Assembly (NCBI RefSeq): GCF_000174015.1 | Contig: NZ_ACFE01000001.1 | Span: 372,001-436,000, forward strand | Reading direction: 5' to 3' | DNA length: 64,000 nt | Origin: Lancefieldella rimae ATCC 49626 | Lineage (GTDB): Bacteria; Actinomycetota; Coriobacteriia; Coriobacteriales; Atopobiaceae | Position numbers and translations under genes: made by a program | In this document: positions 1 through 64,000 of the stretch, piece after piece | Numbering within the stretch: the stretch's first letter is position 1 | How the letters are laid out: every line of letters starts with the position of its first letter | Notes under the pieces: generated by a model | The model's database searches: none | Told to the model about the DNA's origin: nothing | What the model saw: the letters and a program-made list of their open reading frames with translations, nothing else

Positions 1-1167
1 GTAACATATTGCCGTTTTACAGCTCCTATTCACCGCCGCTGCAAGTGAGCCAAGGTCTGTCCCCTTATCATGGCCTCCCAAAAGAAGCACCACGCCTCGC
101 GTGGGAAAGGCGGTAAGCGACTTCTCAACCGCGTCGGTGTTTGTCGCTTTTGAATCGTTGACGTACAGTACGCCTGAAACTTCCCTGACCGGCTCAATTC
201 TATGCTCAAGCGCCTCAAAGTCGAGAAGCGCGTGGCGCACGGAAACGGGATCGACGCCCGCCTCAAGAGCCAAAGCAGATGCGGCAAGCGCATTCAAAGC
301 GTTGTGTAGCCCGTGAATCTTTAGGTCAGCCGCACGTATAAGCTCTGTCTCCTTGCCCGAACGCCTGACCACAAGCACACCGTCTCGTATAAATGCAGCG
401 TGTTCTGTCTTTGGATCTTCCGTGTTGAGATGGCATACGCGTATGTGCCGAGCTTCTAGGCGTTGGGCGCATGCACGGCAATACTCATCAAGATCTGATA
501 CAACCGCCAAATCATGGATGTCAAAGTTCTCAAAAATTCTCTCTTTTGCCGCCGCATACGCCGCAAGAGTACCGTGCCACTCAAGATGGTCGGGGGTGAT
601 ATTCAAAAGTGCGGCTGTTTTAGGATGCAGGCGGGCAATGGTAGCCAGCTGAAAACTTGAGAGTTCCGCCACAAACCACTCATCGGGTGTGCGGCTCGAA
701 AGTTCATCGGTAATGGTGCGGCCAATATTTCCAACTGAAATGGCCTTTTGCCCTGCGGTCTGCAAGATTTTTGTCACTAAGGTAGTTGTGGTGGTCTTAC
801 CGTTGGTTCCCGTAATGGCAATCCATTTTTCCGGACTTTCCCGAAACGCAAACTCAGGCTCACCGATAATCTCTTGCGAATGTGCTGCGGCAGACAAAAA
901 GAGTGCTGAGGTATCAGGAACACCGGGAGAGGCTATACAAAGCGAATACGTACCGCACACCTCATCGGTACCCGTAACAACATGCACTCCAAGCGCTTCA
1001 AACTCGGCGCACTTCTCGCCTTCGTGAGTTTGAGCACCGCCAAAAAGTGTAACGGAGTGCACACGAGAAGGACCTTGTGCCATCAGATAGGTGCAGACGG
1101 ACAGAGCAGTCTGTCCAAACCCGAGAACACAAACATCTCCAAGTGTTTTAGATACCTGCGGCTCCAT
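1..1167 (-). CDS. murD: UDP-N-acetylmuramoylalanine--D-glutamate ligase MurD (partial, 3' end outside window)
   Basis: Cytoplasmic ATP-dependent ligase adding D-glutamate to UDP-MurNAc-L-Ala in peptidoglycan synthesis. The start is ATG 1167 behind a GGGGGAGG ribosome site; 389 codons are visible and the C-terminal end lies beyond the left edge. Visible motifs in order: an N-terminal Rossmann-like domain, the Mur ligase P-loop ITGTNGKTTTT near residue 115, SVGNIGR, ITPDHLEWHG, and GGHDKGTD near the edge. It follows mraY by 23 bp as the last visible gene of the dcw operon and is presumably cotranscribed from the mraZ promoter. Confidence 0.95.
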   Translation of the reverse strand, partial: MEPQVSKTLGDVCVLGFGQTALSVCTYLMAQGPSRVHSVTLFGGAQTHEGEKCAEFEALGVHVVTGTDEVCGTYSLCIASPGVPDTSALFLSAAAHSQEIIGEPEFAFRESPEKWIAITGTNGKTTTTTLVTKILQTAGQKAISVGNIGRTITDELSSRTPDEWFVAELSSFQLATIARLHPKTAALLNITPDHLEWHGTLAAYAAAKERIFENFDIHDLAVVSDLDEYCRACAQRLEARHIRVCHLNTEDPKTEHAAFIRDGVLVVRRSGKETELIRAADLKIHGLHNALNALAASALALEAGVDPVSVRHALLDFEALEHRIEPVREVSGVLYVNDSKATNTDAVEKSLTAFPTRGVVLLLGGHDKGTDLGSLAAAVNRSCKTAICY

Positions 1168-1190
1168 AAGATATGCCTCCCCCAGCAAAT

Positions 1191-2222
1191 TTATCCGAGC
1201 TGAAAATAAAGAGCAAAACCAAGGGCGGCAAACGCACCGGAAACAATCCAAAACCGAATGACAACCTTTGTCTCGTTCCAACCGAGCTTCTCAAAATGGT
1301 GATGCAAAGGAGCCATCAAAAAAACTCGTTTACCGGTAAGCTTAAAACTTACCACCTGGATGATGACGGAAAGTGCCTCAATAATAAAGAGACCTCCCAT
1401 GACCAAAGAAGTTACCTCGGTTTTTGTAAGAACGGCAAGTGCGGCCAGCGCTGCTCCCCATGCAAGAGATCCGGTGTCTCCCATGAAAATGGACGCCGGG
1501 TAGCTGTTGAACCACAAAAAGCCGATACACGCGCCTGCAATGGCGGCGGCAAAAACGGCCAAGTTTATCTCGCCATACCGAAACGCCACGGCAGCCATAA
1601 CCAGCATGACCACCATGGTGCAGCCCCCCGCAAGACCGTCAAGCCCGTCGGTAAGGTTGACCGCATTGGAAAGTCCTGCCATAAGCAAAAAAACGAAGAA
1701 TATATAGAGCCACGGGATGTGAAGCGTGCCTTCTCCAAGCGGAATGATGGTAGAGAGGACTCCCAAATCAATACCAAAACCACCGGGAAACGAAATCACC
1801 GGTGAGATGCCAAGCACGTTGACCGCTAAAAGACAAAAACCGACGGAGATGGTTATAAGCCCCAGCATCTTCTGGGAGGGCGTAAGACCAAGGGATCGGC
1901 GATGTGCCACCGATTCAATGTCATCAAGCAGACCCAACGATCCGGTAAACAACATGGCTGCCACGGCCAAAATAAGATCGGTACTCCACGTTGCACAAAG
2001 AACGCAGGTAAGGATAACCGAAAGAAGCATAACGGTACCGCCCATGGTGGGGGTACCCTGCTTTTTGAGGTGCTGCTGTGGCCCGTCGGCACGGATCTGC
2101 TGGCCGACGCCTTCCTTCTTCATCATTCGTATAAAGAACGGCATACCAATAAGCGTGATAATCGCCGAGACGCCAAGAGAAAGAAAGACCTGATACGTTG
2201 GATATGCTGGATTACCAATCAT
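1191..2222 (-). CDS. mraY: Phospho-N-acetylmuramoyl-pentapeptide transferase MraY
   Basis: Integral membrane enzyme that transfers phospho-MurNAc-pentapeptide to undecaprenyl phosphate, making lipid I. The 343 residues are almost all hydrophobic segments, as expected for a ten-helix protein of about 320-360 aa. Family signatures are present: GGTVML early, the paired aspartates in LLDDIES near residue 100, NLTDGLDGLAGG near 190, and the HHHFEKLG loop near 300. Its ATG overlaps the murF stop codon by one base (TAATG), which implies translational coupling. Confidence 0.97.
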   Translation of the reverse strand: MIGNPAYPTYQVFLSLGVSAIITLIGMPFFIRMMKKEGVGQQIRADGPQQHLKKQGTPTMGGTVMLLSVILTCVLCATWSTDLILAVAAMLFTGSLGLLDDIESVAHRRSLGLTPSQKMLGLITISVGFCLLAVNVLGISPVISFPGGFGIDLGVLSTIIPLGEGTLHIPWLYIFFVFLLMAGLSNAVNLTDGLDGLAGGCTMVVMLVMAAVAFRYGEINLAVFAAAIAGACIGFLWFNSYPASIFMGDTGSLAWGAALAALAVLTKTEVTSLVMGGLFIIEALSVIIQVVSFKLTGKRVFLMAPLHHHFEKLGWNETKVVIRFWIVSGAFAALGFALYFQLG

Positions 2223-3658
2223 TATGCAACAACTCCCCTTACAAACGCATCAAGTCCGGCGGCACGAGATGCTTTTACCAAAACCGTATCCGTATCTTTC
2301 AGTATAGGCGGAATTATTTTCATCACATCTTCTACGCTTTCAACCAGCTCGATTGCATCCTCTGACAAACCCATCGTTTTGGCCGCCTCTGCCATCTCGC
2401 GGGCGGCATCTTTGCCCACAAAAACTACCAAGTCTATGGGCTTTGCGGCAACATAGGCACCTACATAGCCATGCAGGCGCTTCTCTTCTTGACCCAGCTC
2501 CCCGATCTCTCCAAGAATCGCAATGCGGCGGCCACGCGTTGGCATGCGGGAAAGCACGTCAAGAGCCGCTGCCATGGAGCTGGGGCTTGCGTTATACGAA
2601 TCGTCAATAATACGTGCACCACAAACGGCATGCAGTACCGACAAGCGCATACGTGTCGGCGGCATGGTAGCAATGGCGTCAAGCGCCATGTCTCGATCCA
2701 AGCCCAAAAGGGTAATGGCTTCAAGCGCCATAAGTGCATCGGAAACCGCAACGCGTCCCGGTACCGAAAACGTTACCGTCTTCTTCCAACCGTCTTGTGT
2801 GACAAACGTTGCGGTCGGAAGACTCTCTTCACCCACGGTAACGTCCTGGGCTCTCAGAATATCTCCTGCATGAGATCCCACGCATACCACGTCAATGCCT
2901 TTGGGACGCGCGAACTTCTCGCTCACAAATGACGTAAAATCGCCTCCGCTCTCAAGAATAAGCGTAGGACGTATGTCGCCGTGAGCCTCCATCCCCTCGA
3001 CAATCTCTGCCTTAGCGCAAGCGATGTTTTCACGACTGCCGAGAAGACCGATGTGACTTGTGCCCACATTGGTAATGACGGCGATTGTGGGACGACAACA
3101 ACGTGTCAGGCGTAAAATCTCACCCTTGTGGTTCATGCCGCATTCACAGACCAAGACCTCGGCATCCTTGGGAGCCGAAAGAATCGTCATGGGAAGCCCA
3201 ATGAGATTGTTGTGGTTACCGGCGGTGGCATGAACGCGCCTCTGCGTTGCAATGCCCGCTCTCAGCATATCTTTCGTGGTGGTCTTACCAACGGAGCCGG
3301 TAACCGCCACTACCGTCCAATCCTGATGGAGCGCTCTCCAGGCTCCGGCCAAGCGGAGAAGAAATTCTTCGCAGTCATCCCCCTCGGCTCGCAGAAGCGT
3401 GGCATCAACACGACGGGCGTGTTCGAGGGTGGCCTGAGCCGGCTCTACACTTGCGCATACTACCGCGGCTCCTGCATCAAGTGCGGCATCTATATAGGAG
3501 TTTCCGTCGACCTTCTCGCCCGCAAATGCAACAAAAAGCGAGCCTTCGCCCACACGGCGAGAATCGATCTCCACCTCACCGGCAAGTGGGCGTTTTCCCT
3601 CAACCAAAAGCATCGCTCCCGTAGACTCAACTACGTCGCGCGCGGACATACAAATCAT
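2222..3658 (-). CDS. murF: UDP-N-acetylmuramoyl-tripeptide--D-alanyl-D-alanine ligase MurF
   Basis: Cytoplasmic Mur ligase that adds D-Ala-D-Ala to the UDP-MurNAc-tripeptide. The P-loop VTGSVGKTTTKDM lies near residue 120, followed by AGNHNNLIGLP and ITNVGTSHIG, then the C-terminal domain with DDSYNASPSSM. Start choice: a GTG at 3670 is in frame, but the GGAGGT just after it reads as the ribosome site for ATG 3658 or ATG 3649. The ATG 3658 version (MICMSARDVV) aligns best with the usual MurF N-terminus, so it is used here. It sits 12 bp after ftsI and couples to mraY. Confidence 0.94.
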   Translation of the reverse strand: MICMSARDVVESTGAMLLVEGKRPLAGEVEIDSRRVGEGSLFVAFAGEKVDGNSYIDAALDAGAAVVCASVEPAQATLEHARRVDATLLRAEGDDCEEFLLRLAGAWRALHQDWTVVAVTGSVGKTTTKDMLRAGIATQRRVHATAGNHNNLIGLPMTILSAPKDAEVLVCECGMNHKGEILRLTRCCRPTIAVITNVGTSHIGLLGSRENIACAKAEIVEGMEAHGDIRPTLILESGGDFTSFVSEKFARPKGIDVVCVGSHAGDILRAQDVTVGEESLPTATFVTQDGWKKTVTFSVPGRVAVSDALMALEAITLLGLDRDMALDAIATMPPTRMRLSVLHAVCGARIIDDSYNASPSSMAAALDVLSRMPTRGRRIAILGEIGELGQEEKRLHGYVGAYVAAKPIDLVVFVGKDAAREMAEAAKTMGLSEDAIELVESVEDVMKIIPPILKDTDTVLVKASRAAGLDAFVRGVVA

Positions 3659-3670
3659 GCAACCTCCCAC

Positions 3671-5482
3671 TTATTGGCTCGCAGGTGGAATTTCCAGCTG
3701 CGTCACCGCTGACTTCATAAACGTTGAGAAAACCACTGCGGCCGACTGTGAAGCCAACTGCTGCGTATCATTGAGACCGGCGTACACCAAAACATCAGGA
3801 TCATCCGCATTGGCAAAGCCGCAAAGCGACGATACATAATGGCCGGAATTGTCGTATGCACTTGTCTTCTTATCTACCTGCTGACCCGTACCGGTTTTAC
3901 CGGCAATATCATACCCTGATACCTGCGCACGAACACCCGTGCCCTCTCGAATGACCGTACGGAGCATCTCTTTTTCGCCGTCGCAGGTTGTCTTGGAAAG
4001 GACGCCTTCCTTAACGGGCCAGTCAATATCTTTGCCTCCTATGGAGGTGGCAAAATGAGGGGTTACGAGGTTGCCGCCATTTGCTACGGCTGCATACACA
4101 CGTGTGACCTGGATAAACGGAATGGCAAGACCCTGTCCAAATGACATATTTCCACCGGTATACGACTCATACTTATCAATCGGCTTTACAATGCCGTCTG
4201 CTTCTCCGGGAAAATCAATGCCGGTTGCCTGACCAATTCCAAGATCCTCCAGACCTTGAGCAAATCGTTTGTCGCCGATGACCTGTGTTTCAAGCGTCGC
4301 CATACCAACGTTAGAAGACCTGCGCATCATTTCGGTAACCGTCATGTCCATGGCGCCACTGCGCCAATCGTCATCCTCAACAATATGGCCGCCTACATCA
4401 ATGGTGAGAGGAACGTTAAACGTGGAATCAGGTCCAAAAAGCGTATTTTCCATTCCGATGGCAGTGGTTACCACCTTAAACACGGAGCCGGGTTCATACG
4501 AGTTAGATACCAGTTTCAAGTTGAGCGAATCCGGATCAAGATCGGTCTTACCTGAAAAATCAGGAAGCGGATAGGAGCATGCCGCATAAATCTCGCCGTT
4601 TTTGGGATTCATGGCAAGCAGCGAACCACCATCTTTGGCATCGTTGTCTTTTACGGCCTGCGTAAGTTGTTTTTCCGCCTCATCTTGCAGGTTAATATCC
4701 AGCGAAAGTACGATATCTTTTCCGTTTTTTGCTTCGGTCACCTGAGAAGACCCGCCGGCGATGGGTGTACCACCCAAGCCCGTCTCCATAATCATGGAGC
4801 CGTCTTCTCCTGAAAGTTCCTTGTCATAGTAGTATTCAAGGCCGGATATGCCCTTGCCGTCGCTGCCAACATACCCAAGAATTTGAACGCCCACGTTTCC
4901 GTAGGGATACACACGCTTGGTATTGTCGACATAATAGACACCGGCAAGCTTCTTTTCTTCCAAGACCGCTTTTACCTTAGCTGAGGCGGTCTTATCGGCT
5001 TGGCGCTTGATATAGGAAAACGTAGTGTCTTTTTTGAGCGCTTCAAGATAATCCCCCGGTTTCCCGCCAAGATTATCCGCAAGTACCTGCGCCACTCCTG
5101 CAGGATCTTTAATTTCCTTCGGATTACAGTAGATGTCCTTGCAGTCAACACTCATGGCAAGCACGTTACCGTTTCGGTCATAGATGGTTCCGCGCTTAGC
5201 GTGCAGAGGTATTACATTTTTCCGGTTCTCCTCGGCACCTTTTGCAAGGCTCTGTTGATTGATAACCTGGTAGAAAAAGAGAAAACCCAAGATAACAATC
5301 GCTATAAAGCCCATGACGACAAACAGCACCTTGAACCGGCGGCCAAAAAGGCTGTCGTCACTGGCTGCATTGCCCACAATGCCTGCACGCGTGCGATACC
5401 GTGCACGAGAGGCCTCGTCATACGAGGCCTCCGGAGCATTCCTCCGCCTTCGGCGGTTATTATTTCTCGTCGTAGTACTCAC
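3671..5482 (-). CDS. ftsI: Class B penicillin-binding protein FtsI (PBP3-like, septal transpeptidase)
   Basis: Division-specific D,D-transpeptidase. 603 aa: a basic, Arg-rich N-terminus, one membrane segment at about residues 50-75, a PBP dimerisation domain (HAKRGTIYDRNGNVLA near 95), then the penicillin-binding domain with the active-site SxxK (PGSVFK near 332), SxN (SSN near 390) and KTG (AGKTGTGQQ near 527). There are no PASTA repeats after the catalytic domain. It lies between ftsL and murF in the dcw cluster with 10-12 bp gaps, so it is probably made from the same mRNA. Confidence 0.95.
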   Translation of the reverse strand: MSTTTRNNNRRRRRNAPEASYDEASRARYRTRAGIVGNAASDDSLFGRRFKVLFVVMGFIAIVILGFLFFYQVINQQSLAKGAEENRKNVIPLHAKRGTIYDRNGNVLAMSVDCKDIYCNPKEIKDPAGVAQVLADNLGGKPGDYLEALKKDTTFSYIKRQADKTASAKVKAVLEEKKLAGVYYVDNTKRVYPYGNVGVQILGYVGSDGKGISGLEYYYDKELSGEDGSMIMETGLGGTPIAGGSSQVTEAKNGKDIVLSLDINLQDEAEKQLTQAVKDNDAKDGGSLLAMNPKNGEIYAACSYPLPDFSGKTDLDPDSLNLKLVSNSYEPGSVFKVVTTAIGMENTLFGPDSTFNVPLTIDVGGHIVEDDDWRSGAMDMTVTEMMRRSSNVGMATLETQVIGDKRFAQGLEDLGIGQATGIDFPGEADGIVKPIDKYESYTGGNMSFGQGLAIPFIQVTRVYAAVANGGNLVTPHFATSIGGKDIDWPVKEGVLSKTTCDGEKEMLRTVIREGTGVRAQVSGYDIAGKTGTGQQVDKKTSAYDNSGHYVSSLCGFANADDPDVLVYAGLNDTQQLASQSAAVVFSTFMKSAVTQLEIPPASQ

Positions 5483-5492
5483 GGCGTATATG

Positions 5493-5918
5493 TTACGCCT
5501 GTGGAGAGTTATTTACATTCAGAACGGCACGGTTCTCGGAAAGTTTCATGCCGTACCTCTGAGTTGCAATCTTCTCAATGCGGGTGTTGCTGGAAAGCAG
5601 TGAGCGCGAAATGCGAAGATTGTCATTTTCTGCCGTCATTTGGCGCAAAGCGGTACGCGTCTCATTATTTGCCTGAAGCTTTGAGACTGTCATGGTTGAA
5701 AGCACAACGCGTCCCACTCCAATGGTAAAAATGAGAGCAAAAGCAAGCACGACCATCATTACGGCAGAAACAAACTGAGTAGACACACCACGACGGGCAT
5801 GAGCATCAAGCCCACCGCCGGGTACCACTTCAAACGAGGGACGGGCAACTGTTTGCTGACGTTCATAGTCCCTCTCAACTGAGGTTATGTCAATCGCCTC
5901 TGATGTATAGCGTGCCAT
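5493..5918 (-). CDS. ftsL: FtsL-like cell division protein
   Basis: Small bitopic protein of 141 aa: about 45 cytoplasmic residues, one transmembrane helix at about residues 48-70, then an extracytoplasmic coiled-coil-like stretch (KLQANNETRTALRQMTAEND) and a short tail. FtsL sequences are poorly conserved, so the assignment rests on topology, size and position between rsmH (5 bp upstream) and ftsI (10 bp downstream), which is the standard ftsL slot. Its likely role is to link FtsB/FtsQ and FtsW/FtsI at the septum. It could equally be described as a septum-formation-initiator-like protein. Confidence 0.8.
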   Translation of the reverse strand: MARYTSEAIDITSVERDYERQQTVARPSFEVVPGGGLDAHARRGVSTQFVSAVMMVVLAFALIFTIGVGRVVLSTMTVSKLQANNETRTALRQMTAENDNLRISRSLLSSNTRIEKIATQRYGMKLSENRAVLNVNNSPQA

Positions 5919-5923
5919 GTTGC

Positions 5924-6910
5924 TTAAATCCTCTCGTTTTCGGTGTTGCGTTTTACCGCCACACGCATGAGTGCGCTTCTCGCCCTCGGGTTTTGCGTAA
6001 TTTCTTCCGACGTTGCCGTCAGAGGTTTTTTGGTCTTAACATCGACTATCGGCACATGCCCACACACACAAACGGGAAGATCAGGCGGACAGATACAACC
6101 TTGGCTCAGCTCAGAAAACACATGCTTCACGATGCGATCTTCCAGCGAGTGATATGCAATCACACAAATTCTGCCGCCGGGATTTGCCCAAGCAATCGCA
6201 GAGCGAAGTCCGCGCTCAAGCACGTCAAGCTCATGATTCACCTCAATGCGCAACGCCTGGAACGTTTTGCGTGCGGGATGTCCTCCATGGCGACGTGCTG
6301 CTGCAGGAATTGATGCCTTGATAACCTCGACAAGCTGCAAGGTTGTCTTGATGGGAGCTGTCTTGCGAACTTCCACGATTCGGTGGGCAATCCGCGGCGC
6401 AAACGTTTCATCGCCAAAGACTCGCAGGATTCGGGTGAGGTCAGCTTCGGTATAGGTGTTGACGACCTCTTGTGCGGTTGGGGTTTGTTTCCCCGGATCC
6501 ATGCGCATATCCAACGGGGCATCTTCGTGATACGAAAAACCCCGCTCGGGGATATCAAGCTGCGGTGATGACACGCCGATGTCAAACAGAAAGCAATCCA
6601 CTCCAGGAACCTCTGCGGAAACAAGCAAAGTATCCAAATCTCCAAAGTTACCTTTAAGAGGTAAGAACTCCGCTGTCGGAACCTCTTTGGCTATTCGAGC
6701 GGCTGCGGCTTCATGTGCCATGTCGTCTTGATCGATTCCAATGGACAAGCCGTCGGGCACAATGCGCTTTGCAAGTTCTACCGTGTGTCCTGCCCCGCCC
6801 AGCGTGCAGTCGCACACAATTTCTCCCGGTTTTGGATTGAGTTGCTGAAGTACTTCAGCGAGCATCACAGGTTGGTGCCGATATTCAACTGTCAAGTTGC
6901 ACTGCTCCAC
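5924..6910 (-). CDS. rsmH: 16S rRNA (cytosine(1402)-N(4))-methyltransferase RsmH
   Basis: SAM-dependent methyltransferase (formerly MraW) acting on C1402 of 16S rRNA. 328 aa, normal length. Visible: YRHQPVMLAEVLQ at the N-terminus, the SAM-binding segment CDCTLGGAGHT, FDIGVSSPQLD, RGFSYHEDAPLDMRMD, and the C-terminal AYHSLEDRIVKHVF. The start is GTG 6910; the only purine-rich sequence in front of it is GAGAAG, part of one of the CGAGAAG motifs discussed in the findings. It is the second gene of the dcw cluster, 17 bp after mraZ. Confidence 0.96.
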   Translation of the reverse strand: MEQCNLTVEYRHQPVMLAEVLQQLNPKPGEIVCDCTLGGAGHTVELAKRIVPDGLSIGIDQDDMAHEAAAARIAKEVPTAEFLPLKGNFGDLDTLLVSAEVPGVDCFLFDIGVSSPQLDIPERGFSYHEDAPLDMRMDPGKQTPTAQEVVNTYTEADLTRILRVFGDETFAPRIAHRIVEVRKTAPIKTTLQLVEVIKASIPAAARRHGGHPARKTFQALRIEVNHELDVLERGLRSAIAWANPGGRICVIAYHSLEDRIVKHVFSELSQGCICPPDLPVCVCGHVPIVDVKTKKPLTATSEEITQNPRARSALMRVAVKRNTENERI

Positions 6911-6927
6911 GTTCTTCTCGCCTCGGA

Positions 6928-7365
6928 TTACATGCCAAAGATGAGATTCTCAAGTGCTTCGACACCGCTGTCGGCATTGAAGTAGTCGTCCCACTTCTTG
7001 GTGTCCCAAATCTCAATGTGGTCACCGTTGCCGACGATAGTGACATCGCGCTTGAGGCTCAGCTCTTTGCGGGCATTTGGATCGGACTCGTCAATCTTGC
7101 CCAGTGCCACGCGGCCGGCCGAGTCAATGTCAACCGTTGTTGCACGAGCATTGAGAGATCTGAGCGCCCTATCCACCTGGCGACGATCTTTTCCCTCCAT
7201 GGGGATAGACGCCACAAATGCCTCGTAAGCCTCAGGTGAATACCCATGAAGCGCGTTCTCACGACGAATGAGCACTATGGAATCGCCCAGCTCTTTGCGC
7301 TGTGTTGCAGGAAGCGTGACACGAATCTTGGAGTCCAATGAGCGCTGGTACTGTCCAGTGAGCAT
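6928..7365 (-). CDS. mraZ: Transcriptional regulator MraZ
   Basis: DNA-binding regulator of the dcw operon. 145 aa with two SpoVT/AbrB-like MraZ domains: the N-terminal half begins MLTGQYQRSLDSKIRVTLPA and the second contains the VDIDSAGRVALGK motif. An in-frame ATG exists upstream at 7413, but ATG 7365 has an AAGGAGGAGGAC ribosome site directly before it and matches the family N-terminus, so it is chosen. Four phased GTG half-sites about 150 bp upstream fit autoregulation. Confidence 0.95.
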   Translation of the reverse strand: MLTGQYQRSLDSKIRVTLPATQRKELGDSIVLIRRENALHGYSPEAYEAFVASIPMEGKDRRQVDRALRSLNARATTVDIDSAGRVALGKIDESDPNARKELSLKRDVTIVGNGDHIEIWDTKKWDDYFNADSGVEALENLIFGM

Positions 7366-7510
7366 GTCCTCCTCCTTTCGTAGTGCTGCCTGCATCGCGT
7401 TTTCGCTTGCCAAAAATGCCGCGCGGGGTGCGTTTAAGGTTTGTGTGCGCGGCGGTCGTTGGCAAAATGCTCATACGCCATTCGAACGTAAGATAAATAT
7501 AGCTCAATGC

Positions 7511-7548
7511 CACACTTTTAGACACTAGAAAACACTTTGCCCCACAAA
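7511..7548 (-). promoter_or_regulatory. Probable MraZ box array upstream of mraZ
   Basis: On the minus strand four GTG cores (TTTGTGGGG, AAAGTGTTT, CTAGTGTCT, AAAGTGTGG) occur at exactly 10-bp spacing (plus-strand CAC at 7513, 7523, 7533, 7543). Known MraZ operators are short GTG-containing boxes repeated once per helical turn. Candidate -10 sequences (TATATT, TATCTT) lie immediately downstream near 7490-7503, so MraZ could touch the promoter. Confidence 0.6.
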
Positions 7549-7761
7549 TTATTTTTGACGCTCCACGAATGAGTAGCTTTCACTTACTTGGTTTTTGAAA
7601 ATAGCCACAATATCTAGTAGAAAGCACTCCGCTTCTATACAATGGGCAGGATTACCAGTACAAACGTACTGTTTTTAGAATTGTGTTTGAATTATGTACA
7701 AGTTTTGAAGATGTGTGGCAAAGCAATCGATAGTTGGGTCGTCATAATGGTGCTGCCGGAA

Positions 7762-7906
7762 CAGCGCTGCCAAACTTGCAGCAAGTTGAGCACGATTAAC
7801 CATACTTGCAGCAAGTATGGTTCATATTTACCAAACTTACAGTAAGTATGGCAGTCCAAGCCATACTTGGCGCATTTTTGGCAGCGCTAGGAAGTATGAT
7901 CATACT
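7762..7906. repeat. Phased array of palindromes, about 30-bp period
   Basis: Imperfect dyads of the form CCAWACTTGC-A-GCAAGTATGG centre at 7780, 7810 (perfect, 10-bp arms at 7800-7809 and 7811-7820), 7841 and, as a half-site, 7871. A further palindrome, AGTATGATCATACT, lies at 7893-7906. The group is bracketed by inverted copies of AGCGCTGCCAAA (7763-7774 and 7877-7888). Spacing of 30-31 bp puts the dyads on one face of the helix. There is no gene within 400 bp on either side. Confidence 0.75.
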
Positions 7907-8041
7907 CGCAAGGTAAGGTCTTCTCGCTTTATTGTCGGATCGTTGAAATTGCGTATCGACGGCTGTCTGCAAATCCGCAGGCAGGCGTTTTGCTTTAGTT
8001 GTGCTTTTCATATGAGACAGCGGATTGGTACCAAATCGGAT

Positions 8042-8133
8042 GTTTACGGGCGTTTTGATTCACCACTAAACGCCCAAATTGACGAGAAACCACCACTAAA
8101 CACACGTTTTGCTTCCAAAAACCACCCGTAAAC
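8042..8133. repeat. Dispersed intergenic repeat, copy A (CACCACTAAAC units)
   Basis: Three unit cores CACCACTAAAC (8061), CACCACTAAAC (8091) and the variant CACCCGTAAAC (8123) are 30-32 bp apart, joined by A-rich spacers. The ends form an inverted pair: GTTTACGGGCG at 8042-8052 against CACCCGTAAAC at 8123-8133. The same units occur near 48.9, 57.5 and 63.1 kb. Confidence 0.75.
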
Positions 8134-8411
8134 CATAAGTTTAAAGCAATCGCGAGAAGAATCTCGTTTACTGGTGTATTTGGTTGGATCGTGTCTTAAA
8201 TGTTGGCGTCAGGCCATCTTTAGAAACGTGATCCAGACGATGTACAGGAGCCCCTATAAATGAAAACCTCAAATAAGTGTATTCATAAGAGTGCATACTC
8301 CGAGAAAGAATATGCAAAACCGAGTAACTTTTGAACTTGCTCTATGCGCGCACCCGTCAATCGCACATGATACGCAAGAGCCGGCAGTGTTTATACAACC
8401 ACTGGCAACCC

Positions 8412-8837
8412 TTATTGAGCAACGGTTAGGTGAATGGCAAAGCCTGCAATCTGTTTTTTGAAGTACACAAGAAATGTGCCTCCATCGGGCAAAAGACGTC
8501 TGGAAGATTCGTCTATCTCAAATCCGCGCGCCTCAAACCACTTTTCTGCCGCAGGCAGATCGTCCACGTGAAAACCAATGTGGCCTTTCTCGCCACGACC
8601 ATTTTGCTTCATGATTTCAACAAGGGTTCCCGAGAAAAACGAGGGTTCCATCTCTTTTTTGGGAAGGCCCATGAGAATAGAAAACCTGTCGGCGATGTCC
8701 TCTGCTTCATGAGCATCACATGCATTGATGCCGACATGTGCCACATACATTCCAAAAAGCTCAACAGGGTTTTCTGTTGATGAAACGTCTGACGGAGTTT
8801 TTGACACAACGCGAGTCAGATCTTTCTCTGGCATCAT
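8412..8837 (-). CDS. VOC-family (glyoxalase/bleomycin-resistance fold) protein
   Basis: 141 aa single-domain protein. From about residue 30 the sequence (HVGINACDA, SFFSGTLVEIMKQNGRGEKG, HIGFHVDDL, and the C-terminal GFAIHL) closely resembles the VOC domain found fused to KDPG/KHG aldolases in Firmicutes; here it stands alone. A metal-site histidine pattern (HVG...E...HIGFH...) is visible. The substrate is unknown. The first two codons are both ATG and the ribosome site AAGGGAAG fits either. It lies 14 bp after a 58-codon membrane-protein gene and is probably cotranscribed with it. Confidence 0.75.
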   Translation of the reverse strand: MMPEKDLTRVVSKTPSDVSSTENPVELFGMYVAHVGINACDAHEAEDIADRFSILMGLPKKEMEPSFFSGTLVEIMKQNGRGEKGHIGFHVDDLPAAEKWFEARGFEIDESSRRLLPDGGTFLVYFKKQIAGFAIHLTVAQ

Positions 8838-8851
8838 TGCTTCCCTTCTTC

Positions 8852-9028
8852 TTACTTTCCAGCACTGCTACCAAACGGATCGCGTTCGTCGGCGGTTGCT
8901 TTCATGTGGCGGGCTCCTACATATACTAAAGTTCCCAACACGCCAAAAGCAACGATTCCCACACAAATAATCCTAAAAAGACTCACGGGATTTGCGGTTA
9001 GATAAGAGACGTAAAATTTGATACTCAT
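8852..9028 (-). CDS. Small single-pass membrane protein, 58 aa
   Basis: Reading frame from ATG 9028 to TAA 8852. The product has a short polar N-terminus (MSIKFYVSYL), one strongly hydrophobic helix at about residues 18-37 (RIICVGIVAFGVLGTLVYVG) followed by an Arg-His-Lys stop-transfer patch, and a hydrophilic tail ending RDPFGSSAGK. The ribosome site is weak (AGGG, about 8 bp before ATG). Topology and the tight spacing to the downstream VOC gene support a real gene. I recognise no family. Confidence 0.55.
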   Translation of the reverse strand: MSIKFYVSYLTANPVSLFRIICVGIVAFGVLGTLVYVGARHMKATADERDPFGSSAGK

Positions 9029-9054
9029 TCCAACCCTGAGGGTTCACTGTAAAC

Positions 9055-9978
9055 TCACATGCTTCTACTTTTCTGAGGTTTTTTCAGTTTGTAAGGTCTT
9101 GCATAGCAGTAGCCTTCATCTGAAAATTTAGGAGAAATATAGGAGAAGCGCACATCGGATACAAACTCTTCTTTTGAATTTATAAGACGATAAAGATCCC
9201 CCTTTCCTTCTGGACAGACAAAAACTACATCACACTTTTCATTGTATGAACCGATATATGCATATTTAGGCTCTACCACCCACTCACCGGAGAGATCAAT
9301 AAAGCCCCAAAGCAAATAGTCAGAAGACCTTTTTGTGCACCCTTTAGCTGGAATAAAGTTAGATTTATTGGGAGTGCTGATACCAAAGAATTTTGGCTCT
9401 ACAACCCAGTTTCCCTGCTTATCAACAAGACCAGACCGCTTTGTTTCAGCCAATATAACATCGGCATAACCGGTCTTGCCAAAAGCACCGAAATCCAAAA
9501 ACTTAGGTTCTACAACCCAGCTGCCCTCAATATTGATAAGTCCATATAAGGCACTGTCGACAGGAGACGCAGCGTAAATCTTATCATCTCCTGCATAGTT
9601 AATCCATTTTGCAAAAGGCTTAACAACCCAGTCCCCTGAACCATCTATAAAGCCCCAAAGGTCAGATGCTTCATCACACGCTTTTGCTATTTGCGTGTGT
9701 GGATTGAAATAGCCTATACGTGAAAAACCACTCTTTCCTGAAAGATACGGCTCAGCTTGCCAAGACCCGTCTTTTCTCGCAATGCCCCAAAGACCACTCT
9801 CAGCATCTTGTGCTCCAAAGTAATCAAGCTCAGAGAGACATCCAGCATCTCTCCACTTCGGCTCTATTACCCACTCACCAGAAAGATTCACGATTCCGCA
9901 AAGTACAGAATCAGAAGGTGAAGCTATGCAGAGTCCTTTAACAGGAGTAGATATCCGATTGAATCTTGGCTCTATCAC
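9055..9978 (-). pseudogene. WG-repeat protein, C-terminal portion (5' end lost)
   Basis: The 307-codon frame consists of about seven WG (KWG) repeats with the pattern Gx(I/V)(N/D)xxGxWVVEPKF, e.g. GIVNLSGEWVIEPKW, GLINIEGSWVVEPKF, GFIDLSGEWVVEPKY; such beta-rich repeats usually mediate binding at the cell surface. The frame starts in the middle of a repeat: TGG GTG ATA GAG CCA, with PNGTW just upstream and in-frame TGA-TAA before that. There is no ribosome site or signal peptide. The missing N-terminal half, with a lipoprotein signal, is at 11395-11724 on the same strand, so the gene appears to have been split. Confidence 0.7.
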
Positions 9979-10033
9979 CCAAGTACCGTTTGGGAAGATT
10001 TATCAAGGACATAAACAAAATTTTTTGATAAAT

Positions 10034-10198
10034 TTATATCTTCTCCGTTTCTCTCTTGATTAGCTTTAGTATTTTATCCTTGTATGTTTCCCCTGTACCT
10101 TGCTTGAAATGTAGGTTTACGGTGTATTTTGTTTTTCCAATATCCATTATTAACTGTTTATGTTGTGGTTCTTTTATTACTCTTTTTTCTTCTTCCAT
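10034..10198 (-). CDS. TnpW-like transposon-encoded protein, 54 aa
   Basis: Short gene starting at ATG 10198 with a strong AAAGGAGGACAC ribosome site. The product (MEEEKRVIKEPQ..., then IGKTKYTVNLHFKQG, then ETYKDKILKLIKRE) resembles the TnpW proteins carried by Firmicutes integrative elements, which share the core IGKTxYxVxxHF and a C-terminal basic helix. Its function is unknown. Base composition is AT-rich, like the next two genes upstream, and unlike the rest of the window. It supports a mobile-element origin for 10.0-11.4 kb. No transposase or integrase accompanies it here. Confidence 0.7.
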   Translation of the reverse strand: MEEEKRVIKEPQHKQLIMDIGKTKYTVNLHFKQGTGETYKDKILKLIKRETEKI

Positions 10199-10223
10199 GT
10201 GTCCTCCTTTCCGTTTTTAAGCA

Positions 10224-10260
10224 AAGAAAAAACAGCAAACCTTTTTTGATTTACTGCTTT
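10224..10260 (-). terminator. Rho-independent terminator after the SAP-domain gene
   Basis: On the minus strand GCAGTAAATC, a run of A, GGTTTGCTG and then TTTTTT form a hairpin (with G-U pairs) and a U-tract. It lies about 50 bp beyond the SAP-domain gene and just before tnpW. Confidence 0.65.
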
Positions 10261-10306
10261 CGTGTTAGCTTTTATTGAATTGTTAGTTTAGCAAGCTAAA
10301 AATATC

Positions 10307-10924
10307 CTACTTGCAATACTCTTTTATTTTATCGGCATATTCAGTCAAAAGATTCTTTGAATAAATTTTTTCATTTCTTGAATTTCTGACTTCTTTCCAA
10401 AGAATAGAAGCTACTTTTAATTTGTTTGAGTAGTTGCAACTATTTTCGTCTGCACAGAAATCCTTTAAAAATTGATTCCATTGACAAACCGAATCATCAT
10501 ACTTTGCATAATCTGATTTCCCATAATAAACTTTTAGCATATCTTGAATTGTAAAACTCAAATCATTTTCTCTTTTTACTTTTCTCCAAACTGTTGCCAT
10601 ATCAGCAGTAAATTTAAATGGTGAGATACCTGTTAAAACAGCGAAATATTCTCTGAACTTTGCATTAAAAGAAAAACCACATTCAAGTAATGGTGTATCT
10701 AAAGTAATATTTTCCACTTGCTTCTTTTCATTTTTTATTGATGATTTTTTAATCAAATTACCCTTAAAGTATTGCTCAATAATATAATTGAGTTCCTGTT
10801 TTGTACCTCTATATTCTAATCCTAATGACTTGCATATCTGTGAAAGTTCTTCACGATACCAATAGTATTTAGTAAATTCATCAAACGATGTAATTTTGTC
10901 AAACTCAGGTCTACTTTCTATCAA
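10307..10924 (-). CDS. SAP-domain-containing protein (DUF6434 type)
   Basis: 205 aa, Lys- and Asn-rich, AT-rich codons. The N-terminal 60 residues (RPEFDKITSFDEFTKYYWY, then ELSQICKSLGLEYRGTKQEL) fit a SAP helix-extension-helix nucleic-acid-binding motif; the C-terminal part (ECGFSFNAKFREYF, YYGKSDYAKYDDSVCQWNQF) matches the conserved region of Firmicutes SAP/DUF6434 proteins. The precise role is unknown. The start is TTG 10924, with GGAG eight bases before it. It begins 12 bp after the SnoaL-like gene, so the two form one unit. Composition points to acquisition from a low-GC Firmicute. Confidence 0.75.
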   Translation of the reverse strand: MIESRPEFDKITSFDEFTKYYWYREELSQICKSLGLEYRGTKQELNYIIEQYFKGNLIKKSSIKNEKKQVENITLDTPLLECGFSFNAKFREYFAVLTGISPFKFTADMATVWRKVKRENDLSFTIQDMLKVYYGKSDYAKYDDSVCQWNQFLKDFCADENSCNYSNKLKVASILWKEVRNSRNEKIYSKNLLTEYADKIKEYCK

Positions 10925-10936
10925 TTTTTTATCTCC

Positions 10937-11356
10937 TCAAAACCAATTTACTTTTTCATCTCTAAATGAGGGTGTTTCACTCTCTTTGTAAGGATTGTAG
11001 TTGTTACAATTACAACCAAACTCTTTCAACGCTTTTATCTTATTATCGGCTGTCCAAACAATCAAAGAGATACCGTCAAATTCTTCAACTTTCCCCTCAT
11101 TCATTTTATTTTTGAAGTGCCATTCTACAATAGTTTGATTATCCTTATGAAAAAATTGCTTTATATCCCACGCAAGAACTTTTCCTCTTGTATTCCACTC
11201 ATTAAACCAGTGCTTTACTGTTTGCCGATTTTCATACTTAGGACACCAACTCTCAATATAAATCACATCATCCAAAAAAATATCATCTATTCCTAAGTCT
11301 TGTTGTGTAAGCCACATATCAAACCATAAACGAATGATTTTCTCTCTTTCATCCAT
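10937..11356 (-). CDS. SnoaL-like (NTF2-fold) protein
   Basis: 139 aa protein of the SnoaL/NTF2 small-barrel superfamily: an N-terminal helix (EREKIIRLWFDMWL), then IYIESWCPKYENRQTVKHWF, VLAWDIKQFFH, TIVEWHFKNKMN, GISLIVW, IKALKEF. Family members are small enzymes or binding proteins of diverse function, and none is assigned here. ATG 11356 is preferred over an upstream in-frame TTG because GGAGGTGC precedes it. An extended -10 box lies at 11394-11402. It is AT-rich and cotranscribed with the SAP-domain gene. Confidence 0.75.
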   Translation of the reverse strand: MDEREKIIRLWFDMWLTQQDLGIDDIFLDDVIYIESWCPKYENRQTVKHWFNEWNTRGKVLAWDIKQFFHKDNQTIVEWHFKNKMNEGKVEEFDGISLIVWTADNKIKALKEFGCNCNNYNPYKESETPSFRDEKVNWF

Positions 11357-11393
11357 GAATTTAAGCACCTCCAAAATCAAATACTTGTTTAAT

Positions 11394-11402
11394 ATTATAC
11401 CA
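11394..11402 (-). promoter_or_regulatory. Extended -10 promoter for the SnoaL/SAP genes
   Basis: TGGTATAAT on the minus strand, a perfect extended -10 element, about 38 bp upstream of ATG 11356. No good -35 hexamer is seen at 17 bp. It overlaps the last codons of the truncated WG lipoprotein frame, so the promoter arrived with the insert. Confidence 0.6.
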
Positions 11403-11724
11403 TTTTTTCGCTTGATTTTATAGGTCTAACTCGTTCCGTTTTACCTGTGTTAGTTGCTTTGAATGTTCCTGGCTCTATTACCCACCTACCCGAAAGATCA
11501 ACAATTCCACAAAGCGAATCATCGTCTCTGGAAAGTAAAGCTGTGCAGAGTCCTTTAACGGAGTCAGATATCCAACCAAATTTCGGCTTTATGATCCAGG
11601 TACCCGTAGTGTCAATAATGCCGTACTTCTTATCATCGTAGTAACCTGTAAGAGAACAGGAAGAAAGAGCAACACTTGAGAGTCCAATGAGACCTATAGA
11701 TAAGAACTTTCTTCTGTCAATCAT
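11395..11724 (-). pseudogene. WG-repeat lipoprotein, N-terminal fragment
   Basis: 109 codons. The N-terminus MIDRRKFLSIGLIGLSS followed by ALSSC has a twin-arginine-like RRKFL motif and a lipobox cysteine near residue 23, so the intact protein was an exported lipoprotein. Two WG repeats follow (GIIDTTGTWIIKPKF, GIVDLSGRWVIEP); the sequence then diverges into KTERVRPIKSSEKM and stops, where the AT-rich insert begins. The remaining repeats are at 9055-9978. The frame could still be translated as a short lipoprotein, but the abrupt loss of repeat homology indicates truncation. Confidence 0.65.
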
Positions 11725-11875
11725 GAGAGCTCCTTTGGAATACTGCGTTGCTTTAGAATAGGCTCAAGGTTAAGTAGTCAAAGATTTGGTCTCACAGACG
11801 TTCCTTTTTAAAAGAGGCTACTCATAGATTCCTACAAGCGGCTCTCTTTAAAACTATGTTTAATAAACTAAATAA

Positions 11876-12095
11876 CTAGCCGCGAAACTGTGCTGCAATC
11901 TGAACATCGGTCTCTTCAAGAGAGAGCGCGATTACATCAAGGGCTTGTGTAATCTCGTCGATAGTTCTTGTGCTTTTACAAAGCCGGAACGAAGTTCACC
12001 AAAATGCTCCATATAAGCTTAGATAGCGAATTCCTCTATCTTTGAAATTGTGAAAGAAGGGAATCCATACGAGAGATTACTTCATTCACTTAACC
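11876..12095 (-). pseudogene. Decayed small helical protein gene
   Basis: Broken frames on the minus strand can be joined by one frameshift near 11990: EVNEVISRMDSLLSQFQ, then a stop, MEHFGELRSGFVK, then IDEITQALDVIALSLEETD and IAAQFRG ending at TAG 11878-11876. The pattern of short amphipathic helices ending in a D.QIAxQF-like motif recalls small type VII secretion-associated proteins (DUF3130/TIGR04197 type), but the match is weak. The surrounding 11725-11875 and 12096-12329 hold nothing else that I can recognise. Confidence 0.3.
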
Positions 12096-12329
12096 TTGCT
12101 ATTGGCGCTACTTTCTTGCACAGGAGCGTATTTGATTTGAAGTAATCCGAATTTGTCCTACCATAAAGATCCCTTCTCGCTAAAGACTTTTTAGCAAAAC
12201 TCTCTTAATTTGAGTATAGAAAGAGAATGCCACATCCGGCTATGAAAAAGGTAAGCGGTAGTAAAAACTCTTATAGACGGCAAAAAGCGGCGTGAGCGGT
12301 AGTAATCGGTGCAAGCGGTACTGCCAAAG

Positions 12330-12728
12330 TTACTTTTCAAAACACTCAGCTTCAAGTTCAGCAAACTCTTTTGGTACGGCACTCGGATCACAGTTGAACG
12401 ATTCTGCTACGGCTTGTGCCTGAAGATGCCGAAGACCTGATGCGTCAGTATTTCCCAGTTGATCATATATGCGAGAAGCACGTTCAAGTGCATAACTCAC
12501 ATACTCTGCCACGGAATCCGCTACTCCTGACAGAAGCATCATTGTTACCAGCGAATCCGGAGCGAGAGCGCATGCAGTCTCAGGAGACAAATCGATAAGC
12601 TCTGCAACTTGTTGCTCAACTATCTCCAAAGATTTGGGATCTTTGGTATCGTATGCCTGTTTGAGGGCTTGCGTAACAGCTCTGCTAAAGTCAGCAATAA
12701 TCTCAAGTATGTAATCACGCTGCAACAT
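12330..12728 (-). CDS. DUF6483-like protein
   Basis: 132 aa, mostly alpha-helical and soluble: MLQRDYILEIIADFSRAV at the start, a central ELIDLSPETACALAPDSLVTMM, then GVADSVAEYVSYALERA and a C-terminal CDPSAVPKEF. It resembles the DUF6483 family of actinobacteria; function unknown. It begins 8 bp after ruvB, so it is probably the last gene of the ruvCAB operon and may be co-induced by DNA damage. Confidence 0.65.
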   Translation of the reverse strand: MLQRDYILEIIADFSRAVTQALKQAYDTKDPKSLEIVEQQVAELIDLSPETACALAPDSLVTMMLLSGVADSVAEYVSYALERASRIYDQLGNTDASGLRHLQAQAVAESFNCDPSAVPKEFAELEAECFEK

Positions 12729-12736
12729 ATAAAATC

Positions 12737-13810
12737 CTAACGTTGTGAGGGGAACGGTATACTCAAATGATTGAACGCACTCTGGGTGGCTTGGCGTCCC
12801 TGCGGCGTTCTGATAATAAGACCTTGCTGTAACAAAAATGGCTCATACACATCTTCAAGTGTAGAAGGATCTTCCGAAACAGCACTCGCAAGCGTCGTAA
12901 GACCAACCGGACGACCGTGAAACGTCTGACACAGCGCGCGAAGCACGCTGACGTCCATAGCATCAAGCCCCAGCTCATCAATATCAAAAAATGACAGAGC
13001 CTGAGCAGCAATTTCCCATGTAATCATTCCGCCTGCCTTAACCTGAGCATAGTCACGGACTCGCTTCAAAAGACGGTTAGCCAAACGAGGTGTACCGCGA
13101 GAGCGAGAAGCAATTTCCAGAGCCCCCTGCTCGTCAATGGAAACATCTAAGATGGTAGCCGAACGCAAAACAATAGTTTTGAGCTCCTCAACGGAGTAAT
13201 AGTCAAGGCGGTACGCAATACCAAAGCGATCACGCAAAGGACCCGTTAAAAGACCAGTTCTTGTAGTTGCCGCTACCAGAGTGAAACGTGGAATATCAAG
13301 TCTGATTGAGCGGGCAGCCGGGCCTTTGCCAATAACAATATCCAAAAAGAAATCTTCCATGGCAGGATAGAGAACTTCTTCAACTTGATGATTTAAGCGG
13401 TGAATCTCATCAATAAAAAGGATGTCCCCCTCCTCCAAGTTTGTAAGAATGGCCGCTAAATCTCCCGTTCTTTCAATAGCGGGACCAGAAGTAGTATGAA
13501 GTTTTGAATTCATCTCGCCTGCAAGGACACCGGCAAGTGTTGTTTTGCCCAATCCCGGAGGGCCCGAGAAAATAACGTGGTCAAGCGGTTCATCCCTCTT
13601 TTTTGCAGCCTGAATAAGAACTCGAAGGTTCTCTTTTACGCGCGACTGCCCAAGGTATTCATCAAGCGTCTTTGGTCTCAAAGACCGTTCCTGCTCAATG
13701 TCTTCAGGACCGAGTTCGCCAGAAACCATCCGATTTGATTTTTGAGTTCTTTGATGGGTTTGTTGTGGAGATGACTTTCCAAACAAATCCCCTGCGTCCG
13801 CTTCCCACAT
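12737..13810 (-). CDS. ruvB: Holliday junction branch-migration helicase RuvB
   Basis: Hexameric AAA+ motor of the RuvAB complex that drives branch migration of Holliday junctions. 357 aa: an N-terminal extension of about 35 residues, then [11 protein letters not shown], Walker [14 protein letters not shown], Walker [30 protein letters not shown] with the arginine finger, and a C-terminal winged helix. Its ATG overlaps the ruvA stop codon by one base (TAATG), so translation is coupled. Confidence 0.97.
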
Positions 13811-14445
13811 TAGTTACCACTTCCTAGACGACGAAGTGCATAGCTCATGGCCTTCTCAATGGAAAGAGCACCCGCCTCTTGCCTACCCTCAAGAGCCAAA
13901 GCGGCTTCTTGCGAGGTAAATCCCATGGCGAGAAGAGCTTCCGTTACTTCATCGTCAAGCGACGTATGAGCGGAAAGTCCTCCCGACACGTTTGTATCCG
14001 ATAGACCAGAAAGACCCACAAGGTTTCTGAGCTCTGCATCTTTTGCAAAAACATCCGAAAGTTCAACAAGCATCCTGCCGGCTTTTTTCTTTCCGAGTCC
14101 CGCAACCTGTGTCATGCGGGTTACGTCTTCAGAGGCCACCACACTTGCAAGCTGCTGGGGTGTAAACGTTGAAAGAACGGAAAGCGCGAGCTTAGCACCA
14201 ATACCGGAAATGGCACGCAAGCGATCAAAAAGAGCACGTTCTTCTCGCGAAGAAAATCCATAGAGCTCCATGGCATCTTCTCTCACCACCATCCGCGTAA
14301 GAACGGTAACGCCCGCTTCTCCTGCCTGAGGAAGAGACGCCGCGGTGTTAGCCGAAACGCCAAGTTCATACCCAACGCCGTTGACGTCAAGAACCACAAG
14401 AGATGGCGAAACAGAAAGTAGTGTTCCGGTAAGTTGCACAATCAT
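13810..14445 (-). CDS. ruvA: Holliday junction-binding protein RuvA
   Basis: Tetrameric junction-binding subunit of RuvAB, 211 aa. The start ATG 14445 ([10 protein letters not shown]) has an AAGGAG site and overlaps the ruvC stop in ATGA; the frame is open further upstream but only inside ruvC. Domains: an N-terminal OB fold with LDVNGVGYE, helix-hairpin-helix motifs ([25 protein letters not shown]), and the C-terminal RuvB-contacting domain with [13 protein letters not shown]. Confidence 0.96.
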
Positions 14446-14945
14446 AGACGGATTCTCCTTTTGCCAAGCTCTTCCGTTCTTGTGAGATTTGCATGACACA
14501 CTGCTGCCGCCAGTGCGTCTGCGGCGTGATCGGGATGAGGCTCATGGTCGAGAGCCAAAACGGAACGAATCATATACATAACCTGGGCCTTATCAGCGGA
14601 ACCCGTCCCAACGACGGCCTGCTTAATCTGCATAGGCGTGTATTCTCCCACGGTCAGGCCGGCTTTTGAACACGCAACGATTGCCGCTCCCCGCGCCTGA
14701 GCCGTTGGAATGGCGGAGCGAACATTTTGCCCAAAGTAAATACCTTCAATGGAAAGCGCCGTGGGTTCATATTTTTGGATAACCCGAGAAAGTTCATCGT
14801 AAATTCTACCAAGACGCATATCGATAGGCTCATGAGCCTTTGTCTCCACACAACCGTAGGCGCGAGCGCGGCACACCGACCCGCGAGTTTCAACAATGCC
14901 CCAACCGGTATGTGCAAGACCCGGGTCGACTCCTAAAATTACCAC
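14442..14945 (-). CDS. ruvC: Crossover junction endodeoxyribonuclease RuvC
   Basis: Dimeric nuclease that resolves Holliday junctions. 167 aa, typical length. The acidic catalytic residues are in place: D7 in ILGVDPGLAHTGWG, E in SIEGIYFGQNV near 70, and the paired aspartates in HPDHAADALAAA near 140. The start is GTG 14945 with an AAGGAGGTGCT ribosome site. It is first in the ruvC-ruvA-ruvB operon, downstream of an SOS box. Confidence 0.97.
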   Translation of the reverse strand: MVILGVDPGLAHTGWGIVETRGSVCRARAYGCVETKAHEPIDMRLGRIYDELSRVIQKYEPTALSIEGIYFGQNVRSAIPTAQARGAAIVACSKAGLTVGEYTPMQIKQAVVGTGSADKAQVMYMIRSVLALDHEPHPDHAADALAAAVCHANLTRTEELGKRRIRL

Positions 14946-14967
14946 AGCACCTCCTTAGAGACAATAA

Positions 14968-14979
14968 GAACGTTCGTTC
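14968..14979 (-). promoter_or_regulatory. LexA/SOS box upstream of ruvC
   Basis: GAACGTTCGTTC, a match to the Gram-positive/actinobacterial LexA core GAACNNNNGTTC, 22 bp upstream of the ruvC start codon. A -10-like TGTGATAAAAT lies immediately upstream on the minus strand (about 14981-14991), so bound LexA would block the promoter. Confidence 0.65.
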
Positions 14980-15000
14980 CATTTTATCACAGAGATTGTA

Positions 15001-16800
15001 TTAGTTTTCCGAAAACGGCCCCCGCCACATTTTTGGCACGCCGAACATGACACCCGCCCCTTCAAGACCTGAGAATTCACGCAGGTATTCAAGGATTTCC
15101 TGAACGCTTTCAGGAGAAGGCGCCTCCATTTGATCGGGTACTGAATTTGAAAAGGTGTGTTCCGCCGATGAACGTAGCCCATCAAAAAGAGTGGAGGTAT
15201 CCTGCCTTGGTACTTCACTTGCCCTCGTGTCTCTCCACATGGAAAAGAGTGGGAAACTTTCCTCAACAATCGAATGTTTTGAGAAAGTAAGAATGGGTCG
15301 CATACTCTGTCGAGCAAACGTATTCTTTTGAAATGCCTCACAAACACGCTCTGCAACTTTTGGATGCTCAACGCTCAAAAGGAGGCTTCTGACGCTTTTG
15401 TTTCCCTCAAGCATCTGAGTTAACACATGATCGACAAAGGCATCCCGCTCCGTCTCATCTGCAAACGGTGTCATATCTCCGTCTAGCCCACTGACCATAC
15501 TTGGAGCCTCTTGGAACTCAGTCTCTCTGCCCAAAGAAGCCGGCTCTACAAGATCTCTTACTTCAGACAAATAAAAATCCCCAAGAATATAGAGTGAGCC
15601 GGTAGCATGTACACCACTCGGATTCAAAGCAATATCAGTCTTATTTTCGGTGGCTAAAACAAGCAGGTTCTTCTCGCAAGCAACCGCAGCCAAACGCGCG
15701 TATTCAACATTCTTCTCCAGCCGGCCATGCGCATGCAATTTCTGTATGTACACCTGTTTCTCATTCAGCACACTTTTTGCAAGAGCTTCTACCACGTGGG
15801 CATTAAGCGAGTTGTCGAGAAGAACGGCGACGCCCTCAAAGCCTCCCTGGATAACTGCCTGCGTCAGTCCCAGCTGAAGTGCCTTCCACGCAACGTCGGT
15901 CGTATCATACGTGTTCAAAGTCTCTTGATGCGCTTTATTGGCGGGCTCGTCCGCAGCAGATACGGATGCACCCGTGGCAAATACATCCGTAACAGGTGTG
16001 TCCGTAACAGACGACTCCGCAACGGACGTATCCGTGTCAGACGGCTTTGAGAGGTCGGAAAAAATGAGGTCTTCCTCAAAAGCTTTTCCGCAACTTGTCA
16101 GCCGACCATCTGGGGTCATAACAAAACTTGATCCAATGTACACGTGCGTACCATAAAGGCCAACAGGATTGGCAGCGACAATCCACGTACCCAGCTCATT
16201 GGTATCTGAGACAAAGCGGCTATTTTCTGCGTGAAGCCCCATAGCCGTGTTTTTGTCATGGAGGATATACCCCAACGAACTGAGGTAGAGCAGGATATCT
16301 GCCGACTGATCTGTATCTTTCCACGCATTAAGCTCTTGATAGGTGAAGGCAACGCCTATAGAAAAATCCTGCATTTCAAAGCAGGGTAAATCAAAACTCA
16401 AATCACCAAAACCCATCATTTTTGCAGCGGCATCTGTAAGAGAACCTCGTGTCAAAGCACTGAGATGGGCAATTTCCGCTGCAAGACGCAGGGGCGTTAC
16501 ATGTCCTTTTCGAAGAAACATGGCTTCTTGGAGAAGTTCTCCATCCTTTTGCACAACCACCGGTATAAGCGCCGGTATCGGGAGCTTTTCAGCAAGTGCC
16601 TGCAAGGCCGTAAAAAGATCTCCGAGGAAGTCGTCAATCGTGGCATCACTGAGCGCCATAAGACCGGTGAGGGTTGGAGCCGGATATATAACAAGATCCG
16701 CATCCCCCTCTTGTGCGCGACAAGCATACGCAAGCATTCGCTCACATGTTTCCGACAAGGCTCCGGTATGGGTATTCATTTGTGCAATGGCAACTCTCAT
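15001..16800 (-). CDS. NAD+ synthetase (NadE)-like protein with lost catalytic residues
   Basis: 599 aa with the two-domain layout of glutamine-dependent NAD synthetase: a carbon-nitrogen hydrolase domain (MRVAIAQMNTHTGAL..., to about 250), a Ser/Thr/Asp-rich linker (about 250-290), and an NAD-synthase-like domain (about 300-599). The nitrilase triad is not intact: the glutamate of the usual FPELxLTGY is Ala41 (YPAPTLTG), and the cysteine of GVAICED is Thr near 153 (GVAFTYQEL). The synthetase P-loop SGGIDS reads DNSLNA, although ATENKTD and GDFYLSEV persist. The frame is intact, so this looks like a pseudoenzyme rather than a pseudogene. It ends 56 bp before ruvC. Confidence 0.75.
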   Translation of the reverse strand: MRVAIAQMNTHTGALSETCERMLAYACRAQEGDADLVIYPAPTLTGLMALSDATIDDFLGDLFTALQALAEKLPIPALIPVVVQKDGELLQEAMFLRKGHVTPLRLAAEIAHLSALTRGSLTDAAAKMMGFGDLSFDLPCFEMQDFSIGVAFTYQELNAWKDTDQSADILLYLSSLGYILHDKNTAMGLHAENSRFVSDTNELGTWIVAANPVGLYGTHVYIGSSFVMTPDGRLTSCGKAFEEDLIFSDLSKPSDTDTSVAESSVTDTPVTDVFATGASVSAADEPANKAHQETLNTYDTTDVAWKALQLGLTQAVIQGGFEGVAVLLDNSLNAHVVEALAKSVLNEKQVYIQKLHAHGRLEKNVEYARLAAVACEKNLLVLATENKTDIALNPSGVHATGSLYILGDFYLSEVRDLVEPASLGRETEFQEAPSMVSGLDGDMTPFADETERDAFVDHVLTQMLEGNKSVRSLLLSVEHPKVAERVCEAFQKNTFARQSMRPILTFSKHSIVEESFPLFSMWRDTRASEVPRQDTSTLFDGLRSSAEHTFSNSVPDQMEAPSPESVQEILEYLREFSGLEGAGVMFGVPKMWRGPFSEN

Positions 16801-16854
16801 GGTTCACTCTCTTTCGCGCTCTACCACAACAAAACAAGTATGCCCAAAAGCAAT

Positions 16855-16882
16855 AAAAAAGAGCTGTACTTTCTACAGCTCT
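16855..16882 (-). terminator. Rho-independent terminator of the superoxide reductase gene
   Basis: On the minus strand AAGAGCTGTAG-AAAG-TACAGCTCTT followed by TTTTT: a 9-10-bp GC-containing stem with a U-tract, about 90 bp past the stop codon at 16969. Confidence 0.8.
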
Positions 16883-16968
16883 TAAGAAAACACGTAATGC
16901 GCGTACATAAAACACGAAACGCACGCATTATTAACGCACGTATTGTTGCGAGAAAATCATGCCAAACC

Positions 16969-17349
16969 TTAGAACTCTGCCTTCCAAAGACCATGCAGGT
17001 TACAAAACTCGTACGCAACGCCACCCTGGTTTTCGGGAAGTGCAAAGTGAGCCTCAGGTGTCTCACCTGGGTTCAAGCGCTTCAGATTTATACCCTGCTC
17101 TGTTTCAAGAGCAATGAACACAATATAGTGCTCAGGAAGCATAGGATGCGCAACCTCGCCAACCTTAACGGTTAGCTTAAAGCCATCACGAGAAACAACC
17201 GGAACGTGCTTTTCTGTAGCACCGTCAGTTGTATTGGCCTTAAGAAGTGTCATTGGCTCACCACAGCAAGATGGAGTAACCCCTTTATCCTCAACAACAT
17301 ATACGATAGCTCCACAGTGCTCACAACGGTAAAACTTGGCCTCTGCCAT
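16969..17349 (-). CDS. Desulfoferrodoxin / superoxide reductase
   Basis: 126 aa two-iron superoxide reductase that reduces superoxide to peroxide without making oxygen, typical of anaerobes. An N-terminal desulforedoxin domain has the four iron ligands C9, C12, C28, C29 (CEHC...SCC). The catalytic domain has EKHVPV (His48), the two histidines of HPMLPEHYI and the C-terminal CNLHGLWK. The start is ATG 17349 behind GGAGAGGAGAAAAA; an in-frame GTG at 17370 lies upstream of that site. It is monocistronic, with its own terminator. It may hand peroxide to peroxidases such as the AhpC encoded at 39.2 kb. Confidence 0.93.
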   Translation of the reverse strand: MAEAKFYRCEHCGAIVYVVEDKGVTPSCCGEPMTLLKANTTDGATEKHVPVVSRDGFKLTVKVGEVAHPMLPEHYIVFIALETEQGINLKRLNPGETPEAHFALPENQGGVAYEFCNLHGLWKAEF

Positions 17350-17469
17350 TTTTTCTCCTCTCCTTGACACCGCTCAATGCAAGCGATGATTACTTCAACA
17401 GTATTCCCCATACCTTAGATTCTCAATCGCAAATGCTACAAATTAAATAACATTTTTGAAACGTTGATT

Positions 17470-20400
17470 CTAAACTACATGAGCAAAGCCCTTCTCGCCA
17501 AGCACATATGAAAGCTCTGTAATCATTGCCATATTGCGAGCATCCACACGCGTAGCTATCTCCATGTGCATAACGTCACCTTGAGTGCTCTCAATCCGAA
17601 GTTCAACGCAGTCATTCCCACGGTACTTATTAAAAATTTGACTGAGCATCTCATAGTTGGCGCGGGAAAACTTTGAGACGGGAATCTGAATCTCAAGCAC
17701 ACGCGGGCGCTTGTTAGCCTCATTCAACTCAATGGGAGTAACCCCTGAACAGATAAACTGCGTACCTCGATCCGATCGCTCAAGCTTGCCGAAAACACCC
17801 ACGATAACATCGCCCTGCGTCTCTCCGGTTTCTGGGTCAACACTTCCCGCCAGCGTAGAGGCATATTTTTTGTATGCCTTTGGAAACAGGACCAAAGAAA
17901 GCTCGCCTTCCATATCCTCCAAGGTAACGATGGCCATGGGGTCGCCGTTTTTTGTTATACGCTTTTGGATGTTTGTAACCATGCCCGAAAGACGGATATT
18001 CTCGCCCTCAGGCACCTTAAACCTTTCTTTAATGCCACCGTCAGGGGCACGGTATTCTTCTGTTGCATCAATATCGACAAGTTCATAATCACGTGCAAGC
18101 GACAGAGCATACGCATACGGCGTGAGCGGATGATCGGAAACGTAAATACCCAGCACATCGTATTCCTGGCTCAGTTTAAAGCGACGCTCCCATTCCACTC
18201 CATCAGGATCCGGAAAATCCTCCGTAAACCCTGAACCCTCAACTTCAGAGAAGAGGTCAAACATCGAAATCTGTCCGGACGCTTTATCCCTTTGGCGCTT
18301 TGCCGCAGAATCCAAAAGATTTTCAGGATTGTTTTTATCAATAAGCTTCATAAGCTGCATACGGGTATATCCCGTTGAGTCAAATGCGCCGGCTTTAATG
18401 AGGGCCTCGACAACATTACGTTTTGCCTGGCTTGCGTCCATACGATCGATAAAGTCCCGAAGATTGCTAAACGGACCTCCCTTCTGTCGCTCGGCCATAA
18501 TGGCTTCCGCCACACCGGCACCCACGCCGCGAATACCCGCAAAGCCAAAGCGAATACCCTCTTTTGTTGCGGTAAAGTCACGGCCGGATTCATTGATATC
18601 CGGCTGGCTTACCTTAATTCCCTCTTGTCGGCACGCCGAAACATAGTGAACGATCTTGTCCGTTTTGCCCATAAAAGAGGTAAGCACTGCCGCCATGTAT
18701 TCATGCGGATAATGTGCCTTCAACCAAGCCGTTTGCATAACCAAAATAGCGTAGCCCGCTGAGTGGGACTTATTGAACGCATAGGAGGCAAATTTGAGAA
18801 CGTCTTCCCAAATGATTTCTGCGGTCTCTCGCTTAAAACCATTTCGAACGGCGCCTTCTTTCCAGTGCTGCTCCATGGTTTCATCGGCGCCGTCATCCCA
18901 ATGCTGGATAACCTCTTGCATCAGTTTGATTTTCTTCTTTGCCACAGCCTTGCGAACTTTATCGGACTCGCCCGCCGTAAAGCCGGACATCTTCATGGAA
19001 ATCTGCATGACCTGCTCTTGGTACACCATGGTGCCATAGGTTTCGGCCAAAATATCATGCAGACGAGGATCGTAGTCAACCGGCTCTTCTCGACCATTCA
19101 TGCGGTCAATATAGCTGGACACCATTCCCGCTCCCAAAGGACCGGGGCGATAGAGGGCGATAAGTGCGACGATGTGTTTAAACTCGGTTGGACGCATGCC
19201 CTTGATGGTTGCCGTCATACCTGCGGATTCAATCTGAAAAACCCCAGAGGTTCGACCTTCACGCATCAGCCGATAGATTTCAGGATCCTCAAAGGGTATC
19301 TCGTCAACGTTAATATCGACATCAAAATTTGCCTTGATGTTTTTGAGCGCGCGAGAAATGACCGTCAAAGTTCTAAGTCCCAAAAAGTCCATCTTCAAAA
19401 GACCCATGTCCGCAACCGAATGGCCTTCGAACTGGGTAATTTCAACCTCGCCTTTGGTATCCATCTTTGTGGGTACATGGTCGTTGACAGGCGTGGGGGC
19501 AATGAGGACGGCACACGCATGAACGCCCTCGCCGCGATGCAAACCCTCAATGGCAAGGGCGGCATCGATTATTTCCCGAGAAGCTTCCTCGGTGTTGTAT
19601 GCTTCCTCAAAATCAGGATTATAGAGATCGTTTTTTTCACCGTCACCTTTGTGAAGCACCTTGGAAAGCTGCGCCTTGGGATCATTTGAAATCATCTTCG
19701 AAAGGCGCTGTCCCTGGTAAACCGGATAGTCAAGTACGCGACACGCATCGTTTATGGCCTGCTTTGCCTTAATGGTAGAGTACGTAATAACGTGGCTGAC
19801 GCGCTCGGGACCATAGAGCTGACGAACGTGCTCAACAACCTCAAGACGACGCTCATCGTCAAAGTCCATATCAATATCAGGCATCTCAGATCGCTGTGGC
19901 GAGAGGAACCTCTCAAACATGAGGCCGTTTTCAAGCGGATCAAAGGTGGTAATATCCATCGCATAGGCAACGATGGCTCCCGCTGCAGATCCGCGGCCGG
20001 GCCCAACGCCAATACCGTTTTGTTTGGCCCAGCGCACATACTCCTGAACGATGAGGAAATAATCCGCAAAGCCTTTTTTACAGATAATGTCGTACTCATA
20101 CTCAAAGCGCTCTTTAACGTTGATGCCGCTAATCTCCACTTCGCGCCAGTTTTCTCCATAGCGCCGCGCAAGTCCTTCTTCACATTCCTTACGGAAGCGC
20201 TCCTCAGACGTCTCCCCTTCAGCAAGGTCAGGAAACTTTGGCAAATACATATGCGTCCAGTCCAGCTCATAGTTGCACTTATCGGCAACCTCAAGCGTGT
20301 TATCAATCACCTCGGGAGCCCACGAGAAAATCTCACGCATTTCTTCTTCTGTTTTGAAATAAAACTCATTGCCCGACATGCGCTTTCTATTGGCATCGGC

Positions 20401-21300
20401 AAACTTTGACCCCGTACCAATACAACTTGCAATATCTTGAACGGAGGCATCTTCACGAGTGAGATAGTGATTATCGTTGGTAGCAACTACCTTAATGTTG
20501 AGCTTATGTCCAAGATTTAAAATTTGCTCCGACAGTGTACGATCCGTAAAGCCGTTCCAGTTGGGATCTGACAGACCGTGATCTTGCACCTCAAGATAGA
20601 AATCATCACCAAAAATCTCTTTGTAAATAAGCGCCCAGCGCTCTGCTTCTTCCGGCTGTCCTGCAAAAAAGCTCCGGGGGATGATACCGGAAACGCAAGC
20701 AGACGTGCAGATAATCCCCTCATGATAGCGACGAAGCATATCTAAGGTGGTGCGAGGCTTAAAGTAGAACATCTCCTTACTTGCCGCCTCTGACATCATC
20801 TTCATAAGGTTGACATAGCCTGTTTCATTTTTGGCGAGAAGAATCAAGTGATAGCGAGTCTGTTTGGTTCCGCGCTCGATACAGTCATCCGTAATAAAGT
20901 ATGCTTCACAACCAAAAATAGGTTTGATCAGCGGGTGTGGTTTGTTTGCTTTTACCGCTTCTATATCATGCGTCTTATTCCAAATAGCAATATCGCTCTC
21001 CCATTGGCGGTGCATACGGTCATGCTCGCCGGCATCCAAAGCATCTGTCGGAGGTTCTTCCAAATCCCAGTTCTTCTGGAAGCATTCAAGGTCAGAGCGC
21101 CATTGCTGCATGTCTTTTTGAGCGTCATTGTACTTGCGACAGGCAAGGTCAAAGTCAGGTATCCCAAACAGATATCCATGGTCCGTAAGTGCGAGAGCGG
21201 GCATCTTAAGATCAACTGCGCGCTTAACCATATCGTTCACGCGGGTAGCGGCATCCAAAATGGAAAAATCCGAGTGGTTATGAAGATGTACAAATGCCAT
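17470..21300 (-). CDS. dnaE: DNA polymerase III alpha subunit DnaE
   Basis: Replicative DNA polymerase catalytic subunit, 1276 aa. An N-terminal PHP domain starts FVHLHNHSDFSILDAATR. The polymerase active site PDIDMDFDDERR is near residue 475, preceded by GRGSAAGAIVAYAMD. The helix-hairpin-helix/OB region contains IRGVGAGVAEAI and RLSGMVTNIQKRITKNGDPM. An insertion of about 65 charged residues (about 55-120, e.g. DMQQWRSDLECFQKNWDLEE) separates the first PHP segment from IKPIFGCEAYF, longer than in most DnaE proteins. The start is ATG 21300. Confidence 0.96.
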   Translation of the reverse strand: MAFVHLHNHSDFSILDAATRVNDMVKRAVDLKMPALALTDHGYLFGIPDFDLACRKYNDAQKDMQQWRSDLECFQKNWDLEEPPTDALDAGEHDRMHRQWESDIAIWNKTHDIEAVKANKPHPLIKPIFGCEAYFITDDCIERGTKQTRYHLILLAKNETGYVNLMKMMSEAASKEMFYFKPRTTLDMLRRYHEGIICTSACVSGIIPRSFFAGQPEEAERWALIYKEIFGDDFYLEVQDHGLSDPNWNGFTDRTLSEQILNLGHKLNIKVVATNDNHYLTREDASVQDIASCIGTGSKFADANRKRMSGNEFYFKTEEEMREIFSWAPEVIDNTLEVADKCNYELDWTHMYLPKFPDLAEGETSEERFRKECEEGLARRYGENWREVEISGINVKERFEYEYDIICKKGFADYFLIVQEYVRWAKQNGIGVGPGRGSAAGAIVAYAMDITTFDPLENGLMFERFLSPQRSEMPDIDMDFDDERRLEVVEHVRQLYGPERVSHVITYSTIKAKQAINDACRVLDYPVYQGQRLSKMISNDPKAQLSKVLHKGDGEKNDLYNPDFEEAYNTEEASREIIDAALAIEGLHRGEGVHACAVLIAPTPVNDHVPTKMDTKGEVEITQFEGHSVADMGLLKMDFLGLRTLTVISRALKNIKANFDVDINVDEIPFEDPEIYRLMREGRTSGVFQIESAGMTATIKGMRPTEFKHIVALIALYRPGPLGAGMVSSYIDRMNGREEPVDYDPRLHDILAETYGTMVYQEQVMQISMKMSGFTAGESDKVRKAVAKKKIKLMQEVIQHWDDGADETMEQHWKEGAVRNGFKRETAEIIWEDVLKFASYAFNKSHSAGYAILVMQTAWLKAHYPHEYMAAVLTSFMGKTDKIVHYVSACRQEGIKVSQPDINESGRDFTATKEGIRFGFAGIRGVGAGVAEAIMAERQKGGPFSNLRDFIDRMDASQAKRNVVEALIKAGAFDSTGYTRMQLMKLIDKNNPENLLDSAAKRQRDKASGQISMFDLFSEVEGSGFTEDFPDPDGVEWERRFKLSQEYDVLGIYVSDHPLTPYAYALSLARDYELVDIDATEEYRAPDGGIKERFKVPEGENIRLSGMVTNIQKRITKNGDPMAIVTLEDMEGELSLVLFPKAYKKYASTLAGSVDPETGETQGDVIVGVFGKLERSDRGTQFICSGVTPIELNEANKRPRVLEIQIPVSKFSRANYEMLSQIFNKYRGNDCVELRIESTQGDVMHMEIATRVDARNMAMITELSYVLGEKGFAHVV

Positions 21301-21336
21301 GTCTTCTCTTTCGTGTCTGTGCTCTCATCTTGTATG

Positions 21337-21387
21337 GCGAGAAGAACTACGGGCTAAAAAGGCTTCTTTGAGCGAAGCTCTTCTCGC
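21337..21387. repeat. Inverted pair of CGAGAAG motifs between dnaE and pepC
   Basis: GCGAGAAG (21337-21344) and CTTCTCGC (21380-21387) form 8-bp perfect arms around a 35-bp spacer that itself contains AAGCTTCG-type pairings. It lies in the divergent dnaE/pepC intergenic region. Confidence 0.5.
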
Positions 21388-21599
21388 TTCTCTACTATAC
21401 CTGAAAGCGTCGTTTCATGCCGGTAATACAAACATATGTTCTAGCAGCGAAAAGAAAGAGAATAGCAGGTCAAATTTGCGCAAATATTTTTTATTACTCT
21501 TTTGATGAGAAAAGTTCCAAATGGATAACTCTCTGAAATTGGTTGCCAACTCTGGGCATATACTCAAGCAGTTCTGTCATTCAAACCGTAAGGGGTACT

Positions 21600-22958
21600 A
21601 TGGACGAGATGAAAAGCATTACGCTTGATGACGTATCAGCCGCTCAGAAGCATTTTGCCGCTGATCGTGCAAATTTAGTTGCCAAAAACGCCGCCACCGC
21701 CGCCGGTGTACGCAAGGCTGCGCGTGTTCCCGAGGGCGTTGCGGAAAATCCACTGTCTTTTGATGTGGAGGTTAAACAGGGAGAACGCACCAATCAGAAG
21801 CGGTCCGGTCGCTGCTGGATGTTTGCAAGCTTAAACACCTTCCGCTACCGCATCATCAAGAAATACAATCTTTCCACTTTTGAGCTTTCACAGGCCTATC
21901 CCCTGTTTTGGGACAAGATGGAGAAGTCCAACTGGTTCCTTGAGAACATCCTTGACACCCTTGATGAGCCCCTTAACGGCCGCCTGGTAGCTTTTCTTTT
22001 GACTGACCCTATTGGTGACGGCGGGCAGTGGGACATGTTCAAGAGCTTGGTAAAAAAGTATGGCGTCGTGCCTAAAGAAGCCATGCCCGAGACCGAAAAC
22101 TCCAGCAATACCCACGATATGGACAAGTATCTCACCCGCTATCTGCGTGGCGCCGCCAAACGTCTGCGCGAGACCCACGAGGCAGGAGAAACGCTTGAGA
22201 CACTTCGTGAGATGAAAAAAGAAATGATGGGAGACGTATACGCCCTTCTCGTCACCTGTCTTGGTGAGCCGCCGGCGCACTTTGGAACACGTCTGCGCGA
22301 TAAGGACGACAAGCTTGTTCTTTCCGGTACCTTTACTCCTCAGGAATTCTTCGCAAAGACCGTTGACATGAATCTTGATGATTACATTTCAATCATCTCC
22401 GCTCCTACTGCTGATAAGCCTTTCAACCACACCTACACCGTTTCTCGTTTGGGTAACGTTATTGAGGGTGGCGGCGTTCACTACCTTAACCTTGAGATTT
22501 CCGAGCTTAAGCGCCTTGCCGTAGCTCAGCTCAAAGACAACCTGCCTGTCTGGTTTGGTTGCGATGTTGACCAGTCTTACCTGCGTGAAGAGGGCATCAT
22601 GGATACCCGCGCCCTCGACATCGACGGCCTCTTTGGCTTCCCTGTTGAAGGAGCGCTCAACCGTGCTGAGCGCCTTGACTACGGCGAGTCTCTTATGACC
22701 CACGCAATGGTTCTTGAGGGCGTTAACCTGGACGCCGAGGGCAACACCGCCCTCTGGAAGGTTGAGAACAGCTGGGGTAAGGACCATGGTCGCGACGGCT
22801 TTGATACCATCTCTGACCCTTGGTTTGATGAGTACGTATACCAGGTAGTCGTTGATAAAAAGTACCTCACTCCTGAACAGCGTCATATCTTCGATACCGA
22901 AACGCCAACAGTACTTGAGCCGTGGGATCCCATGGGGTCGCTTGCTTGCTCTGATTAA
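21600..22958 (+). CDS. pepC: Aminopeptidase C (C1B papain-like cysteine peptidase), copy 1
   Basis: Cytoplasmic bleomycin-hydrolase-type aminopeptidase, 452 aa, normally a self-compartmentalising hexamer. The Cys is in NQKRSGRCWMFASLN, the His in THAMVLEGV, and the Asn in VENSWGKDHG; QAYPLFWDKMEKSN is also typical. The start ATG 21600 follows AAGGGG; the frame is open further upstream without a ribosome site. A second, diverged copy follows 140 bp downstream on the same strand, suggesting an old duplication and reliance on peptide catabolism. Confidence 0.94.
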   Translation: MDEMKSITLDDVSAAQKHFAADRANLVAKNAATAAGVRKAARVPEGVAENPLSFDVEVKQGERTNQKRSGRCWMFASLNTFRYRIIKKYNLSTFELSQAYPLFWDKMEKSNWFLENILDTLDEPLNGRLVAFLLTDPIGDGGQWDMFKSLVKKYGVVPKEAMPETENSSNTHDMDKYLTRYLRGAAKRLRETHEAGETLETLREMKKEMMGDVYALLVTCLGEPPAHFGTRLRDKDDKLVLSGTFTPQEFFAKTVDMNLDDYISIISAPTADKPFNHTYTVSRLGNVIEGGGVHYLNLEISELKRLAVAQLKDNLPVWFGCDVDQSYLREEGIMDTRALDIDGLFGFPVEGALNRAERLDYGESLMTHAMVLEGVNLDAEGNTALWKVENSWGKDHGRDGFDTISDPWFDEYVYQVVVDKKYLTPEQRHIFDTETPTVLEPWDPMGSLACSD

Positions 22959-23029
22959 GGCCGGCTTTCTCTTAGACGTGCGTCACATCGCGTGGCGCAC
23001 GTTTTCATTTTTGTTACATCTTTTCTTCT

Positions 23030-23049
23030 GGCGAGAAGTTCTTCTCGCC
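23030..23049. repeat. Perfect inverted pair of GGCGAGAAG between the two pepC genes
   Basis: GGCGAGAAG (23030-23038), TT, CTTCTCGCC (23041-23049): 9-bp perfect arms. It lies between the pepC genes. The two-base centre is too tight for an RNA hairpin unless inner pairs open, and it is not followed by a U-tract. Confidence 0.6.
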
Positions 23050-23098
23050 TCTGCATATACTGAACAGCGTTTATCCATAACGCAGTAAGGAGATTCTT

Positions 23099-24613
23099 AT
23101 GGCTGAAGCAACCATTGACCCCAAATGGGCCGCAAAACAGCAAAGGGCGTTTGGCAAAGATCGAGCCAATCGTATTGCACGTAACTCCGTCACGTCCATG
23201 GATGTCATGGCAGCCGCTCGCGACGTTACCGCCATGCGCAGCTATACCGATACGTATGGTATCTCCATTCCCAAGACCGGCGATATTACCAATCAGCGCC
23301 AAAGCGGGCGTTGCTGGATGTTTTCCGCTTTCAACGTGCTTCGCCAGGAAGCCATCAAATTTTTGGACGTGGATACGTTTGAGTTTTCACAGGCATACGG
23401 TATGTTTTATGACAAGCTTGAAAAAGTCAATTCAACGCTTGAATATATCATCGAAACTACCAACAAACCTGCTGATGATCGTTTGGTGCAGACGCTTCTT
23501 ACCGAGGGCATCGGAGACGGTGGCTATTATCCCTTTGCCATGAACTTAGTAAAGAAGTATGGGCTGGTTCCCAAGAGTGCCATGCCTGAGACTGCATGCT
23601 CTAAGAACTCAGACCAGATGGACGCGCGCATCGACCGTCTTTTCCGCAAAGACGCCGCACTGCTCCGCAAGGCCGCAGCCAACGGAGCAACCCTTGATGA
23701 GCTCCACGCAACCAAACAAAAAATGCTCGGCGATTTCTACAAGATTCTTTCCGTCTGCCTTGGCGAACCGCCAATCAAGTTTGACTTTGAGCTCAAGGTT
23801 GGCAAGAATTGCAAGGCTGATGCCAAGAAGCTTTCCTCCATCGAGCCTTCCGAAAAAGCAGACGATGCCGACTCCGCCAAAGAGAGCCGCAAAAAGAATA
23901 CTGCGGACAAAAAGGACGAAACAGACGAGAAGGACGAGAAAGGCTCCCAGATTCTGCGCGACTTTGGTATTACGCCACTCCAATTTGTAGAGCGGTATTG
24001 CAACATCAACCCGGAGAACTTTGTTGCATTGGTTTCCATTCCCGGCACCCAGTTCCCCTACGGTAAGGTATATCGCGTCAAGCATGTTGATTCCGTTCTC
24101 GGTGGACTGAAGACACGCTGCCTGAACGTTGAGCCGGAGGTTCTTGAGGCCGCAACCATTGCCTCTCTTAAAGCGGGACATCCGGTTGCCATGGCATGCG
24201 ATGTCATGCAGGAATTCCCCCGTCGCATTCAGGATTTCAATTACGTCCTGTCTACCGATACCGTTGATTTCAATGGCCTTTTTGGCGTGGACTTTGACAT
24301 GGATCGCACGTCCATGATTGACCACTATGAGACCTACCTCACGCACGCCATGACCTTCCAAGGCGTTGAGCTTGACAAAGACGGTAAGGCAAAGCAGTGG
24401 CGCATTGAGAACAGCTGGGGTAAGGATGCCGGCAAGGATGGTTATCTCATCATGAGCGCCGATTGGTTCCGTCTCTACGGTGGAGAGTCTGACGTCCGCC
24501 GCGAGTACGTTTCCAAAGAGCTTCTTGAGCTTTGGGACGACGAGTCAAAGGACGTCGAGGTGGAACTATGGTCCGGCATGGGTCGCGCACTCGGTGGTCG
24601 CGGACGCAATTAG
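23099..24613 (+). CDS. pepC: Aminopeptidase C (C1B), copy 2 with charged insert
   Basis: 504 aa paralogue of the preceding gene. The catalytic Cys is in NQRQSGRCWMFSAFN, the His in THAMTFQGVEL, and the Asn in IENSWGKDAG. The C-terminus GMGRALGGRGRN is basic and differs from copy 1. Residues about 238-282 form an extra, very charged stretch (EKADDADSAKESRKK..., DETDEKDEKG) absent from copy 1; it is probably a surface loop that grew by codon-level repeats. The start ATG 23099 has an AAGGAG site. A strong terminator follows. Confidence 0.93.
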   Translation: MAEATIDPKWAAKQQRAFGKDRANRIARNSVTSMDVMAAARDVTAMRSYTDTYGISIPKTGDITNQRQSGRCWMFSAFNVLRQEAIKFLDVDTFEFSQAYGMFYDKLEKVNSTLEYIIETTNKPADDRLVQTLLTEGIGDGGYYPFAMNLVKKYGLVPKSAMPETACSKNSDQMDARIDRLFRKDAALLRKAAANGATLDELHATKQKMLGDFYKILSVCLGEPPIKFDFELKVGKNCKADAKKLSSIEPSEKADDADSAKESRKKNTADKKDETDEKDEKGSQILRDFGITPLQFVERYCNINPENFVALVSIPGTQFPYGKVYRVKHVDSVLGGLKTRCLNVEPEVLEAATIASLKAGHPVAMACDVMQEFPRRIQDFNYVLSTDTVDFNGLFGVDFDMDRTSMIDHYETYLTHAMTFQGVELDKDGKAKQWRIENSWGKDAGKDGYLIMSADWFRLYGGESDVRREYVSKELLELWDDESKDVEVELWSGMGRALGGRGRN

Positions 24614-24638
24614 TACGCAGCTAAAGACGTACCCACAC

Positions 24639-24670
24639 AAGCGGACAGCTCACAGAGTTGTCCGCTTTTT
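24639..24670 (+). terminator. Rho-independent terminator after pepC copy 2
   Basis: AAGCGGACA (24639-24647) pairs with TGTCCGCTT, followed by TTT. It lies about 25 bp past the stop and faces the converging YigZ gene. Confidence 0.85.
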
Positions 24671-24682
24671 GTATGCCTCGTC

Positions 24683-25324
24683 TTAAAACGTATCAAAGCG
24701 CGGTGCTTCCACCGTCGGCGCAAGGTCACCTGAGCCAAGTTCTTTCAGTGCATCCACAAACGCCATCTCTTCTCCGCTTTTGAAATCCATTGCGAGAAGT
24801 ACTTCTGCTCCGAAGTCGCTCCGTACTATCTTGCCCCCAAAATCAGAAACCATATGACGTATCCGCTCGTAGCGCGTATACGGAACACTCAGCATCACGC
24901 GGGTAACCAACCGCATTTCAACAAGTGAGTTGTTCTTCTCGGCATCCGTAAGAGCAATTTGTGCTGCTGCGGTATATGCGCGGACCAAACCTCCCGGCCC
25001 AAGCAACGTGCCGCCGAAGTAGCGCGTCACCACACAGCACACATCGGCAAGACCGGCGCCATGTAAAACCTCAAGGATTGGCATACCGGCGGTACGTGAC
25101 GGTTCACCGTCGTCAGAGCAGCGCTCACGACCATCCGAAAGAACCCATGCCGGCACGTTATGGCGTGCGTCATGGTGCCGACTCCGAACGACAGCGATAA
25201 ACGCATGCGCTTCATCTTCAGATTCTGTATGGGCAAGTTGGGCGATAAAACGACTGCGTCGATCCTCGATCTCGCCCACTGCTTCAAAATCCGACCTGAG
25301 CGTTTTATATGACGGATGCTCCAC
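24683..25324 (-). CDS. YigZ/IMPACT family protein (UPF0029)
   Basis: 213 aa. The N-terminal UPF0029 domain carries SRFIAQLAHTESEDEAHAFI, SDDGEPSRTAGMPIL and the family signature VVTRYFGGTLLGPGGLVRAY; a shorter C-terminal DUF1949-like domain follows. YigZ proteins are ribosomal-protein-S5-fold factors of unsettled function, related to eukaryotic IMPACT. The start is GTG 25324, overlapping the crr stop by one base (TAGTG), so it depends on crr translation. Confidence 0.88.
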   Translation of the reverse strand: MEHPSYKTLRSDFEAVGEIEDRRSRFIAQLAHTESEDEAHAFIAVVRSRHHDARHNVPAWVLSDGRERCSDDGEPSRTAGMPILEVLHGAGLADVCCVVTRYFGGTLLGPGGLVRAYTAAAQIALTDAEKNNSLVEMRLVTRVMLSVPYTRYERIRHMVSDFGGKIVRSDFGAEVLLAMDFKSGEEMAFVDALKELGSGDLAPTVEAPRFDTF

Positions 25325-25875
25325 TACTCACCGGCGGTTTGTTCAGACACACGAAGGATGGGAGCTCCTGCCTCAATTTTTTCCGCTGGTTCAACGGGGG
25401 TAACCCCGGAAAGCTCAGACGTATTGGTTACCGCAATGATGATGACTTCCGGGTGCTTCGCAGCATGAATTTTCTTCAAATCAAAGCTCATCAATGGCTG
25501 GCCGGCTTTAACTTCTTCATTCTGCTTTACAAAGGAAGTAAACCCATCGCCGCGCATCTCAACGGTATCCACGCCTACATGAATCAAAATCTCAAGGCCG
25601 TCTTTGGAGGTAAGGCCAAGGGCGTGCATGGTTGGAGTGGTTGCGCTGATAACGCCGCTTACGGGAGCATAAATAATGCCTTCATCAGGCCAGATGCCAT
25701 AGCCCTCGCCCAATACGCCTCCGGAGAACACGGGATCGGGAACGTCGGCCAAAGCAACGCCGCGACCCGTAGCGGGTGCAAAAACGGTTAGTTTTTCTTC
25801 CTGCACGTGGACAGACTGCGGCACAACGTTCTTCTCGTCAGCAGACTGTTTCTTTAGAAAGTCTAGTAGACCCAT
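25324..25875 (-). CDS. crr: PTS glucose-type EIIA component (Crr-like)
   Basis: 183 aa soluble phosphocarrier. Family motifs: LTVFAPATGRGVALADVPDPVFSGG, GEGYGIWPDEG, APVSGVI, and the active-site histidine in LEILIHVGVDTVEM; residues KAGQPLMSFDLKKI also fit. It accepts phosphate from HPr and passes it to glucose-family IIB domains. ATG 25875 follows GGGGGAATT; the frame is open upstream but lacks a start site. No glucose-family IIBC gene is nearby, so the partner is elsewhere. The promoter region is shared divergently with rnpB. Confidence 0.93.
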   Translation of the reverse strand: MGLLDFLKKQSADEKNVVPQSVHVQEEKLTVFAPATGRGVALADVPDPVFSGGVLGEGYGIWPDEGIIYAPVSGVISATTPTMHALGLTSKDGLEILIHVGVDTVEMRGDGFTSFVKQNEEVKAGQPLMSFDLKKIHAAKHPEVIIIAVTNTSELSGVTPVEPAEKIEAGAPILRVSEQTAGE

Positions 25876-25969
25876 AATTCCCCCATGTACTCCGTTTGAA
25901 TACCAACCCTTTAATAGTACCAGTGTCAGATACACAACAAAGCAAACTTTTCTATTTAGCTTGGTTTAG

Positions 25970-25978
25970 TGATACAAT
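25970..25978 (+). promoter_or_regulatory. Extended -10 promoter of rnpB
   Basis: TGATACAAT, an extended -10 element, ends 7 bp before the predicted 5' end of RNase P RNA at 25985. No strong -35 is seen. Confidence 0.55.
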
Positions 25979-25984
25979 CGCCCA

Positions 25985-26355
25985 TGCAAAGTGGACCAGA
26001 CAACCGCGGAGCTCCCGTCCAGCCAAGTGGAAGGGTGCTATGAGGAAAGTCCGGGCTCCACAGGGCAGGATGCTGGCTAACGGCCAGGCGGGGTGACCCG
26101 ACGGAAAGTGCCGCAGAAAAGAAGACTCTCACCTGCGCATTCGCGTAAAGAGAAAAGCTGAAACGGTAGTGTAAGAGACTACCAGCATGCTGGCAACAGC
26201 GTGGCTTGGTAAACCCCATCCGGAGCAAACGCAAATAGGAGCGCTATGGTGTGGCCCGCACTGCGCTCGGGTTGCGCGCTAGAGATCAGCAGCAATGCTG
26301 GTAGTAGATAAATGGTTGTCCGCGACAGAACCCGGCTTACAGGTCCACTTTGCAT
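25985..26355 (+). ncRNA. rnpB: RNase P RNA (bacterial class A)
   Basis: Catalytic RNA of RNase P, which matures tRNA 5' ends. The 5' strand GCAAAGTGGACC (25986-25997) pairs with GGTCCACTTTGC (26342-26353) to close helix P1. The universally conserved core GAGGAAAGTCCGGGCTCC is at about 26041-26060 and its partner ACAGAACCCGGCTTA near the 3' end at about 26325-26340. Length of about 370 nt and an intact pseudoknot partner fit type A. The ends are set by P1 and could be off by a few bases. Confidence 0.95.
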
Positions 26356-26406
26356 CTTCTCGCGTGATGGAAGCGATAACTTACGGCAATCAACCCTTCG
26401 GAAAAG

Positions 26407-27384
26407 TCACGCGTCCACTGAAAAGCGTATGCCTGAATCAAGCCGGGCTTCGGTAAGCACCCGAGAAACCGCCAAACTTGTCTCAAGCTGATGAGAACAA
26501 TATGCCAGGTTACCCAAATCAATCATACGTGCAAAGGTTTCAAACTCCGCCTGATAATGGTTGTCGGGATTCATATCAATCTCTTCCGTCTCCCCGCCCC
26601 GAAGATGCAGCGTTACCCGACCACACACTCCGGGTGCCGTATGCTGTACCAGATAGCCCTTCTCGCCCTCAATAACCGAGCGATTTGGTCCATCACAATC
26701 CTTTGCGTCTATAGCCACAGCCTGGAAATCGCCATAGTCGAGCGTTGTGATACCAGACGTATCTATCCCGCGCTGAATGTTTGCAAACCGGTGTACACGC
26801 TTAGGTGCACCAAAAAGACCCGCAATCCATGTCACCGCATACAAACCAATGTCCATCAATGAACCGCCTGAGGCCTCCAAAGTAAACGCACGCGGATTTT
26901 GCCCCGCGCAAAAGGCTTCGTAGCGACTGGAGTACTGGCTGTAATTCGACGACACAAGCCTAATCTTGCCGAGCCTTGGAAGCGCTTCTTTAACGGCCTG
27001 GTAGTTGGGCTGATAAAGTGTTGTGGTTGCCTCAAACAAAAAGAGCTTACGCTCACGAGCAATACGCACAAGTTCCGAAGCTTCATCAAAGTTTGAAGCA
27101 ATAGGCTTTTCCACAATGACATTTTTTCCTGCTTCAAGCGCAGTTTTGGCAAGCGAGAAGTGCGTGTTGTTGGGCGTCGTAAGATATACCGTATCAAAAT
27201 CCGCACCCGACAGCGCATCTTCGAAAGAGCTGAAAGCAACACTTTTTGTAAGCCGCGCAAGATCTGTGGCCTGTGCAAAAGAGCGAGGCGTGCTTACTAT
27301 TGCCGCGAACTCATACCCCCACTCAACAAGGTATGACACAACCTGATGTGCAATCTTTCCGGTACCAACAACCGCAAGCTTCAT
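26407..27384 (-). CDS. Gfo/Idh/MocA family oxidoreductase
   Basis: 325 aa NAD(P)-dependent dehydrogenase. An N-terminal Rossmann fold (MKLAVVGTGKIAHQVV), TTPNNTHFSLAKTALEAGKNVIVEKP with the conserved EKP lysine, then a C-terminal alpha/beta domain with GGSLMDIGLYAVTW. The substrate is unknown, probably a sugar or polyol derivative. ATG 27384 is chosen because MKLAVVGTG is the usual N-terminus; the open frame upstream lacks a good ribosome site. It stands alone between rnpB and the terminator of the PTS operon. Confidence 0.9.
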   Translation of the reverse strand: MKLAVVGTGKIAHQVVSYLVEWGYEFAAIVSTPRSFAQATDLARLTKSVAFSSFEDALSGADFDTVYLTTPNNTHFSLAKTALEAGKNVIVEKPIASNFDEASELVRIARERKLFLFEATTTLYQPNYQAVKEALPRLGKIRLVSSNYSQYSSRYEAFCAGQNPRAFTLEASGGSLMDIGLYAVTWIAGLFGAPKRVHRFANIQRGIDTSGITTLDYGDFQAVAIDAKDCDGPNRSVIEGEKGYLVQHTAPGVCGRVTLHLRGGETEEIDMNPDNHYQAEFETFARMIDLGNLAYCSHQLETSLAVSRVLTEARLDSGIRFSVDA

Positions 27385-27469
27385 GGTGTCCTTTCTGTAT
27401 GTAATTCTGATATCTTCCCTATTGAGATACCCCATAGTATAGATGACTACCAAAGATTTCTATGTAATA

Positions 27470-27508
27470 TAAAACCCGCTTTTGCCATGTTGATGAGCAA
27501 AAGCGGGC
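27470..27508 (-). terminator. Rho-independent terminator of the mannose-type PTS operon
   Basis: On the minus strand CCCGCTTTTGC (27507-27497), an 11-base loop, GCAAAAGCGGG (27485-27475), then TTTTATATT. The perfect 11-bp stem and U-rich tail lie about 40 bp past the BtpA-family stop codon. Confidence 0.88.
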
Positions 27509-27546
27509 ATACGCTACGTATCATCTATGCATGAGAGTCTTATCAA

Positions 27547-28359
27547 TTAGAGGTTCTTTGCTGCTTTAACAAAGCGTTTGGCTCGAACAGGATCAACGTT
27601 GTTCCAAAGAATTCCATCTTTCTTAATGCTTGTTCCAACAATGACTCCGTCAGCGTGAGGTAAGAGTTTGCTGATATTTTCAGCTGTCCCTCCACTGCCA
27701 ATAATCAGCGGAACTTCTGTAAATTCTTCTTTAAGTCGCACGATATGAGAAGCCTCAGGCGGAAGACCCGCATGGGCACCTCCAAAAAGCGCACCTGCAA
27801 TCGGAAGATTCGCAATTCCCGCCTCAAGCATTTCTTCACTAGATCTCACATCAAGACAAGTTCCCGCATGAGGCTCAAAATACGTATACACACGAACATC
27901 TGTAGCTTCTATCTGCTTTTGATAGCGGAAAATCTCCCCTGGATTAAACTTTTGTGATCCAAAAAGTCCTTCATACGATCCAGTAACATAGGTACGGACA
28001 AACTTTGCTTCAAGAGCTTTCGCAGCAGCAAGCGTTGCAAAAGGATCAATCAATACTCCACAGCCATAGGGAATACTCAGTTCTTCTATAACTTCCGTGG
28101 CTATTCTCACATAATTTGCAACTGTATCAAAACCTACCGGAGTTATGTAAGGACGATCCCCTTCATTAGCAAAAACCACAGCATCAAATCCCGCATCTTG
28201 AAGCGTGTAGGCATCTCTTTTTAAGCGCTCAATCTGATTCTTAAGCGTAATTTTCGAATCTGAAAACGGTGTACCAGGCAAAGCTTGCATATGAAGACAG
28301 CCAATTATAGGGCAAGAAGAGCCAAAGGTAGCATAATGCTTTTCTAAAAGCGTAGACAT
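27547..28359 (-). CDS. BtpA/SgcQ family protein (TIM-barrel)
   Basis: 270 aa, BtpA/SgcQ family. Motifs: IIGCLHMQALPGTPF at the N-terminus, DAGFDAVVFANEGDRPY, GVLIDPFATLAAA, VRTYVTGSYEGLF, and the phosphate-binding-like C-terminal ADGVIVGTSIKKDG. BtpA members were named for photosystem I assembly in cyanobacteria, but in heterotrophs (E. coli sgcQ) they sit in PTS operons and their reaction is unknown. ATG 28359 is chosen for its AAGGAAAA site. It is last in the IIA-IIB-IIC/IID-BtpA operon, 58 bp after the permease. Confidence 0.88.
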   Translation of the reverse strand: MSTLLEKHYATFGSSCPIIGCLHMQALPGTPFSDSKITLKNQIERLKRDAYTLQDAGFDAVVFANEGDRPYITPVGFDTVANYVRIATEVIEELSIPYGCGVLIDPFATLAAAKALEAKFVRTYVTGSYEGLFGSQKFNPGEIFRYQKQIEATDVRVYTYFEPHAGTCLDVRSSEEMLEAGIANLPIAGALFGGAHAGLPPEASHIVRLKEEFTEVPLIIGSGGTAENISKLLPHADGVIVGTSIKKDGILWNNVDPVRAKRFVKAAKNL

Positions 28360-28417
28360 AACAATATTTTCCTTCATTTACATATGTATTAAGGCCTATA
28401 TGCTCTAATACAATCCA

Positions 28418-30034
28418 TTACAAAAGAACACCTGTCAGAGAAAGCGCAATAGCAACAACAAACATGACAACAATTACTATTGTTGGCTTCACTCCTTTTC
28501 TAATAGCAACGTACGTCAGTAAAAATGCTACAAGGGGAAGAAACTTCGGCAAAATAGTATCTAAGATGGTTTGCATTTCAATGACGCCAGTCGCTAGGGT
28601 AAACGTTAAAGGACATTTAATCGGAATGACTGTAGCAACCAAGCATCCAATTACCATCATGCCCATGGCACCCAAACCTTCAGTCAGCTGTTTAACAAGG
28701 CCACCTGACAGCAGTTTTGTTACTGCATTCTTTCCAAAGCGATAACCTGAAAAATAACAGAAATATCCAACACCAAGAGCATAGATACTAAAAAGAACCA
28801 CAAGAAGAATCGGGCCAAGAGCACTTCCCTGCGAAGCCAAACCAATAGCAATAGAAAGTAAAACTACTTTGACAAGACTCTGAGTAACAGAGTCACCAAT
28901 ACCTGCCATTGGGCCCATCAGTGCAGTCTTAAGATTATTTTCCATGTCATCATCAATTGCGGCACCATTTGCACGCTCTTCTTCCATTGCTGCAGTAATA
29001 CCCGGAATAATTGAGCCCCAGGTGTTTTCAGTATTGAAATATGCAAGATGGCGCTTGAGTCCCGCCGCTACCGCCTCTTTATCTCCACCATAGAGCTCCT
29101 CCAAAACAGGAATCATGCAATGGCAAAATCCTAATCCCATCATGCGCTCATAGTTGTAGCAGATCTGCCCCCAACATTGCCAAGCAAACCATGACCGACG
29201 AAGTGTCTTTTTGGAGAGTTTTTTGCTGGTATCGCATTTTTCTCCTCTATACTCAGCTATCTCGTCAAACGAAAGGTTTTCAAATACTGAGGTATCTCCA
29301 GAGGTATATATGAGATGCAAAATACCAGCAGCAGCACCTATAATTGCTACAGGCATAGTACCAAGTCCAAGATACGATGAAAGTACGAATCCAACTGCAA
29401 AAAACGGAACAAGAGATGCTTTATAGAGTACTCCCATCAACATTGCGAGGCCAAGTGCAGGAATTAGGTGTCCCGCAAGTGAAAGAATGGAAATCACCTG
29501 TTGAGGAACAATCGAAAGCAACATTTCAAGTGTACTGGCACCGAAGAAAATACACAAAAAAGAAGGGATAGCATAAGTAACAAAAGGAAAAATCTGAGAA
29601 GCAAATAGATTCATGATAATAACACCACGAGAATTACCCTCAGCAGCATATCTGTCAGCTCTATGAATCCAAATTGAGTTCAAAGACATTTTTACATTAA
29701 AGCTCAACAGACCTAAAAGACCCAACGGAACCGCAATCGTAAGACCAACAGAAGGATCAGTACCGGCAAGCATCGTCATTGCCACACCTAAATATCCTGC
29801 AAGAGCATAGTCGCTTGGAAGGGATCCGCCGATGGCAACCATACCGATATAGGCCATCATTACCGTAGAACCAACTGATAAGCCATATCCAAGGTTGCCA
29901 AGCAATAATCCATTTACAAGACCTGCGACAAGCGGGGCTCCAAAATAAACTGACCACCGAAGCCACATCGGACAGGCAGTTGCGGCAAACCATGTAATAA
30001 GCGCGATGATAAGCGCCTGAAGCGCAAGCATCAT
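28418..30034 (-). CDS. PTS mannose/fructose/sorbose family IIC-IID fusion permease
   Basis: 538 aa membrane protein that joins two normally separate subunits. Residues about 1-255 are a IIC domain (ALIITWFAATACPMWLRW-like start, GGSLPSDYALAGYLG, FVTYAIPSF). A short charged linker (EYRGEKCDTSKKLSKKT, about 265-280) leads to a IID domain (SWFAWQCWGQICYNYERMM, FNTENTWGSIIPGITAAMEE, LMGPMAGIGDSVTQSL, and a hydrophobic C-terminus). The reading frame is clean with no stop between domains. It starts at ATG 30034 after AAAGGGG. It transports and, with IIB, phosphorylates an unidentified sugar. Confidence 0.9.
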   Translation of the reverse strand: MMLALQALIIALITWFAATACPMWLRWSVYFGAPLVAGLVNGLLLGNLGYGLSVGSTVMMAYIGMVAIGGSLPSDYALAGYLGVAMTMLAGTDPSVGLTIAVPLGLLGLLSFNVKMSLNSIWIHRADRYAAEGNSRGVIIMNLFASQIFPFVTYAIPSFLCIFFGASTLEMLLSIVPQQVISILSLAGHLIPALGLAMLMGVLYKASLVPFFAVGFVLSSYLGLGTMPVAIIGAAAGILHLIYTSGDTSVFENLSFDEIAEYRGEKCDTSKKLSKKTLRRSWFAWQCWGQICYNYERMMGLGFCHCMIPVLEELYGGDKEAVAAGLKRHLAYFNTENTWGSIIPGITAAMEEERANGAAIDDDMENNLKTALMGPMAGIGDSVTQSLVKVVLLSIAIGLASQGSALGPILLVVLFSIYALGVGYFCYFSGYRFGKNAVTKLLSGGLVKQLTEGLGAMGMMVIGCLVATVIPIKCPLTFTLATGVIEMQTILDTILPKFLPLVAFLLTYVAIRKGVKPTIVIVVMFVVAIALSLTGVLL

Positions 30035-30091
30035 TTAACCCACCCCTTTCATCTGAAACGGATATAAAAACAGAGATTGAATCCTGTACTT

Positions 30092-30577
30092 TTACAAAAG
30101 GACTTGACTAACAGGTATAGCTTGATCGGTATACAGCATTTGCAAAAAAACGTTCACCCCCATGTCTTGCAGGCTTTTTATCTGCTCTTTTTCTTCATTG
30201 GAAAGAAAAATATTTTTTGTAATTTGAACTCTTCCCGGCAAAGATCCCAAATTGCCCAAATTGAGCTCTGTTATAGGGATATTGGTACCTTCCAGCTTCT
30301 TTGAAAGCTCAAGTGCCGCTGAAATTCTCTTAAATAACAGCATTGTTCTTTCATCCGAATCGCTATGCATAAGACGTTTTGCAGTTTCATCAACAGATAA
30401 AATTTCAATATTTACTCCAGCAGGGGCACTCATAGAAAGCACTGTGGACATAAAATCGTCCTGAGCCAGCTGATTATCAACTACTATGATTCGTTTTAGC
30501 TGTAGGTACTTTAACCATGATGTCATGATTTGCCCATGCACCAATCGTTCATCAACTCTGTAGGCGGTTATATACAT
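30092..30577 (-). CDS. PTS mannose/fructose/sorbose family IIB component
   Basis: 161 aa cytoplasmic IIB. The phosphorylated histidine is in YRVDERLVHGQIMTSW, followed by KRIIVVDNQLAQDDF and LNLGNLGSLPGR, both typical. The start ATG 30577 has an ideal AAGGAGGTTGGA site; the frame is open upstream but overlaps the IIA gene region. It lies 20 bp after IIA and 57 bp before the IIC-IID fusion. Confidence 0.93.
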   Translation of the reverse strand: MYITAYRVDERLVHGQIMTSWLKYLQLKRIIVVDNQLAQDDFMSTVLSMSAPAGVNIEILSVDETAKRLMHSDSDERTMLLFKRISAALELSKKLEGTNIPITELNLGNLGSLPGRVQITKNIFLSNEEKEQIKSLQDMGVNVFLQMLYTDQAIPVSQVLL

Positions 30578-30597
30578 TCCAACCTCCTTTCCATATT

Positions 30598-31011
30598 CTA
30601 TAAATCCAACTGAGTAAACAAGCTTCTTACTGACTGCATTCCTGAGGAGCAAGCAATTTCTGCAGCTTCAGAAAGCGTTTTTTCAGATTGAATTGAAGCG
30701 ACTTCAAGCAACATGCCTAAATTCAATCCACTTATGACTTCAACGGGTATCGTGTCATGAAACTTCTTGTATGCACGAGCCGACATAAGAAACGGGCTGC
30801 CACCAGGTATATCTGTTACTATGAGACATCCCCCTCGATTTCTTGATTGCCAAACATAGTCTTCAACTTGAGCGTAAAGTTCTTCAGGACTCTGTTTTGC
30901 TAAAAATCCGCATGCATTTATCCAACCATTGGGTTTTCCGTAAACAAGATCCAATGTCGCTAGAAACTCTGTCCCCAAATTTCCATGCGTGACAATCAAA
31001 AGGTCGAACAT
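30598..31011 (-). CDS. PTS mannose-family IIA component
   Basis: 137 aa, EIIA-Man fold. The phosphorylated His is in LLIVTHGNLGTEFL; GGCLIVTDIPGGSPFLMSARAY and VISGLNLGMLLEV are the other signatures. It takes phosphate from HPr for the IIB encoded next. The start ATG 31011 has a GGAGGAGGAAAAGA site; an earlier in-frame start at 31038 lies before that site. It is the first gene of the operon, divergent from the RpiR regulator. Confidence 0.93.
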   Translation of the reverse strand: MFDLLIVTHGNLGTEFLATLDLVYGKPNGWINACGFLAKQSPEELYAQVEDYVWQSRNRGGCLIVTDIPGGSPFLMSARAYKKFHDTIPVEVISGLNLGMLLEVASIQSEKTLSEAAEIACSSGMQSVRSLFTQLDL

Positions 31012-31042
31012 CTTCTTTTCCTCCTCCACCACTCTCATTGCT

Positions 31043-31085
31043 ATTCTATAATTTTAGAAATACTTATTCAATATTTAATGAATAA
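31043..31085 (-). promoter_or_regulatory. PTS operon promoter with overlapping palindrome
   Basis: Minus strand: -35 TTGAAT (31071-31066), 17 bp, -10 TAGAAT (31048-31043), about 32 bp upstream of IIA. An inverted repeat TTATTCA (31064-31070) / TGAATAA (31079-31085) covers the -35 and is a plausible operator for the divergent RpiR-type regulator. Confidence 0.5.
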
Positions 31086-31231
31086 ACTACCCTGAATGGC
31101 CTAATTTGGACGGTAAACGTAGCTTTATGTCAAAATTTTCAATACTTGGTAGCTTAAGAAGTTGCGACTATGCCAATCTGAGTATCATAGTTGTAACCAG
31201 ACTGAATTGACTATTCAAATTGGAGCGATAT

Positions 31232-32032
31232 ATGGATGCATTCCAGCAAATGTCTTCAAATGAGCGTAAACTTACGCCAACAGAACATCTCATTTTTGAG
31301 GCAATTACTGCTGATCCTGAAAGCTTTGTCCAAAGCACCACAACTATGGCAGCTCAATATGCAGGAGTTTCTCAGAGTGCCATAAGTCGGTTTTGTCAAA
31401 AAATAGGATACGACACATTCAGCGAGTTCCGTATGGATCTCATGCTATCCCTGTCGACACACACACCTACACAAACGGCTTCACAAGAAAAAAACCCTAT
31501 TGAGTATTTATGTAACATGGTACGAGCCACCGATATATCAGTAAAAAAAGAAGTCTTTCGCAATTTGACAAAGCGAATTATACGTTCGGGGAAAGTAATT
31601 ACTACGGGTGGAGGATTAAGCGCTCCTCCTGCACTCATGCTTTCAATGGAACTTCTGAAATATAAAATCCCCTGTTATTTTGCCCAAAATGGACAGGAAA
31701 TGATTTATATGCATGTCGTGAATCCAGACGACCTTATAATCATTTTTTCTTCAAAAAATGATACACAACGACTTCTTATCAATATCATTCAAGACTTACC
31801 AAAAAATCGACGTCCTTATGTAGTACTTGTCTCTCATTCAGCTACGCATCCTCTCAAAAAATATGCCGATGATTTCATTCTGCTTCCCACATGGCAAACT
31901 GAGCGCTATCCTGTTTATATTGAGCCTATGACCTCTATGCTTGCATTTTGCAGCATAGTAATGCTATCAATCTCCAAATTGTCTAAAAAGGATCCCGAGC
32001 CTCTCCCGCCTATCATATCCGGAATGTTCTAA
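31232..32032 (+). CDS. RpiR/MurR family transcriptional regulator
   Basis: 266 aa. An N-terminal HTH of the RpiR type (QSTTTMAAQYAGVSQSAISRF, then IGYDTFSEFRMDL) and a C-terminal SIS sugar-phosphate-binding domain (RSGKVITTGGG, DDLIIIFSSKNDTQRLL, YVVLVSHS). The start ATG 31232 follows TTGGAG. It is divergent from the PTS operon and followed after 22 bp by a Cof phosphatase gene, so it probably senses the phosphosugar made by this PTS and controls both units. Confidence 0.88.
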   Translation: MDAFQQMSSNERKLTPTEHLIFEAITADPESFVQSTTTMAAQYAGVSQSAISRFCQKIGYDTFSEFRMDLMLSLSTHTPTQTASQEKNPIEYLCNMVRATDISVKKEVFRNLTKRIIRSGKVITTGGGLSAPPALMLSMELLKYKIPCYFAQNGQEMIYMHVVNPDDLIIIFSSKNDTQRLLINIIQDLPKNRRPYVVLVSHSATHPLKKYADDFILLPTWQTERYPVYIEPMTSMLAFCSIVMLSISKLSKKDPEPLPPIISGMF

Positions 32033-32054
32033 GCACCAAACAGATTGGAACTCC

Positions 32055-32876
32055 ATGTCATCCTACAAGCTCATTGCAAGCGATCTTGACGAAACGCTGC
32101 TTGACTCAGAACATTGTCTCCCCAAAAACGTACGCGAGGCTGTTCTTGCCGCACGTAAAAAGGGCGTGAAGTTTGTCCCCGCATCAGGCAGAAACTATCA
32201 AAGCATCCAAGTTACCTTGCGAGAGCTCGGTCTTTATGACCAACCAGACGAATATACAATCTCATTTAACAGTGGAATCATTACCGAAAACAAAGATAAC
32301 CACATTATCAGCATGGAAGGCATCTCTCACGAGTTTGCTAACGAAATTCTTCAAAGGGCTCTTACCCTCGGCGATCTCTGCGTCCATGTCTATACGGCTC
32401 ACAAAATCTGGGCATGGAACGTTCCTGAAATCGAGCGCTTCTATACCAGCAAGCTACAAAAAATGGATGAGACCACCGAACCTAATCTGGCATTTCTCGC
32501 CGGCGAGAAGATCATCAAGTGCCTGGTCATGAACACCGATGCAGCCTATCTCCACCGCCTTGCCGCCGAATGGCAAGACATCACTGAAGATATCGATGTG
32601 AGTTTCTCGGCAAATCGCTACCTTGAATTTAACAAGAAAGGCATAAATAAAGGTACCGGCCTCGTGCGCCTTGGACATATTCTTAACATTCCCACAAAAG
32701 ACATCATTGCCATCGGCGATAACTACAATGATTTACCCATGATCAAAACGGCCGGCCTTGGCGTATTCATGGCAAATACCCCCGAAGAGCTTAAGAGCCA
32801 GGCAGACTACGTCACCACGCTTGACAATAACGCCGGCGGTGTCGCCGAGGTTATCGAGAAGTTTGTCCTCTCGTAA
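32055..32876 (+). CDS. Cof-type HAD-IIB phosphatase
   Basis: 273 aa. HAD motif I is LIASDLDETLLDSE (nucleophile D10, acid D12), motif II VPASGRN, motif III with K in FNKKGINKGTGL, and motif IV IAIGDNYNDLPM. Cof enzymes dephosphorylate sugar phosphates and similar small molecules; the substrate here is unknown. It is cotranscribed with the RpiR gene and may remove excess phosphosugar. The stop codon lies inside a short tandem duplication. Confidence 0.9.
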   Translation: MSSYKLIASDLDETLLDSEHCLPKNVREAVLAARKKGVKFVPASGRNYQSIQVTLRELGLYDQPDEYTISFNSGIITENKDNHIISMEGISHEFANEILQRALTLGDLCVHVYTAHKIWAWNVPEIERFYTSKLQKMDETTEPNLAFLAGEKIIKCLVMNTDAAYLHRLAAEWQDITEDIDVSFSANRYLEFNKKGINKGTGLVRLGHILNIPTKDIIAIGDNYNDLPMIKTAGLGVFMANTPEELKSQADYVTTLDNNAGGVAEVIEKFVLS

Positions 32877-32924
32877 GCCTTTATCGTAAGTTCTTGTCGT
32901 AAGCCTTTACCGTAAGTCCTCTTG
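32871..32924. repeat. Short tandem duplication at the Cof gene stop codon
   Basis: Units 32871-32896 and 32897-32924 (26 and 28 bp) both read TCGTAAGCCTTTA(T/C)CGTAAG, followed by variants of TTCTTG. Within each unit CGTAAG itself repeats. It lies between convergent genes and has no clear terminator shape. Confidence 0.7.
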
Positions 32925-32931
32925 TAAGATT

Positions 32932-33561
32932 TTATTGTGCAGCGCGTACCACTTTTGTGGTACCGATAAAATCATGAAGTGCTCTGTGATCTTTGGTAAA
33001 CCAAAGCAATGCCACGCTTACCAAACTCACAACAATCCCAACGTATAGCCCATAGGCAAGTGAAACCCCAGAGGTTAGCTGTACGACATTACGAAGAGTT
33101 GCACTGGCCGTTACAAGAGCCCCTTCAACGACGATGATTCCTATAACCTGTCTCAACAACAGCTGCCCAAGTGACGCTCGCGATCCGTCTGCGGCCACGA
33201 TTTTAAGATGAAATAAACGCTTTCCCGGTGTCTGACCTTCCCAGACAAAGGCCGGCAAAATCACAAAATACAGAATGGCGCACAGCAGTGAGAGCGCTCC
33301 TGCAATGAGCCCATAAGGAGCTTCAAACGAGAGAATATTCTGTTGAGTTACGTCACCGTAGAGTTTCTGTGCAAAAAGAGCCGTCGGGAGTGACGTCACC
33401 AAAGCCCCAAGATACCAATCAACCAGATAGGCAATAAATCGTATTCCCAAATGAACGTCTGCCGGCTGGTTCTTCTCGCTTGGAACTAATTGCTGATCTT
33501 CGGATACGCCAGTCTTTTTGGCGCTGGTCTTCTTGTCATCTACGCTCTCTTGGCTATCCAT
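32932..33561 (-). CDS. RDD family membrane protein
   Basis: 209 aa. A charged cytoplasmic N-terminus of about 35 residues, then HLGIRFIAYLVDWYLGAL (RDD-type first helix with R and D), a second hydrophobic region, GQTPGKRLFHLKIVAADG between helices, and a last helix pair followed by HRALHDFIGTTKVV. RDD proteins are of mostly unknown, probably transport-related, function. It follows cutC by about 26 bp and may be the last gene of the PTS/asparaginase operon. Confidence 0.85.
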   Translation of the reverse strand: MDSQESVDDKKTSAKKTGVSEDQQLVPSEKNQPADVHLGIRFIAYLVDWYLGALVTSLPTALFAQKLYGDVTQQNILSFEAPYGLIAGALSLLCAILYFVILPAFVWEGQTPGKRLFHLKIVAADGSRASLGQLLLRQVIGIIVVEGALVTASATLRNVVQLTSGVSLAYGLYVGIVVSLVSVALLWFTKDHRALHDFIGTTKVVRAAQ

Positions 33562-33587
33562 ACTATCCTCTCATACGCTCTTTGAAA

Positions 33588-34367
33588 CTACGCCCATGCT
33601 TCTGAGGCGCTTTGTATAAGCTCCGATACACGACCGGTCATAACTTTTTCATGATAGCAAGCCTCGCTACCCTCACGATACGCAAAACTGACAAAGGGAG
33701 ACCGTGTGGTGGGATCTTCTGCAGCTCCTTTACATGATGCGTGCACCTGAGTTACGCCGGTTTCTCGTATAAGCTGAGCCACATTTTCCGGCTTAATGCC
33801 CGATCCGGGGAGAATCTCAATGTGAGCGGCGTAGTTTTTCTGAAGTTTTGCGATCAAAGGGGCGCCGGCAAGGGCAGTCGGACGCTGGCCTGAAGTAAGA
33901 ACTCTGTCAGCATGAACAATTTCAATCAGAGCTTCAATGGCATCAAAAGGCTGCGGCGTAAGATCAAACGCACGATGAAATACCACAGTGGCTCCCGCCT
34001 CATGGATAATGTCAGACAGTATGCGCGAGCGAGAAAGATCAATCGTTGCGTCAGGGGCTAATATGCCAAACGCAATTCCGTCGGCACCTGCCCTCAGAAG
34101 TTCCTGAACCTCATCTCTCATCTGATGAAACTCGTCGTCAGAATAGGCAAAGCCGGCGGCTCGCGGGCGAGCCATGCAGATGACTTTGAGCGACGTACGT
34201 TCTTTGACCAGCTTCAAGCTTGAAACGCTTGGCGTCAAACCTCCCAGTGGCAAAGCCGCGTTGAGTTCTATTCGGTGCGCACCGCCCTTCTCCGCTGATA
34301 AGGCATCGGCAAACGAACCGCAGCAAATTTCAACGCTGAACCGTTGCACATGTTCAATCTTCTGCAT
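33588..34367 (-). CDS. cutC: CutC family protein
   Basis: 259 aa TIM-barrel protein. Motifs: VEICCGSFADALSAEKGGAHRIELN, GGLTPS, VICMARPRAAGFAYSDDE, GADGIAFGIL, VVFHRAFDL, ILPGSGIKPENV. CutC was named for copper homeostasis, but its reaction is unproven and the fold suggests an enzyme on a small phosphorylated compound. Start: ATG 34367 is used; a TTG at 34379 overlaps the only purine-rich site. It is placed 22 bp after the M20 peptidase in an operon with a cellobiose-type PTS and a glycosylasparaginase-like gene. Confidence 0.88.
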   Translation of the reverse strand: MQKIEHVQRFSVEICCGSFADALSAEKGGAHRIELNAALPLGGLTPSVSSLKLVKERTSLKVICMARPRAAGFAYSDDEFHQMRDEVQELLRAGADGIAFGILAPDATIDLSRSRILSDIIHEAGATVVFHRAFDLTPQPFDAIEALIEIVHADRVLTSGQRPTALAGAPLIAKLQKNYAAHIEILPGSGIKPENVAQLIRETGVTQVHASCKGAAEDPTTRSPFVSFAYREGSEACYHEKVMTGRVSELIQSASEAWA

Positions 34368-34401
34368 ATCCGTATACAATCCCCTCTTTTAAACGCGCGT
34401 C

Positions 34402-35526
34402 TCACCGGGAAAGCTCATAGAGACTCAGAGCGTAAATCTTTGCATTTGTAACAAGATCGTCTAGAGCCATCCACTCATCCGGCAGATGTCCTATACCCTT
34501 CTGTCCCGGAAACGAAGGTCCAAACGGAACAATATGGGGCATCAGTTTGGCATAGGTCCCACCCGTTGTAGTCACCGGCGTACCGTCAAGCCCCGTAACA
34601 CGCTCGTAGGTTGACCGTAGCGTTTGTACAAGGCGAGAAGATCGGTCAAATCGGACGGGGTTCCAGTTTGTTATCGTCTCAATGCACGTGTTCGGAAGAG
34701 CCGTACGCATACGACTAACCAACTCATCGGCAGTAATGCCGGCAGGATAGCTTATGGACATTTCAAGAGCGCGGAGCTGCGGATCAACGCGATAGTTTTT
34801 TATCTGAAGCTTCCCAAACTCTTTGTCTGCATACGCAATGCCAAAAGCCTCTCCCGTATCTCGCGCATTGAGCACGCGGTCATTTAAGAGCTCCGCAAGA
34901 TCTTCCGGCGTTTGACGATGTGGAAGCACACGGACAACAAGCCGACCGCGCTCCGCATAGACGACCGGGTATTTGCAATCCGGCGTAAAGCCCATACAAG
35001 GCGGCTTTTGATGTGCAAGGTAGTATTCAAGATCCGTAAAGCCGGTTTCCTCATTGCAGCCGAATATAATGCGTATTTGAGTCTTTGGCTTAAAGCCAAG
35101 CTTTTTAAGGGCGGCAAGCGCATAGAGACAGGTATAGATGGGACCTTTGTTGTCAAGAACTCCCCTGCCGTACATGATGCCGTCTACAATTTCAGCTCCA
35201 AACGGCTCATGCGTCCATCCCGTTCCTGTAGGTACCACATCCAGATGTCCAACTGCACAGACATACTCCTTGGAGGAGCCAAAAGATGCATACCCCATAT
35301 GATTGCCGATGTTTTCCGTAGCAAATCCAAGCTCCGCGGAATCAATGAGTGCCTGTGTCAGAGCTTTCTTTACACCTGCTCCGAAAGGAGCTTCCGGCAC
35401 CGAACTTCCTTGTACGCTGTCAATGCGCACAATGTTTTGGATTGCGCGAATCATCTGCGGCACAAGTGCATCAACGGCTTCAAAAATGTCTTTGTCTGAA
35501 AAGGTGTTTTCCACAGGCACAAACAT
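34402..35526 (-). CDS. M20 family metallopeptidase (dipeptidase-like)
   Basis: 374 aa. Zinc-site motifs are present: H in AVGHLDVVPTG, the bridging D in YGRGVLDNKGP, EE in GCNEETGF, D in FTPDCKYPVVYAERG, and the C-terminal H in GIGHLPDEWM. It most resembles PepV/Sapep dipeptidases but is about 90 residues shorter, the difference lying in the lid region. The start ATG 35526 lies 2 bp after the upstream stop codon. It probably hydrolyses a dipeptide or amino-acid conjugate delivered by the same operon. Confidence 0.85.
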   Translation of the reverse strand: MFVPVENTFSDKDIFEAVDALVPQMIRAIQNIVRIDSVQGSSVPEAPFGAGVKKALTQALIDSAELGFATENIGNHMGYASFGSSKEYVCAVGHLDVVPTGTGWTHEPFGAEIVDGIMYGRGVLDNKGPIYTCLYALAALKKLGFKPKTQIRIIFGCNEETGFTDLEYYLAHQKPPCMGFTPDCKYPVVYAERGRLVVRVLPHRQTPEDLAELLNDRVLNARDTGEAFGIAYADKEFGKLQIKNYRVDPQLRALEMSISYPAGITADELVSRMRTALPNTCIETITNWNPVRFDRSSRLVQTLRSTYERVTGLDGTPVTTTGGTYAKLMPHIVPFGPSFPGQKGIGHLPDEWMALDDLVTNAKIYALSLYELSR

Positions 35527-35528
35527 CC

Positions 35529-36497
35529 CTACCTCAGCTCAATCGGCGCCATACGAGCTGCCATATACTCATCGAGCCATGCCTGCGTAGCGGGCTGGTA
35601 GGTCGTATGAGCTTCTCGTTGTTCCGTCACATACACCGTAGGCTCAAGCTCTTCCGTTGCCACGACAAAAGAAAAATCATCCGTATTGGTAGCCACACCC
35701 CACAAGCCTTGGGCATTCATTGCAACCACCGAAAGATCTCCCGCAGAACCACGCATACTTTTGAGCTTTCGGTCAAGTTCAAAGACGGCACGTTCGCAAG
35801 CTTCCTGAGGGCTGAGTCCTTCTCCCATGAGTCGTACAACTTCATAGGAAATGCACCCTCTCATGCAATCTTCACCAAGACCCGTAACGGTAGCCCCACC
35901 ATAGTGACTATCGGCATACAACCCTGCACCACATACCGGAGAGTCTCCGATACGTCCGGGACGCTTCATAAACAAACCGCTCGTAGAAGTTGCGGAGGTA
36001 ATTGAACCCTTTTCGTCAAGACATACCATGCCAACGGTATCATGACCTGCATAGGGTTTCAGATCTTCTTGGTGAGGCAGACCGCCGTCAGCTTTAAGTC
36101 TATTCATGTAATGAATTTTTGCCCGATCGGTCAGCATGGTCTTACGAGCAAAGCCTTGACGTGCCGCGTACTTCTCGGCACCTTCACCCACAAGTACGCA
36201 GTTCACGCCATCATGAGAAAGTGCGCGCGCAATGGATACGGGATGAGCAAAGTCTTTGAGAGCGCCAACGGATCCAAAGTCAAGTGTGTCTCCGTCCATA
36301 AAGCCTGCATCAAGCTCTACGTCTCCCTCTGCATTGGGAAGACCGCCGAAACCCACTGATTTGTAATAGGGAAAGTCCTCTACTTCACGAATTGCCATCT
36401 CAACAGCGTCACCCGACTGCTCTTTTTTGGCAAGCATCTTTGATGCAGCGCTAACACCTTCTAAAGCCATACGCCACGTGGCAATGATTCCCCACAC
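35529..36497 (-). CDS. Glycosylasparaginase/isoaspartyl peptidase family Ntn-hydrolase
   Basis: 322 aa proenzyme of the asparaginase-2 family. The autocleavage site is D-T in AGHDTVGMVCLD near residue 150; the new N-terminal Thr is the nucleophile. GRIGDSPVCGAGLYAD and GGATVTGLGEDCMRGC follow, matching N4-(beta-N-acetylglucosaminyl)-L-asparaginases. These release aspartate and amino-GlcNAc from GlcNAc-Asn; related enzymes cut isoaspartyl dipeptides. The start is GTG 36497 after AAGGAGAG. There is no signal peptide, so it acts in the cytoplasm on an imported substrate. Confidence 0.85.
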   Translation of the reverse strand: MWGIIATWRMALEGVSAASKMLAKKEQSGDAVEMAIREVEDFPYYKSVGFGGLPNAEGDVELDAGFMDGDTLDFGSVGALKDFAHPVSIARALSHDGVNCVLVGEGAEKYAARQGFARKTMLTDRAKIHYMNRLKADGGLPHQEDLKPYAGHDTVGMVCLDEKGSITSATSTSGLFMKRPGRIGDSPVCGAGLYADSHYGGATVTGLGEDCMRGCISYEVVRLMGEGLSPQEACERAVFELDRKLKSMRGSAGDLSVVAMNAQGLWGVATNTDDFSFVVATEELEPTVYVTEQREAHTTYQPATQAWLDEYMAARMAPIELR

Positions 36498-36586
36498 CGT
36501 ACTCTCCTTATCTCCGCACGACGAATTTGTACAAAAGCTGTGCCGGATTTAATTCCATACGCAGCTCATTCCATAAAAGTCTGCTC

Positions 36587-37108
36587 TTAAAAACAATACG
36601 TTTGCTTAAACGGTTGAATATCGGCCCCGGTATATAACGCATGGGCAATCTCACACATAGCACGAAGCGATGCGTCCAAACCAACCCCACCTTTTTTGGG
36701 CACCTTTACCAACGGGACACAGTCTTTGAATGCCGCAATCGTCTCTTCATTTTCCGCGGAGAGAGCCGCAAACGCTTGAGCCACACCGGCTTTTTGTATT
36801 GCTTGGGCCACCTCGGCCGCCATACGACCAAAGCCAAGATAGTCAAAGGCAGGTCCGCACATAACAACGTCCGGCTTTATTTTCTCAACCATGGCGCAGT
36901 ATTTGCGAAGACATTCCTGCTTGTTTTCCGCATAATAGCCGTCTCCGCAATACAGACATGCCAGTACCTGACCGTTATACGTTTTCAGATACGGCTCCAT
37001 CATTATCGCAGGACCAACAGCACCTTTCATAAGGCCTAAGGGAACCATGTGGTCGTCCTTAATTCCGGCTCCTGCCTGGATCTGATCGAACACCATGACT
37101 ATCTTCAT
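36587..37108 (-). CDS. GrdB-like protein (N-terminal domain of glycine/sarcosine/betaine reductase selenoprotein B family)
   Basis: 173 aa: MKIVMVFDQIQAGAGIKDD, VLACLYCGDGYYAENKQE, KPDVVMCGPAFDYLGFGRMA, FAALSAENEETIAAFK and VPKKGGVGLDASLRAMCE match the N-terminal half of GrdB. Full GrdB is about 430 aa and carries a selenocysteine near its C-terminus; here the frame ends at a normal stop and only 89 bp separate it from the next gene, so there is no Sec region. It is a stand-alone variant seen beside PTS and peptidase genes; the function is unknown. Confidence 0.75.
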   Translation of the reverse strand: MKIVMVFDQIQAGAGIKDDHMVPLGLMKGAVGPAIMMEPYLKTYNGQVLACLYCGDGYYAENKQECLRKYCAMVEKIKPDVVMCGPAFDYLGFGRMAAEVAQAIQKAGVAQAFAALSAENEETIAAFKDCVPLVKVPKKGGVGLDASLRAMCEIAHALYTGADIQPFKQTYCF

Positions 37109-37144
37109 GCAAAACTCCCGCCTTTGCCTTCACGAAAATCTTCA

Positions 37145-37185
37145 CAAGACATCCGACTGAGCTTGTACGCCAGCCGGATGTCTTG
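37145..37185 (-). terminator. Hairpin between EIIC and the downstream enzyme genes
   Basis: Perfect 11-bp arms CAAGACATCCG (37145-37155) and CGGATGTCTTG (37175-37185) with a 19-base loop. On the minus strand no U-tract follows, so this is more likely a processing or partial-attenuation site that lowers expression of the enzyme genes than a full terminator. Confidence 0.5.
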
Positions 37186-37212
37186 CGTTCATTGACTACG
37201 TCTCAAATTACA

Positions 37213-38592
37213 TCACAAATCGTCAAAAGAAAGATTGTCAAGGTCGATGGCATCAGCTTCATCAACTTCATCCATCTTGGAGACGTTCTCCTTTTCTTCC
37301 TTAAGGTATTCGTCATCCATGGCCTTAATAAAGGGCATATAGATAAAGACACCCATAACCAAGAGAAGTGCCTGCAAAAGCGCACCCACCCAGTTGGTTG
37401 CCAAGAAACCGGAAATGATTGCCGGCGTCGTCCATGGGATGTTAATACCCGAGCACACCGGAACAAGTCCGACAGCCATACAGGCGTATGAAATCACGAT
37501 ATTTAAGGTTGGCACCAGCATAAACGGAATCAGCATGGCCGGATTCAAGACCAACGGAAGTCCAAAGACAATCGGCTCGTTAATGCCAAAAATACCAGGA
37601 ACAAGGGCAAGTTTGGAAAGCTTTTTAATGCGCTGTGACTTGCAGACCATAAACATCGCAATAATAAGCGAGAGCGTCGATCCGCAGCCGCCAAAGGTTG
37701 CAAAAAGATCCTGGAACTGTTGACAGATGATGTGCGGAGAGCCAACACCGTTGGTAAAGAACGCAACGTTCTCGGCTGAAAGAGTCTGAAGAATGGGGTT
37801 GAATACGGCACCCACCACAGAGCCGCCATTAACTCCAAAGAACCAGAAAAGATGCAGGAAGATATAGGCTATTACCATGGCACCCAAGGTATCGCCAAGG
37901 TTAAGAAGAGGCGTTTGCAAGAACTTATACACAATAGTAAAAGCATCAGTCTGTAAAAGACCCAAAATGAGATTGATACCGAAGAAGACGGTCATAACCA
38001 CACAAGCGGGAATAAGTGCCGAGAAGGACTTGACAACCGTAGGTGGCACTCCCGGAGGCATCTTAATGGTCCAGCCTCTGTCTTCAACCCACTTATAGAT
38101 ATGAACGGACGCAAAGGCGCAGATGATACCAATAAAGATGCCTTTAGCGCCAATCCAGCCGGTGGAAATACCGGGAAGCGTCACAGCGGTCTTCTCGCCA
38201 TTGATAAGCGTGGAGCCGTTTACCCAATATGGCATCAGAAGGAACCATGACATAATCGCAGTTGCTGCGGCAAAAATTTTATCCGTTTTCATCTCACGCG
38301 CAAACGAATACGCAATGCCAATCACGGCAAAGATGGCCATGATGGAAAACGTTGCGGACGAAGGCTTGGATACAAAGGCTTCAAGTGTCTCACCGGTATT
38401 TTGGTTCACAACGACAGAAGCAAGCCAGTCGGTCCAAGCTGGAATAGGAAAGTTTGCAATGAGTAAGAAGATTGATCCTGCAATGAGTAAGGGGGTTAAA
38501 ACGAGAAAACCATCTCGAAGCGCAACAAGGTACTTATTTTTACCAATGGCTTCCGCAAGTGGTAACAGCAATTTTTCAAGCCGTTCCATCAT
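37213..38592 (-). CDS. PTS lactose/cellobiose-type EIIC permease
   Basis: 459 aa, about ten membrane segments. Family motifs: LRDGFLVLTPLLIAGSIFLL near 26, FWFFGVNGGSVVGAVF, and the substrate-site GINEPIVFGLPLVLNP near 345. An acidic cytoplasmic C-terminal tail (about 430-459) ends in SFDDL. The start ATG 38592 follows GGAGGAAC. It is downstream of its IIB; no IIA of the lactose family is in the window, so that component must be shared. The substrate class is beta-glucosides, chitobiose or related amino-sugar compounds. Confidence 0.93.
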   Translation of the reverse strand: MMERLEKLLLPLAEAIGKNKYLVALRDGFLVLTPLLIAGSIFLLIANFPIPAWTDWLASVVVNQNTGETLEAFVSKPSSATFSIMAIFAVIGIAYSFAREMKTDKIFAAATAIMSWFLLMPYWVNGSTLINGEKTAVTLPGISTGWIGAKGIFIGIICAFASVHIYKWVEDRGWTIKMPPGVPPTVVKSFSALIPACVVMTVFFGINLILGLLQTDAFTIVYKFLQTPLLNLGDTLGAMVIAYIFLHLFWFFGVNGGSVVGAVFNPILQTLSAENVAFFTNGVGSPHIICQQFQDLFATFGGCGSTLSLIIAMFMVCKSQRIKKLSKLALVPGIFGINEPIVFGLPLVLNPAMLIPFMLVPTLNIVISYACMAVGLVPVCSGINIPWTTPAIISGFLATNWVGALLQALLLVMGVFIYMPFIKAMDDEYLKEEKENVSKMDEVDEADAIDLDNLSFDDL

Positions 38593-38633
38593 GGTAGTTC
38601 CTCCGATTCACGTGTATATAGGGTCTGTACGAG

Positions 38634-38972
38634 TTACTTTCCTGCTTTTGCCTGCTTGATGAGAAGAACCGCCTTCTTGAGGACCTTCTCGCCGTCCATC
38701 AGACCGTAGGATTCTTTATCAATAAGACTGATAGGTATACCTGTAGGACCATAGCGTTTCACTGTTTCGTTATACATGTGTGAAACTTGAGGACCCAAGA
38801 GAATGCAGTCGGGATGTTCTGCCTCAATGATTTGACCGATTGAATCGACCGGCTTGGCCTCTACCGTAATAGGCAATTTGTGATTGTCAGCTACCTGCTG
38901 CATTGCGTATGCCAACATACTCGTAGACATCCCGGCACTGCAAAAAAGGAAAACCTTCTTTGTGTTTCCCAT
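38634..38972 (-). CDS. PTS lactose/cellobiose-type EIIB component
   Basis: 112 aa cytoplasmic IIB. The phosphorylated cysteine is in KKVFLFCSAGMSTSMLA; CILLGPQVSHMYNE and YGLMDGEKVLKKAVLLI are typical of the family. The start ATG 38972 follows AAGGGGGTGGG; an in-frame GTG nine bases upstream falls inside that site. It is the first gene of the minus-strand operon that continues into EIIC, the GrdB-like gene, the Ntn-hydrolase, M20 peptidase and cutC. Confidence 0.92.
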   Translation of the reverse strand: MGNTKKVFLFCSAGMSTSMLAYAMQQVADNHKLPITVEAKPVDSIGQIIEAEHPDCILLGPQVSHMYNETVKRYGPTGIPISLIDKESYGLMDGEKVLKKAVLLIKQAKAGK

Positions 38973-39111
38973 ATTTCCCACCCCCTTTCAATCCTTCAAG
39001 ACATCAATCCTTTCAAACACGTTAATCATCCTCAGTTAGTTGCATTTTTTCAAGACGGCAATTCCGTAAACGGTAGAAAAGTAAAGGTCAGTGTGAGCTT
39101 CCCATACAACA

Positions 39112-39145
39112 ACGGGCAACGAACCCAGAAGGATCCATTGCCCGT
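39112..39145 (-). terminator. Possible terminator downstream of ahpC
   Basis: ACGGGCAA (39112-39119) and TTGCCCGT (39138-39145) form an 8-bp stem; on the minus strand TGTTGT follows. It lies about 85 bp past the ahpC stop. The U-tract is weak, so the call is tentative. Confidence 0.4.
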
Positions 39146-39228
39146 CATATCGTGTCCGCATACCGCATAAGGAAACGATACAGTTACTCAAATGTTTTCT
39201 TAGGCCCTCATGAGCCTCTCAAGTCTGT

Positions 39229-39792
39229 CTATAGCCGGCCGACAAGATCAAGACCCGGCTTCAAAGTTTTTGCACCGGGCTGCCACTTGGCGGGACAGAC
39301 CTGATCGCCATACTGAGCAACAAACTGAGCGGCCTGAAGCAAGCGTAAAAGCTCATCGGCATTACGCCCAATACCGCCGGCGGTAACCATCTCAACTTGA
39401 ATGATACCTTCAGGATCGACGATAAATGCGCCGCGTTCAGCCTGACCGGCTTCTTCAATGAGAACGCCGAAGTTTCTTGCCAGCACATGCGCAGGATCGG
39501 CGAGCATCGGATAGGTTACCTTGGAAATACTCTCAGACTCATCGTGCCACGCCTTGTGCACAAACTCGGTATCACAGGAAACGGAGTAGATCTCCGCACC
39601 AATCTCTTGGAACTTAGCGTAATTCTCGGCAAGATCTTCGAGCTCAGTTGGGCAGACAAACGTGAAGTCGGCCGGATAGAAGAAGAAAAGGCTCCACTTT
39701 CCCAACGTATCCGCCTTTGAGATGGTTTTGATCTCGTTGTTTTGGAACGCCTGCACGGTAAAATCTTTAATTTCGTTGCCAATCTGGGACAT
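39229..39792 (-). CDS. ahpC: Alkyl hydroperoxide reductase AhpC (2-Cys peroxiredoxin)
   Basis: 187 aa typical 2-Cys peroxiredoxin reducing peroxides. The peroxidatic Cys is in FFYPADFTFVCPTELEDL near residue 47 and the resolving Cys in GDQVCPAKW near 167. RGAFIVDPEGIIQVEMV is also conserved. The start ATG 39792 has a GGAGGAC site. No ahpF or thioredoxin reductase gene adjoins it, so the reductant is encoded elsewhere. Peroxide made by the superoxide reductase at 17 kb is a likely substrate. Confidence 0.95.
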   Translation of the reverse strand: MSQIGNEIKDFTVQAFQNNEIKTISKADTLGKWSLFFFYPADFTFVCPTELEDLAENYAKFQEIGAEIYSVSCDTEFVHKAWHDESESISKVTYPMLADPAHVLARNFGVLIEEAGQAERGAFIVDPEGIIQVEMVTAGGIGRNADELLRLLQAAQFVAQYGDQVCPAKWQPGAKTLKPGLDLVGRL

Positions 39793-40008
39793 GTCGTCCT
39801 CCTTCGGTCGGGTTTATCAGACAACGGTACGGTATTGCTACCTTGCCGGTAGTATTACCCATAAGTTAACCATTTCTAACTACATTTTCGTAAAATTTTG
39901 AAAGAGAAGATCTTTTCCCAACTATTATCACAGGCCAAAACATATACGAAATGATCCCAAAAGTATGTCATGTCCAGTTAACTGAAAATAATACGTTGTT
40001 AATGAATT

Positions 40009-40680
40009 TTAAAATAACCTTATTCGGTCTAACTGATTGAGCCAGTTTTTCTTAAGTTTTCTCTTACTCTCAAAAAAGATCTCTTCCGAACGCGAAAGCT
40101 TTCCCTCATCAGCCTTTTTCGCAGCAAGTTCGAGTGTGCAGATGAGATCTGCTGACTGGAAGAGACGATAGTCCGAGGGTATAACCTTACGAAAATCAAC
40201 GTCGAAGAAAACGGATCCGAATACAGTGCCAATAAGCTCAGTGACAGGTGCCTGCCCATTGTCATAGTAAACAATAACATGGTCAAATGACAGAAAGTAC
40301 TCCATATGATCGCGTAAGAATCCGGAAAGCTCACGTGCAAGCCGAGTCTTAAGACGTATACGGTCAGAACACTCTTGTTTTTTCACGACAATAGTAAAGA
40401 AATGTACCCCAGAATGACGGGTAAATGCAAAGAGAGCACCTGCAAGAGCCCTTCTTGTAGAGAGTGAGAGTGATGAAAACTCGCCTTCACGGCGCACGAT
40501 AGGACCCGCATGGACTACCTGCGAGGACGGTAAACCAAGTTTGAGAACCCTCTGTTCAAATCTAGAAAGTTGTTCGGCAATAGAGTGATTCTGCTCATGA
40601 AAGACAAGTGTGAGGAGATAGTAGTCAGAATGGACACCGAAGTCACCTGATTCATCAACAAAAATACTGAGTTCAGACAT
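40009..40680 (-). CDS. DUF3800 domain protein
   Basis: 223 aa. It starts SELSIFVDESGDFG, the DUF3800 hallmark (D-E-S-G), followed by YYLLTLVFHE, HAGPIVRREGEF, VIVYYDNGQ and the C-terminal LFQSADLICTLELAAKK with the conserved Q-AD. The fold is predicted RNase H-like; the function is unknown, and members turn up in mobile and defence-related contexts. ATG 40680 is chosen; the frame is open upstream only through the structured leader at 40702-40760. Confidence 0.85.
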   Translation of the reverse strand: MSELSIFVDESGDFGVHSDYYLLTLVFHEQNHSIAEQLSRFEQRVLKLGLPSSQVVHAGPIVRREGEFSSLSLSTRRALAGALFAFTRHSGVHFFTIVVKKQECSDRIRLKTRLARELSGFLRDHMEYFLSFDHVIVYYDNGQAPVTELIGTVFGSVFFDVDFRKVIPSDYRLFQSADLICTLELAAKKADEGKLSRSEEIFFESKRKLKKNWLNQLDRIRLF

Positions 40681-40701
40681 TCGACTCCTAATTACACAAA
40701 T

Positions 40702-40760
40702 GGCGGGGGACTTCCCCCGCCGTAGGGTGGACCAAGGCCACAAAAGCCAGTCCAACTACG
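40702..40760 (-). ncRNA. Structured leader upstream of the DUF3800 gene (candidate DUF3800-type RNA motif)
   Basis: Two adjacent helices on the minus strand. P1: CGTAG (40760-40756) pairs with CTACG (40725-40721), TGGAC with GTCCA, and GGC with GCC, with small internal loops. P2: GGCGGGGG-AAGT-CCCCCGCC, an 8-bp GC stem with a tetraloop, directly abutting P1. Published comparative work described several RNA motifs named for lying upstream of DUF3800 genes; membership of one of these is inferred. The leader ends 21 bp before the start codon. Confidence 0.55.
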
Positions 40761-40871
40761 ATAAGTTTAACACATGATTTTGCCCAAACACAAACTTTTC
40801 CTGAGTATCGTGTTATTGCTTTGTTGGAAGATGTGATACGAGTTTATTAAAGTATCAGCGTCAACAAACGC

Positions 40872-41672
40872 TTAGATGCGCTGAAACACAATATACCGGT
40901 TAAGATTTCCCTCTTTCCCATCTGCACTAAACTGTGCACACATACGAGCCTGAGGGGTAAGTTGAGCAACAAGATCTTCAAGCTCGCCTTGGGTAAAATG
41001 ATGACAGTAGCGCCACGTATGGGCCTGATTTTGCCAACCCAACAGATAGTCATTTTTCTCCAAAGCATCCGAGCTTATCCGGAGCTGTTGCAAAGCCTGA
41101 GCGGTTGTTTTATTGGCTTTGGCAGCTAATTTTGCACTGTTCATAAACTGCCAAAATGAAACGCAGAGATACCCTCCCGGTTTGGTTTTATCTAGCAGAG
41201 TACATAAAAGTCGTATTCGATTTTGAACTCCTGGTACATGATGCAGAAGACCAAAGGCAACCACCAAATCACAAGCCGATACCTTCAACTGAGTTTCCAA
41301 GGTGGTATCTAGGAGGCTATCAACTAAATCCATTTCAATGAAGGTAATTTGGGCGCCCGTCATGCCACTTTGAACCAGCGCCTCACAATTATCTACCGCA
41401 AAATACGATGCAGGTTGCACTCCTGCTTGATCCGTCAAAAATCGAGCAAAACGCAGATTCCCACACCCCACATCAAGCACGCAGGGCTTCTCGACAGCCA
41501 TAAAACAAGACATGACATCCAAGCAGTGTTGCCAGCCTTGCCAAGGCATCTGTCGTGTGGCAGAGAAACTCTGAGCCTGCTGTGTGTAGAACTCAGAGGT
41601 AATTCGACTAAGCTGACGAGCGGTCTGCTTACTGATAGATGAGCCATTAGAAATGTTTCTGCAAGTATTCAT
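40872..41672 (-). CDS. Class I SAM methyltransferase, Trm9-like
   Basis: 266 aa. The N-terminal EFYTQQAQSFSATRQMPWQ resembles the Trm9/ALKBH8 methyltransferase signature (IYDxIAxxFSxTRxxPWP), followed by the SAM-binding CVLDVGCGNLRFARFL, FAVDNCEALV, and VAFGLLHHV with the catalytic-region aspartate replaced by LLHH-type spacing. Trm9 enzymes methyl-esterify 5-carboxymethyluridine at tRNA wobble position 34. The gene is head-to-head with elp3 (68 bp apart), whose product makes that carboxymethyl group, which supports the call. Other class I methyltransferases cannot be excluded. Confidence 0.65.
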   Translation of the reverse strand: MNTCRNISNGSSISKQTARQLSRITSEFYTQQAQSFSATRQMPWQGWQHCLDVMSCFMAVEKPCVLDVGCGNLRFARFLTDQAGVQPASYFAVDNCEALVQSGMTGAQITFIEMDLVDSLLDTTLETQLKVSACDLVVAFGLLHHVPGVQNRIRLLCTLLDKTKPGGYLCVSFWQFMNSAKLAAKANKTTAQALQQLRISSDALEKNDYLLGWQNQAHTWRYCHHFTQGELEDLVAQLTPQARMCAQFSADGKEGNLNRYIVFQRI

Positions 41673-41740
41673 GTGTAAATTTTACTCCACCGCCCTATCC
41701 TAACAAACGTAAAGTCAGACCAATTGCATATAATACGAGT

Positions 41741-43594
41741 ATGGATGAACTCATTTTGGACATATTGCAACAACTTCGTGCGAACTCTCAGGGCGCTCTT
41801 GATGCGCACCAGCTTGAAGTATTACTCAACTCCCATAACAGTGGGATTAACAGCAGTATCAACAGTTCAGATCGCAAAAAACTGATACCCAAGCGCGCCA
41901 TCCTTCCCTATTTTTTACGGGTTAAGGACCAAAATACCAAGCTGTGGCGCTCATGGAATGTTACACCAGAGCTTGAAGCGCGCTTTATACAATCGGTTCG
42001 TATGAAACCACGTCGCACTGCCTCAGGTGTAGCAACCATCACGGTTATCACGCGGCCACACACTTGCTCAAGTAACTGCATATACTGCCCCTGTGATCTG
42101 CGTATGCCCAAAAGCTATATTGCCAATGAACCCGCCTGTCAGCGTGCAGAGCTGGCATTTTTTGATCCTTATATACAAGTTGCTGCCCGCCTGCAGGCAC
42201 TGCATCAGATGGGCCATTCCACGGACAAGATTGAACTTATCGTATTAGGTGGAACCTGGAGCGACTATCCCACAAGCTATCAATACTGGTTTATACGCGA
42301 GCTATTTCGCGCGCTCAATGAATGGCCGCGCTCACCTCAACATATCGAGAAGCGCACGGATTGGTATCGATCTTTTGGATTGCAAAATACAGAAGAGGCT
42401 CTGTCTTCGTTTGTTGCGTACCGGCAAGCAGCCATCAATACGGGAGCTGCAACATACAACCAAGCATTTCATGAGTTATACGATCCCAGCCAGTCACATC
42501 AAAAGGCATGGTCACACATGTGTGCCACATTTGACGACCTTCTCGAACAACAACACCGTAACGAGACTGCGGCTTGTCGCGTCGTAGGTCTGGTTATAGA
42601 AACACGTCCCGACACGATTACCCCCGATAACCTGCGCATGTTCAGACAGCTTGGGTGTACCAAAATACAAATCGGCATCCAAAGCACACGTCAAGAAATT
42701 CTTGACGCCAACCTGCGCCGCATGACTGTCGCACAGATAAAGCGCGCGTTCTCGCTTATCCGTCTTTATGGATTCAAAATTCATTCGCATCTGATGGTGA
42801 ACCTGTTGGGTGCAACACCCGAGGAAGACAAGTGCGACTTCAATAACTTTGTAACTGACCCGGGCTTTCTGCCAGATGAGATTAAGCTCTATCCTTGCGC
42901 ACTGGTAGCCGGCACGCAGCTCGTTAAGGCATACCGAGAAGGTCTCTGGCGTCCCTACTCCAAAGACGAGCTGGTGGATGTGCTCGTACACGACGTGTTG
43001 ACAGCTCCTGCATACGTGCGTATTTCTCGTATGATTCGCGACATTAGCTCTACCGATATTCTGGTGGGAAACAAACACACCAATTTGCGCCAAATGGTTG
43101 AGCAGCAGCTGAACACAGAGGAAAAAGCTGCGCATGTACAAGAAATCCGCTTTAGGGAAATCAACCAGCAACAGGTACACGCAGACGAACTCATATTGCA
43201 AGATCACGCATATACCACAGCCGTAAGCGACGAACACTTCTTGCAATGGGTAACTGCGGATAACAAAATCGCAGGCTTTTGCAGGCTTTCACTGCCACAT
43301 TGGGACGAGCTGGCAGCAGGCAGCTGTGACGTACGTGCGGATGAATTGTCAGTACAACCGGGTCAAGCGATGATTCGAGAATTACACGTCTATGGCCAGG
43401 CTTTATCTCTGGGCTCAGAGGGCTTATCGGCACAACATCAAGGCCTTGGGCAAAAGCTTCTGGCGCAAGCAGAAAAAATCGCCGCAGACGAAGGCTATGG
43501 CATCCTCAACGTAATTAGTTCCGTTGGCACACGCGCTTACTATCGTGCACAGGGCTTTAAGGATGCCGATCTATACCAGCAAAAGGAGTTGTAA
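41741..43594 (+). CDS. Elp3-like tRNA uridine(34) carboxymethyl-modifying radical SAM/GNAT enzyme
   Basis: 617 aa, full-length two-domain Elp3. The radical SAM core has the cluster motif THxCSSNCIYCPC near residue 110, MPKSYIANEPACQRA, LVIETRPDTITPDNL and QIGIQSTRQEIL; the GNAT domain at about 490-617 has MIRELHVYGQAL and GLGQKLLAQAEKIA for acetyl-CoA binding. It attaches a carboxymethyl group to U34 of tRNA from acetyl-CoA. Archaeal and some bacterial Elp3 act alone, as would be needed here since no other Elongator gene is visible. Confidence 0.9.
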   Translation: MDELILDILQQLRANSQGALDAHQLEVLLNSHNSGINSSINSSDRKKLIPKRAILPYFLRVKDQNTKLWRSWNVTPELEARFIQSVRMKPRRTASGVATITVITRPHTCSSNCIYCPCDLRMPKSYIANEPACQRAELAFFDPYIQVAARLQALHQMGHSTDKIELIVLGGTWSDYPTSYQYWFIRELFRALNEWPRSPQHIEKRTDWYRSFGLQNTEEALSSFVAYRQAAINTGAATYNQAFHELYDPSQSHQKAWSHMCATFDDLLEQQHRNETAACRVVGLVIETRPDTITPDNLRMFRQLGCTKIQIGIQSTRQEILDANLRRMTVAQIKRAFSLIRLYGFKIHSHLMVNLLGATPEEDKCDFNNFVTDPGFLPDEIKLYPCALVAGTQLVKAYREGLWRPYSKDELVDVLVHDVLTAPAYVRISRMIRDISSTDILVGNKHTNLRQMVEQQLNTEEKAAHVQEIRFREINQQQVHADELILQDHAYTTAVSDEHFLQWVTADNKIAGFCRLSLPHWDELAAGSCDVRADELSVQPGQAMIRELHVYGQALSLGSEGLSAQHQGLGQKLLAQAEKIAADEGYGILNVISSVGTRAYYRAQGFKDADLYQQKEL

Positions 43595-43652
43595 AAGCGC
43601 ATCGTAAAAGTGCATGCTCATGAGCCTGACTCTCACGATGCTACTTGTCCGG

Positions 43653-45218
43653 CTACTCCGTAAATATTGAAAAGATTTCCATGAACAGCCGGTAGAGCGA
43701 CACTCCGATCTTCTCAAAAATATTAAGCCGATCGAACTTCTCCTTATACACTTTATCTGAACCATCGACACCCAACAGGTCATCAATCAGCTCATTGATA
43801 GGATCAATTTCAGCATCATCGTCACGAAGGTCATCTCGCGTGTCTGAGTTGGTGTTTGAATTGCTATCTGAATTGGTCTCCGAGTTGGTCTCTGGGCTAT
43901 CCTGCGAGTTGTCTTGAGTGTTCTGATCTTTTTCCTTCGTCCGAGGGGCATTCTTTTGTGTAAGACCCTTTGGAGTGTTATCGGAATCGCCGGTTTTCTT
44001 CAATTTGCTCAAGGCCTCATCCGAACCAAGCACTACCTTAAAGGTCTTGCTTTCACCATCACGGATAATACCAACCTCAACCGTATCGCCAATTGAATGG
44101 GAGCGAACCTCAACGAGTACCTCATCGGAGGACGAAATCTTCTTGCCATTTATGGAAACGATGATATCCCCTTCTTGGATACCCGCTTTTACCGCAGGCC
44201 CTTCAGGATCGGAATCAGCAACGTATGCACCATAATCGACATCCAAGTCATTTGACTTGGCATTGCGTTCGTTTACCGTCTGCATAGAAAGACCCAGATA
44301 CGCATGGGTTACCTGCTTTCCGGCAATGATTTGTCGCGCAATATCCACCGCATAATTTCCTGGAATCGCAAAGCCGATACCGGCAAATGACTTGGTATCT
44401 GACGAGAAGAGCGTGCAGATTCCCACTAACTTTCCGCTAGAATCAACGAGCGCTCCGCCGGAATTACCGGGATTAATCGCCGCATCTACCTGGATGAGAT
44501 TTGCATAAACAGTAGTCTCTCCGCCCTCAGTTTGCAGAAGATCTCCTCGGGAAAGAGCCGACACAATTCCCGCTGAAACAGAATGCTCCAAACCAAAAGG
44601 ACTGCCGACGCTCATGACCCAACTACCTGGGACAAGCTTTGAGGAATCCCCGATTTCAATGGGAACAATGGAAGCTCCCTTAAAATCAACATGAAGAACG
44701 GCTAAGTCAGACGAAGCATCATAGCCGACGACGGTTGCGTCATACTCGGTATTTCCTACAGAAACTGATACCTTTTTGTAATTCTCGATAACGTGATAGT
44801 TCGTAATGATGTTTCCATCTTTATCAAAAATAACGCCCGAACCAAAACCCTGTTTGCCGTCCTGGTAGTTGACATACACCGATACAACTGACGGCAACAC
44901 TTTAGATGCCACCGCCTCACTCGTTTCTGCGCTTTGCTGACGGGCGCTGATTGTCACGTCCTGTACCGGTTGATTCGATCCGCTTACCGTTACGTTTGTG
45001 GAGCGATTGACAACCTGGGCAAATCGGCTAAAAATGCCGGTTGCAAGCAAAATTGCCACAACGACTGCAGCTCCTATGCAACCACCCAAAATTCCTACAA
45101 GAAAGCGGCCGAGAAGCCCATGCCGACCTTGCGGCCGTGAACTCGTCAATGTTTCTGTAACGCCCTGTGGATCTTCCGGCTTGCCCGTCTCTGGCGCACT
45201 ATTTGTAGAGCTGTCCAT
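43653..45218 (-). CDS. HtrA/DegP-like membrane-anchored serine protease with PDZ domain
   Basis: 521 aa. A cytoplasmic Pro/Ser/Gly-rich N-terminus, one membrane helix at about 40-62, a trypsin-like domain with His in IITNYHVIENY, Asp in DASSDLAVLHV and Ser in INPGNSGGALVD, then one PDZ domain (YLGLSMQTV..., GIQEGDIIVSINGKKI). After residue about 425 comes an unusual Asn/Ser/Thr/Asp-rich tail, then a C-terminal segment with FEKIGVSLYRLFMEIFSIF that may bind membrane. It acts in extracytoplasmic protein quality control. Convergent with elp3. Confidence 0.92.
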   Translation of the reverse strand: MDSSTNSAPETGKPEDPQGVTETLTSSRPQGRHGLLGRFLVGILGGCIGAAVVVAILLATGIFSRFAQVVNRSTNVTVSGSNQPVQDVTISARQQSAETSEAVASKVLPSVVSVYVNYQDGKQGFGSGVIFDKDGNIITNYHVIENYKKVSVSVGNTEYDATVVGYDASSDLAVLHVDFKGASIVPIEIGDSSKLVPGSWVMSVGSPFGLEHSVSAGIVSALSRGDLLQTEGGETTVYANLIQVDAAINPGNSGGALVDSSGKLVGICTLFSSDTKSFAGIGFAIPGNYAVDIARQIIAGKQVTHAYLGLSMQTVNERNAKSNDLDVDYGAYVADSDPEGPAVKAGIQEGDIIVSINGKKISSSDEVLVEVRSHSIGDTVEVGIIRDGESKTFKVVLGSDEALSKLKKTGDSDNTPKGLTQKNAPRTKEKDQNTQDNSQDSPETNSETNSDSNSNTNSDTRDDLRDDDAEIDPINELIDDLLGVDGSDKVYKEKFDRLNIFEKIGVSLYRLFMEIFSIFTE

Positions 45219-45342
45219 ACAATCTCCTCTAAACTCTTGCCAAGGCCCAACGCTCCTCCGCTAAGGCTCAATGTCCCTCGCAAGATGCTCATTCATATAA
45301 AAGCAACATCTCTATGTTTGCTTTGCATTATTTTACACGTCA

Positions 45343-46017
45343 TTACACGCGAAAGAGATACCCAACACCGCGTACGGTTTCGATATGAGCCGCCGCCTGC
45401 GGGCCGATTTTTGAGCGCACACGACGCACGTGTACGTCAACCGTACGCGTACCGCCACAATACTCAAATCCCCACACGCGCTGCAAAAGAACCTCGCGAG
45501 AATATGCTCGGGACGGATGGTTTGCCAAAAAGGCAAGCAGCAAATACTCCATATACGTAAGATCTACCGGCGCATCATCAATGTATACCTGATAGGTAGC
45601 CAGATTGATTTTAATGTTGTCTACCACGACAAGATCACGAGAAGTGTTTTCTGTTGTAGGCCACAGTAAAATCGAACAGCGTAAGCTAAATTCCTGTAGA
45701 CTTGCGGTAGAAAGAATGAAATCATTTCTTCCCTGTGGTGGCAGTACAAGACCCGTTATAGCCTCAAGATCGCATACAAAAAGGCGAGGGATGGCATTAT
45801 TTTGTACCGCATAACTTTCAACGGCAGATGCAAATTCAGACGAGAGGCCCTTCTCGTCAATAATAATTAAATCGAAAACACGACCGGAAAGCGGCACCTG
45901 AGAAAATGTGGCCTCAGTGGCAAGGGCAACGGAAACATCAATCACACGGGTAAGCTCACGCATACGGTCGTGCAAGCGTGTGGTAGCTGAAATGAGAAGG
46001 ATGTTCTTGTGGTGCAT
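45343..46017 (-). CDS. glnR: GlnR-like orphan OmpR-family regulator
   Basis: 224 aa. The N-terminal receiver-like domain is degenerate (IIIDEKG where a phosphoacceptor loop would be) and there is no kinase gene nearby. The C-terminal winged helix (VDLTYMEYLLLAFLANHPSRAYSREVLLQRVWGFEY, GGTRTVDVHVRRVRSKIG, TVRGVGYLF) matches actinobacterial GlnR, which controls nitrogen genes. The adjacent, same-strand glnA supports this. ATG 46017 is chosen after GGAGGGTTTG. The symbol reflects similarity, not proof. Confidence 0.75.
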   Translation of the reverse strand: MHHKNILLISATTRLHDRMRELTRVIDVSVALATEATFSQVPLSGRVFDLIIIDEKGLSSEFASAVESYAVQNNAIPRLFVCDLEAITGLVLPPQGRNDFILSTASLQEFSLRCSILLWPTTENTSRDLVVVDNIKINLATYQVYIDDAPVDLTYMEYLLLAFLANHPSRAYSREVLLQRVWGFEYCGGTRTVDVHVRRVRSKIGPQAAAHIETVRGVGYLFRV

Positions 46018-46065
46018 CAAACCCTCCTTAGGAACGTGCTATTTAGGTAGCGTAGCACAAGTGTC

Positions 46066-46109
46066 ATGCGTATGCTCCAGCGTAATCGCGGGTACTCTCG
46101 CATACGCAT
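46066..46109. other. Long inverted repeat between glnA and the GlnR-like gene
   Basis: ATGCGTATGC (46066-46075) and GCATACGCAT (46100-46109) are perfect 10-bp arms around 24 bases. Degenerate CGYAATCRCG-like direct repeats lie inside and just beside it (46081-46150). No U-tract follows on the minus strand, so it is probably an mRNA stem or protein site and not a simple terminator. Confidence 0.5.
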
Positions 46110-46149
46110 ACCTGCTCTTACGCAATCACGCATGCTTCTTCGTAATTGC

Positions 46150-47463
46150 TTATACCCCCGCATAATATTTCATGCGATCCCAGTCGGTAACGGCAATGCA
46201 GCTCTCACGCCACTCTTCCTCTTTGCGCTCACAAAGATAGGTAAAGACATGATCGCCCAACGTCTCGCGCATAAGCTTGGAACCCTTAAATCGCACGAGC
46301 GCCTCTCCAAGCGTAGTCGGCAAAGCCTCACCATACTCAGCAGGATCTCCGCCTTCATACTCAGCGGGTAGCTCAAGCTCTTCTTCAATACCTTTGAGAC
46401 CTGCCATAAGTGTGGCAGCGAGGGCCAGATACGGATTGGCACAGGGATCCGGATTCAAGAGTTCTGCGCGCGTGGCAATGTGTTTACCCGGTTTATGTGC
46501 AGGAATACGAACAAGCGCCGCACGGTTATTGCGACCCCAGGTAGTATGACTTGGAATGGAATCGCGATCAAAGCGCTTATACGAATTGACCGTCGGATTT
46601 GTAATGAGCATAAATTCAGGCGCATACTTGAGAAGACCTGCCACATAATGCTGTGCAAGTACGGAAAGATGTGCCGGATGGCTTGACTTCGGTGCCCAGA
46701 ACAGGTTTTCACCCTTGTGGTCAAGAAGCGATTCATACAAAAACATTGCGGATCCAGGCACGCCCTGCAAAGGTTTAGGCATAAACGTCGCAAAAACACC
46801 GTGAAGCGTTGCGATATGGCGGATAACCAATCGGGCTGTCATGATGCTGTCCGCGCAACTCACCGCCTCAGAATAACGAAGCTCTACTCCATTTTGAGAA
46901 GGACCGGCCGCATGGAAGGAATACTGTACCGGAATTGACATGGCTTCAAGTGCTCGTGTTGTTGCGTAGCGCAAATCATGCGACAGGTCAGATGACGCGA
47001 GATCAAGATAACCTGCATGATCAATCGGCGTAGGATGAACGCTGTCGGTAAAATAAAAGTACTCGAGCTTAGGGCCAACATTCATTGCATAGCCCTTCTC
47101 GTCAGCTTTCCTAAATGCGCGTTCAAGCACGCGGCGCGGATCGCCCTCAAACGGTGTGCGGGAAGGCGTCTGAATGTCACAAAACACGTTGGCAACGGCC
47201 TCACCGTCGTTTTCCCACGGCAATACCTGAAACGTTGCGGCATCAGGAAACGCCAGCAAATCAGACTGCGCTTGTGAGGCAAATCCATCAACTGATGAAC
47301 CGTCAAAACCGATGCCTTCAACAAAAGCTTCTTCAAGCTCCTCGGGAGAGATTGAGAGAGCCTTTAGATTGCCCAATACGTCCGTAAAACAGAGACGCAA
47401 ATATCGGATATCGCGTTCTTCAACGGTACGAAGAATGTAGTCAATCTTTTTATCATCAGTCAT
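46150..47463 (-). CDS. glnA: Glutamine synthetase type I (GSI-alpha length)
   Basis: 437 aa. Catalytic and fold motifs: GFDGSSVDGFA, PFEGDPRRVLERAF, MNVGPKLEYFYF (Glu metal ligand), the NPTVNSYKRF loop, and RALVRIPAHK-type R-rich strand; EYEGGDPAEY near the C-terminus. ATG 47463 follows GGAGG; the open frame upstream has no site. The length matches the feedback-inhibited alpha form. It assimilates ammonia into glutamine, and regulation by the adjacent GlnR-like protein is likely. Confidence 0.94.
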   Translation of the reverse strand: MTDDKKIDYILRTVEERDIRYLRLCFTDVLGNLKALSISPEELEEAFVEGIGFDGSSVDGFASQAQSDLLAFPDAATFQVLPWENDGEAVANVFCDIQTPSRTPFEGDPRRVLERAFRKADEKGYAMNVGPKLEYFYFTDSVHPTPIDHAGYLDLASSDLSHDLRYATTRALEAMSIPVQYSFHAAGPSQNGVELRYSEAVSCADSIMTARLVIRHIATLHGVFATFMPKPLQGVPGSAMFLYESLLDHKGENLFWAPKSSHPAHLSVLAQHYVAGLLKYAPEFMLITNPTVNSYKRFDRDSIPSHTTWGRNNRAALVRIPAHKPGKHIATRAELLNPDPCANPYLALAATLMAGLKGIEEELELPAEYEGGDPAEYGEALPTTLGEALVRFKGSKLMRETLGDHVFTYLCERKEEEWRESCIAVTDWDRMKYYAGV

Positions 47464-47539
47464 GAGGTCCTCCGAACCATCACAGAGCCATTGTATAGAG
47501 CATGACACAACTTTTACGCATATACCATCTCACAACAAT

Positions 47540-47584
47540 GTTTCACGCCTGTTTCACTTTTGCTTATTTTTTACGTTTTGCTTA
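47540..47584 (-). promoter_or_regulatory. Candidate GlnR-type operator upstream of glnA
   Basis: Minus strand, 77-121 bp upstream of glnA: two GTGAAAC copies 11 bp apart (47557-47551 and 47546-47540), preceded by two TAAGCAAAA copies 18 bp apart (47584-47576 and 47566-47558). GAAAC-type repeats spaced by one helical turn are the known actinobacterial GlnR pattern. Confidence 0.5.
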
Positions 47585-47603
47585 CAAGGAGCAAGGAGAA
47601 AAC

Positions 47604-47825
47604 TTACGCCGAAGCACTGTCATGGGTAGCTATGGCAGCGTCTGCATCGGCAATCATCTTCTGTGCAACTCCGCAATGACCGTCTTTTGTGCTATGGGCA
47701 GTGCAACTTTTAGCTGAAGAGCAGCCGGAGCATTCCCCTCCCTTAAGACCCTTAACCAAAGAGCGAATGCACAACGCAACTGCCGCAGCCACAGCGAGAA
47801 GAATGACAATATCAATTACGTGCAT
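47604..47825 (-). CDS. FeoB-associated-type Cys-rich small membrane protein
   Basis: 73 aa: an N-terminal membrane helix (VIDIVILLAVAAAVALCI), a basic segment RSLVKGLKGG, then a cysteine cluster ECSGCSSAKSC and a polar tail with one further GHCG. This layout matches the small Cys-rich proteins often encoded beside feoB. No feo gene is present here, so the role in iron handling is only inferred. ATG 47825 has a GGAAGG site eight bases upstream. It is transcribed toward glnA. Confidence 0.65.
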   Translation of the reverse strand: MHVIDIVILLAVAAAVALCIRSLVKGLKGGECSGCSSAKSCTAHSTKDGHCGVAQKMIADADAAIATHDSASA

Positions 47826-48046
47826 AATCAAGACCTTCCATCAATAAGCGCATCACACAGACAAATACCATCCAAAAAATTAACGTTACTCTGACTCACA
47901 AGATTTCGTGTTAACTGAAGCAAACTATACCCAAGTGCGTCATACTAATACACGTAAAGAACCATTCATCCGTTTTGGTGAATGGTCGTGCGACACGACG
48001 ACGGCGTGCGCGGTGTCGCAAGGATTTCTAGAGAAGGGATACCTTC

Positions 48047-48811
48047 ATGGCAGAAGACAAGTACATGCACCTGGTCATCGTACGTCACGGCGAGTCCGAA
48101 TGGAACAAGCTCAACCTCTTCACTGGCTGGACCGATGTTGACCTCACTGAGACAGGTCACGAGGAAGCAATTGCGGGTGGCAAGGCTCTTCATGAAGCGG
48201 GCTACGATTTTGACGTGTGCTACACCTCCCTCTTAAAGCGCGCAATCCACACGCTTAACCACGTACTTGACGAGCTTGACCGCAACTGGCTGCCTGTCCA
48301 CAAGACCTGGCGTCTGAACGAGCGTCACTACGGTGCACTTCAGGGTCTCAACAAGGCCGACGCAGCAGCCGAGCATGGCGAAGCTCAGGTCAAGATTTGG
48401 CGCCGCTCCTTTGATGTCCAGCCACCTGCCCTTGAACCCGGTGATGAGCGCGATCCTCACGTGCAGGAAATGTTCCGCGATGTTCCCAAGGAAGACCTGC
48501 CGTACACCGAGTGCCTGAAAGACACCATTGCCCGCGCATGGCCTTACTTTGAGTCCGAGATTAAGCCACAGATGGAAGCCGGTAAGCGTGTTCTCATTGC
48601 GGCTCACGGCAATAGCCTTCGCGCTCTTGTCATGCAGTTTGAACACCTGACCCCGGAAGAGATTCTTGAGGTCAACATCCCAACCGGCATTCCGTGTGCA
48701 TACACCTTTGATGAAAACTGGAATGTTGTCGATAAGCACTACATTGGCGATCCGGCTACCATCGAAGCAAAGATCAACGCCGTTGCCAACCAGGGTAAAG
48801 TCAAGAAGTAG
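48047..48811 (+). CDS. gpmA: 2,3-bisphosphoglycerate-dependent phosphoglycerate mutase
   Basis: 254 aa glycolytic enzyme interconverting 3- and 2-phosphoglycerate. The phosphohistidine is in LVIVRHGESEWN, with NLFTGWTDVDLTE, TSLLKRAIHT, NERHYGALQGLNK and the second catalytic His in LIAAHGNSLRALV. Length and motifs are complete. The start ATG 48047 follows AGAAGGGAT. A short hairpin (ACCATTCA 47961-47968 / TGAATGGT 47979-47986) sits in the 5' region. Codon use is clean and biased toward C-ending codons, as expected for a highly expressed gene. Confidence 0.96.
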   Translation: MAEDKYMHLVIVRHGESEWNKLNLFTGWTDVDLTETGHEEAIAGGKALHEAGYDFDVCYTSLLKRAIHTLNHVLDELDRNWLPVHKTWRLNERHYGALQGLNKADAAAEHGEAQVKIWRRSFDVQPPALEPGDERDPHVQEMFRDVPKEDLPYTECLKDTIARAWPYFESEIKPQMEAGKRVLIAAHGNSLRALVMQFEHLTPEEILEVNIPTGIPCAYTFDENWNVVDKHYIGDPATIEAKINAVANQGKVKK

Positions 48812-48865
48812 AAACTAATACACTTTACTTCGAAGCAACTTGGCAACGCTTATTCGCTTCAAATC

Positions 48866-48935
48866 AAGCCTTTAGTGGTGGATTGAATCACCACTAAAGG
48901 CTTAAATTAGCAAGAAAACATAACTAAACGTCATT
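48866..48935. repeat. Dispersed intergenic repeat, copy B
   Basis: Perfect 15-bp inverted repeat AAGCCTTTAGTGGTG (48866-48880) / CACCACTAAAGGCTT (48889-48903), then one degenerate ACATAACTAAAC unit at about 48920. It is the shortest of the four copies. It lies 55 bp after gpmA and might end its transcript, though no U-tract follows. The rest of the gap 48812-49255 shows nothing I can assign. Confidence 0.7.
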
Positions 48936-49255
48936 TTTGACTTAATGTTTGTTGGAGCAGTATGCGAAATGCATCACTTCTATCCTCAGAAAGCAACTAT
49001 AGAATCTCTTCTTGATTGAGAGCAATATTGATTTGAATCATGTTTTGCCTCTAAGCCTCTTCTGTTTTCTGGCGATTGCAAATTTACTTGGAAGTGGACC
49101 TATGGCTCATTTCCATCTTTTACACCATTTTAGGGACATGACCTGGTTAATTATTCTTTATTGATAAAAATAGGGCTAAAAGCGATAATTTCTACTGGTA
49201 AAACTAAAGATACGCGTATTTAGATACGTTCACTCATATACTGCACGATCTCTTC

Positions 49256-49660
49256 TTATTTGAGCTTTCTTACACTCGTGTGAGGAAACTCTCTGTACGT
49301 TGTTGCTGAGAAGATAGGTGCCATCTGAGAGCATCTCTTATCCCTATGTTTTTTTAAGAACTCTTCTAAATCAGCGACGGTTGGAAAAATTTTGTACGAA
49401 ACCCTTTTATTTGCATCTGTTATCTCATAGATGCCGCATGCCATTTTCAAGGTATGGTCAGCAGTGCGTAAATAAAGCTTGGCAATCTCAAGCGACTTAA
49501 AGGGAAAATTCCATCTCTGCAGGCCTCTTTTTGGATCGTGTTCAATGCAGATACAGCGCCCGCAAGTACCGCATATATACTGCGTATGATGCTTCAAACA
49601 TTCCAAGGGATTAATCAGTGGAGTAATCCTTTTGTCTTCGACATAACATTCCTCGCACAT
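49256..49660 (-). CDS. Conserved Cys-rich protein of unknown function
   Basis: 134 aa from ATG 49660 (GGGCTTGGG upstream). CEECYVEDKRITPLINPLEC, YICGTCGRCICIEHD, GLQRWNFPFKSLEIAKLYL and CGIYEI form dense, conserved-looking blocks; the paired CxxC motifs suggest a zinc ribbon. Near-identical blocks are familiar to me from uncharacterised Firmicutes proteins, but no function is known. It stands alone, 440 bp from gpmA. The frame stays open to 49723 without a better start. Confidence 0.65.
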   Translation of the reverse strand: MCEECYVEDKRITPLINPLECLKHHTQYICGTCGRCICIEHDPKRGLQRWNFPFKSLEIAKLYLRTADHTLKMACGIYEITDANKRVSYKIFPTVADLEEFLKKHRDKRCSQMAPIFSATTYREFPHTSVRKLK

Positions 49661-49981
49661 CCCAAGCCCTCTCTGTTGTTTCAGACTGTCTCGATAAGAG
49701 CATTTTACGGCCAACAAGAACATGTATTTGGAAATATCAACGATTCACAAAATGAACTTCTCCTCACGATAGTTAAGTAGCTACGCCATAGATAAATTGC
49801 CCGCACGGTCTCCAGCTTATAGAAAGATATGAGCCTCTCCATCGCAAAGCTGCTATGACTGCAGCAGAGATTTGCTTGGTTGATTTTCATTCTCAACCGA
49901 ATATATCTGGAGTACTCGCTTCCTAAAAGACGTTCTAGACTTTCTGACTCCTTACAAGTCCTAAAAGATGCCGCGTCTGAA
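49661..49981. other. Gene-free stretch
   Basis: An open frame of 98 codons on the minus strand (49705-50001) overlaps the end of crcB, has no ribosome site and matches nothing known. I see no promoter, repeat or RNA worth annotating here. Confidence 0.5.
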
Positions 49982-50353
49982 CTACGCAACGGCCGCCGCA
50001 AGCTTCAGGCCAACAAATACGGCAAGCAAACAAGTCACGACGTTGACTGCAATGTTACAGCCTGCACCTACCCAGTTTCCTGCCTGAATAAATGAAAACG
50101 TTTCATTCGAGAAGGTCGAGAAGGTTGAAAGGCCTCCACAAAGGCCAACGGCCAAAAATAACTTAACCTGTGGCTGAAGCGGACTTGCAAGGTCAAGCCC
50201 TGTCACAAAACCAATTATCAAACCTGCCACTACATTTGCAGCAAACGTACCTGCCGGCATGCCGGGAATCCACTGCTTAAAGAAAACTCCCAACTGCCAG
50301 CGACCCAAACTACCAAGTGCTCCACCGAGGGCAACTGCCAGAGCTTCAAACAT
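49982..50353 (-). CDS. crcB: Fluoride ion exporter CrcB/FluC
   Basis: 123 aa, four membrane helices, a single-gene homodimer type. Motifs: GGALGSLGRWQLG, GTFAANVVAGLIIG and GLCGGLSTFSTFSNE with the conserved pore phenylalanines and central sodium-site region. The start ATG 50353 is used, with AGGTGG eight bases upstream; a GTG at 50365 is too close to any site. It begins 13 bp after the ABC exporter gene, so it is probably in the same operon. No fluoride riboswitch is seen in front of it. Confidence 0.92.
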   Translation of the reverse strand: MFEALAVALGGALGSLGRWQLGVFFKQWIPGMPAGTFAANVVAGLIIGFVTGLDLASPLQPQVKLFLAVGLCGGLSTFSTFSNETFSFIQAGNWVGAGCNIAVNVVTCLLAVFVGLKLAAAVA

Positions 50354-50365
50354 ATCCGGTTCCAC

Positions 50366-52189
50366 CTACTCCAACTCACGTGAGCCGGTGTAGAGCTGAT
50401 AATACTCACCGTGCTGCGCAATCAGCTCATCGTGCGTACCGCGCTCAATGATATGTCCATGTTCAAGCACCATAATGGCATTTGCGTTACGCACGGTAGA
50501 GAGGCGGTGCGCAATCACAAAGACGGTACGGCCCGCCATGAGGGCATCCATGCCCTGCTCGATAAGAGCCTCGGTGCGGGTATCAATGCTCGATGTGGCC
50601 TCATCCAAAATTAAAACAGGAGGATCGGCAATGGCGGCGCGCGCAATCGCCAAGAGCTGGCGCTGACCCTGAGACAGATTGGCTCCGTCAGATGTCAACA
50701 AGGTATCGTAGCCTTTTGGCATGCGGCGGATGAACTTATCGGCATTGGCAATCTTTGCGGCAGCAATAACTTCCGCATCCGTTGCATCCAGCTTGCCGAA
50801 GCGGATATTGTCCGCAATGGTACCGGTAAAAAGATGGGTATCCTGAAGCACAATGCCCAAAGAAGCGCGCAGCGCCGCTTTCTTGATATCGTTTACCGGA
50901 ATGCCGTCGTAGGTAATGGTGCCGTCACGCACGTCATAGAAGCGGTTAATCAAGTTGGTAATCGTAGTTTTGCCGGCGCCGGTTGAGCCGACAAAAGCAA
51001 TCTTTTGGCCCGGTTTCGCAAACAGTGAAAGGTTGACAAGAACTGTCTGGCCTTCGTCGTACCCAAAGGTCACATCATCAAAGCGAACGTCTCCGGCAAG
51101 CGAGATCTTCTCGCCATCAGGTTTTTGCCATGCCCAGCATTCATCGCCGGTATCGTAGCTACCGGTACGGACGAGAGTAACGTTTCCGTCGTCCACCTCG
51201 GGCGAAAGTTCCATGACGCCAAAGATGCGCTCAGCACCGGAAAGAGCCGTCATGAGGAAGTTGCCAAGTTGCGTGAACTGATTGAACGGCATGGCGGCCT
51301 GTCGAACAAAAACCAGGTACGAGGCGAGACTTGCCACATCGGCGTGTCCGTTAACCGCAAGAATGGCACCCACAACGGTGACCACGGCATAATTGATATA
51401 CGTCAACGATACCGTGATGGGCACCATAGTGGCTACGTATGTCTGCGCACTGGTACCTGCAGCTCTCAGTTCCTCATTGTAGGCACGGAACCCCGCAAGG
51501 TTTGCCGCCTCGTGGTTGAACACTTTTACGACTTTAAGGCCGGAAATGCTTTCTTCGGCATAGCCATTAAGAGCCGCAAGCGACGTCTGCTGCGTAGCGT
51601 AATACGCTGCTGAACGTCCGCTTGAATAGCGCGCATATAAGACAATCAAGACATCAAAAGCTACGGTGATAATAGTCAGCTGCCAATTCAAAACAAAGAG
51701 CAGGATAAGCGTACCCACCATCTGAATAAACGCCAGGATAAGATTGGCAAAACTGTTGTTGAGTGCTTCGGAAATAGTATCAACATCATTGGTAAAGTAA
51801 CTCATAATGTCGCCGCGCGTTTGCCCGTCAAAGAATTTCAGCGGCAACGTTAAAATATGCTCAAAGAGGTCGCGACGGATGTCAAACACCACCGTCTGAG
51901 CAGCCCAAACCATGGTCTGTGTATAGCCAACGCTCGTGAGGGCACCAAGCAGATACACGCCTGCCGTAAAAAGTACCAGGCGCGTAAAGCCGGATACATC
52001 TCCCGCACCAACGGCAGCAACAACCGGTTTGATCATATACGTGCCGAGAAGCGCAGAAAGACCGCTTATCGTTACGAGAAATGCCACAAGAAGCAGGCGC
52101 TTTTTCGCATGCCCGAGATACGTTACAAAACGGCGCAGCGTGTAGCCTACGTTTTTGGGGCGCACCGATGCTCCTCCGCGACTAGCCAT
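50366..52189 (-). CDS. ABC exporter subunit with canonical ATPase site
   Basis: 607 aa half-transporter, type IV exporter fold. Six membrane helices at about 30-320; an ATPase domain with Walker A FVGSTGAGKTTITN near 400, signature NLSQGQRQLLAIARA, Walker B VLILDEATSSID with the catalytic glutamate, and AHRLSTV. It pairs with the gene just upstream (8-bp overlap) to form a heterodimer in which this subunit supplies the intact Walker B glutamate. The substrate is unknown; relatives export drugs or lipids. Confidence 0.92.
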   Translation of the reverse strand: MASRGGASVRPKNVGYTLRRFVTYLGHAKKRLLLVAFLVTISGLSALLGTYMIKPVVAAVGAGDVSGFTRLVLFTAGVYLLGALTSVGYTQTMVWAAQTVVFDIRRDLFEHILTLPLKFFDGQTRGDIMSYFTNDVDTISEALNNSFANLILAFIQMVGTLILLFVLNWQLTIITVAFDVLIVLYARYSSGRSAAYYATQQTSLAALNGYAEESISGLKVVKVFNHEAANLAGFRAYNEELRAAGTSAQTYVATMVPITVSLTYINYAVVTVVGAILAVNGHADVASLASYLVFVRQAAMPFNQFTQLGNFLMTALSGAERIFGVMELSPEVDDGNVTLVRTGSYDTGDECWAWQKPDGEKISLAGDVRFDDVTFGYDEGQTVLVNLSLFAKPGQKIAFVGSTGAGKTTITNLINRFYDVRDGTITYDGIPVNDIKKAALRASLGIVLQDTHLFTGTIADNIRFGKLDATDAEVIAAAKIANADKFIRRMPKGYDTLLTSDGANLSQGQRQLLAIARAAIADPPVLILDEATSSIDTRTEALIEQGMDALMAGRTVFVIAHRLSTVRNANAIMVLEHGHIIERGTHDELIAQHGEYYQLYTGSRELE

Positions 52190-54167
52190 GATGCACCTCC
52201 TCTTCCGCTATGGCAGACGCAGGCAACACGTCGTTCTTCTCGCCAGAAACCAAATCTTGAGCAGAATCATGACTCTTAAGATCAGAGCCATGTACCTGCG
52301 ACTCATACAGCTCTCTATAGATAGGACTTTGGGCGAGAAGCTCTGCGTGCGTGCCTGTCATGTGAACACGACCGTTGTCAAGGACGACAATCTGATCTGC
52401 CTCCATAACGGAATTTACGCGCTGAGCGATAATGATTTTGGTTGTACCTTTGAGACGCGCCAAACCGCTTCTGATCTTAGCGTCAGTTGCCGTATCAACA
52501 GCGCTGGTAGAATCATCAAAAATCAGAACCTGAGGGTGCTTCAAGAGCGCGCGGGCAATACACAAACGCTGTTTTTGGCCACCCGAAACGTTAACGCCGC
52601 CTTGACCCAAATCGCCGTCAAGGCCACCGATGCGGTCGAGAAACTCATCCACACAGGCAATTTTACATACCTCAAGCAATTCTTCGTCAGTTGCCTGAGG
52701 ATTCCCCCAGCACAAGTTGTCGCGTACCGTGCCCGAGAATAAAACATTTTTCTGGAGCACCACCGCAACGGCATCACGGAGTGAGGCTAAATCATACGCG
52801 CGAACGTCATGGCCCCCTACTTCAACCGTGCCCGTCGTTGCGTCATAGAGACGGGCAATCAGCTGTACCAGCGTAGTTTTACCGGAACCGGTACCGCCAA
52901 GGATTCCGATAGTGGATCCTGAAGTAAAGGAAAGCGTAATGTCCTCGAGAACGTCTTCTTTGGCGTCAAAACTATATTTAAAAGAGACGTCCTTAAACGC
53001 GATGGAACCGTCTGGAACCTTTGTTAGACCATCTTGTGGAGACTTGATGGCAGGTATCTCAGAAAGTATTTCGCCGATACGATGCACGCTGGTAATAGCG
53101 CGCGCCGTCAACAGAAAAACGCCCGAAATCATCATGAGCGAGTTCATAATCAACAGCACGTAGCTCATGAAACCCGTGAGCTCGCCAACTCCAAGCGTAC
53201 CGGCCATAATCATCCGGCCACCAAAAAGCAAAATGGCAACGTTTGCCACATACATGGCTGCCTGAAATGCCGGAACGTTCATAACTGACGTACCGAATGT
53301 ACGTGTTGCCGTTTTGGCATAAGCGGCATTAACGGTAGCAAAGCGATCGGATACAAAGCCTTCACGCACATAGGCTTTAATCGCACGGATAGCAGCAAAA
53401 TCTTCCTGGAGTACCTCATTGATTTTATCCATCGACCCCTGCAGCGCTTGGTACAAAGGACTTACACGAGTCACAATAAAGAAGAGACAAAGCGCCAAAA
53501 AAGGCAAAACGGCAAAGTAAACAAAGGCCAGTTCAGGACTCATTACACACGCCAAAAAGACACCCATAATCAGCATGATGGGTCCACGCATGAACGGACG
53601 CGTACCCATGGCAATGGCATTTTGAATGATGGTCACATCGGAGGTAAGACGCGTAACCAACGAGGAGGTGTCAAAACGATCAAGATTTGCAAATGCAAAG
53701 CCCTGCATGCAGGCAAACTCGTCCTCGCGAAGACGCGCACCAAGTCCCATGGCCGCACGAGCCGAAAAGCGTGCATAACCAATACCTGCACCCATGGCGA
53801 GAAGCGCAAAGGCAACCATGGCGATACCGTTGACAAACACGGTTTGCAAATTGCCATGCATGATTCCCTCATCGACGATACGTGCCATCAAAAACGGAAT
53901 GAACAGCTCAAGCACTGATTCCGCAAACACGCACAGTCCCGACTTGATAAAGTCGGCGCGATAAGCTCCAAAGTGGGAAGCCAGCACTTTGATGTCGGAA
54001 AGTGCTACGCCTTTTTCAGTGGTGGCGTTGGCACCGGTTGCGGCAACGTTATCTGCAGTGACGTCGCCGGTAACAACGGTGGCGCCGGTTGCAGCAGCAG
54101 CGGTATCGGTGCCGCCGTTCTTCTCGGCAGACGAAACGCCCGCTCTATAAGAAGTATCTTTAGACAC
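52182..54167 (-). CDS. ABC exporter subunit with degenerate ATPase site
   Basis: 661 aa partner of the preceding entry, translated first. It begins with about 60 Ala/Thr/Gly-rich residues (AAAATGATVVTGDVTADN) of low complexity, then six membrane helices and an ATPase domain with GGTGSGKTTLVQ, NVSGGQKQRLCIARALL and LIFDDSTSAVD, where Asp replaces the catalytic Glu. This is the usual degenerate half of heterodimeric exporters such as LmrCD/BmrCD. It starts 12 bp after aspS. Confidence 0.92.
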   Translation of the reverse strand: MSKDTSYRAGVSSAEKNGGTDTAAAATGATVVTGDVTADNVAATGANATTEKGVALSDIKVLASHFGAYRADFIKSGLCVFAESVLELFIPFLMARIVDEGIMHGNLQTVFVNGIAMVAFALLAMGAGIGYARFSARAAMGLGARLREDEFACMQGFAFANLDRFDTSSLVTRLTSDVTIIQNAIAMGTRPFMRGPIMLIMGVFLACVMSPELAFVYFAVLPFLALCLFFIVTRVSPLYQALQGSMDKINEVLQEDFAAIRAIKAYVREGFVSDRFATVNAAYAKTATRTFGTSVMNVPAFQAAMYVANVAILLFGGRMIMAGTLGVGELTGFMSYVLLIMNSLMMISGVFLLTARAITSVHRIGEILSEIPAIKSPQDGLTKVPDGSIAFKDVSFKYSFDAKEDVLEDITLSFTSGSTIGILGGTGSGKTTLVQLIARLYDATTGTVEVGGHDVRAYDLASLRDAVAVVLQKNVLFSGTVRDNLCWGNPQATDEELLEVCKIACVDEFLDRIGGLDGDLGQGGVNVSGGQKQRLCIARALLKHPQVLIFDDSTSAVDTATDAKIRSGLARLKGTTKIIIAQRVNSVMEADQIVVLDNGRVHMTGTHAELLAQSPIYRELYESQVHGSDLKSHDSAQDLVSGEKNDVLPASAIAEEEVHHG

Positions 54168-54179
54168 AATACTCTCCCC

Positions 54180-56009
54180 CTACAACGTGCGGAGAGATAC
54201 CTCCTTTAGTTGATCATCAGTCACAGGCGACGGCGCGGCAGACATAAGATCCGAGCCCGATGTTGTCTTGGGGAATGCCATGACATCACGGATAGAATCG
54301 GCGCCCGCCAGCAGCATACACACGCGATCGAGGCCAAGCGCAAAGCCGCCCATGGGAGGTGCGCCATAGGTCAGCGCCTCCATCAAAAAGCCAAACTGAG
54401 CCTCTGCACGCTCTTTGGTGAAGCCCAGCTTCTCAAGGATGCGAAGCTGCAGGTCAGCGTTGTGGATGCGCATGCCACCGCCGCCCGCTTCAAAGCCGTC
54501 CATCACAAAGTCATAGGTATGCGAACCAATGGACAGAGGATCGGCATCCAGAAGGTCAATCTGATCTTCATTTGGCTGCGTAAAGGGCATGTGCTCTGAG
54601 GCGTAGCTTTGCGTTTCTTCGTCCCAGTGGAAAAGCGGGAAATTGACTACCCACAGGAAGTCATGTCCTTCGCGAGGAACTTCCAGCACGCGTGCCATAT
54701 GCAGACGCATGCCACCCAGAATCTCATCCGTCTCAAGACGAGCTCCCACCGCAAAGAGAATGAGATCGCCCGGCTGCGCTTCCATCTCTGCGCGCAAAGC
54801 ATCAAGCTCATCTGCCGAGAAGAACTTGGCAATGGGACCGCCGACGCTGCCGTCCTCTCTATACGCAATCCACGCAAGACCTTTGGCTCCGAAACCTGCC
54901 GCAACTTCGCCGAGCTTATCGATTTGTGAGCGCGGCGAAGAACCCGCTCCACGCGCATTGATGGCCTTTACATACTGCCCGTCGGTGTGCGCGGCGCCGC
55001 TAAAGAGCTTGAAGCTGGAATCTTGGAAGATATTGGACACATCGTGAAGTTCCATGCCAAAACGAGTGTCGGGCTTATCGGTGCCATACGTATCCATTGC
55101 GTCCCAATACTGCATCCGACGAAGCGGCGTCTGCATCTGAATTCCCATCTTTCCAAATGCATCTGAGAGGATGTCCTCAAGCTCAGACATCACGTCATCT
55201 TGAGTCACGAAGGACATCTCCGTATCAACTTGGGTAAATTCAGGCTGGCGGTCCGCCCGAAGGTCCTCGTCGCGGAAGCACTTGGCAACCTGGTAATAGC
55301 GCTCCACACCGCCAATCATCAGCAGCTGTTTTAAGAGCTGCGGAGATTGTGGAAGCGCATAAAAGCTGCCCCCCTGCATGCGTGAGGGTACGAGGAAATC
55401 TCGCGCACCTTCAGGCGTTGACTTAAAAAGCGCAGGAGTTTCCACCTCGGTAAAGTCACGCTTGTGAAAGGCTTCACGAAGCGCAAAGGTAAAGTCGGAG
55501 CGCAGACGAAGATTGCGAGCCATACGCGGACGGCGCAGGTCAACGTAGCGATATCTCAGGCGCAGGTCTTCGTTCACGTCAATGTGATTCTCAATTTGGA
55601 ACGGTGGTGTCTGAGCGGTGTTCAGCACCTCAATCTCAGACGCCAAAATCTCAACCTCACCGGTTGCCAGCGATTCGTTCGTCTGACCTTCGGAGCGATG
55701 TTGAACGGTACCCGTGATGCAAACCGGCCACTCAGGACGGATACCCTCGGCCGTCTTGAATGCCTCAGATGCCACGTCGGGATCAAACAGCACCTGCGTC
55801 AAACCCTCGCGGTCACGAAGATCCACAAAGACAAGGCCACCGAAGTCACGACGGCGCCAAACCCAGCCGGTAAGCGTAACAATCTCGCCGATATTCTCGG
55901 CACGCAATTCTCCGCAGGTATGCGTGTGCATACTATGCTGATTGACGGGCTTGAGCGAAATCGATTTTGATTGTAACGTTGGCATGGCGCTTGAGTTGGA
56001 TGTATCCAC
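54180..56009 (-). CDS. aspS: Aspartyl-tRNA synthetase AspS
   Basis: 609 aa bacterial-type class II synthetase. An N-terminal OB fold (THTCGELRAENIGEIVTLTGWV), motif 2 FRDEDLRADRQPEFTQVDTEMSF, the GAD insertion domain with FFSADELDAL, and motif 3 GGFALGLDRVCMLLAGADSIRD. The start is GTG 56009 behind GAGAGG; homology alone would allow ATG 55931. The first 26 residues are therefore the least certain. It is followed closely by the two ABC genes and crcB on the same strand. Confidence 0.93.
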   Translation of the reverse strand: MDTSNSSAMPTLQSKSISLKPVNQHSMHTHTCGELRAENIGEIVTLTGWVWRRRDFGGLVFVDLRDREGLTQVLFDPDVASEAFKTAEGIRPEWPVCITGTVQHRSEGQTNESLATGEVEILASEIEVLNTAQTPPFQIENHIDVNEDLRLRYRYVDLRRPRMARNLRLRSDFTFALREAFHKRDFTEVETPALFKSTPEGARDFLVPSRMQGGSFYALPQSPQLLKQLLMIGGVERYYQVAKCFRDEDLRADRQPEFTQVDTEMSFVTQDDVMSELEDILSDAFGKMGIQMQTPLRRMQYWDAMDTYGTDKPDTRFGMELHDVSNIFQDSSFKLFSGAAHTDGQYVKAINARGAGSSPRSQIDKLGEVAAGFGAKGLAWIAYREDGSVGGPIAKFFSADELDALRAEMEAQPGDLILFAVGARLETDEILGGMRLHMARVLEVPREGHDFLWVVNFPLFHWDEETQSYASEHMPFTQPNEDQIDLLDADPLSIGSHTYDFVMDGFEAGGGGMRIHNADLQLRILEKLGFTKERAEAQFGFLMEALTYGAPPMGGFALGLDRVCMLLAGADSIRDVMAFPKTTSGSDLMSAAPSPVTDDQLKEVSLRTL

Positions 56010-56270
56010 TAAAAATCCTCTCGTCTCTGCTGTCCTGTGTCAAATCGGACAGCGCTCAGCAGACGGCAAACGTGTGTAGACGGCACACATTTGCACCAAG
56101 ATGACATTGTACTCCGCAAAGGTGACATCTTTGCGAGCAACTACTATATTGGTAACGGTTTTACGCGATTGTTACGTTTCCGACGGTTGCGCGATTGCTG
56201 CGTGTCGCGATTGCGCCGACGGCTACACGCGCCGATTTTTCTGCCATGCCGAGAAGAACGAGGTTTTGCC

Positions 56271-56930
56271 ATGCCATACAAAGCTGCAGTGTTTGATCTT
56301 GACGGAACACTTCTCAATACCATCGTTGACCTTGCATGGGCAACCAATTACGCTCTCAAACAATACGATATGCCCACCTATACGGTTGACGAGATCAAGC
56401 ACCTCGTTGGCAATGGAGTTGCCAAACTTATCCACGATGCGGTGCCCGAAGGAACCCCAGATGAGCTCTGTCGGAAAGTTCTTGCAACGTTTAAAGAACA
56501 TTATGCCGACCACAGCCTTGACACCACCGCCCCCTATCCCGGCGTGGTCGATGCCATCGATCGGCTTCGCGCTTCGGGCGTGAAGTGCGCTGTCGTTTCT
56601 AACAAGCCTGACTTTGCCATCGCAGATCTCATGAACCATTTCTTTTTTGGTAAGTTCGACTATGCCTTAGGTCAACGCGACAATCTTAAGCGCAAGCCTG
56701 ATGCGGAGCCCGTTCATTTTGCGCTCCAACAAATTGACGTAGCTCCGGAAGATGCCGTCTACATTGGCGATTCGGAGGTTGATATCGCAACCGCACGAAA
56801 CAGCGATATGCCGTGCATTAGCGTTACTTGGGGCTTTAGGGACAAAGAGGTCCTTCTCGCCGCGGGAGCAACCACACTGGTAGATGCCGCTGACGAAATG
56901 GTCGATGCAATCCTTTTACCAGAGAAATAG
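56271..56930 (+). CDS. HAD phosphatase, phosphoglycolate phosphatase-like
   Basis: 219 aa. Motif I AAVFDLDGTLLNT, motif II AVVSNKP, motif III lysine in NLKRKPDAEPV, motif IV YIGDSEVDIATA. The cap domain length and NGVAKLIHD fit the Gph/PGP subfamily. The start ATG 56271 follows GAGG; the frame is open to 56037 but that part is low-complexity intergenic sequence with repeated GCGATTG. Divergent from aspS. Confidence 0.85.
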   Translation: MPYKAAVFDLDGTLLNTIVDLAWATNYALKQYDMPTYTVDEIKHLVGNGVAKLIHDAVPEGTPDELCRKVLATFKEHYADHSLDTTAPYPGVVDAIDRLRASGVKCAVVSNKPDFAIADLMNHFFFGKFDYALGQRDNLKRKPDAEPVHFALQQIDVAPEDAVYIGDSEVDIATARNSDMPCISVTWGFRDKEVLLAAGATTLVDAADEMVDAILLPEK

Positions 56931-57093
56931 TCCATAGGCAAGTGTCTGATACATGGCATACGTCTACCGTGTAAAAACCTACGCTTACCCGATGAATTGA
57001 AAACGTTTGAATATCAAAGCCTACTCGGCGGTATATTCAAAGAAAGTGCGTCCCACAGGATGGTTTTGCCGTCTACGAAGAAAGGATAGCATC

Positions 57094-57399
57094 ATGGGTA
57101 AGAAAAGCTCTGAGGCACTTGAAATCTCTTACGAGGACCTGGTCAACTACCTGCACAATCATCATTCAATATATATGAAGGTTGGCAACCAGGTATACTA
57201 CCTCACAGACGTTAACTTTGAAGCATGGCGTGCACAAGACACCAGTATTCGTAATACCAAGAATCACTTCGTTGATTGCTCTGAACTCGTTCCTACGGTC
57301 GATGAGTTTTTAAGCCTTCCCTTTGTTAACGGCAAAACTATCAAAGACGTATTCTCACATGCCACTTTCTATGCATCCGTCAAAGACCAGAAAGAGTAA
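57094..57399 (+). CDS. Hypothetical protein, 101 aa
   Basis: Soluble protein starting MGKKSSEALEISYEDLV, with YLHNHHSIYMKVGNQVYYLTDVN, a central NFEAWRAQ, CSELVPTVDEFLSLPFV and a charged C-terminus. The start ATG 57094 has an AAAGGA site. No family is recognised; the regular alternation of charged and hydrophobic residues and the terminator behind it indicate a real gene. It stands alone. Confidence 0.65.
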   Translation: MGKKSSEALEISYEDLVNYLHNHHSIYMKVGNQVYYLTDVNFEAWRAQDTSIRNTKNHFVDCSELVPTVDEFLSLPFVNGKTIKDVFSHATFYASVKDQKE

Positions 57400-57436
57400 G
57401 CACTACGTAAGTTCGTTTACGTTCATTTGACTCGGT

Positions 57437-57470
57437 AAAGTCCGACCTTGTATTTCCAAGGCCGGACTTT
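57437..57470 (+). terminator. Rho-independent terminator of the 101-aa gene
   Basis: AAAGTCCGACCTTG, loop TATTTC, CAAGGCCGGACTTT, then TT. The 14-bp stem has a single A-C mismatch. It lies 38 bp past the stop. Confidence 0.8.
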
Positions 57471-57484
57471 TGCCGTAAATCCCA

Positions 57485-57620
57485 CGTTTAGTGGTGGTTT
57501 GATTCACCACTAAACACCAAAATCGGCCAAAAACCACCACTAAACATCGTTTCCCCGGAAAAAACCACCACTAAACCCGTCAAATGGTACCGTTTTACAA
57601 AATTTTTATTTAGTGGTGGA
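57485..57620. repeat. Dispersed intergenic repeat, copy C
   Basis: It begins with the inverted pair TTTAGTGGTG / CACCACTAAA around GTTTGATT, then two further CACCACTAAAC units separated by spacers containing CCGGAAAAAAC, and ends after about 50 bases with an inverted TTTAGTGGTGG at about 57610. The spacers are also conserved with copy D. Confidence 0.8.
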
Positions 57621-57683
57621 TTTCAGAAAGCATTCTGAATTAAACATGGTGAATAGAATGCCGGATCTCAGAAGACCTCTCAC

Positions 57684-57729
57684 GCGAGAAGAGCTGTGCG
57701 GGCGTTTCTCGCCCACAAACTCTTCTCGC
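57684..57729. repeat. Nested hairpin with inverted CGAGAAG motifs
   Basis: Outer arms GCGAGAAGAG (57684-57693) and CTCTTCTCGC (57720-57729), inner arms GGGCG and CGCCC around TTTCT. It lies between the 101-aa gene and the converging hydrogenase and could serve as a terminator for both, although U-tracts are lacking. Confidence 0.6.
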
Positions 57730-57805
57730 TACCTCACGCAGTACATCTCACGTTGCGTACTGTAGCATCGTTCTTGGATACATGAGCTTTCTCCCTATCC
57801 GGTCC

Positions 57806-59404
57806 TCATTGCCCTTTAGGCTTCTGAACTTCCCTGACCTCGGCAATCTCAACCTCAGGAGAAACGGAACCGGCCAGCTCGGGAATGAGCGGATTGTACT
57901 CGTTTTTGGTCGCAACGTCTTTTGCGGCCGTCTTTGCGTAGCGTTTGACCGCGGCAGACGCGCGATTGATAGCGGAAAGGGTACCCGCACCGGCAACGCA
58001 GCCTCCCGGACACGCCATACCCTCCAGCAGATAACCGGGATACTTGCCCTTCACGGCATCTTTCATCATCGCGCGACAGTTGTCGAGACCTTCTGCGGCC
58101 ATGACCTTAACCTCCAGGTCGGGATGCTTATCGTGAATGGCATTCACCACTGCCGTGGCAACACCGCCGGAAACCGCAAAACCGCGACCGTCACGTGAAG
58201 ATGCTTCAAAATCACTCTTGTCGTCAGCAAGCGACTCAAACGCAATGCCCTTTGCCTCCATCATGCCGGCAAGTTCCTCAAATGTCAGAACAAAATCAAC
58301 CTCTGACTTAACGGAACGACGCATCGCCTCCAACTTCTTAGCAGAACACGGACCCACGAACACAATCTTTGCTTTTGGATGGTTCTTGCGAATCAGGCGT
58401 GCCGACAAAACCATGGGAGTCAGCGCCATTGAAATGGCATCCGCATTGTCGGGAAACTCCATCTTTGCCATAGCCGACCAAGACGGACAACAGCTTGTTC
58501 CCATAAACGGAAGTTTTTCGGGAACTTCGTCCAAAAAGTCTTCGGCTTCCTGCACCGTACACATATCGGCACCGGTTGCAACCTCTTCAAGGCTTGCAAA
58601 TCCAAGCTGCTTGAACGCTTCACGGAGCTTGCCGACGCCGCCCTTGCCAAACTGGCCCACAAACGACGGAGCCACCGTTGCAATAACCTCGTTGCCTTGG
58701 TTGATGGCGGTAATTACCTGGAAAATCTGGCTCTTATCGGCAATGGCACCAAAGGGGCAGTTAACCAGGCATTGCCCACAAGAAACACACTTCTCGTAAT
58801 CAATATCGGCTCGACCATGCTCATCAGAGCCAATGGCGTGCATGCCACAGGCCTCGGCACAGGGGCGAAGATGATGCAGTATGGCGTGGTAGGGGCAGAC
58901 CTTTTCGCACATACCACACTTGATGCACTTCTCTTGATCGATAAAAGCTTTCTTGTCGACAAAACTGATGGCGCCTTTTGGACAGATTTCTCGACACGGG
59001 TGCGCAAGACAACCCTGGCAGGCGTTTGACACACGAAACACATTGTCTTCGCAGGCATTACATGCAAACTTGATGATGTTAATCAGCGGAGGCTGATAGT
59101 ACACCTCGGGAATGGCTGCCTTCTCGATACCCTCCGAAAGCTGCTCGGGATGGTCGACACCCTGCATGGGCATGCCCATGGTCATGCGCACGCGCTCTCC
59201 TGCTACCGCGCGCTCCAAAAATACGCTTTCACGGTAGGTTGCAATCTCTCCCGGAACAATGGTATACGGAAGGTGCTCCATCTTGTGAGCTACTTCTTCG
59301 AGGGGCTTCTCGCCACTCTCGTACGCAAGTTTAGAAACCTCTCGAAACACCTTCCGGCGAATCTCCGTAAGGTTAGTGTACACACCACGCATGGTACCTG
59401 GCAT
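57806..59404 (-). CDS. [FeFe] hydrogenase, monomeric ferredoxin-type
   Basis: 532 aa. Two or more [4Fe-4S] ferredoxin motifs (CREICPKGA, CIKCGMCEKVCPYHA, CVSCGQCLVNCPFGA) at about 135-220, then the H-cluster domain: L1 TSCCPSW near 304, L2 VGPCSAKKLEA near 349, L3 EGMACPGGCVAGAG near 462. The TSCCPSW and GPCSAKK variants resemble group B enzymes. It makes or oxidises hydrogen with ferredoxin. The start ATG 59404 follows GAGGGGG. No maturation genes (hydEFG) are in the window. Confidence 0.92.
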   Translation of the reverse strand: MPGTMRGVYTNLTEIRRKVFREVSKLAYESGEKPLEEVAHKMEHLPYTIVPGEIATYRESVFLERAVAGERVRMTMGMPMQGVDHPEQLSEGIEKAAIPEVYYQPPLINIIKFACNACEDNVFRVSNACQGCLAHPCREICPKGAISFVDKKAFIDQEKCIKCGMCEKVCPYHAILHHLRPCAEACGMHAIGSDEHGRADIDYEKCVSCGQCLVNCPFGAIADKSQIFQVITAINQGNEVIATVAPSFVGQFGKGGVGKLREAFKQLGFASLEEVATGADMCTVQEAEDFLDEVPEKLPFMGTSCCPSWSAMAKMEFPDNADAISMALTPMVLSARLIRKNHPKAKIVFVGPCSAKKLEAMRRSVKSEVDFVLTFEELAGMMEAKGIAFESLADDKSDFEASSRDGRGFAVSGGVATAVVNAIHDKHPDLEVKVMAAEGLDNCRAMMKDAVKGKYPGYLLEGMACPGGCVAGAGTLSAINRASAAVKRYAKTAAKDVATKNEYNPLIPELAGSVSPEVEIAEVREVQKPKGQ

Positions 59405-59547
59405 GAAATCCCCCTCGCTTTGTCTTCGGCAGTGTATCCCTCATACACGACCGATAAATCGTCTACCTGACCGTACGCACGTCACCGGTTGAAGCTAACT
59501 CAGTGTGCGCACAACGACTTTGACACATATTTCAGTATGACTGACTT

Positions 59548-60294
59548 TTACGGATTCTGCACGCTCCATCCGGTAAAACGCGACGGCCATTCCGTTTTCA
59601 ACACAAGAGACTCGCCTGTCACCGGATGCACAAACGAAAGCTCATAGGCATGCAGCATAAGAGACGCCTGCGTGAAAGCGGCAGTCCTTGTGGAAGGGGC
59701 TCGCCCATACATGCTGTCTCTCGCAATCGGACCATACAAGCCGTCTCCCACAATCGGAAAACCCAGGGCCGAGAAGTGCACGCGGATCTGATGCTTTCTT
59801 CCCGTACCCAGCTCGGCAAGCATGAGTGATCGCGTGCTTTGACCTCGGCGTTGTACCTCTAGGCGGCGAACATGCGTCAAAGCTGCCTTTCCCGTCTTTG
59901 ACACGTGCATTCGTCTTGCGTCATGGCGATCTCTTCCGATCGGCAGCGTAATGTCTTGCTCTCCTTCCGGAAATTCCCCTTTCACCACCGCAAGATAGGT
60001 CTTATGTACATTACGGCTTCGTATGAGCTCATCAAACAGTGGCTGGGTTTCTTTATCAAGCGAGAAGAGCACAATGCCCGTGGTGTCCTTATCAAGACGA
60101 TGCAGCGCTTGCACATCTTGCGCCTGCTGTACACAACCATTGTTCTCAAGATAAACGCGGGCGAGATCGGTAAGCGTTTCGGCGGCGCACATGTCGGCGC
60201 GTTCGCCCGCGTGCGAGGTACCGTCGCTATGAATGATGATACCTGCAGGCTTATTAACCGCAAGAATATAGCTATCTTGATAGATGATATCCAT
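59548..60294 (-). CDS. RluA family pseudouridine synthase
   Basis: 248 aa. The catalytic aspartate is in ALHRLDKDTTGIVLF; AVNKPAGIIIH and GTGRKHQIRVHFSALG are the flanking signatures. There is no N-terminal S4 domain, as in the shorter RluA/RluC-like enzymes. It isomerises uridines in rRNA or tRNA; the specific site cannot be read from sequence. Its start overlaps the last base of the LysR gene stop, so they are cotranscribed. Confidence 0.9.
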   Translation of the reverse strand: MDIIYQDSYILAVNKPAGIIIHSDGTSHAGERADMCAAETLTDLARVYLENNGCVQQAQDVQALHRLDKDTTGIVLFSLDKETQPLFDELIRSRNVHKTYLAVVKGEFPEGEQDITLPIGRDRHDARRMHVSKTGKAALTHVRRLEVQRRGQSTRSLMLAELGTGRKHQIRVHFSALGFPIVGDGLYGPIARDSMYGRAPSTRTAAFTQASLMLHAYELSFVHPVTGESLVLKTEWPSRFTGWSVQNP

Positions 60295-61241
60295 TAGACA
60301 CTCGCCTCAGAAGTCACTTCGGAAAGCTGCTCTTTGAGCACCTCATCGAAAGATGTGATGGCACTCCACACGTGCTCGGCTTTTCTCCACGCAACGCTTA
60401 CGGAATAGGTCATATCTTTACCAAGTTCTATAACACACAAGCCCGCATCCTGCGGTTTTGTAAACGTTGAAGCCACCAGCTCAGACGGCAAAAAGCAGGC
60501 ACCTACACCACGCACGGCCAGTGCCATGAGGGTCTCCGAATTTCGAGACATGACTTTGATGTGCGGGTTAATACCTGCGCTTTCAAATGCCTGCCGAGCC
60601 AAATTGCCCGCAACATCACGCTTGCCTACCGTCAAAAACGGAAGGTCGGCAAACGGTGAAAGGTTCGCGGTCTTCTCAACCTTGGCCACTACCGCATCGG
60701 CGTCGTTTCCATAGAGCTCACGCAAAAGGTCGTAAGCCACCACAAGCACAATCTTCTCGAGAAAAAGATCGTGGACCACCAAATCGTAGGCAGGACCCGT
60801 AATGGTTGCCACCACCAGATCAAGTTGACCGCCCGACAGCCATTCTACCAGCTGGTCATTCTCCCCTTCATGCAATTCAATCGAAATGAGAGGGTGCTGT
60901 TTTTGAAAAGCCGCTATTGAGCGCGGCATGATAATGTGCCCGCGAGTTGCCGTTACTCCCACTCGCAGACGACCACGTTCATTACCTGAAATATCTCTGA
61001 ATTCTTGGCGCATCGCACGCCTGGTCGCTTGAAACCGACGAGCATATTTCAGAAATTCTTCCCCTGCATACGTCAGCGTCAGGGGCACACTTCTATCAAG
61101 CAGCTTGGTGCCCAACTCTTTTTCGGTGTGGGCAATATTTGCCGAAAGAGTCTGCTGCGTCACATTAAGACGTTCGGCCGCTCGCGTAAAACTTCGCTCC
61201 TCTGCTACCGCTACAAAATAGTCCATAGTTTGAAAGTTCAT
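60294..61241 (-). CDS. LysR family transcriptional regulator
   Basis: 315 aa. The N-terminal winged HTH (MDYFVAVAEERSFTRAAERLNVTQQTLSANIAHTEKELG-type sequence) is typical; a periplasmic-binding-protein-like effector domain follows (RLRVGVTATRGHIIMPRSI, QLDLVVATI). It is divergent from the NhaC-type antiporter gene, which it probably regulates; the effector is unknown. Downstream rluA overlaps by one base. Confidence 0.9.
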   Translation of the reverse strand: MNFQTMDYFVAVAEERSFTRAAERLNVTQQTLSANIAHTEKELGTKLLDRSVPLTLTYAGEEFLKYARRFQATRRAMRQEFRDISGNERGRLRVGVTATRGHIIMPRSIAAFQKQHPLISIELHEGENDQLVEWLSGGQLDLVVATITGPAYDLVVHDLFLEKIVLVVAYDLLRELYGNDADAVVAKVEKTANLSPFADLPFLTVGKRDVAGNLARQAFESAGINPHIKVMSRNSETLMALAVRGVGACFLPSELVASTFTKPQDAGLCVIELGKDMTYSVSVAWRKAEHVWSAITSFDEVLKEQLSEVTSEASV

Positions 61242-61428
61242 GACATCCCCACCAAATACTGTCTCAACCTCGTATTTTTTAAGTTTTCAGGAACCTTTCC
61301 ATCGTTTTCCCAGTTCACATTAGCACAAATTTTACCTGTAATAATGACCAATGAAAACAGTTAGACATATCTTTTTTGAGCACGTACGCTATACCGTGAA
61401 AGGACAGATTTTTCAGGAAGTTGGTTGC

Positions 61429-62853
61429 ATGACAGAATTTGTGATTATCGGTACCTTCGCCGTACTCCTTATTATCGGCACCGTCCTGTCTGTTCCCCTT
61501 ATCTATACCTTACTTATGGGTTTTGCCCTCTTTTTTAGCTACGGTATTTCCCGTAGTATTTCCGCCAAAGCCCTCTTGCGCTCAGCCGCAAAATCCATTT
61601 GGGAAGTCCGTTCCGTTATTGCTCTTTTTGCCATTGTCGGTGCCATGAGCGCCGCATGGCGAGCCTCCGGAACCATTCCTGAGATTGTCAGCATTTCATC
61701 CAACCTGCTCTCACCCTCGGTCTTTGTACTGGCAACATTTCTCTTGTGTTCCATGATGTCCATGCTCATCGGCACCGCTTTCGGAACCGCCGCCACTATG
61801 GGCATTATCTGCATGTCAATAGGCCGCGCCATTAATGCAAACGAGCTTCTCATTGGCGGAGCAGTGCTTGCCGGCAGCTACTTTGGCGACCGCTGCTCTC
61901 CCATGTCCACAAGCGCCATGTTGGTCTCACAGCTTACCGACACCAACCTGTCAAAAAATATCGGTCGCATGCTCCGAACCAGCGTGGTTCCCTTCATCAT
62001 TGCCTGTCTCATCTATGTTGCATGGGACACGTTTATGGGCGGATCGGGTACCGTACCTGATGTAACTTCCATTCTTTCACGCGCATTTCGTCTTTCATGG
62101 GTCGCGCTCGCGCCTGCCATTTTGGTAGTTGTTCTTGCCCTTTTGAAGGTCGATGTCATTATTACCATGCTCTCCAGCCTCCTGCTCGCCTGCGGCATCT
62201 GTATCTTTGTCCAGCACGTTCCCATCATAGAGCTCCCTCAGATCCTGCTTTTTGGTCTACGCGCCCCGGGAGCAACCGTCGCCAACATGGTCAATGGCGG
62301 CGGAGTATTCTCGATGCTGAATGTGGTATTTATCGTAGCTATTTCTTCAAGTTACGCAGGTCTTTTCCAAAGCACGCACCTGCTTCGACGTATGTGCGAG
62401 ATGGTCGCTGACCTAAGCGATAAGTCAACACCCTTCTTGAGCATCCTTATTACCAGCATGTTTACTTCAATGGTCTCCTGTAATCAAACACTTGCCATCA
62501 TGTTGACCAACAACCTTTGCGAGCATACGGAAAAATCTTCAAGCGCACTTGCCCTTGATATCGAGAATAGCGCCGTTATCTTGGCTCCTTTGGTTCCCTG
62601 GTCCATCTCAAACATCTCGGTACTTTCCGCTATTGGTGCGCCCTCCATGAGCCTTCTGGCAGCATCATTTTTGTATCTGTTGCCTCTGTGGTCGTTGGGG
62701 ATTTCCATTTGGCTGCACCATCGCCCCGAGAATATCAATTGCCGCCGCGCTCACTTACTTGGACTTTCTGCTGATGATGTAGCATCTTCTTCGCTGGCAC
62801 AGACACATCAAGGAGTCAATGTGGAGAAGTGCTTGGAAGTTCAAACAGCATAA
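61429..62853 (+). CDS. NhaC family Na+/H+ antiporter-like transporter
   Basis: 474 aa with about twelve membrane segments. The family signature GGAVLAGSYFGDRCSPMSTSAMLV lies near residue 150 (in two parts here), with GTAFGTAATMGIICMSIGR before it and a symmetric second half (SMFTSMVSCNQTLAIMLTN). NhaC-type proteins exchange Na+ or organic anions such as malate/lactate for H+. The start ATG 61429 follows AGGAAG. Divergent from a LysR regulator, which hints at substrate-dependent control. Confidence 0.88.
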   Translation: MTEFVIIGTFAVLLIIGTVLSVPLIYTLLMGFALFFSYGISRSISAKALLRSAAKSIWEVRSVIALFAIVGAMSAAWRASGTIPEIVSISSNLLSPSVFVLATFLLCSMMSMLIGTAFGTAATMGIICMSIGRAINANELLIGGAVLAGSYFGDRCSPMSTSAMLVSQLTDTNLSKNIGRMLRTSVVPFIIACLIYVAWDTFMGGSGTVPDVTSILSRAFRLSWVALAPAILVVVLALLKVDVIITMLSSLLLACGICIFVQHVPIIELPQILLFGLRAPGATVANMVNGGGVFSMLNVVFIVAISSSYAGLFQSTHLLRRMCEMVADLSDKSTPFLSILITSMFTSMVSCNQTLAIMLTNNLCEHTEKSSSALALDIENSAVILAPLVPWSISNISVLSAIGAPSMSLLAASFLYLLPLWSLGISIWLHHRPENINCRRAHLLGLSADDVASSSLAQTHQGVNVEKCLEVQTA

Positions 62854-62879
62854 GGCTACAAAGATTTTACTGTGTAGCC
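62854..62879 (+). terminator. Possible terminator after the NhaC gene
   Basis: GGCTACA (62854-62860) and TGTAGCC (62873-62879) form a 7-bp stem directly after the stop codon. No U-tract, so tentative. Confidence 0.35.
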
Positions 62880-63043
62880 ATACTAGATAGCTCCTTATGA
62901 ACTTTTCAAGCGTTTTACTGTTTGTGTATATTTTAAGCTTCAGGCTTTGCCTTTGCTCTTCGATCCTTCGGAATGCAAGCCGCTCTTCACCTGCGCCTTG
63001 CTTCTCGCCTTTGCTTCTCTTCCCTTACTTCGCTCTGTCTTTA

Positions 63044-63184
63044 AAACCACCACTAAATAAAATATTTCCGAATTTCGCTCTATCTGCACGTTTAGTGGTG
63101 GTTTTTTCCGGAAAAACGATGTTTAGTGGTGGTTTTTCCGGGATTTGAGCGTTTAGTGGTGATTTGATTCACCACTAAAGAGCC
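63044..63184. repeat. Dispersed intergenic repeat, copy D
   Basis: One CACCACTAAA unit at 63048, then in opposite orientation TTTAGTGGTGG at 63091 and 63122 (31 bp apart), then TTTAGTGGTG-ATTTGATT-CACCACTAAA (63152-63179). Read on the minus strand its order and spacers match copy C closely. The rest of 62880-63443 contains no gene I can support. Confidence 0.8.
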
Positions 63185-63443
63185 ATTTTTTCCACGAAGT
63201 TATTTGCTCGTGCTTCTCATTAAATATATCGTCAGAATCGGCATACATCATTGCGCCTCCACATCCACACTACTGGAAAGATGCCGAGAAGACCTTGGTT
63301 GAAAGTTAAGCATTTAAGGGATGAGGTTCTCTAACGAATCAGGCTGGTCGTGTGGGCCTCTGTCGTACAGATACTCATATTCCGACACCAACTTCACTCG
63401 AATCTCCAGGCAATTCTCGCCATTTGAGCCGGAAGTCTCAAAG

Positions 63444-64000
63444 CTACGCCAAGCGCTGACGTACCTCTTCAACAAGTCGATCTGCAGGAACCTGTATCTG
63501 CTCGTGAGTTGTCATATCTCGAAGAGTCGCCACTCCTGCAGCCACCTCATCGGGCCCCAGCACCACACAAAGCTTTGCCCCCAGTTTATCCGCCTGCTTG
63601 AACTGAGCTTTGAGAGAGCGGCCTGTACGATCGGCTTCCGTGCGGATACCGGCACCACGAAGTGCGAGTACGACAGAAAATGCCTCACGCGCTTCTTCGG
63701 CAGAAGTAGTTGCAACGTACACGCAACAAGGAGCTGCGATATCCGTTTCAATGCCCTGCGCCGCCAACGCCAACATGATGCGCTCAAAGCCGACGGCAAA
63801 GCCCACGCCCGGCGTAGGCTTTCCACCTTCAAGCTCCATAAGACCATCGTATCGGCCGCCACCACCGATGGCACCGATACCCGCATCCAACGCCTCAACC
63901 TCAAAAACGGTGCGCGTGTAGTAATCGAGACCGCGCACCAGCGTTGGATCTTCAACATACGCAATACCGGCTGCATCAAGATATGCTTTGACCTGCTCAT
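63444..64000 (-). CDS. hisS: Histidyl-tRNA synthetase HisS (partial, 5' end outside window)
   Basis: C-terminal 185 codons of a class II synthetase. VRGLDYYTRTVFE (the histidine-binding HisA motif), GAIGGGGRYDGLMELEGG, and motif 3 TPGVGFAVGFERIMLALAAQ are visible, followed by the anticodon-binding domain (CCVYVATTSAEEA, RSLKAQFKQADKLGAKLCVVLG). It ends at TAG 63444. Transcription runs toward the hydrogenase region; aspS, often its neighbour, is 7 kb away on the same strand. Confidence 0.95.
   Translation of the reverse strand, partial: EQVKAYLDAAGIAYVEDPTLVRGLDYYTRTVFEVEALDAGIGAIGGGGRYDGLMELEGGKPTPGVGFAVGFERIMLALAAQGIETDIAAPCCVYVATTSAEEAREAFSVVLALRGAGIRTEADRTGRSLKAQFKQADKLGAKLCVVLGPDEVAAGVATLRDMTTHEQIQVPADRLVEEVRQRLA

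Follow-up and report, generated by a model that had tools for sequence, protein, structure and literature searches.

Lancefieldella rimae ATCC 49626 possesses a gene pair that is probably a minimal bacterial pathway for making 5-methoxycarbonylmethyluridine at position 34 of tRNA (mcm5U34). It is made up of a stand-alone Elp3 and a Trm9-like methyltransferase (MT) that would operate without Trm112. The pair lies in the window, i.e., the whole stretch of 64,000 nucleotides analysed here. The preliminary description placed the two genes head-to-head at a distance of 68 bp, with a full-length Elp3 and an FSATRQMPW signature in MT, and this layout holds, both open reading frames being complete. 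The features of the pair are as follows:

40872..41672, minus strand: MT (P0001), Trm9-like class I SAM methyltransferase, complete ORF of 266 aa
41741..43594, plus strand: Elp3 (P0002), radical SAM and GNAT/KAT domains, complete ORF of 617 aa
41673..41740, no strand: divergent intergenic gap of 68 bp (from the coordinates), presumed to hold the promoters of both genes
41541..41567, minus strand: N-terminal FSATRQMPW signature, MT residues 36-44; the T, R and W are common to 5cm2 (yeast Trm9)
41001..41012, minus strand: RYCH motif, MT residues 221-224; R221 corresponds to Trm9 R241 and C223 to Trm9 Y243
40899..40901, minus strand: MT N258, corresponding to Trm9 N271, kept in 53/53 homologues and in 6/6 distant ones
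42065..42088, plus strand: radical-SAM CX3CX2C cysteines of Elp3 (C109, C113, C116), kept in 39/39 aligned sequences
42320..42538, plus strand: variable Elp3 segment of about 70 aa (approximately residues 194-266), extra to the solved Elp3 chains
43367..43558, plus strand: acetyltransferase active-site region of Elp3 (E547, H549, Y600), mapped on MinElp3 Q461, H463 and Y517

A promoter scan covering this gap returned two promoter-like sites, one of them on the minus strand at 41706-41679, as compared to a mean of 4.3 sites in shuffles; because the shuffles yield more sites, there is no excess and the scan carries no claim.

The proposed pathway would proceed in three steps. First, the KAT domain of Elp3 would hydrolyse acetyl-CoA and the radical SAM domain would attach the acetate to the C5 of U34, generating cm5U34, as the intact catalytic residues of Elp3 suggest. 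Second, MT would use SAM to methylate the carboxylate, without Trm112, generating mcm5U34; its relationship to Trm9, its conserved active-site residues and its genetic linkage to Elp3 all point to this step. Third, MnmA may thiolate some of these tRNAs into mcm5s2U34, the evidence for this step being the presence of the mnmA gene in the L. rimae genome. The candidate substrates are the U34 tRNAs encoded in the genome, namely Lys, Glu, Gln, Arg(UCU), Leu(UAA) and Gly(UCC), as read from 38 of the 44 tRNA loci (the six left out overlap others).

The genetic linkage was ascertained in 246 genomes of the class Coriobacteriia. With thresholds of E <= 1e-5 for MT and of a best E < 1e-50 for Elp3 (our own choice; the curated Elp3 cut-off was passed in 130/246), 136 genomes possess both genes, 138 possess Elp3, two possess Elp3 alone, none possesses MT alone and 108 possess neither. 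In G096 and G196, Elp3 is present and MT was sought but not found. The position of MT was available for 134 of the 136 genomes (G032 and G039 were left out), and in a few genomes split Elp3 matches were merged or one piece was chosen by hand. The two genes lie within 5 kb of each other in 129 of the 134 locatable pairs (121 divergent, seven on the same strand and one convergent); two of the remaining pairs share a contig but are widely separated (G136 and G163) and three are on different contigs. From these counts, the pairing of Elp3 with MT is beyond chance. Among the best 80 of 219 MT loci in named contigs, Elp3 is also present in 77 (67 divergent, nine same strand, one convergent); this set overlaps the 246 genomes, and thus is not an independent sample. 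At the level of the phylum, where the first few candidates per genome were scored in a sample overlapping that of the class, MT (E <= 1e-10) and Elp3 (E <= 1e-40) are found in an identical set of 32 genomes out of 396, 26 of which were already counted in the class. In four of the six genomes outside the class the genes are head-to-head on one contig, with about 233, 626, 635 and 1812 bp between the matches, and in the other two they are on different contigs. Hence, the conservation of the gene neighbourhood, which the preliminary description proposed to check, is strong.

Such linkage might merely reflect co-regulation through a shared promoter region, with MT methylating a small molecule or a protein. 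We regard this explanation as highly improbable, for MT never occurs without Elp3 in the 246 genomes, even where the two genes are apart on one contig (G136, G163), and the same pairing recurs with Elp3s from outside the class. The arguments in its favour come from the family matches of MT, which are general in Pfam (methyltransferase domains) and far under their cut-offs in NCBIfam (UbiG, TehB and others), and from the many small-molecule methyltransferases found among its fold neighbours, whereas the top match of the MT family among PDB sequences is Trm9.

Indeed, among the characterised families with sequences in the PDB, where Trm9 is represented by a single chain (5cm2_Z), the MT family is, judged by sequence comparison, closest to Trm9. 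First, 5cm2 is the top PDB match of the MT family profile (E 2.3e-7; next match 2.2e-4, CmoA being second) and again of a second MT profile (E 3e-7; next 7e-4), and hhalign aligns the MT family with a 5cm2 fragment (97.1%, E 7.3e-11). Second, six distant actinobacterial MTs have 5cm2 as their best match (E 1.8e-20, over residues 2-186 of the 205-residue chain) and match the class MT family over 232 columns (99.7%, E 1.9e-26), so that, at the level of sequence profiles, these distant homologues link the class family to Trm9. This link is visible with profiles only and not with the P0001 sequence alone, for which searches of Pfam, NCBIfam and PDB returned general methyltransferase matches or nothing significant. 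The Trm9 fragment compared directly to P0001 gave a non-significant E of 3.8, and values of up to E 3e-7 with other class MTs. One ordinary methyltransferase of the L. rimae genome outscores several class MTs against a distant MT. A reverse search of the L. rimae genome with the 126-residue Trm9 fragment gave no match and, having no positive control, shows nothing. The C-terminal third of MT, taken alone, has no Trm9 match in the PDB and reaches an hhalign probability of 4.5%, and the C-terminal correspondence between MT and Trm9 comes from the joint alignment and the distant intermediates.

Neither the fold nor the trees discriminate further. The AlphaFold2 model of MT has a mean pLDDT of 95.6; Foldseek lists 5cm2 sixth (E 7.2e-9), amid many other class I methyltransferases. 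The top VIA-align rows, at Z 18-19, are METTL6, NTMT/NRMT and DhpI; CmoM has 17.2, and 5cm2 is absent from the best 50 rows. As all these neighbours are class I methyltransferases, the fold comparison is non-discriminating. The MT trees are saturated, with long branches, and group Trm9 not with the class MTs but, with weak support, with the distant homologues and two ordinary L. rimae methyltransferases; a common clade of Trm9 and the class MTs is not rejected (p-AU 0.233, in a tree leaving out three long rows, i.e., two outgroup methyltransferases and CmoA). Six of the seven outgroup loci with other L. rimae methyltransferases gave an ORF; since the profile score used to choose it was very weak, some of these rows may stand for a protein other than the methyltransferase intended. 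We take the tree topology as evidence neither way.

The active-site residues bear on what MT methylates. According to passages of a study of yeast Trm9 (PMC5372719), mutation of R29, H115, R241 or N271 strongly affects tRNA affinity and activity. In the joint alignment these residues correspond to R40, H144, R221 and N258 of MT, the yeast numbering being transferred by means of two spacings, of 86 and 30 residues, that match in 5cm2, and each is kept in 53/53 aligned MT homologues (P0001 and 52 of the 80 loci), as are W44 and H224, with T39 in 50/53 and C223 in 51/53. This C223 stands at the position of the fifth Trm9 active-site residue, Y243, and the Y/C position of the RYCH motif differs among the distant homologues. 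Furthermore, the class MTs have invariants of their own, G46, W47, D208, W213 and G252, which differ from 5cm2 or are unaligned with it. These differences leave some room for an MT working in the same pathway on another acceptor, i.e., a different atom, a further-processed U34 side chain or a neighbouring anticodon-loop base of the Elp3-modified tRNAs; the linkage to Elp3 points to a shared process and says nothing on the methyl acceptor, and the structural neighbours include METTL6, a tRNA enzyme, and CmoM, which was solved with tRNA. We nevertheless find another acceptor unlikely, since, of the five Trm9 residues presumed to hold cm5U34, four are invariant in MT, the distant MTs align to Trm9 over almost the whole chain, and METTL6 is missing from the 52 PDB sequences that the MT profile matches at E up to 10.

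Turning to the partner of MT, Elp3 reaches 404.5 bits with TIGR01211 over residues 57-617 (cut-off 350), has Radical_SAM, Radical_SAM_C and Acetyltransf_1 Pfam domains over cut-off, and matches the solved Elp3 chains of the PDB with 5l7j on top (best E 7.7e-81). Its K163, E287, K346, K382, Y384 and Y600 are the counterparts of MinElp3 K150, E207, K266, K302, Y304 and Y517, and the position of MinElp3 Q461 is occupied by Glu, as in DmcElp3. The cluster cysteines and catalytic residues are invariant in all 39 aligned class sequences (P0002 and 38 of the 77 Elp3 loci). By these sequence criteria, Elp3 is catalytically intact. A segment of about 70 aa, which varies in length across the class, remains unaligned between two matched parts when compared to 5l7j, 6iaz and 6iad; the class Elp3s lack the linker cysteines of DmcElp3, and they reach at most about 430 bits with the Elp3 model versus about 600 for the six Elp3s from outside the class. 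One could argue from these features that Elp3 attaches a C5 side chain other than cm5 and that the pair makes another nucleoside. The presence of the residues reported to be required in MinElp3, the DmcElp3-like Glu and the invariance of the active site make this very improbable.

Returning to the mcm5U34 pathway, we lean towards the view that a bacterial mcm5(s2)U34 pathway extends across much of Coriobacteriia and a few other actinobacterial lineages, as a two-gene cassette of Elp3 and a Trm112-independent Trm9-like enzyme that would have been retained or gained together with two distinct Elp3 lineages. If so, the mcm5U modification would also occur in the common flora of the human gut and mouth.

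The searches for Trm112, MnmE and MnmA covered the L. rimae genome, and that for Trm112 also covered 14 control genomes. No match to Trm112 (PF03966, E 0.001) was found in L. rimae, while eight of the 14 control genomes were positive; E. coli also has a match to this family. Passages of PMC6382703 state that yeast Trm9 purified alone is inactive. Therefore MT would have to act without Trm112, unlike the characterised Trm9, and we name it Trm9-like instead of filing it as Trm9. Thus, the earlier proposal of a Trm9-like methyltransferase forming an mcm5U pathway with Elp3 is supported by the linkage, by Trm9 being the nearest solved relative and by the intact Elp3, most of the genomic checks that it named being in its favour, but the Trm112-like partner that was to be looked for was not found in the L. 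rimae genome, and the MT phylogeny that it also named points neither way.

According to passages of two reviews of 2020, Dehalococcoides is the bacterial clade with Elp3, direct evidence for the products being lacking (PMC7663514), and mcm5U is assigned to archaea and eukaryotes and not to bacteria, which get only cmnm5U, mnm5U and nm5U of this group (PMC7694415). In the openly licensed literature, we recognised no bacterial Trm9 or bacterial mcm5U pathway among the titles and abstract openings of the matches listed. Together, our data suggest that the gene pair, found in many bacteria of one class, including gut and mouth species, gives bacteria their own way to a tRNA modification that has until now been assigned to the other domains of life; the genes it resembles serve eukaryotes and some archaea to place a methyl ester on the wobble base. 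If true, this would add the third domain of life to the range of mcm5U, reveal how U34 can be decorated in some bacteria devoid of MnmEG, and provide a Trm9-like enzyme with no need for Trm112, useful to probe the role of Trm112. As the pair occurs in cultured bacteria, the question is directly testable by mass spectrometry.

As regards known systems, MnmE/MnmG is likewise a bacterial route to a C5-modified U34, but neither protein has a match over cut-off in the L. rimae genome, and MnmG occurs in one of the 246 class genomes (G071). The contrast with this route drawn in the preliminary description is thus borne out by the gene content, and weakened by the class genomes devoid of Elp3, which are also devoid of MnmG with the single exception of G071; hence, Elp3 is not a one-for-one replacement. 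CmoM esterifies a wobble-uridine carboxylate in bacteria. The cmo5U pathway resembles the present one in that CmoM is a structural neighbour of MT and CmoA its second PDB match, but the CmoA profile match is about three orders of magnitude weaker than that of Trm9, and the partner of MT is Elp3. Dehalococcoides mccartyi DmcElp3 (5l7j) is also a bacterial stand-alone Elp3; it differs from L. rimae Elp3 in its linker cysteines and in having no counterpart of the 70 aa segment, and the published passages on it mention no methyltransferase partner.

The archaeal Elp3-Trm9 cluster likewise combines a stand-alone Elp3 with a Trm9 homologue, as far as its published description goes: in passages of PMC2584109, Sulfolobus solfataricus has Elp3 without other Elongator subunits and the gene is clustered with a Trm9 homologue, and there is a prediction for Haloferax volcanii. 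A Trm112 match occurs in all four archaeal control genomes, whereas here the host is bacterial, has no such match, and the genes are mostly head-to-head. Finally, yeast Trm9-Trm112 is, with the ALKBH8 methyltransferase domain, among the closest known systems. When compared to yeast Trm9 via chain 5cm2, MT differs by the Cys at the position of Y243, by the segment that connects the core to the C-terminal part, by a low direct similarity and by a genome without a Trm112 match; it shares with yeast Trm9 four of the five mutated active-site residues, the N-terminal TR..W, the HH and the C-terminal R-Y-x-H ... D ... N motifs and, as we infer, the conversion of cm5U34 into mcm5U34.

The methyltransferase (MT) and Elp3 genes are divergent and separated by 68 bp, which agrees with the head-to-head arrangement reported in the preliminary description, in a genome of nine contigs (1.63 Mb; completeness 99.5%):

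40872-41672, minus strand: ORF of the methyltransferase gene (P0001), 266 codons
41741-43594, plus strand: ORF of the Elp3 gene (P0002), 617 codons

Among the named matches listed, the four closest to the MT are from Atopobium (71, 68, 67 and 63% identity). The adjoining minus-strand ORF (40009-40755) is presumably of the DUF3800 type, judging from its sequence start. Inspection by eye revealed a perfect TATAAT at 41729-41734, 6 nt ahead of the Elp3 ATG, no obvious ribosome-binding site upstream of this ATG and, on the opposite strand, a TAAAAT at 41684-41679, 6 nt ahead of the MT ATG. On this by-eye reading both mRNAs may be leaderless, a proposal to which a promoter scan gives no support.

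The most likely and best-supported reading of these sequences is that Elp3 would generate cm5U34, which the Trm9-like MT would then convert into mcm5U34 without Trm112. The support is strongest in the co-occurrence of the two genes and in the conservation of the active sites.

First, of 246 genomes of the class Coriobacteriia, 138 carry Elp3 (best E below 1e-50) and 136 carry the MT, all 136 falling within the 138, and 108 genomes have neither gene. Elp3 occurs alone in G096 and G196, both of them draft assemblies, and a whole-genome search found no MT in either. Their Elp3 frames start 1154 and 388 bases, respectively, from a contig start, and the intervening stretch holds no MT; these two cases are unclear and are no clean exceptions to the pairing. 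Both genes are missing from G056, which belongs to the same genus as the window's genome, and from G112, the genus mate of which (G134) has both. In the sample of 396 genomes of the phylum, the MT and Elp3 were each found in 32 genomes, with identical lists, 26 of these 32 being already counted in the class sample. Two irregular copies were observed. In G039 (locus L054, 4533-6300) an MT remnant lies beside an Elp3 that has lost its N-terminal third, as if one deletion had taken the start of each gene together with everything in between, and G058 carries a second, near full-length MT (contig C4, 255279-256082) on a contig other than that of Elp3.

Second, the pair is conserved as a neighbourhood: it lies within 5 kb in 129 of the 134 class genomes in which both genes were located (121 divergent, 7 same strand, 1 convergent), the remaining pairs being far apart (2) or on separate contigs (3). 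Elp3 is also present in 77 of the best 80 of 219 MT loci in named contigs, a sample that overlaps the class set. Outside the class, the genes are head-to-head on one contig in G277, G313, G489 and G301 (about 1.8 kb between them in the latter), and on different contigs in G450 and G479. Gaps of 2171-2192 bp occur in 18 cases of the class set, including G167 (locus L059, 3501-5290), where two additional ORFs separate the MT from Elp3, the first having a helix-turn-helix-like part by eye.

Third, four of five residues of Trm9 that matter for tRNA affinity and activity are retained. According to the accessible text of PMC5372719, the R29A, H115A, R241A, Y243A and N271A mutations of yeast Trm9 strongly affect tRNA affinity and activity. 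The yeast numbering was put on 5cm2, the solved Trm9 chain of Yarrowia lipolytica, by spacing (R5-H91, 86, as 29-115; R157-N187, 30, as 241-271), and a joint alignment placed these residues at R40, H144, R221, C223 and N258 of P0001. R40, H144, R221 and N258 are each present in 53 of the 53 family members, and the position of C223 (Y243 in Trm9) is a cysteine in 51 of them. Also invariant (53/53) and common to 5cm2 are W44, D67, G71, N72, D94, H145, R152, G167, W174, H224 and D251.

Fourth, P0002 reaches 404.5 bits on the curated Elp3 model (cut-off 350) and matches solved Elp3 chains, the best being the bacterial 5l7j (E 7.7e-81). The residues that mutational work found to be needed in archaeal Elp3, according to the accessible parts of PMC6367351 and PMC13315578 (K150, K266, Q461, Y517, E207, K302 and Y304) correspond, in an alignment with solved chains, to K163, K346, E547, Y600, E287, K382 and Y384 of P0002. 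The sole change is the glutamate at Q461, which is also found in DmcElp3, the Dehalococcoides mccartyi protein. The mapped catalytic residues, like the three cysteines of the cluster, do not vary among the 39 aligned class sequences. Compared with the solved chains, P0002 carries roughly 70 additional residues (194-266).

Regarding the kinship of the MT with Trm9, P0001 as a single sequence matches only the general class I methyltransferase domain, and its direct comparison with a Trm9 fragment is not significant (E 3.8); other class MTs reach values down to 3e-7. A profile of 28 MT homologues searched against 177635 PDB sequences retrieved Trm9 (5cm2) first (E 2.3e-7) and CmoA second (E 2.2e-4), while a second profile of 53 homologues gave 3e-7 for Trm9 and 7e-4 for the next match; hhalign with a 5cm2 fragment yielded 97.1%. 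The AlphaFold2 model of P0001 is confident (mean pLDDT 95.6), and a fold search with it did not discriminate between methyltransferases or single out Trm9. A common clade of MT and Trm9 was not rejected (p-AU 0.233), in trees that lack resolution and have weakly chosen outgroup rows.

More distant MTs occur in six genomes of the same phylum outside the class. Across the whole PDB, the best match to their profile was 5cm2 (E 1.8e-20), followed by 3l8d (1.3e-18, core only), and they align to residues 2-186 of 5cm2, including the TR..W and C-terminal RY.H elements. An alignment of them with the class family extends over 232 columns (99.7%, E 1.9e-26) and brings both motifs into line; an ordinary methyltransferase of the window's genome outscores several class MTs against one of them. 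At the position of C223 they have Cys, Phe, Tyr or Val. Because the distant MTs match both 5cm2 and the class family, with the motifs in register, the class family, the distant MTs and Trm9 form a connected series. On the Elp3 model, the Elp3s of these six genomes reach about 600 bits and those of class members at most 430, which we read as two Elp3 lineages that would share the same MT partner.

The proposed contrast with the MnmE/MnmG route holds in part. Neither MnmE nor MnmG was found over cut-off in the window's genome, and MnmG exceeded it in one of the 246 class genomes (9 of 14 controls positive). Nonetheless, Elp3 is no simple replacement for MnmEG, because nearly all class genomes without Elp3 are also without MnmG. 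Among Elp3 and MnmE/MnmG, Elp3 is the only U34 C5-side-chain route found. The single MnmG is in G071 (contig C8, 4785-6362), the Elp3-model match of which is weak. The window's genome has MnmA and encodes U34 tRNAs for Lys, Glu, Gln, Arg, Leu and Gly, with C34 partners alongside.

As to known systems, bacterial Elp3 occurs in Dehalococcoides (PMC7663514) and in numerous bacteria (PMC13315578), as far as the available portions of these papers report. Unlike DmcElp3, P0002 has no linker cysteines around residues 465-480 in the alignment; such cysteines are absent from eukaryotic Elp3s, according to the accessible part of PMC6367351. Whereas characterised Trm9 has a Trm112 partner, the Trm112-like partner looked for here did not emerge: no member of the family was found in the window's genome (8 of 14 controls positive). 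The weak points of the proposed pathway are that the trees lack resolution, that the product is a predicted one and that no Trm112 partner was found, and for these reasons we use the name "Trm9-like". In the parts available, PMC5372719 states that homologues of Trm112-interacting methyltransferases were not detected in bacteria, and PMC7694415 places mcm5U in archaea and eukaryotes; among openly licensed literature matches, no description of a bacterial Trm9 was recognised by title or abstract start. An Elp3-Trm9 gene cluster is known in Sulfolobus solfataricus, as the available text of PMC2584109 describes, and therefore the combination of the two genes is not without precedent in archaea.
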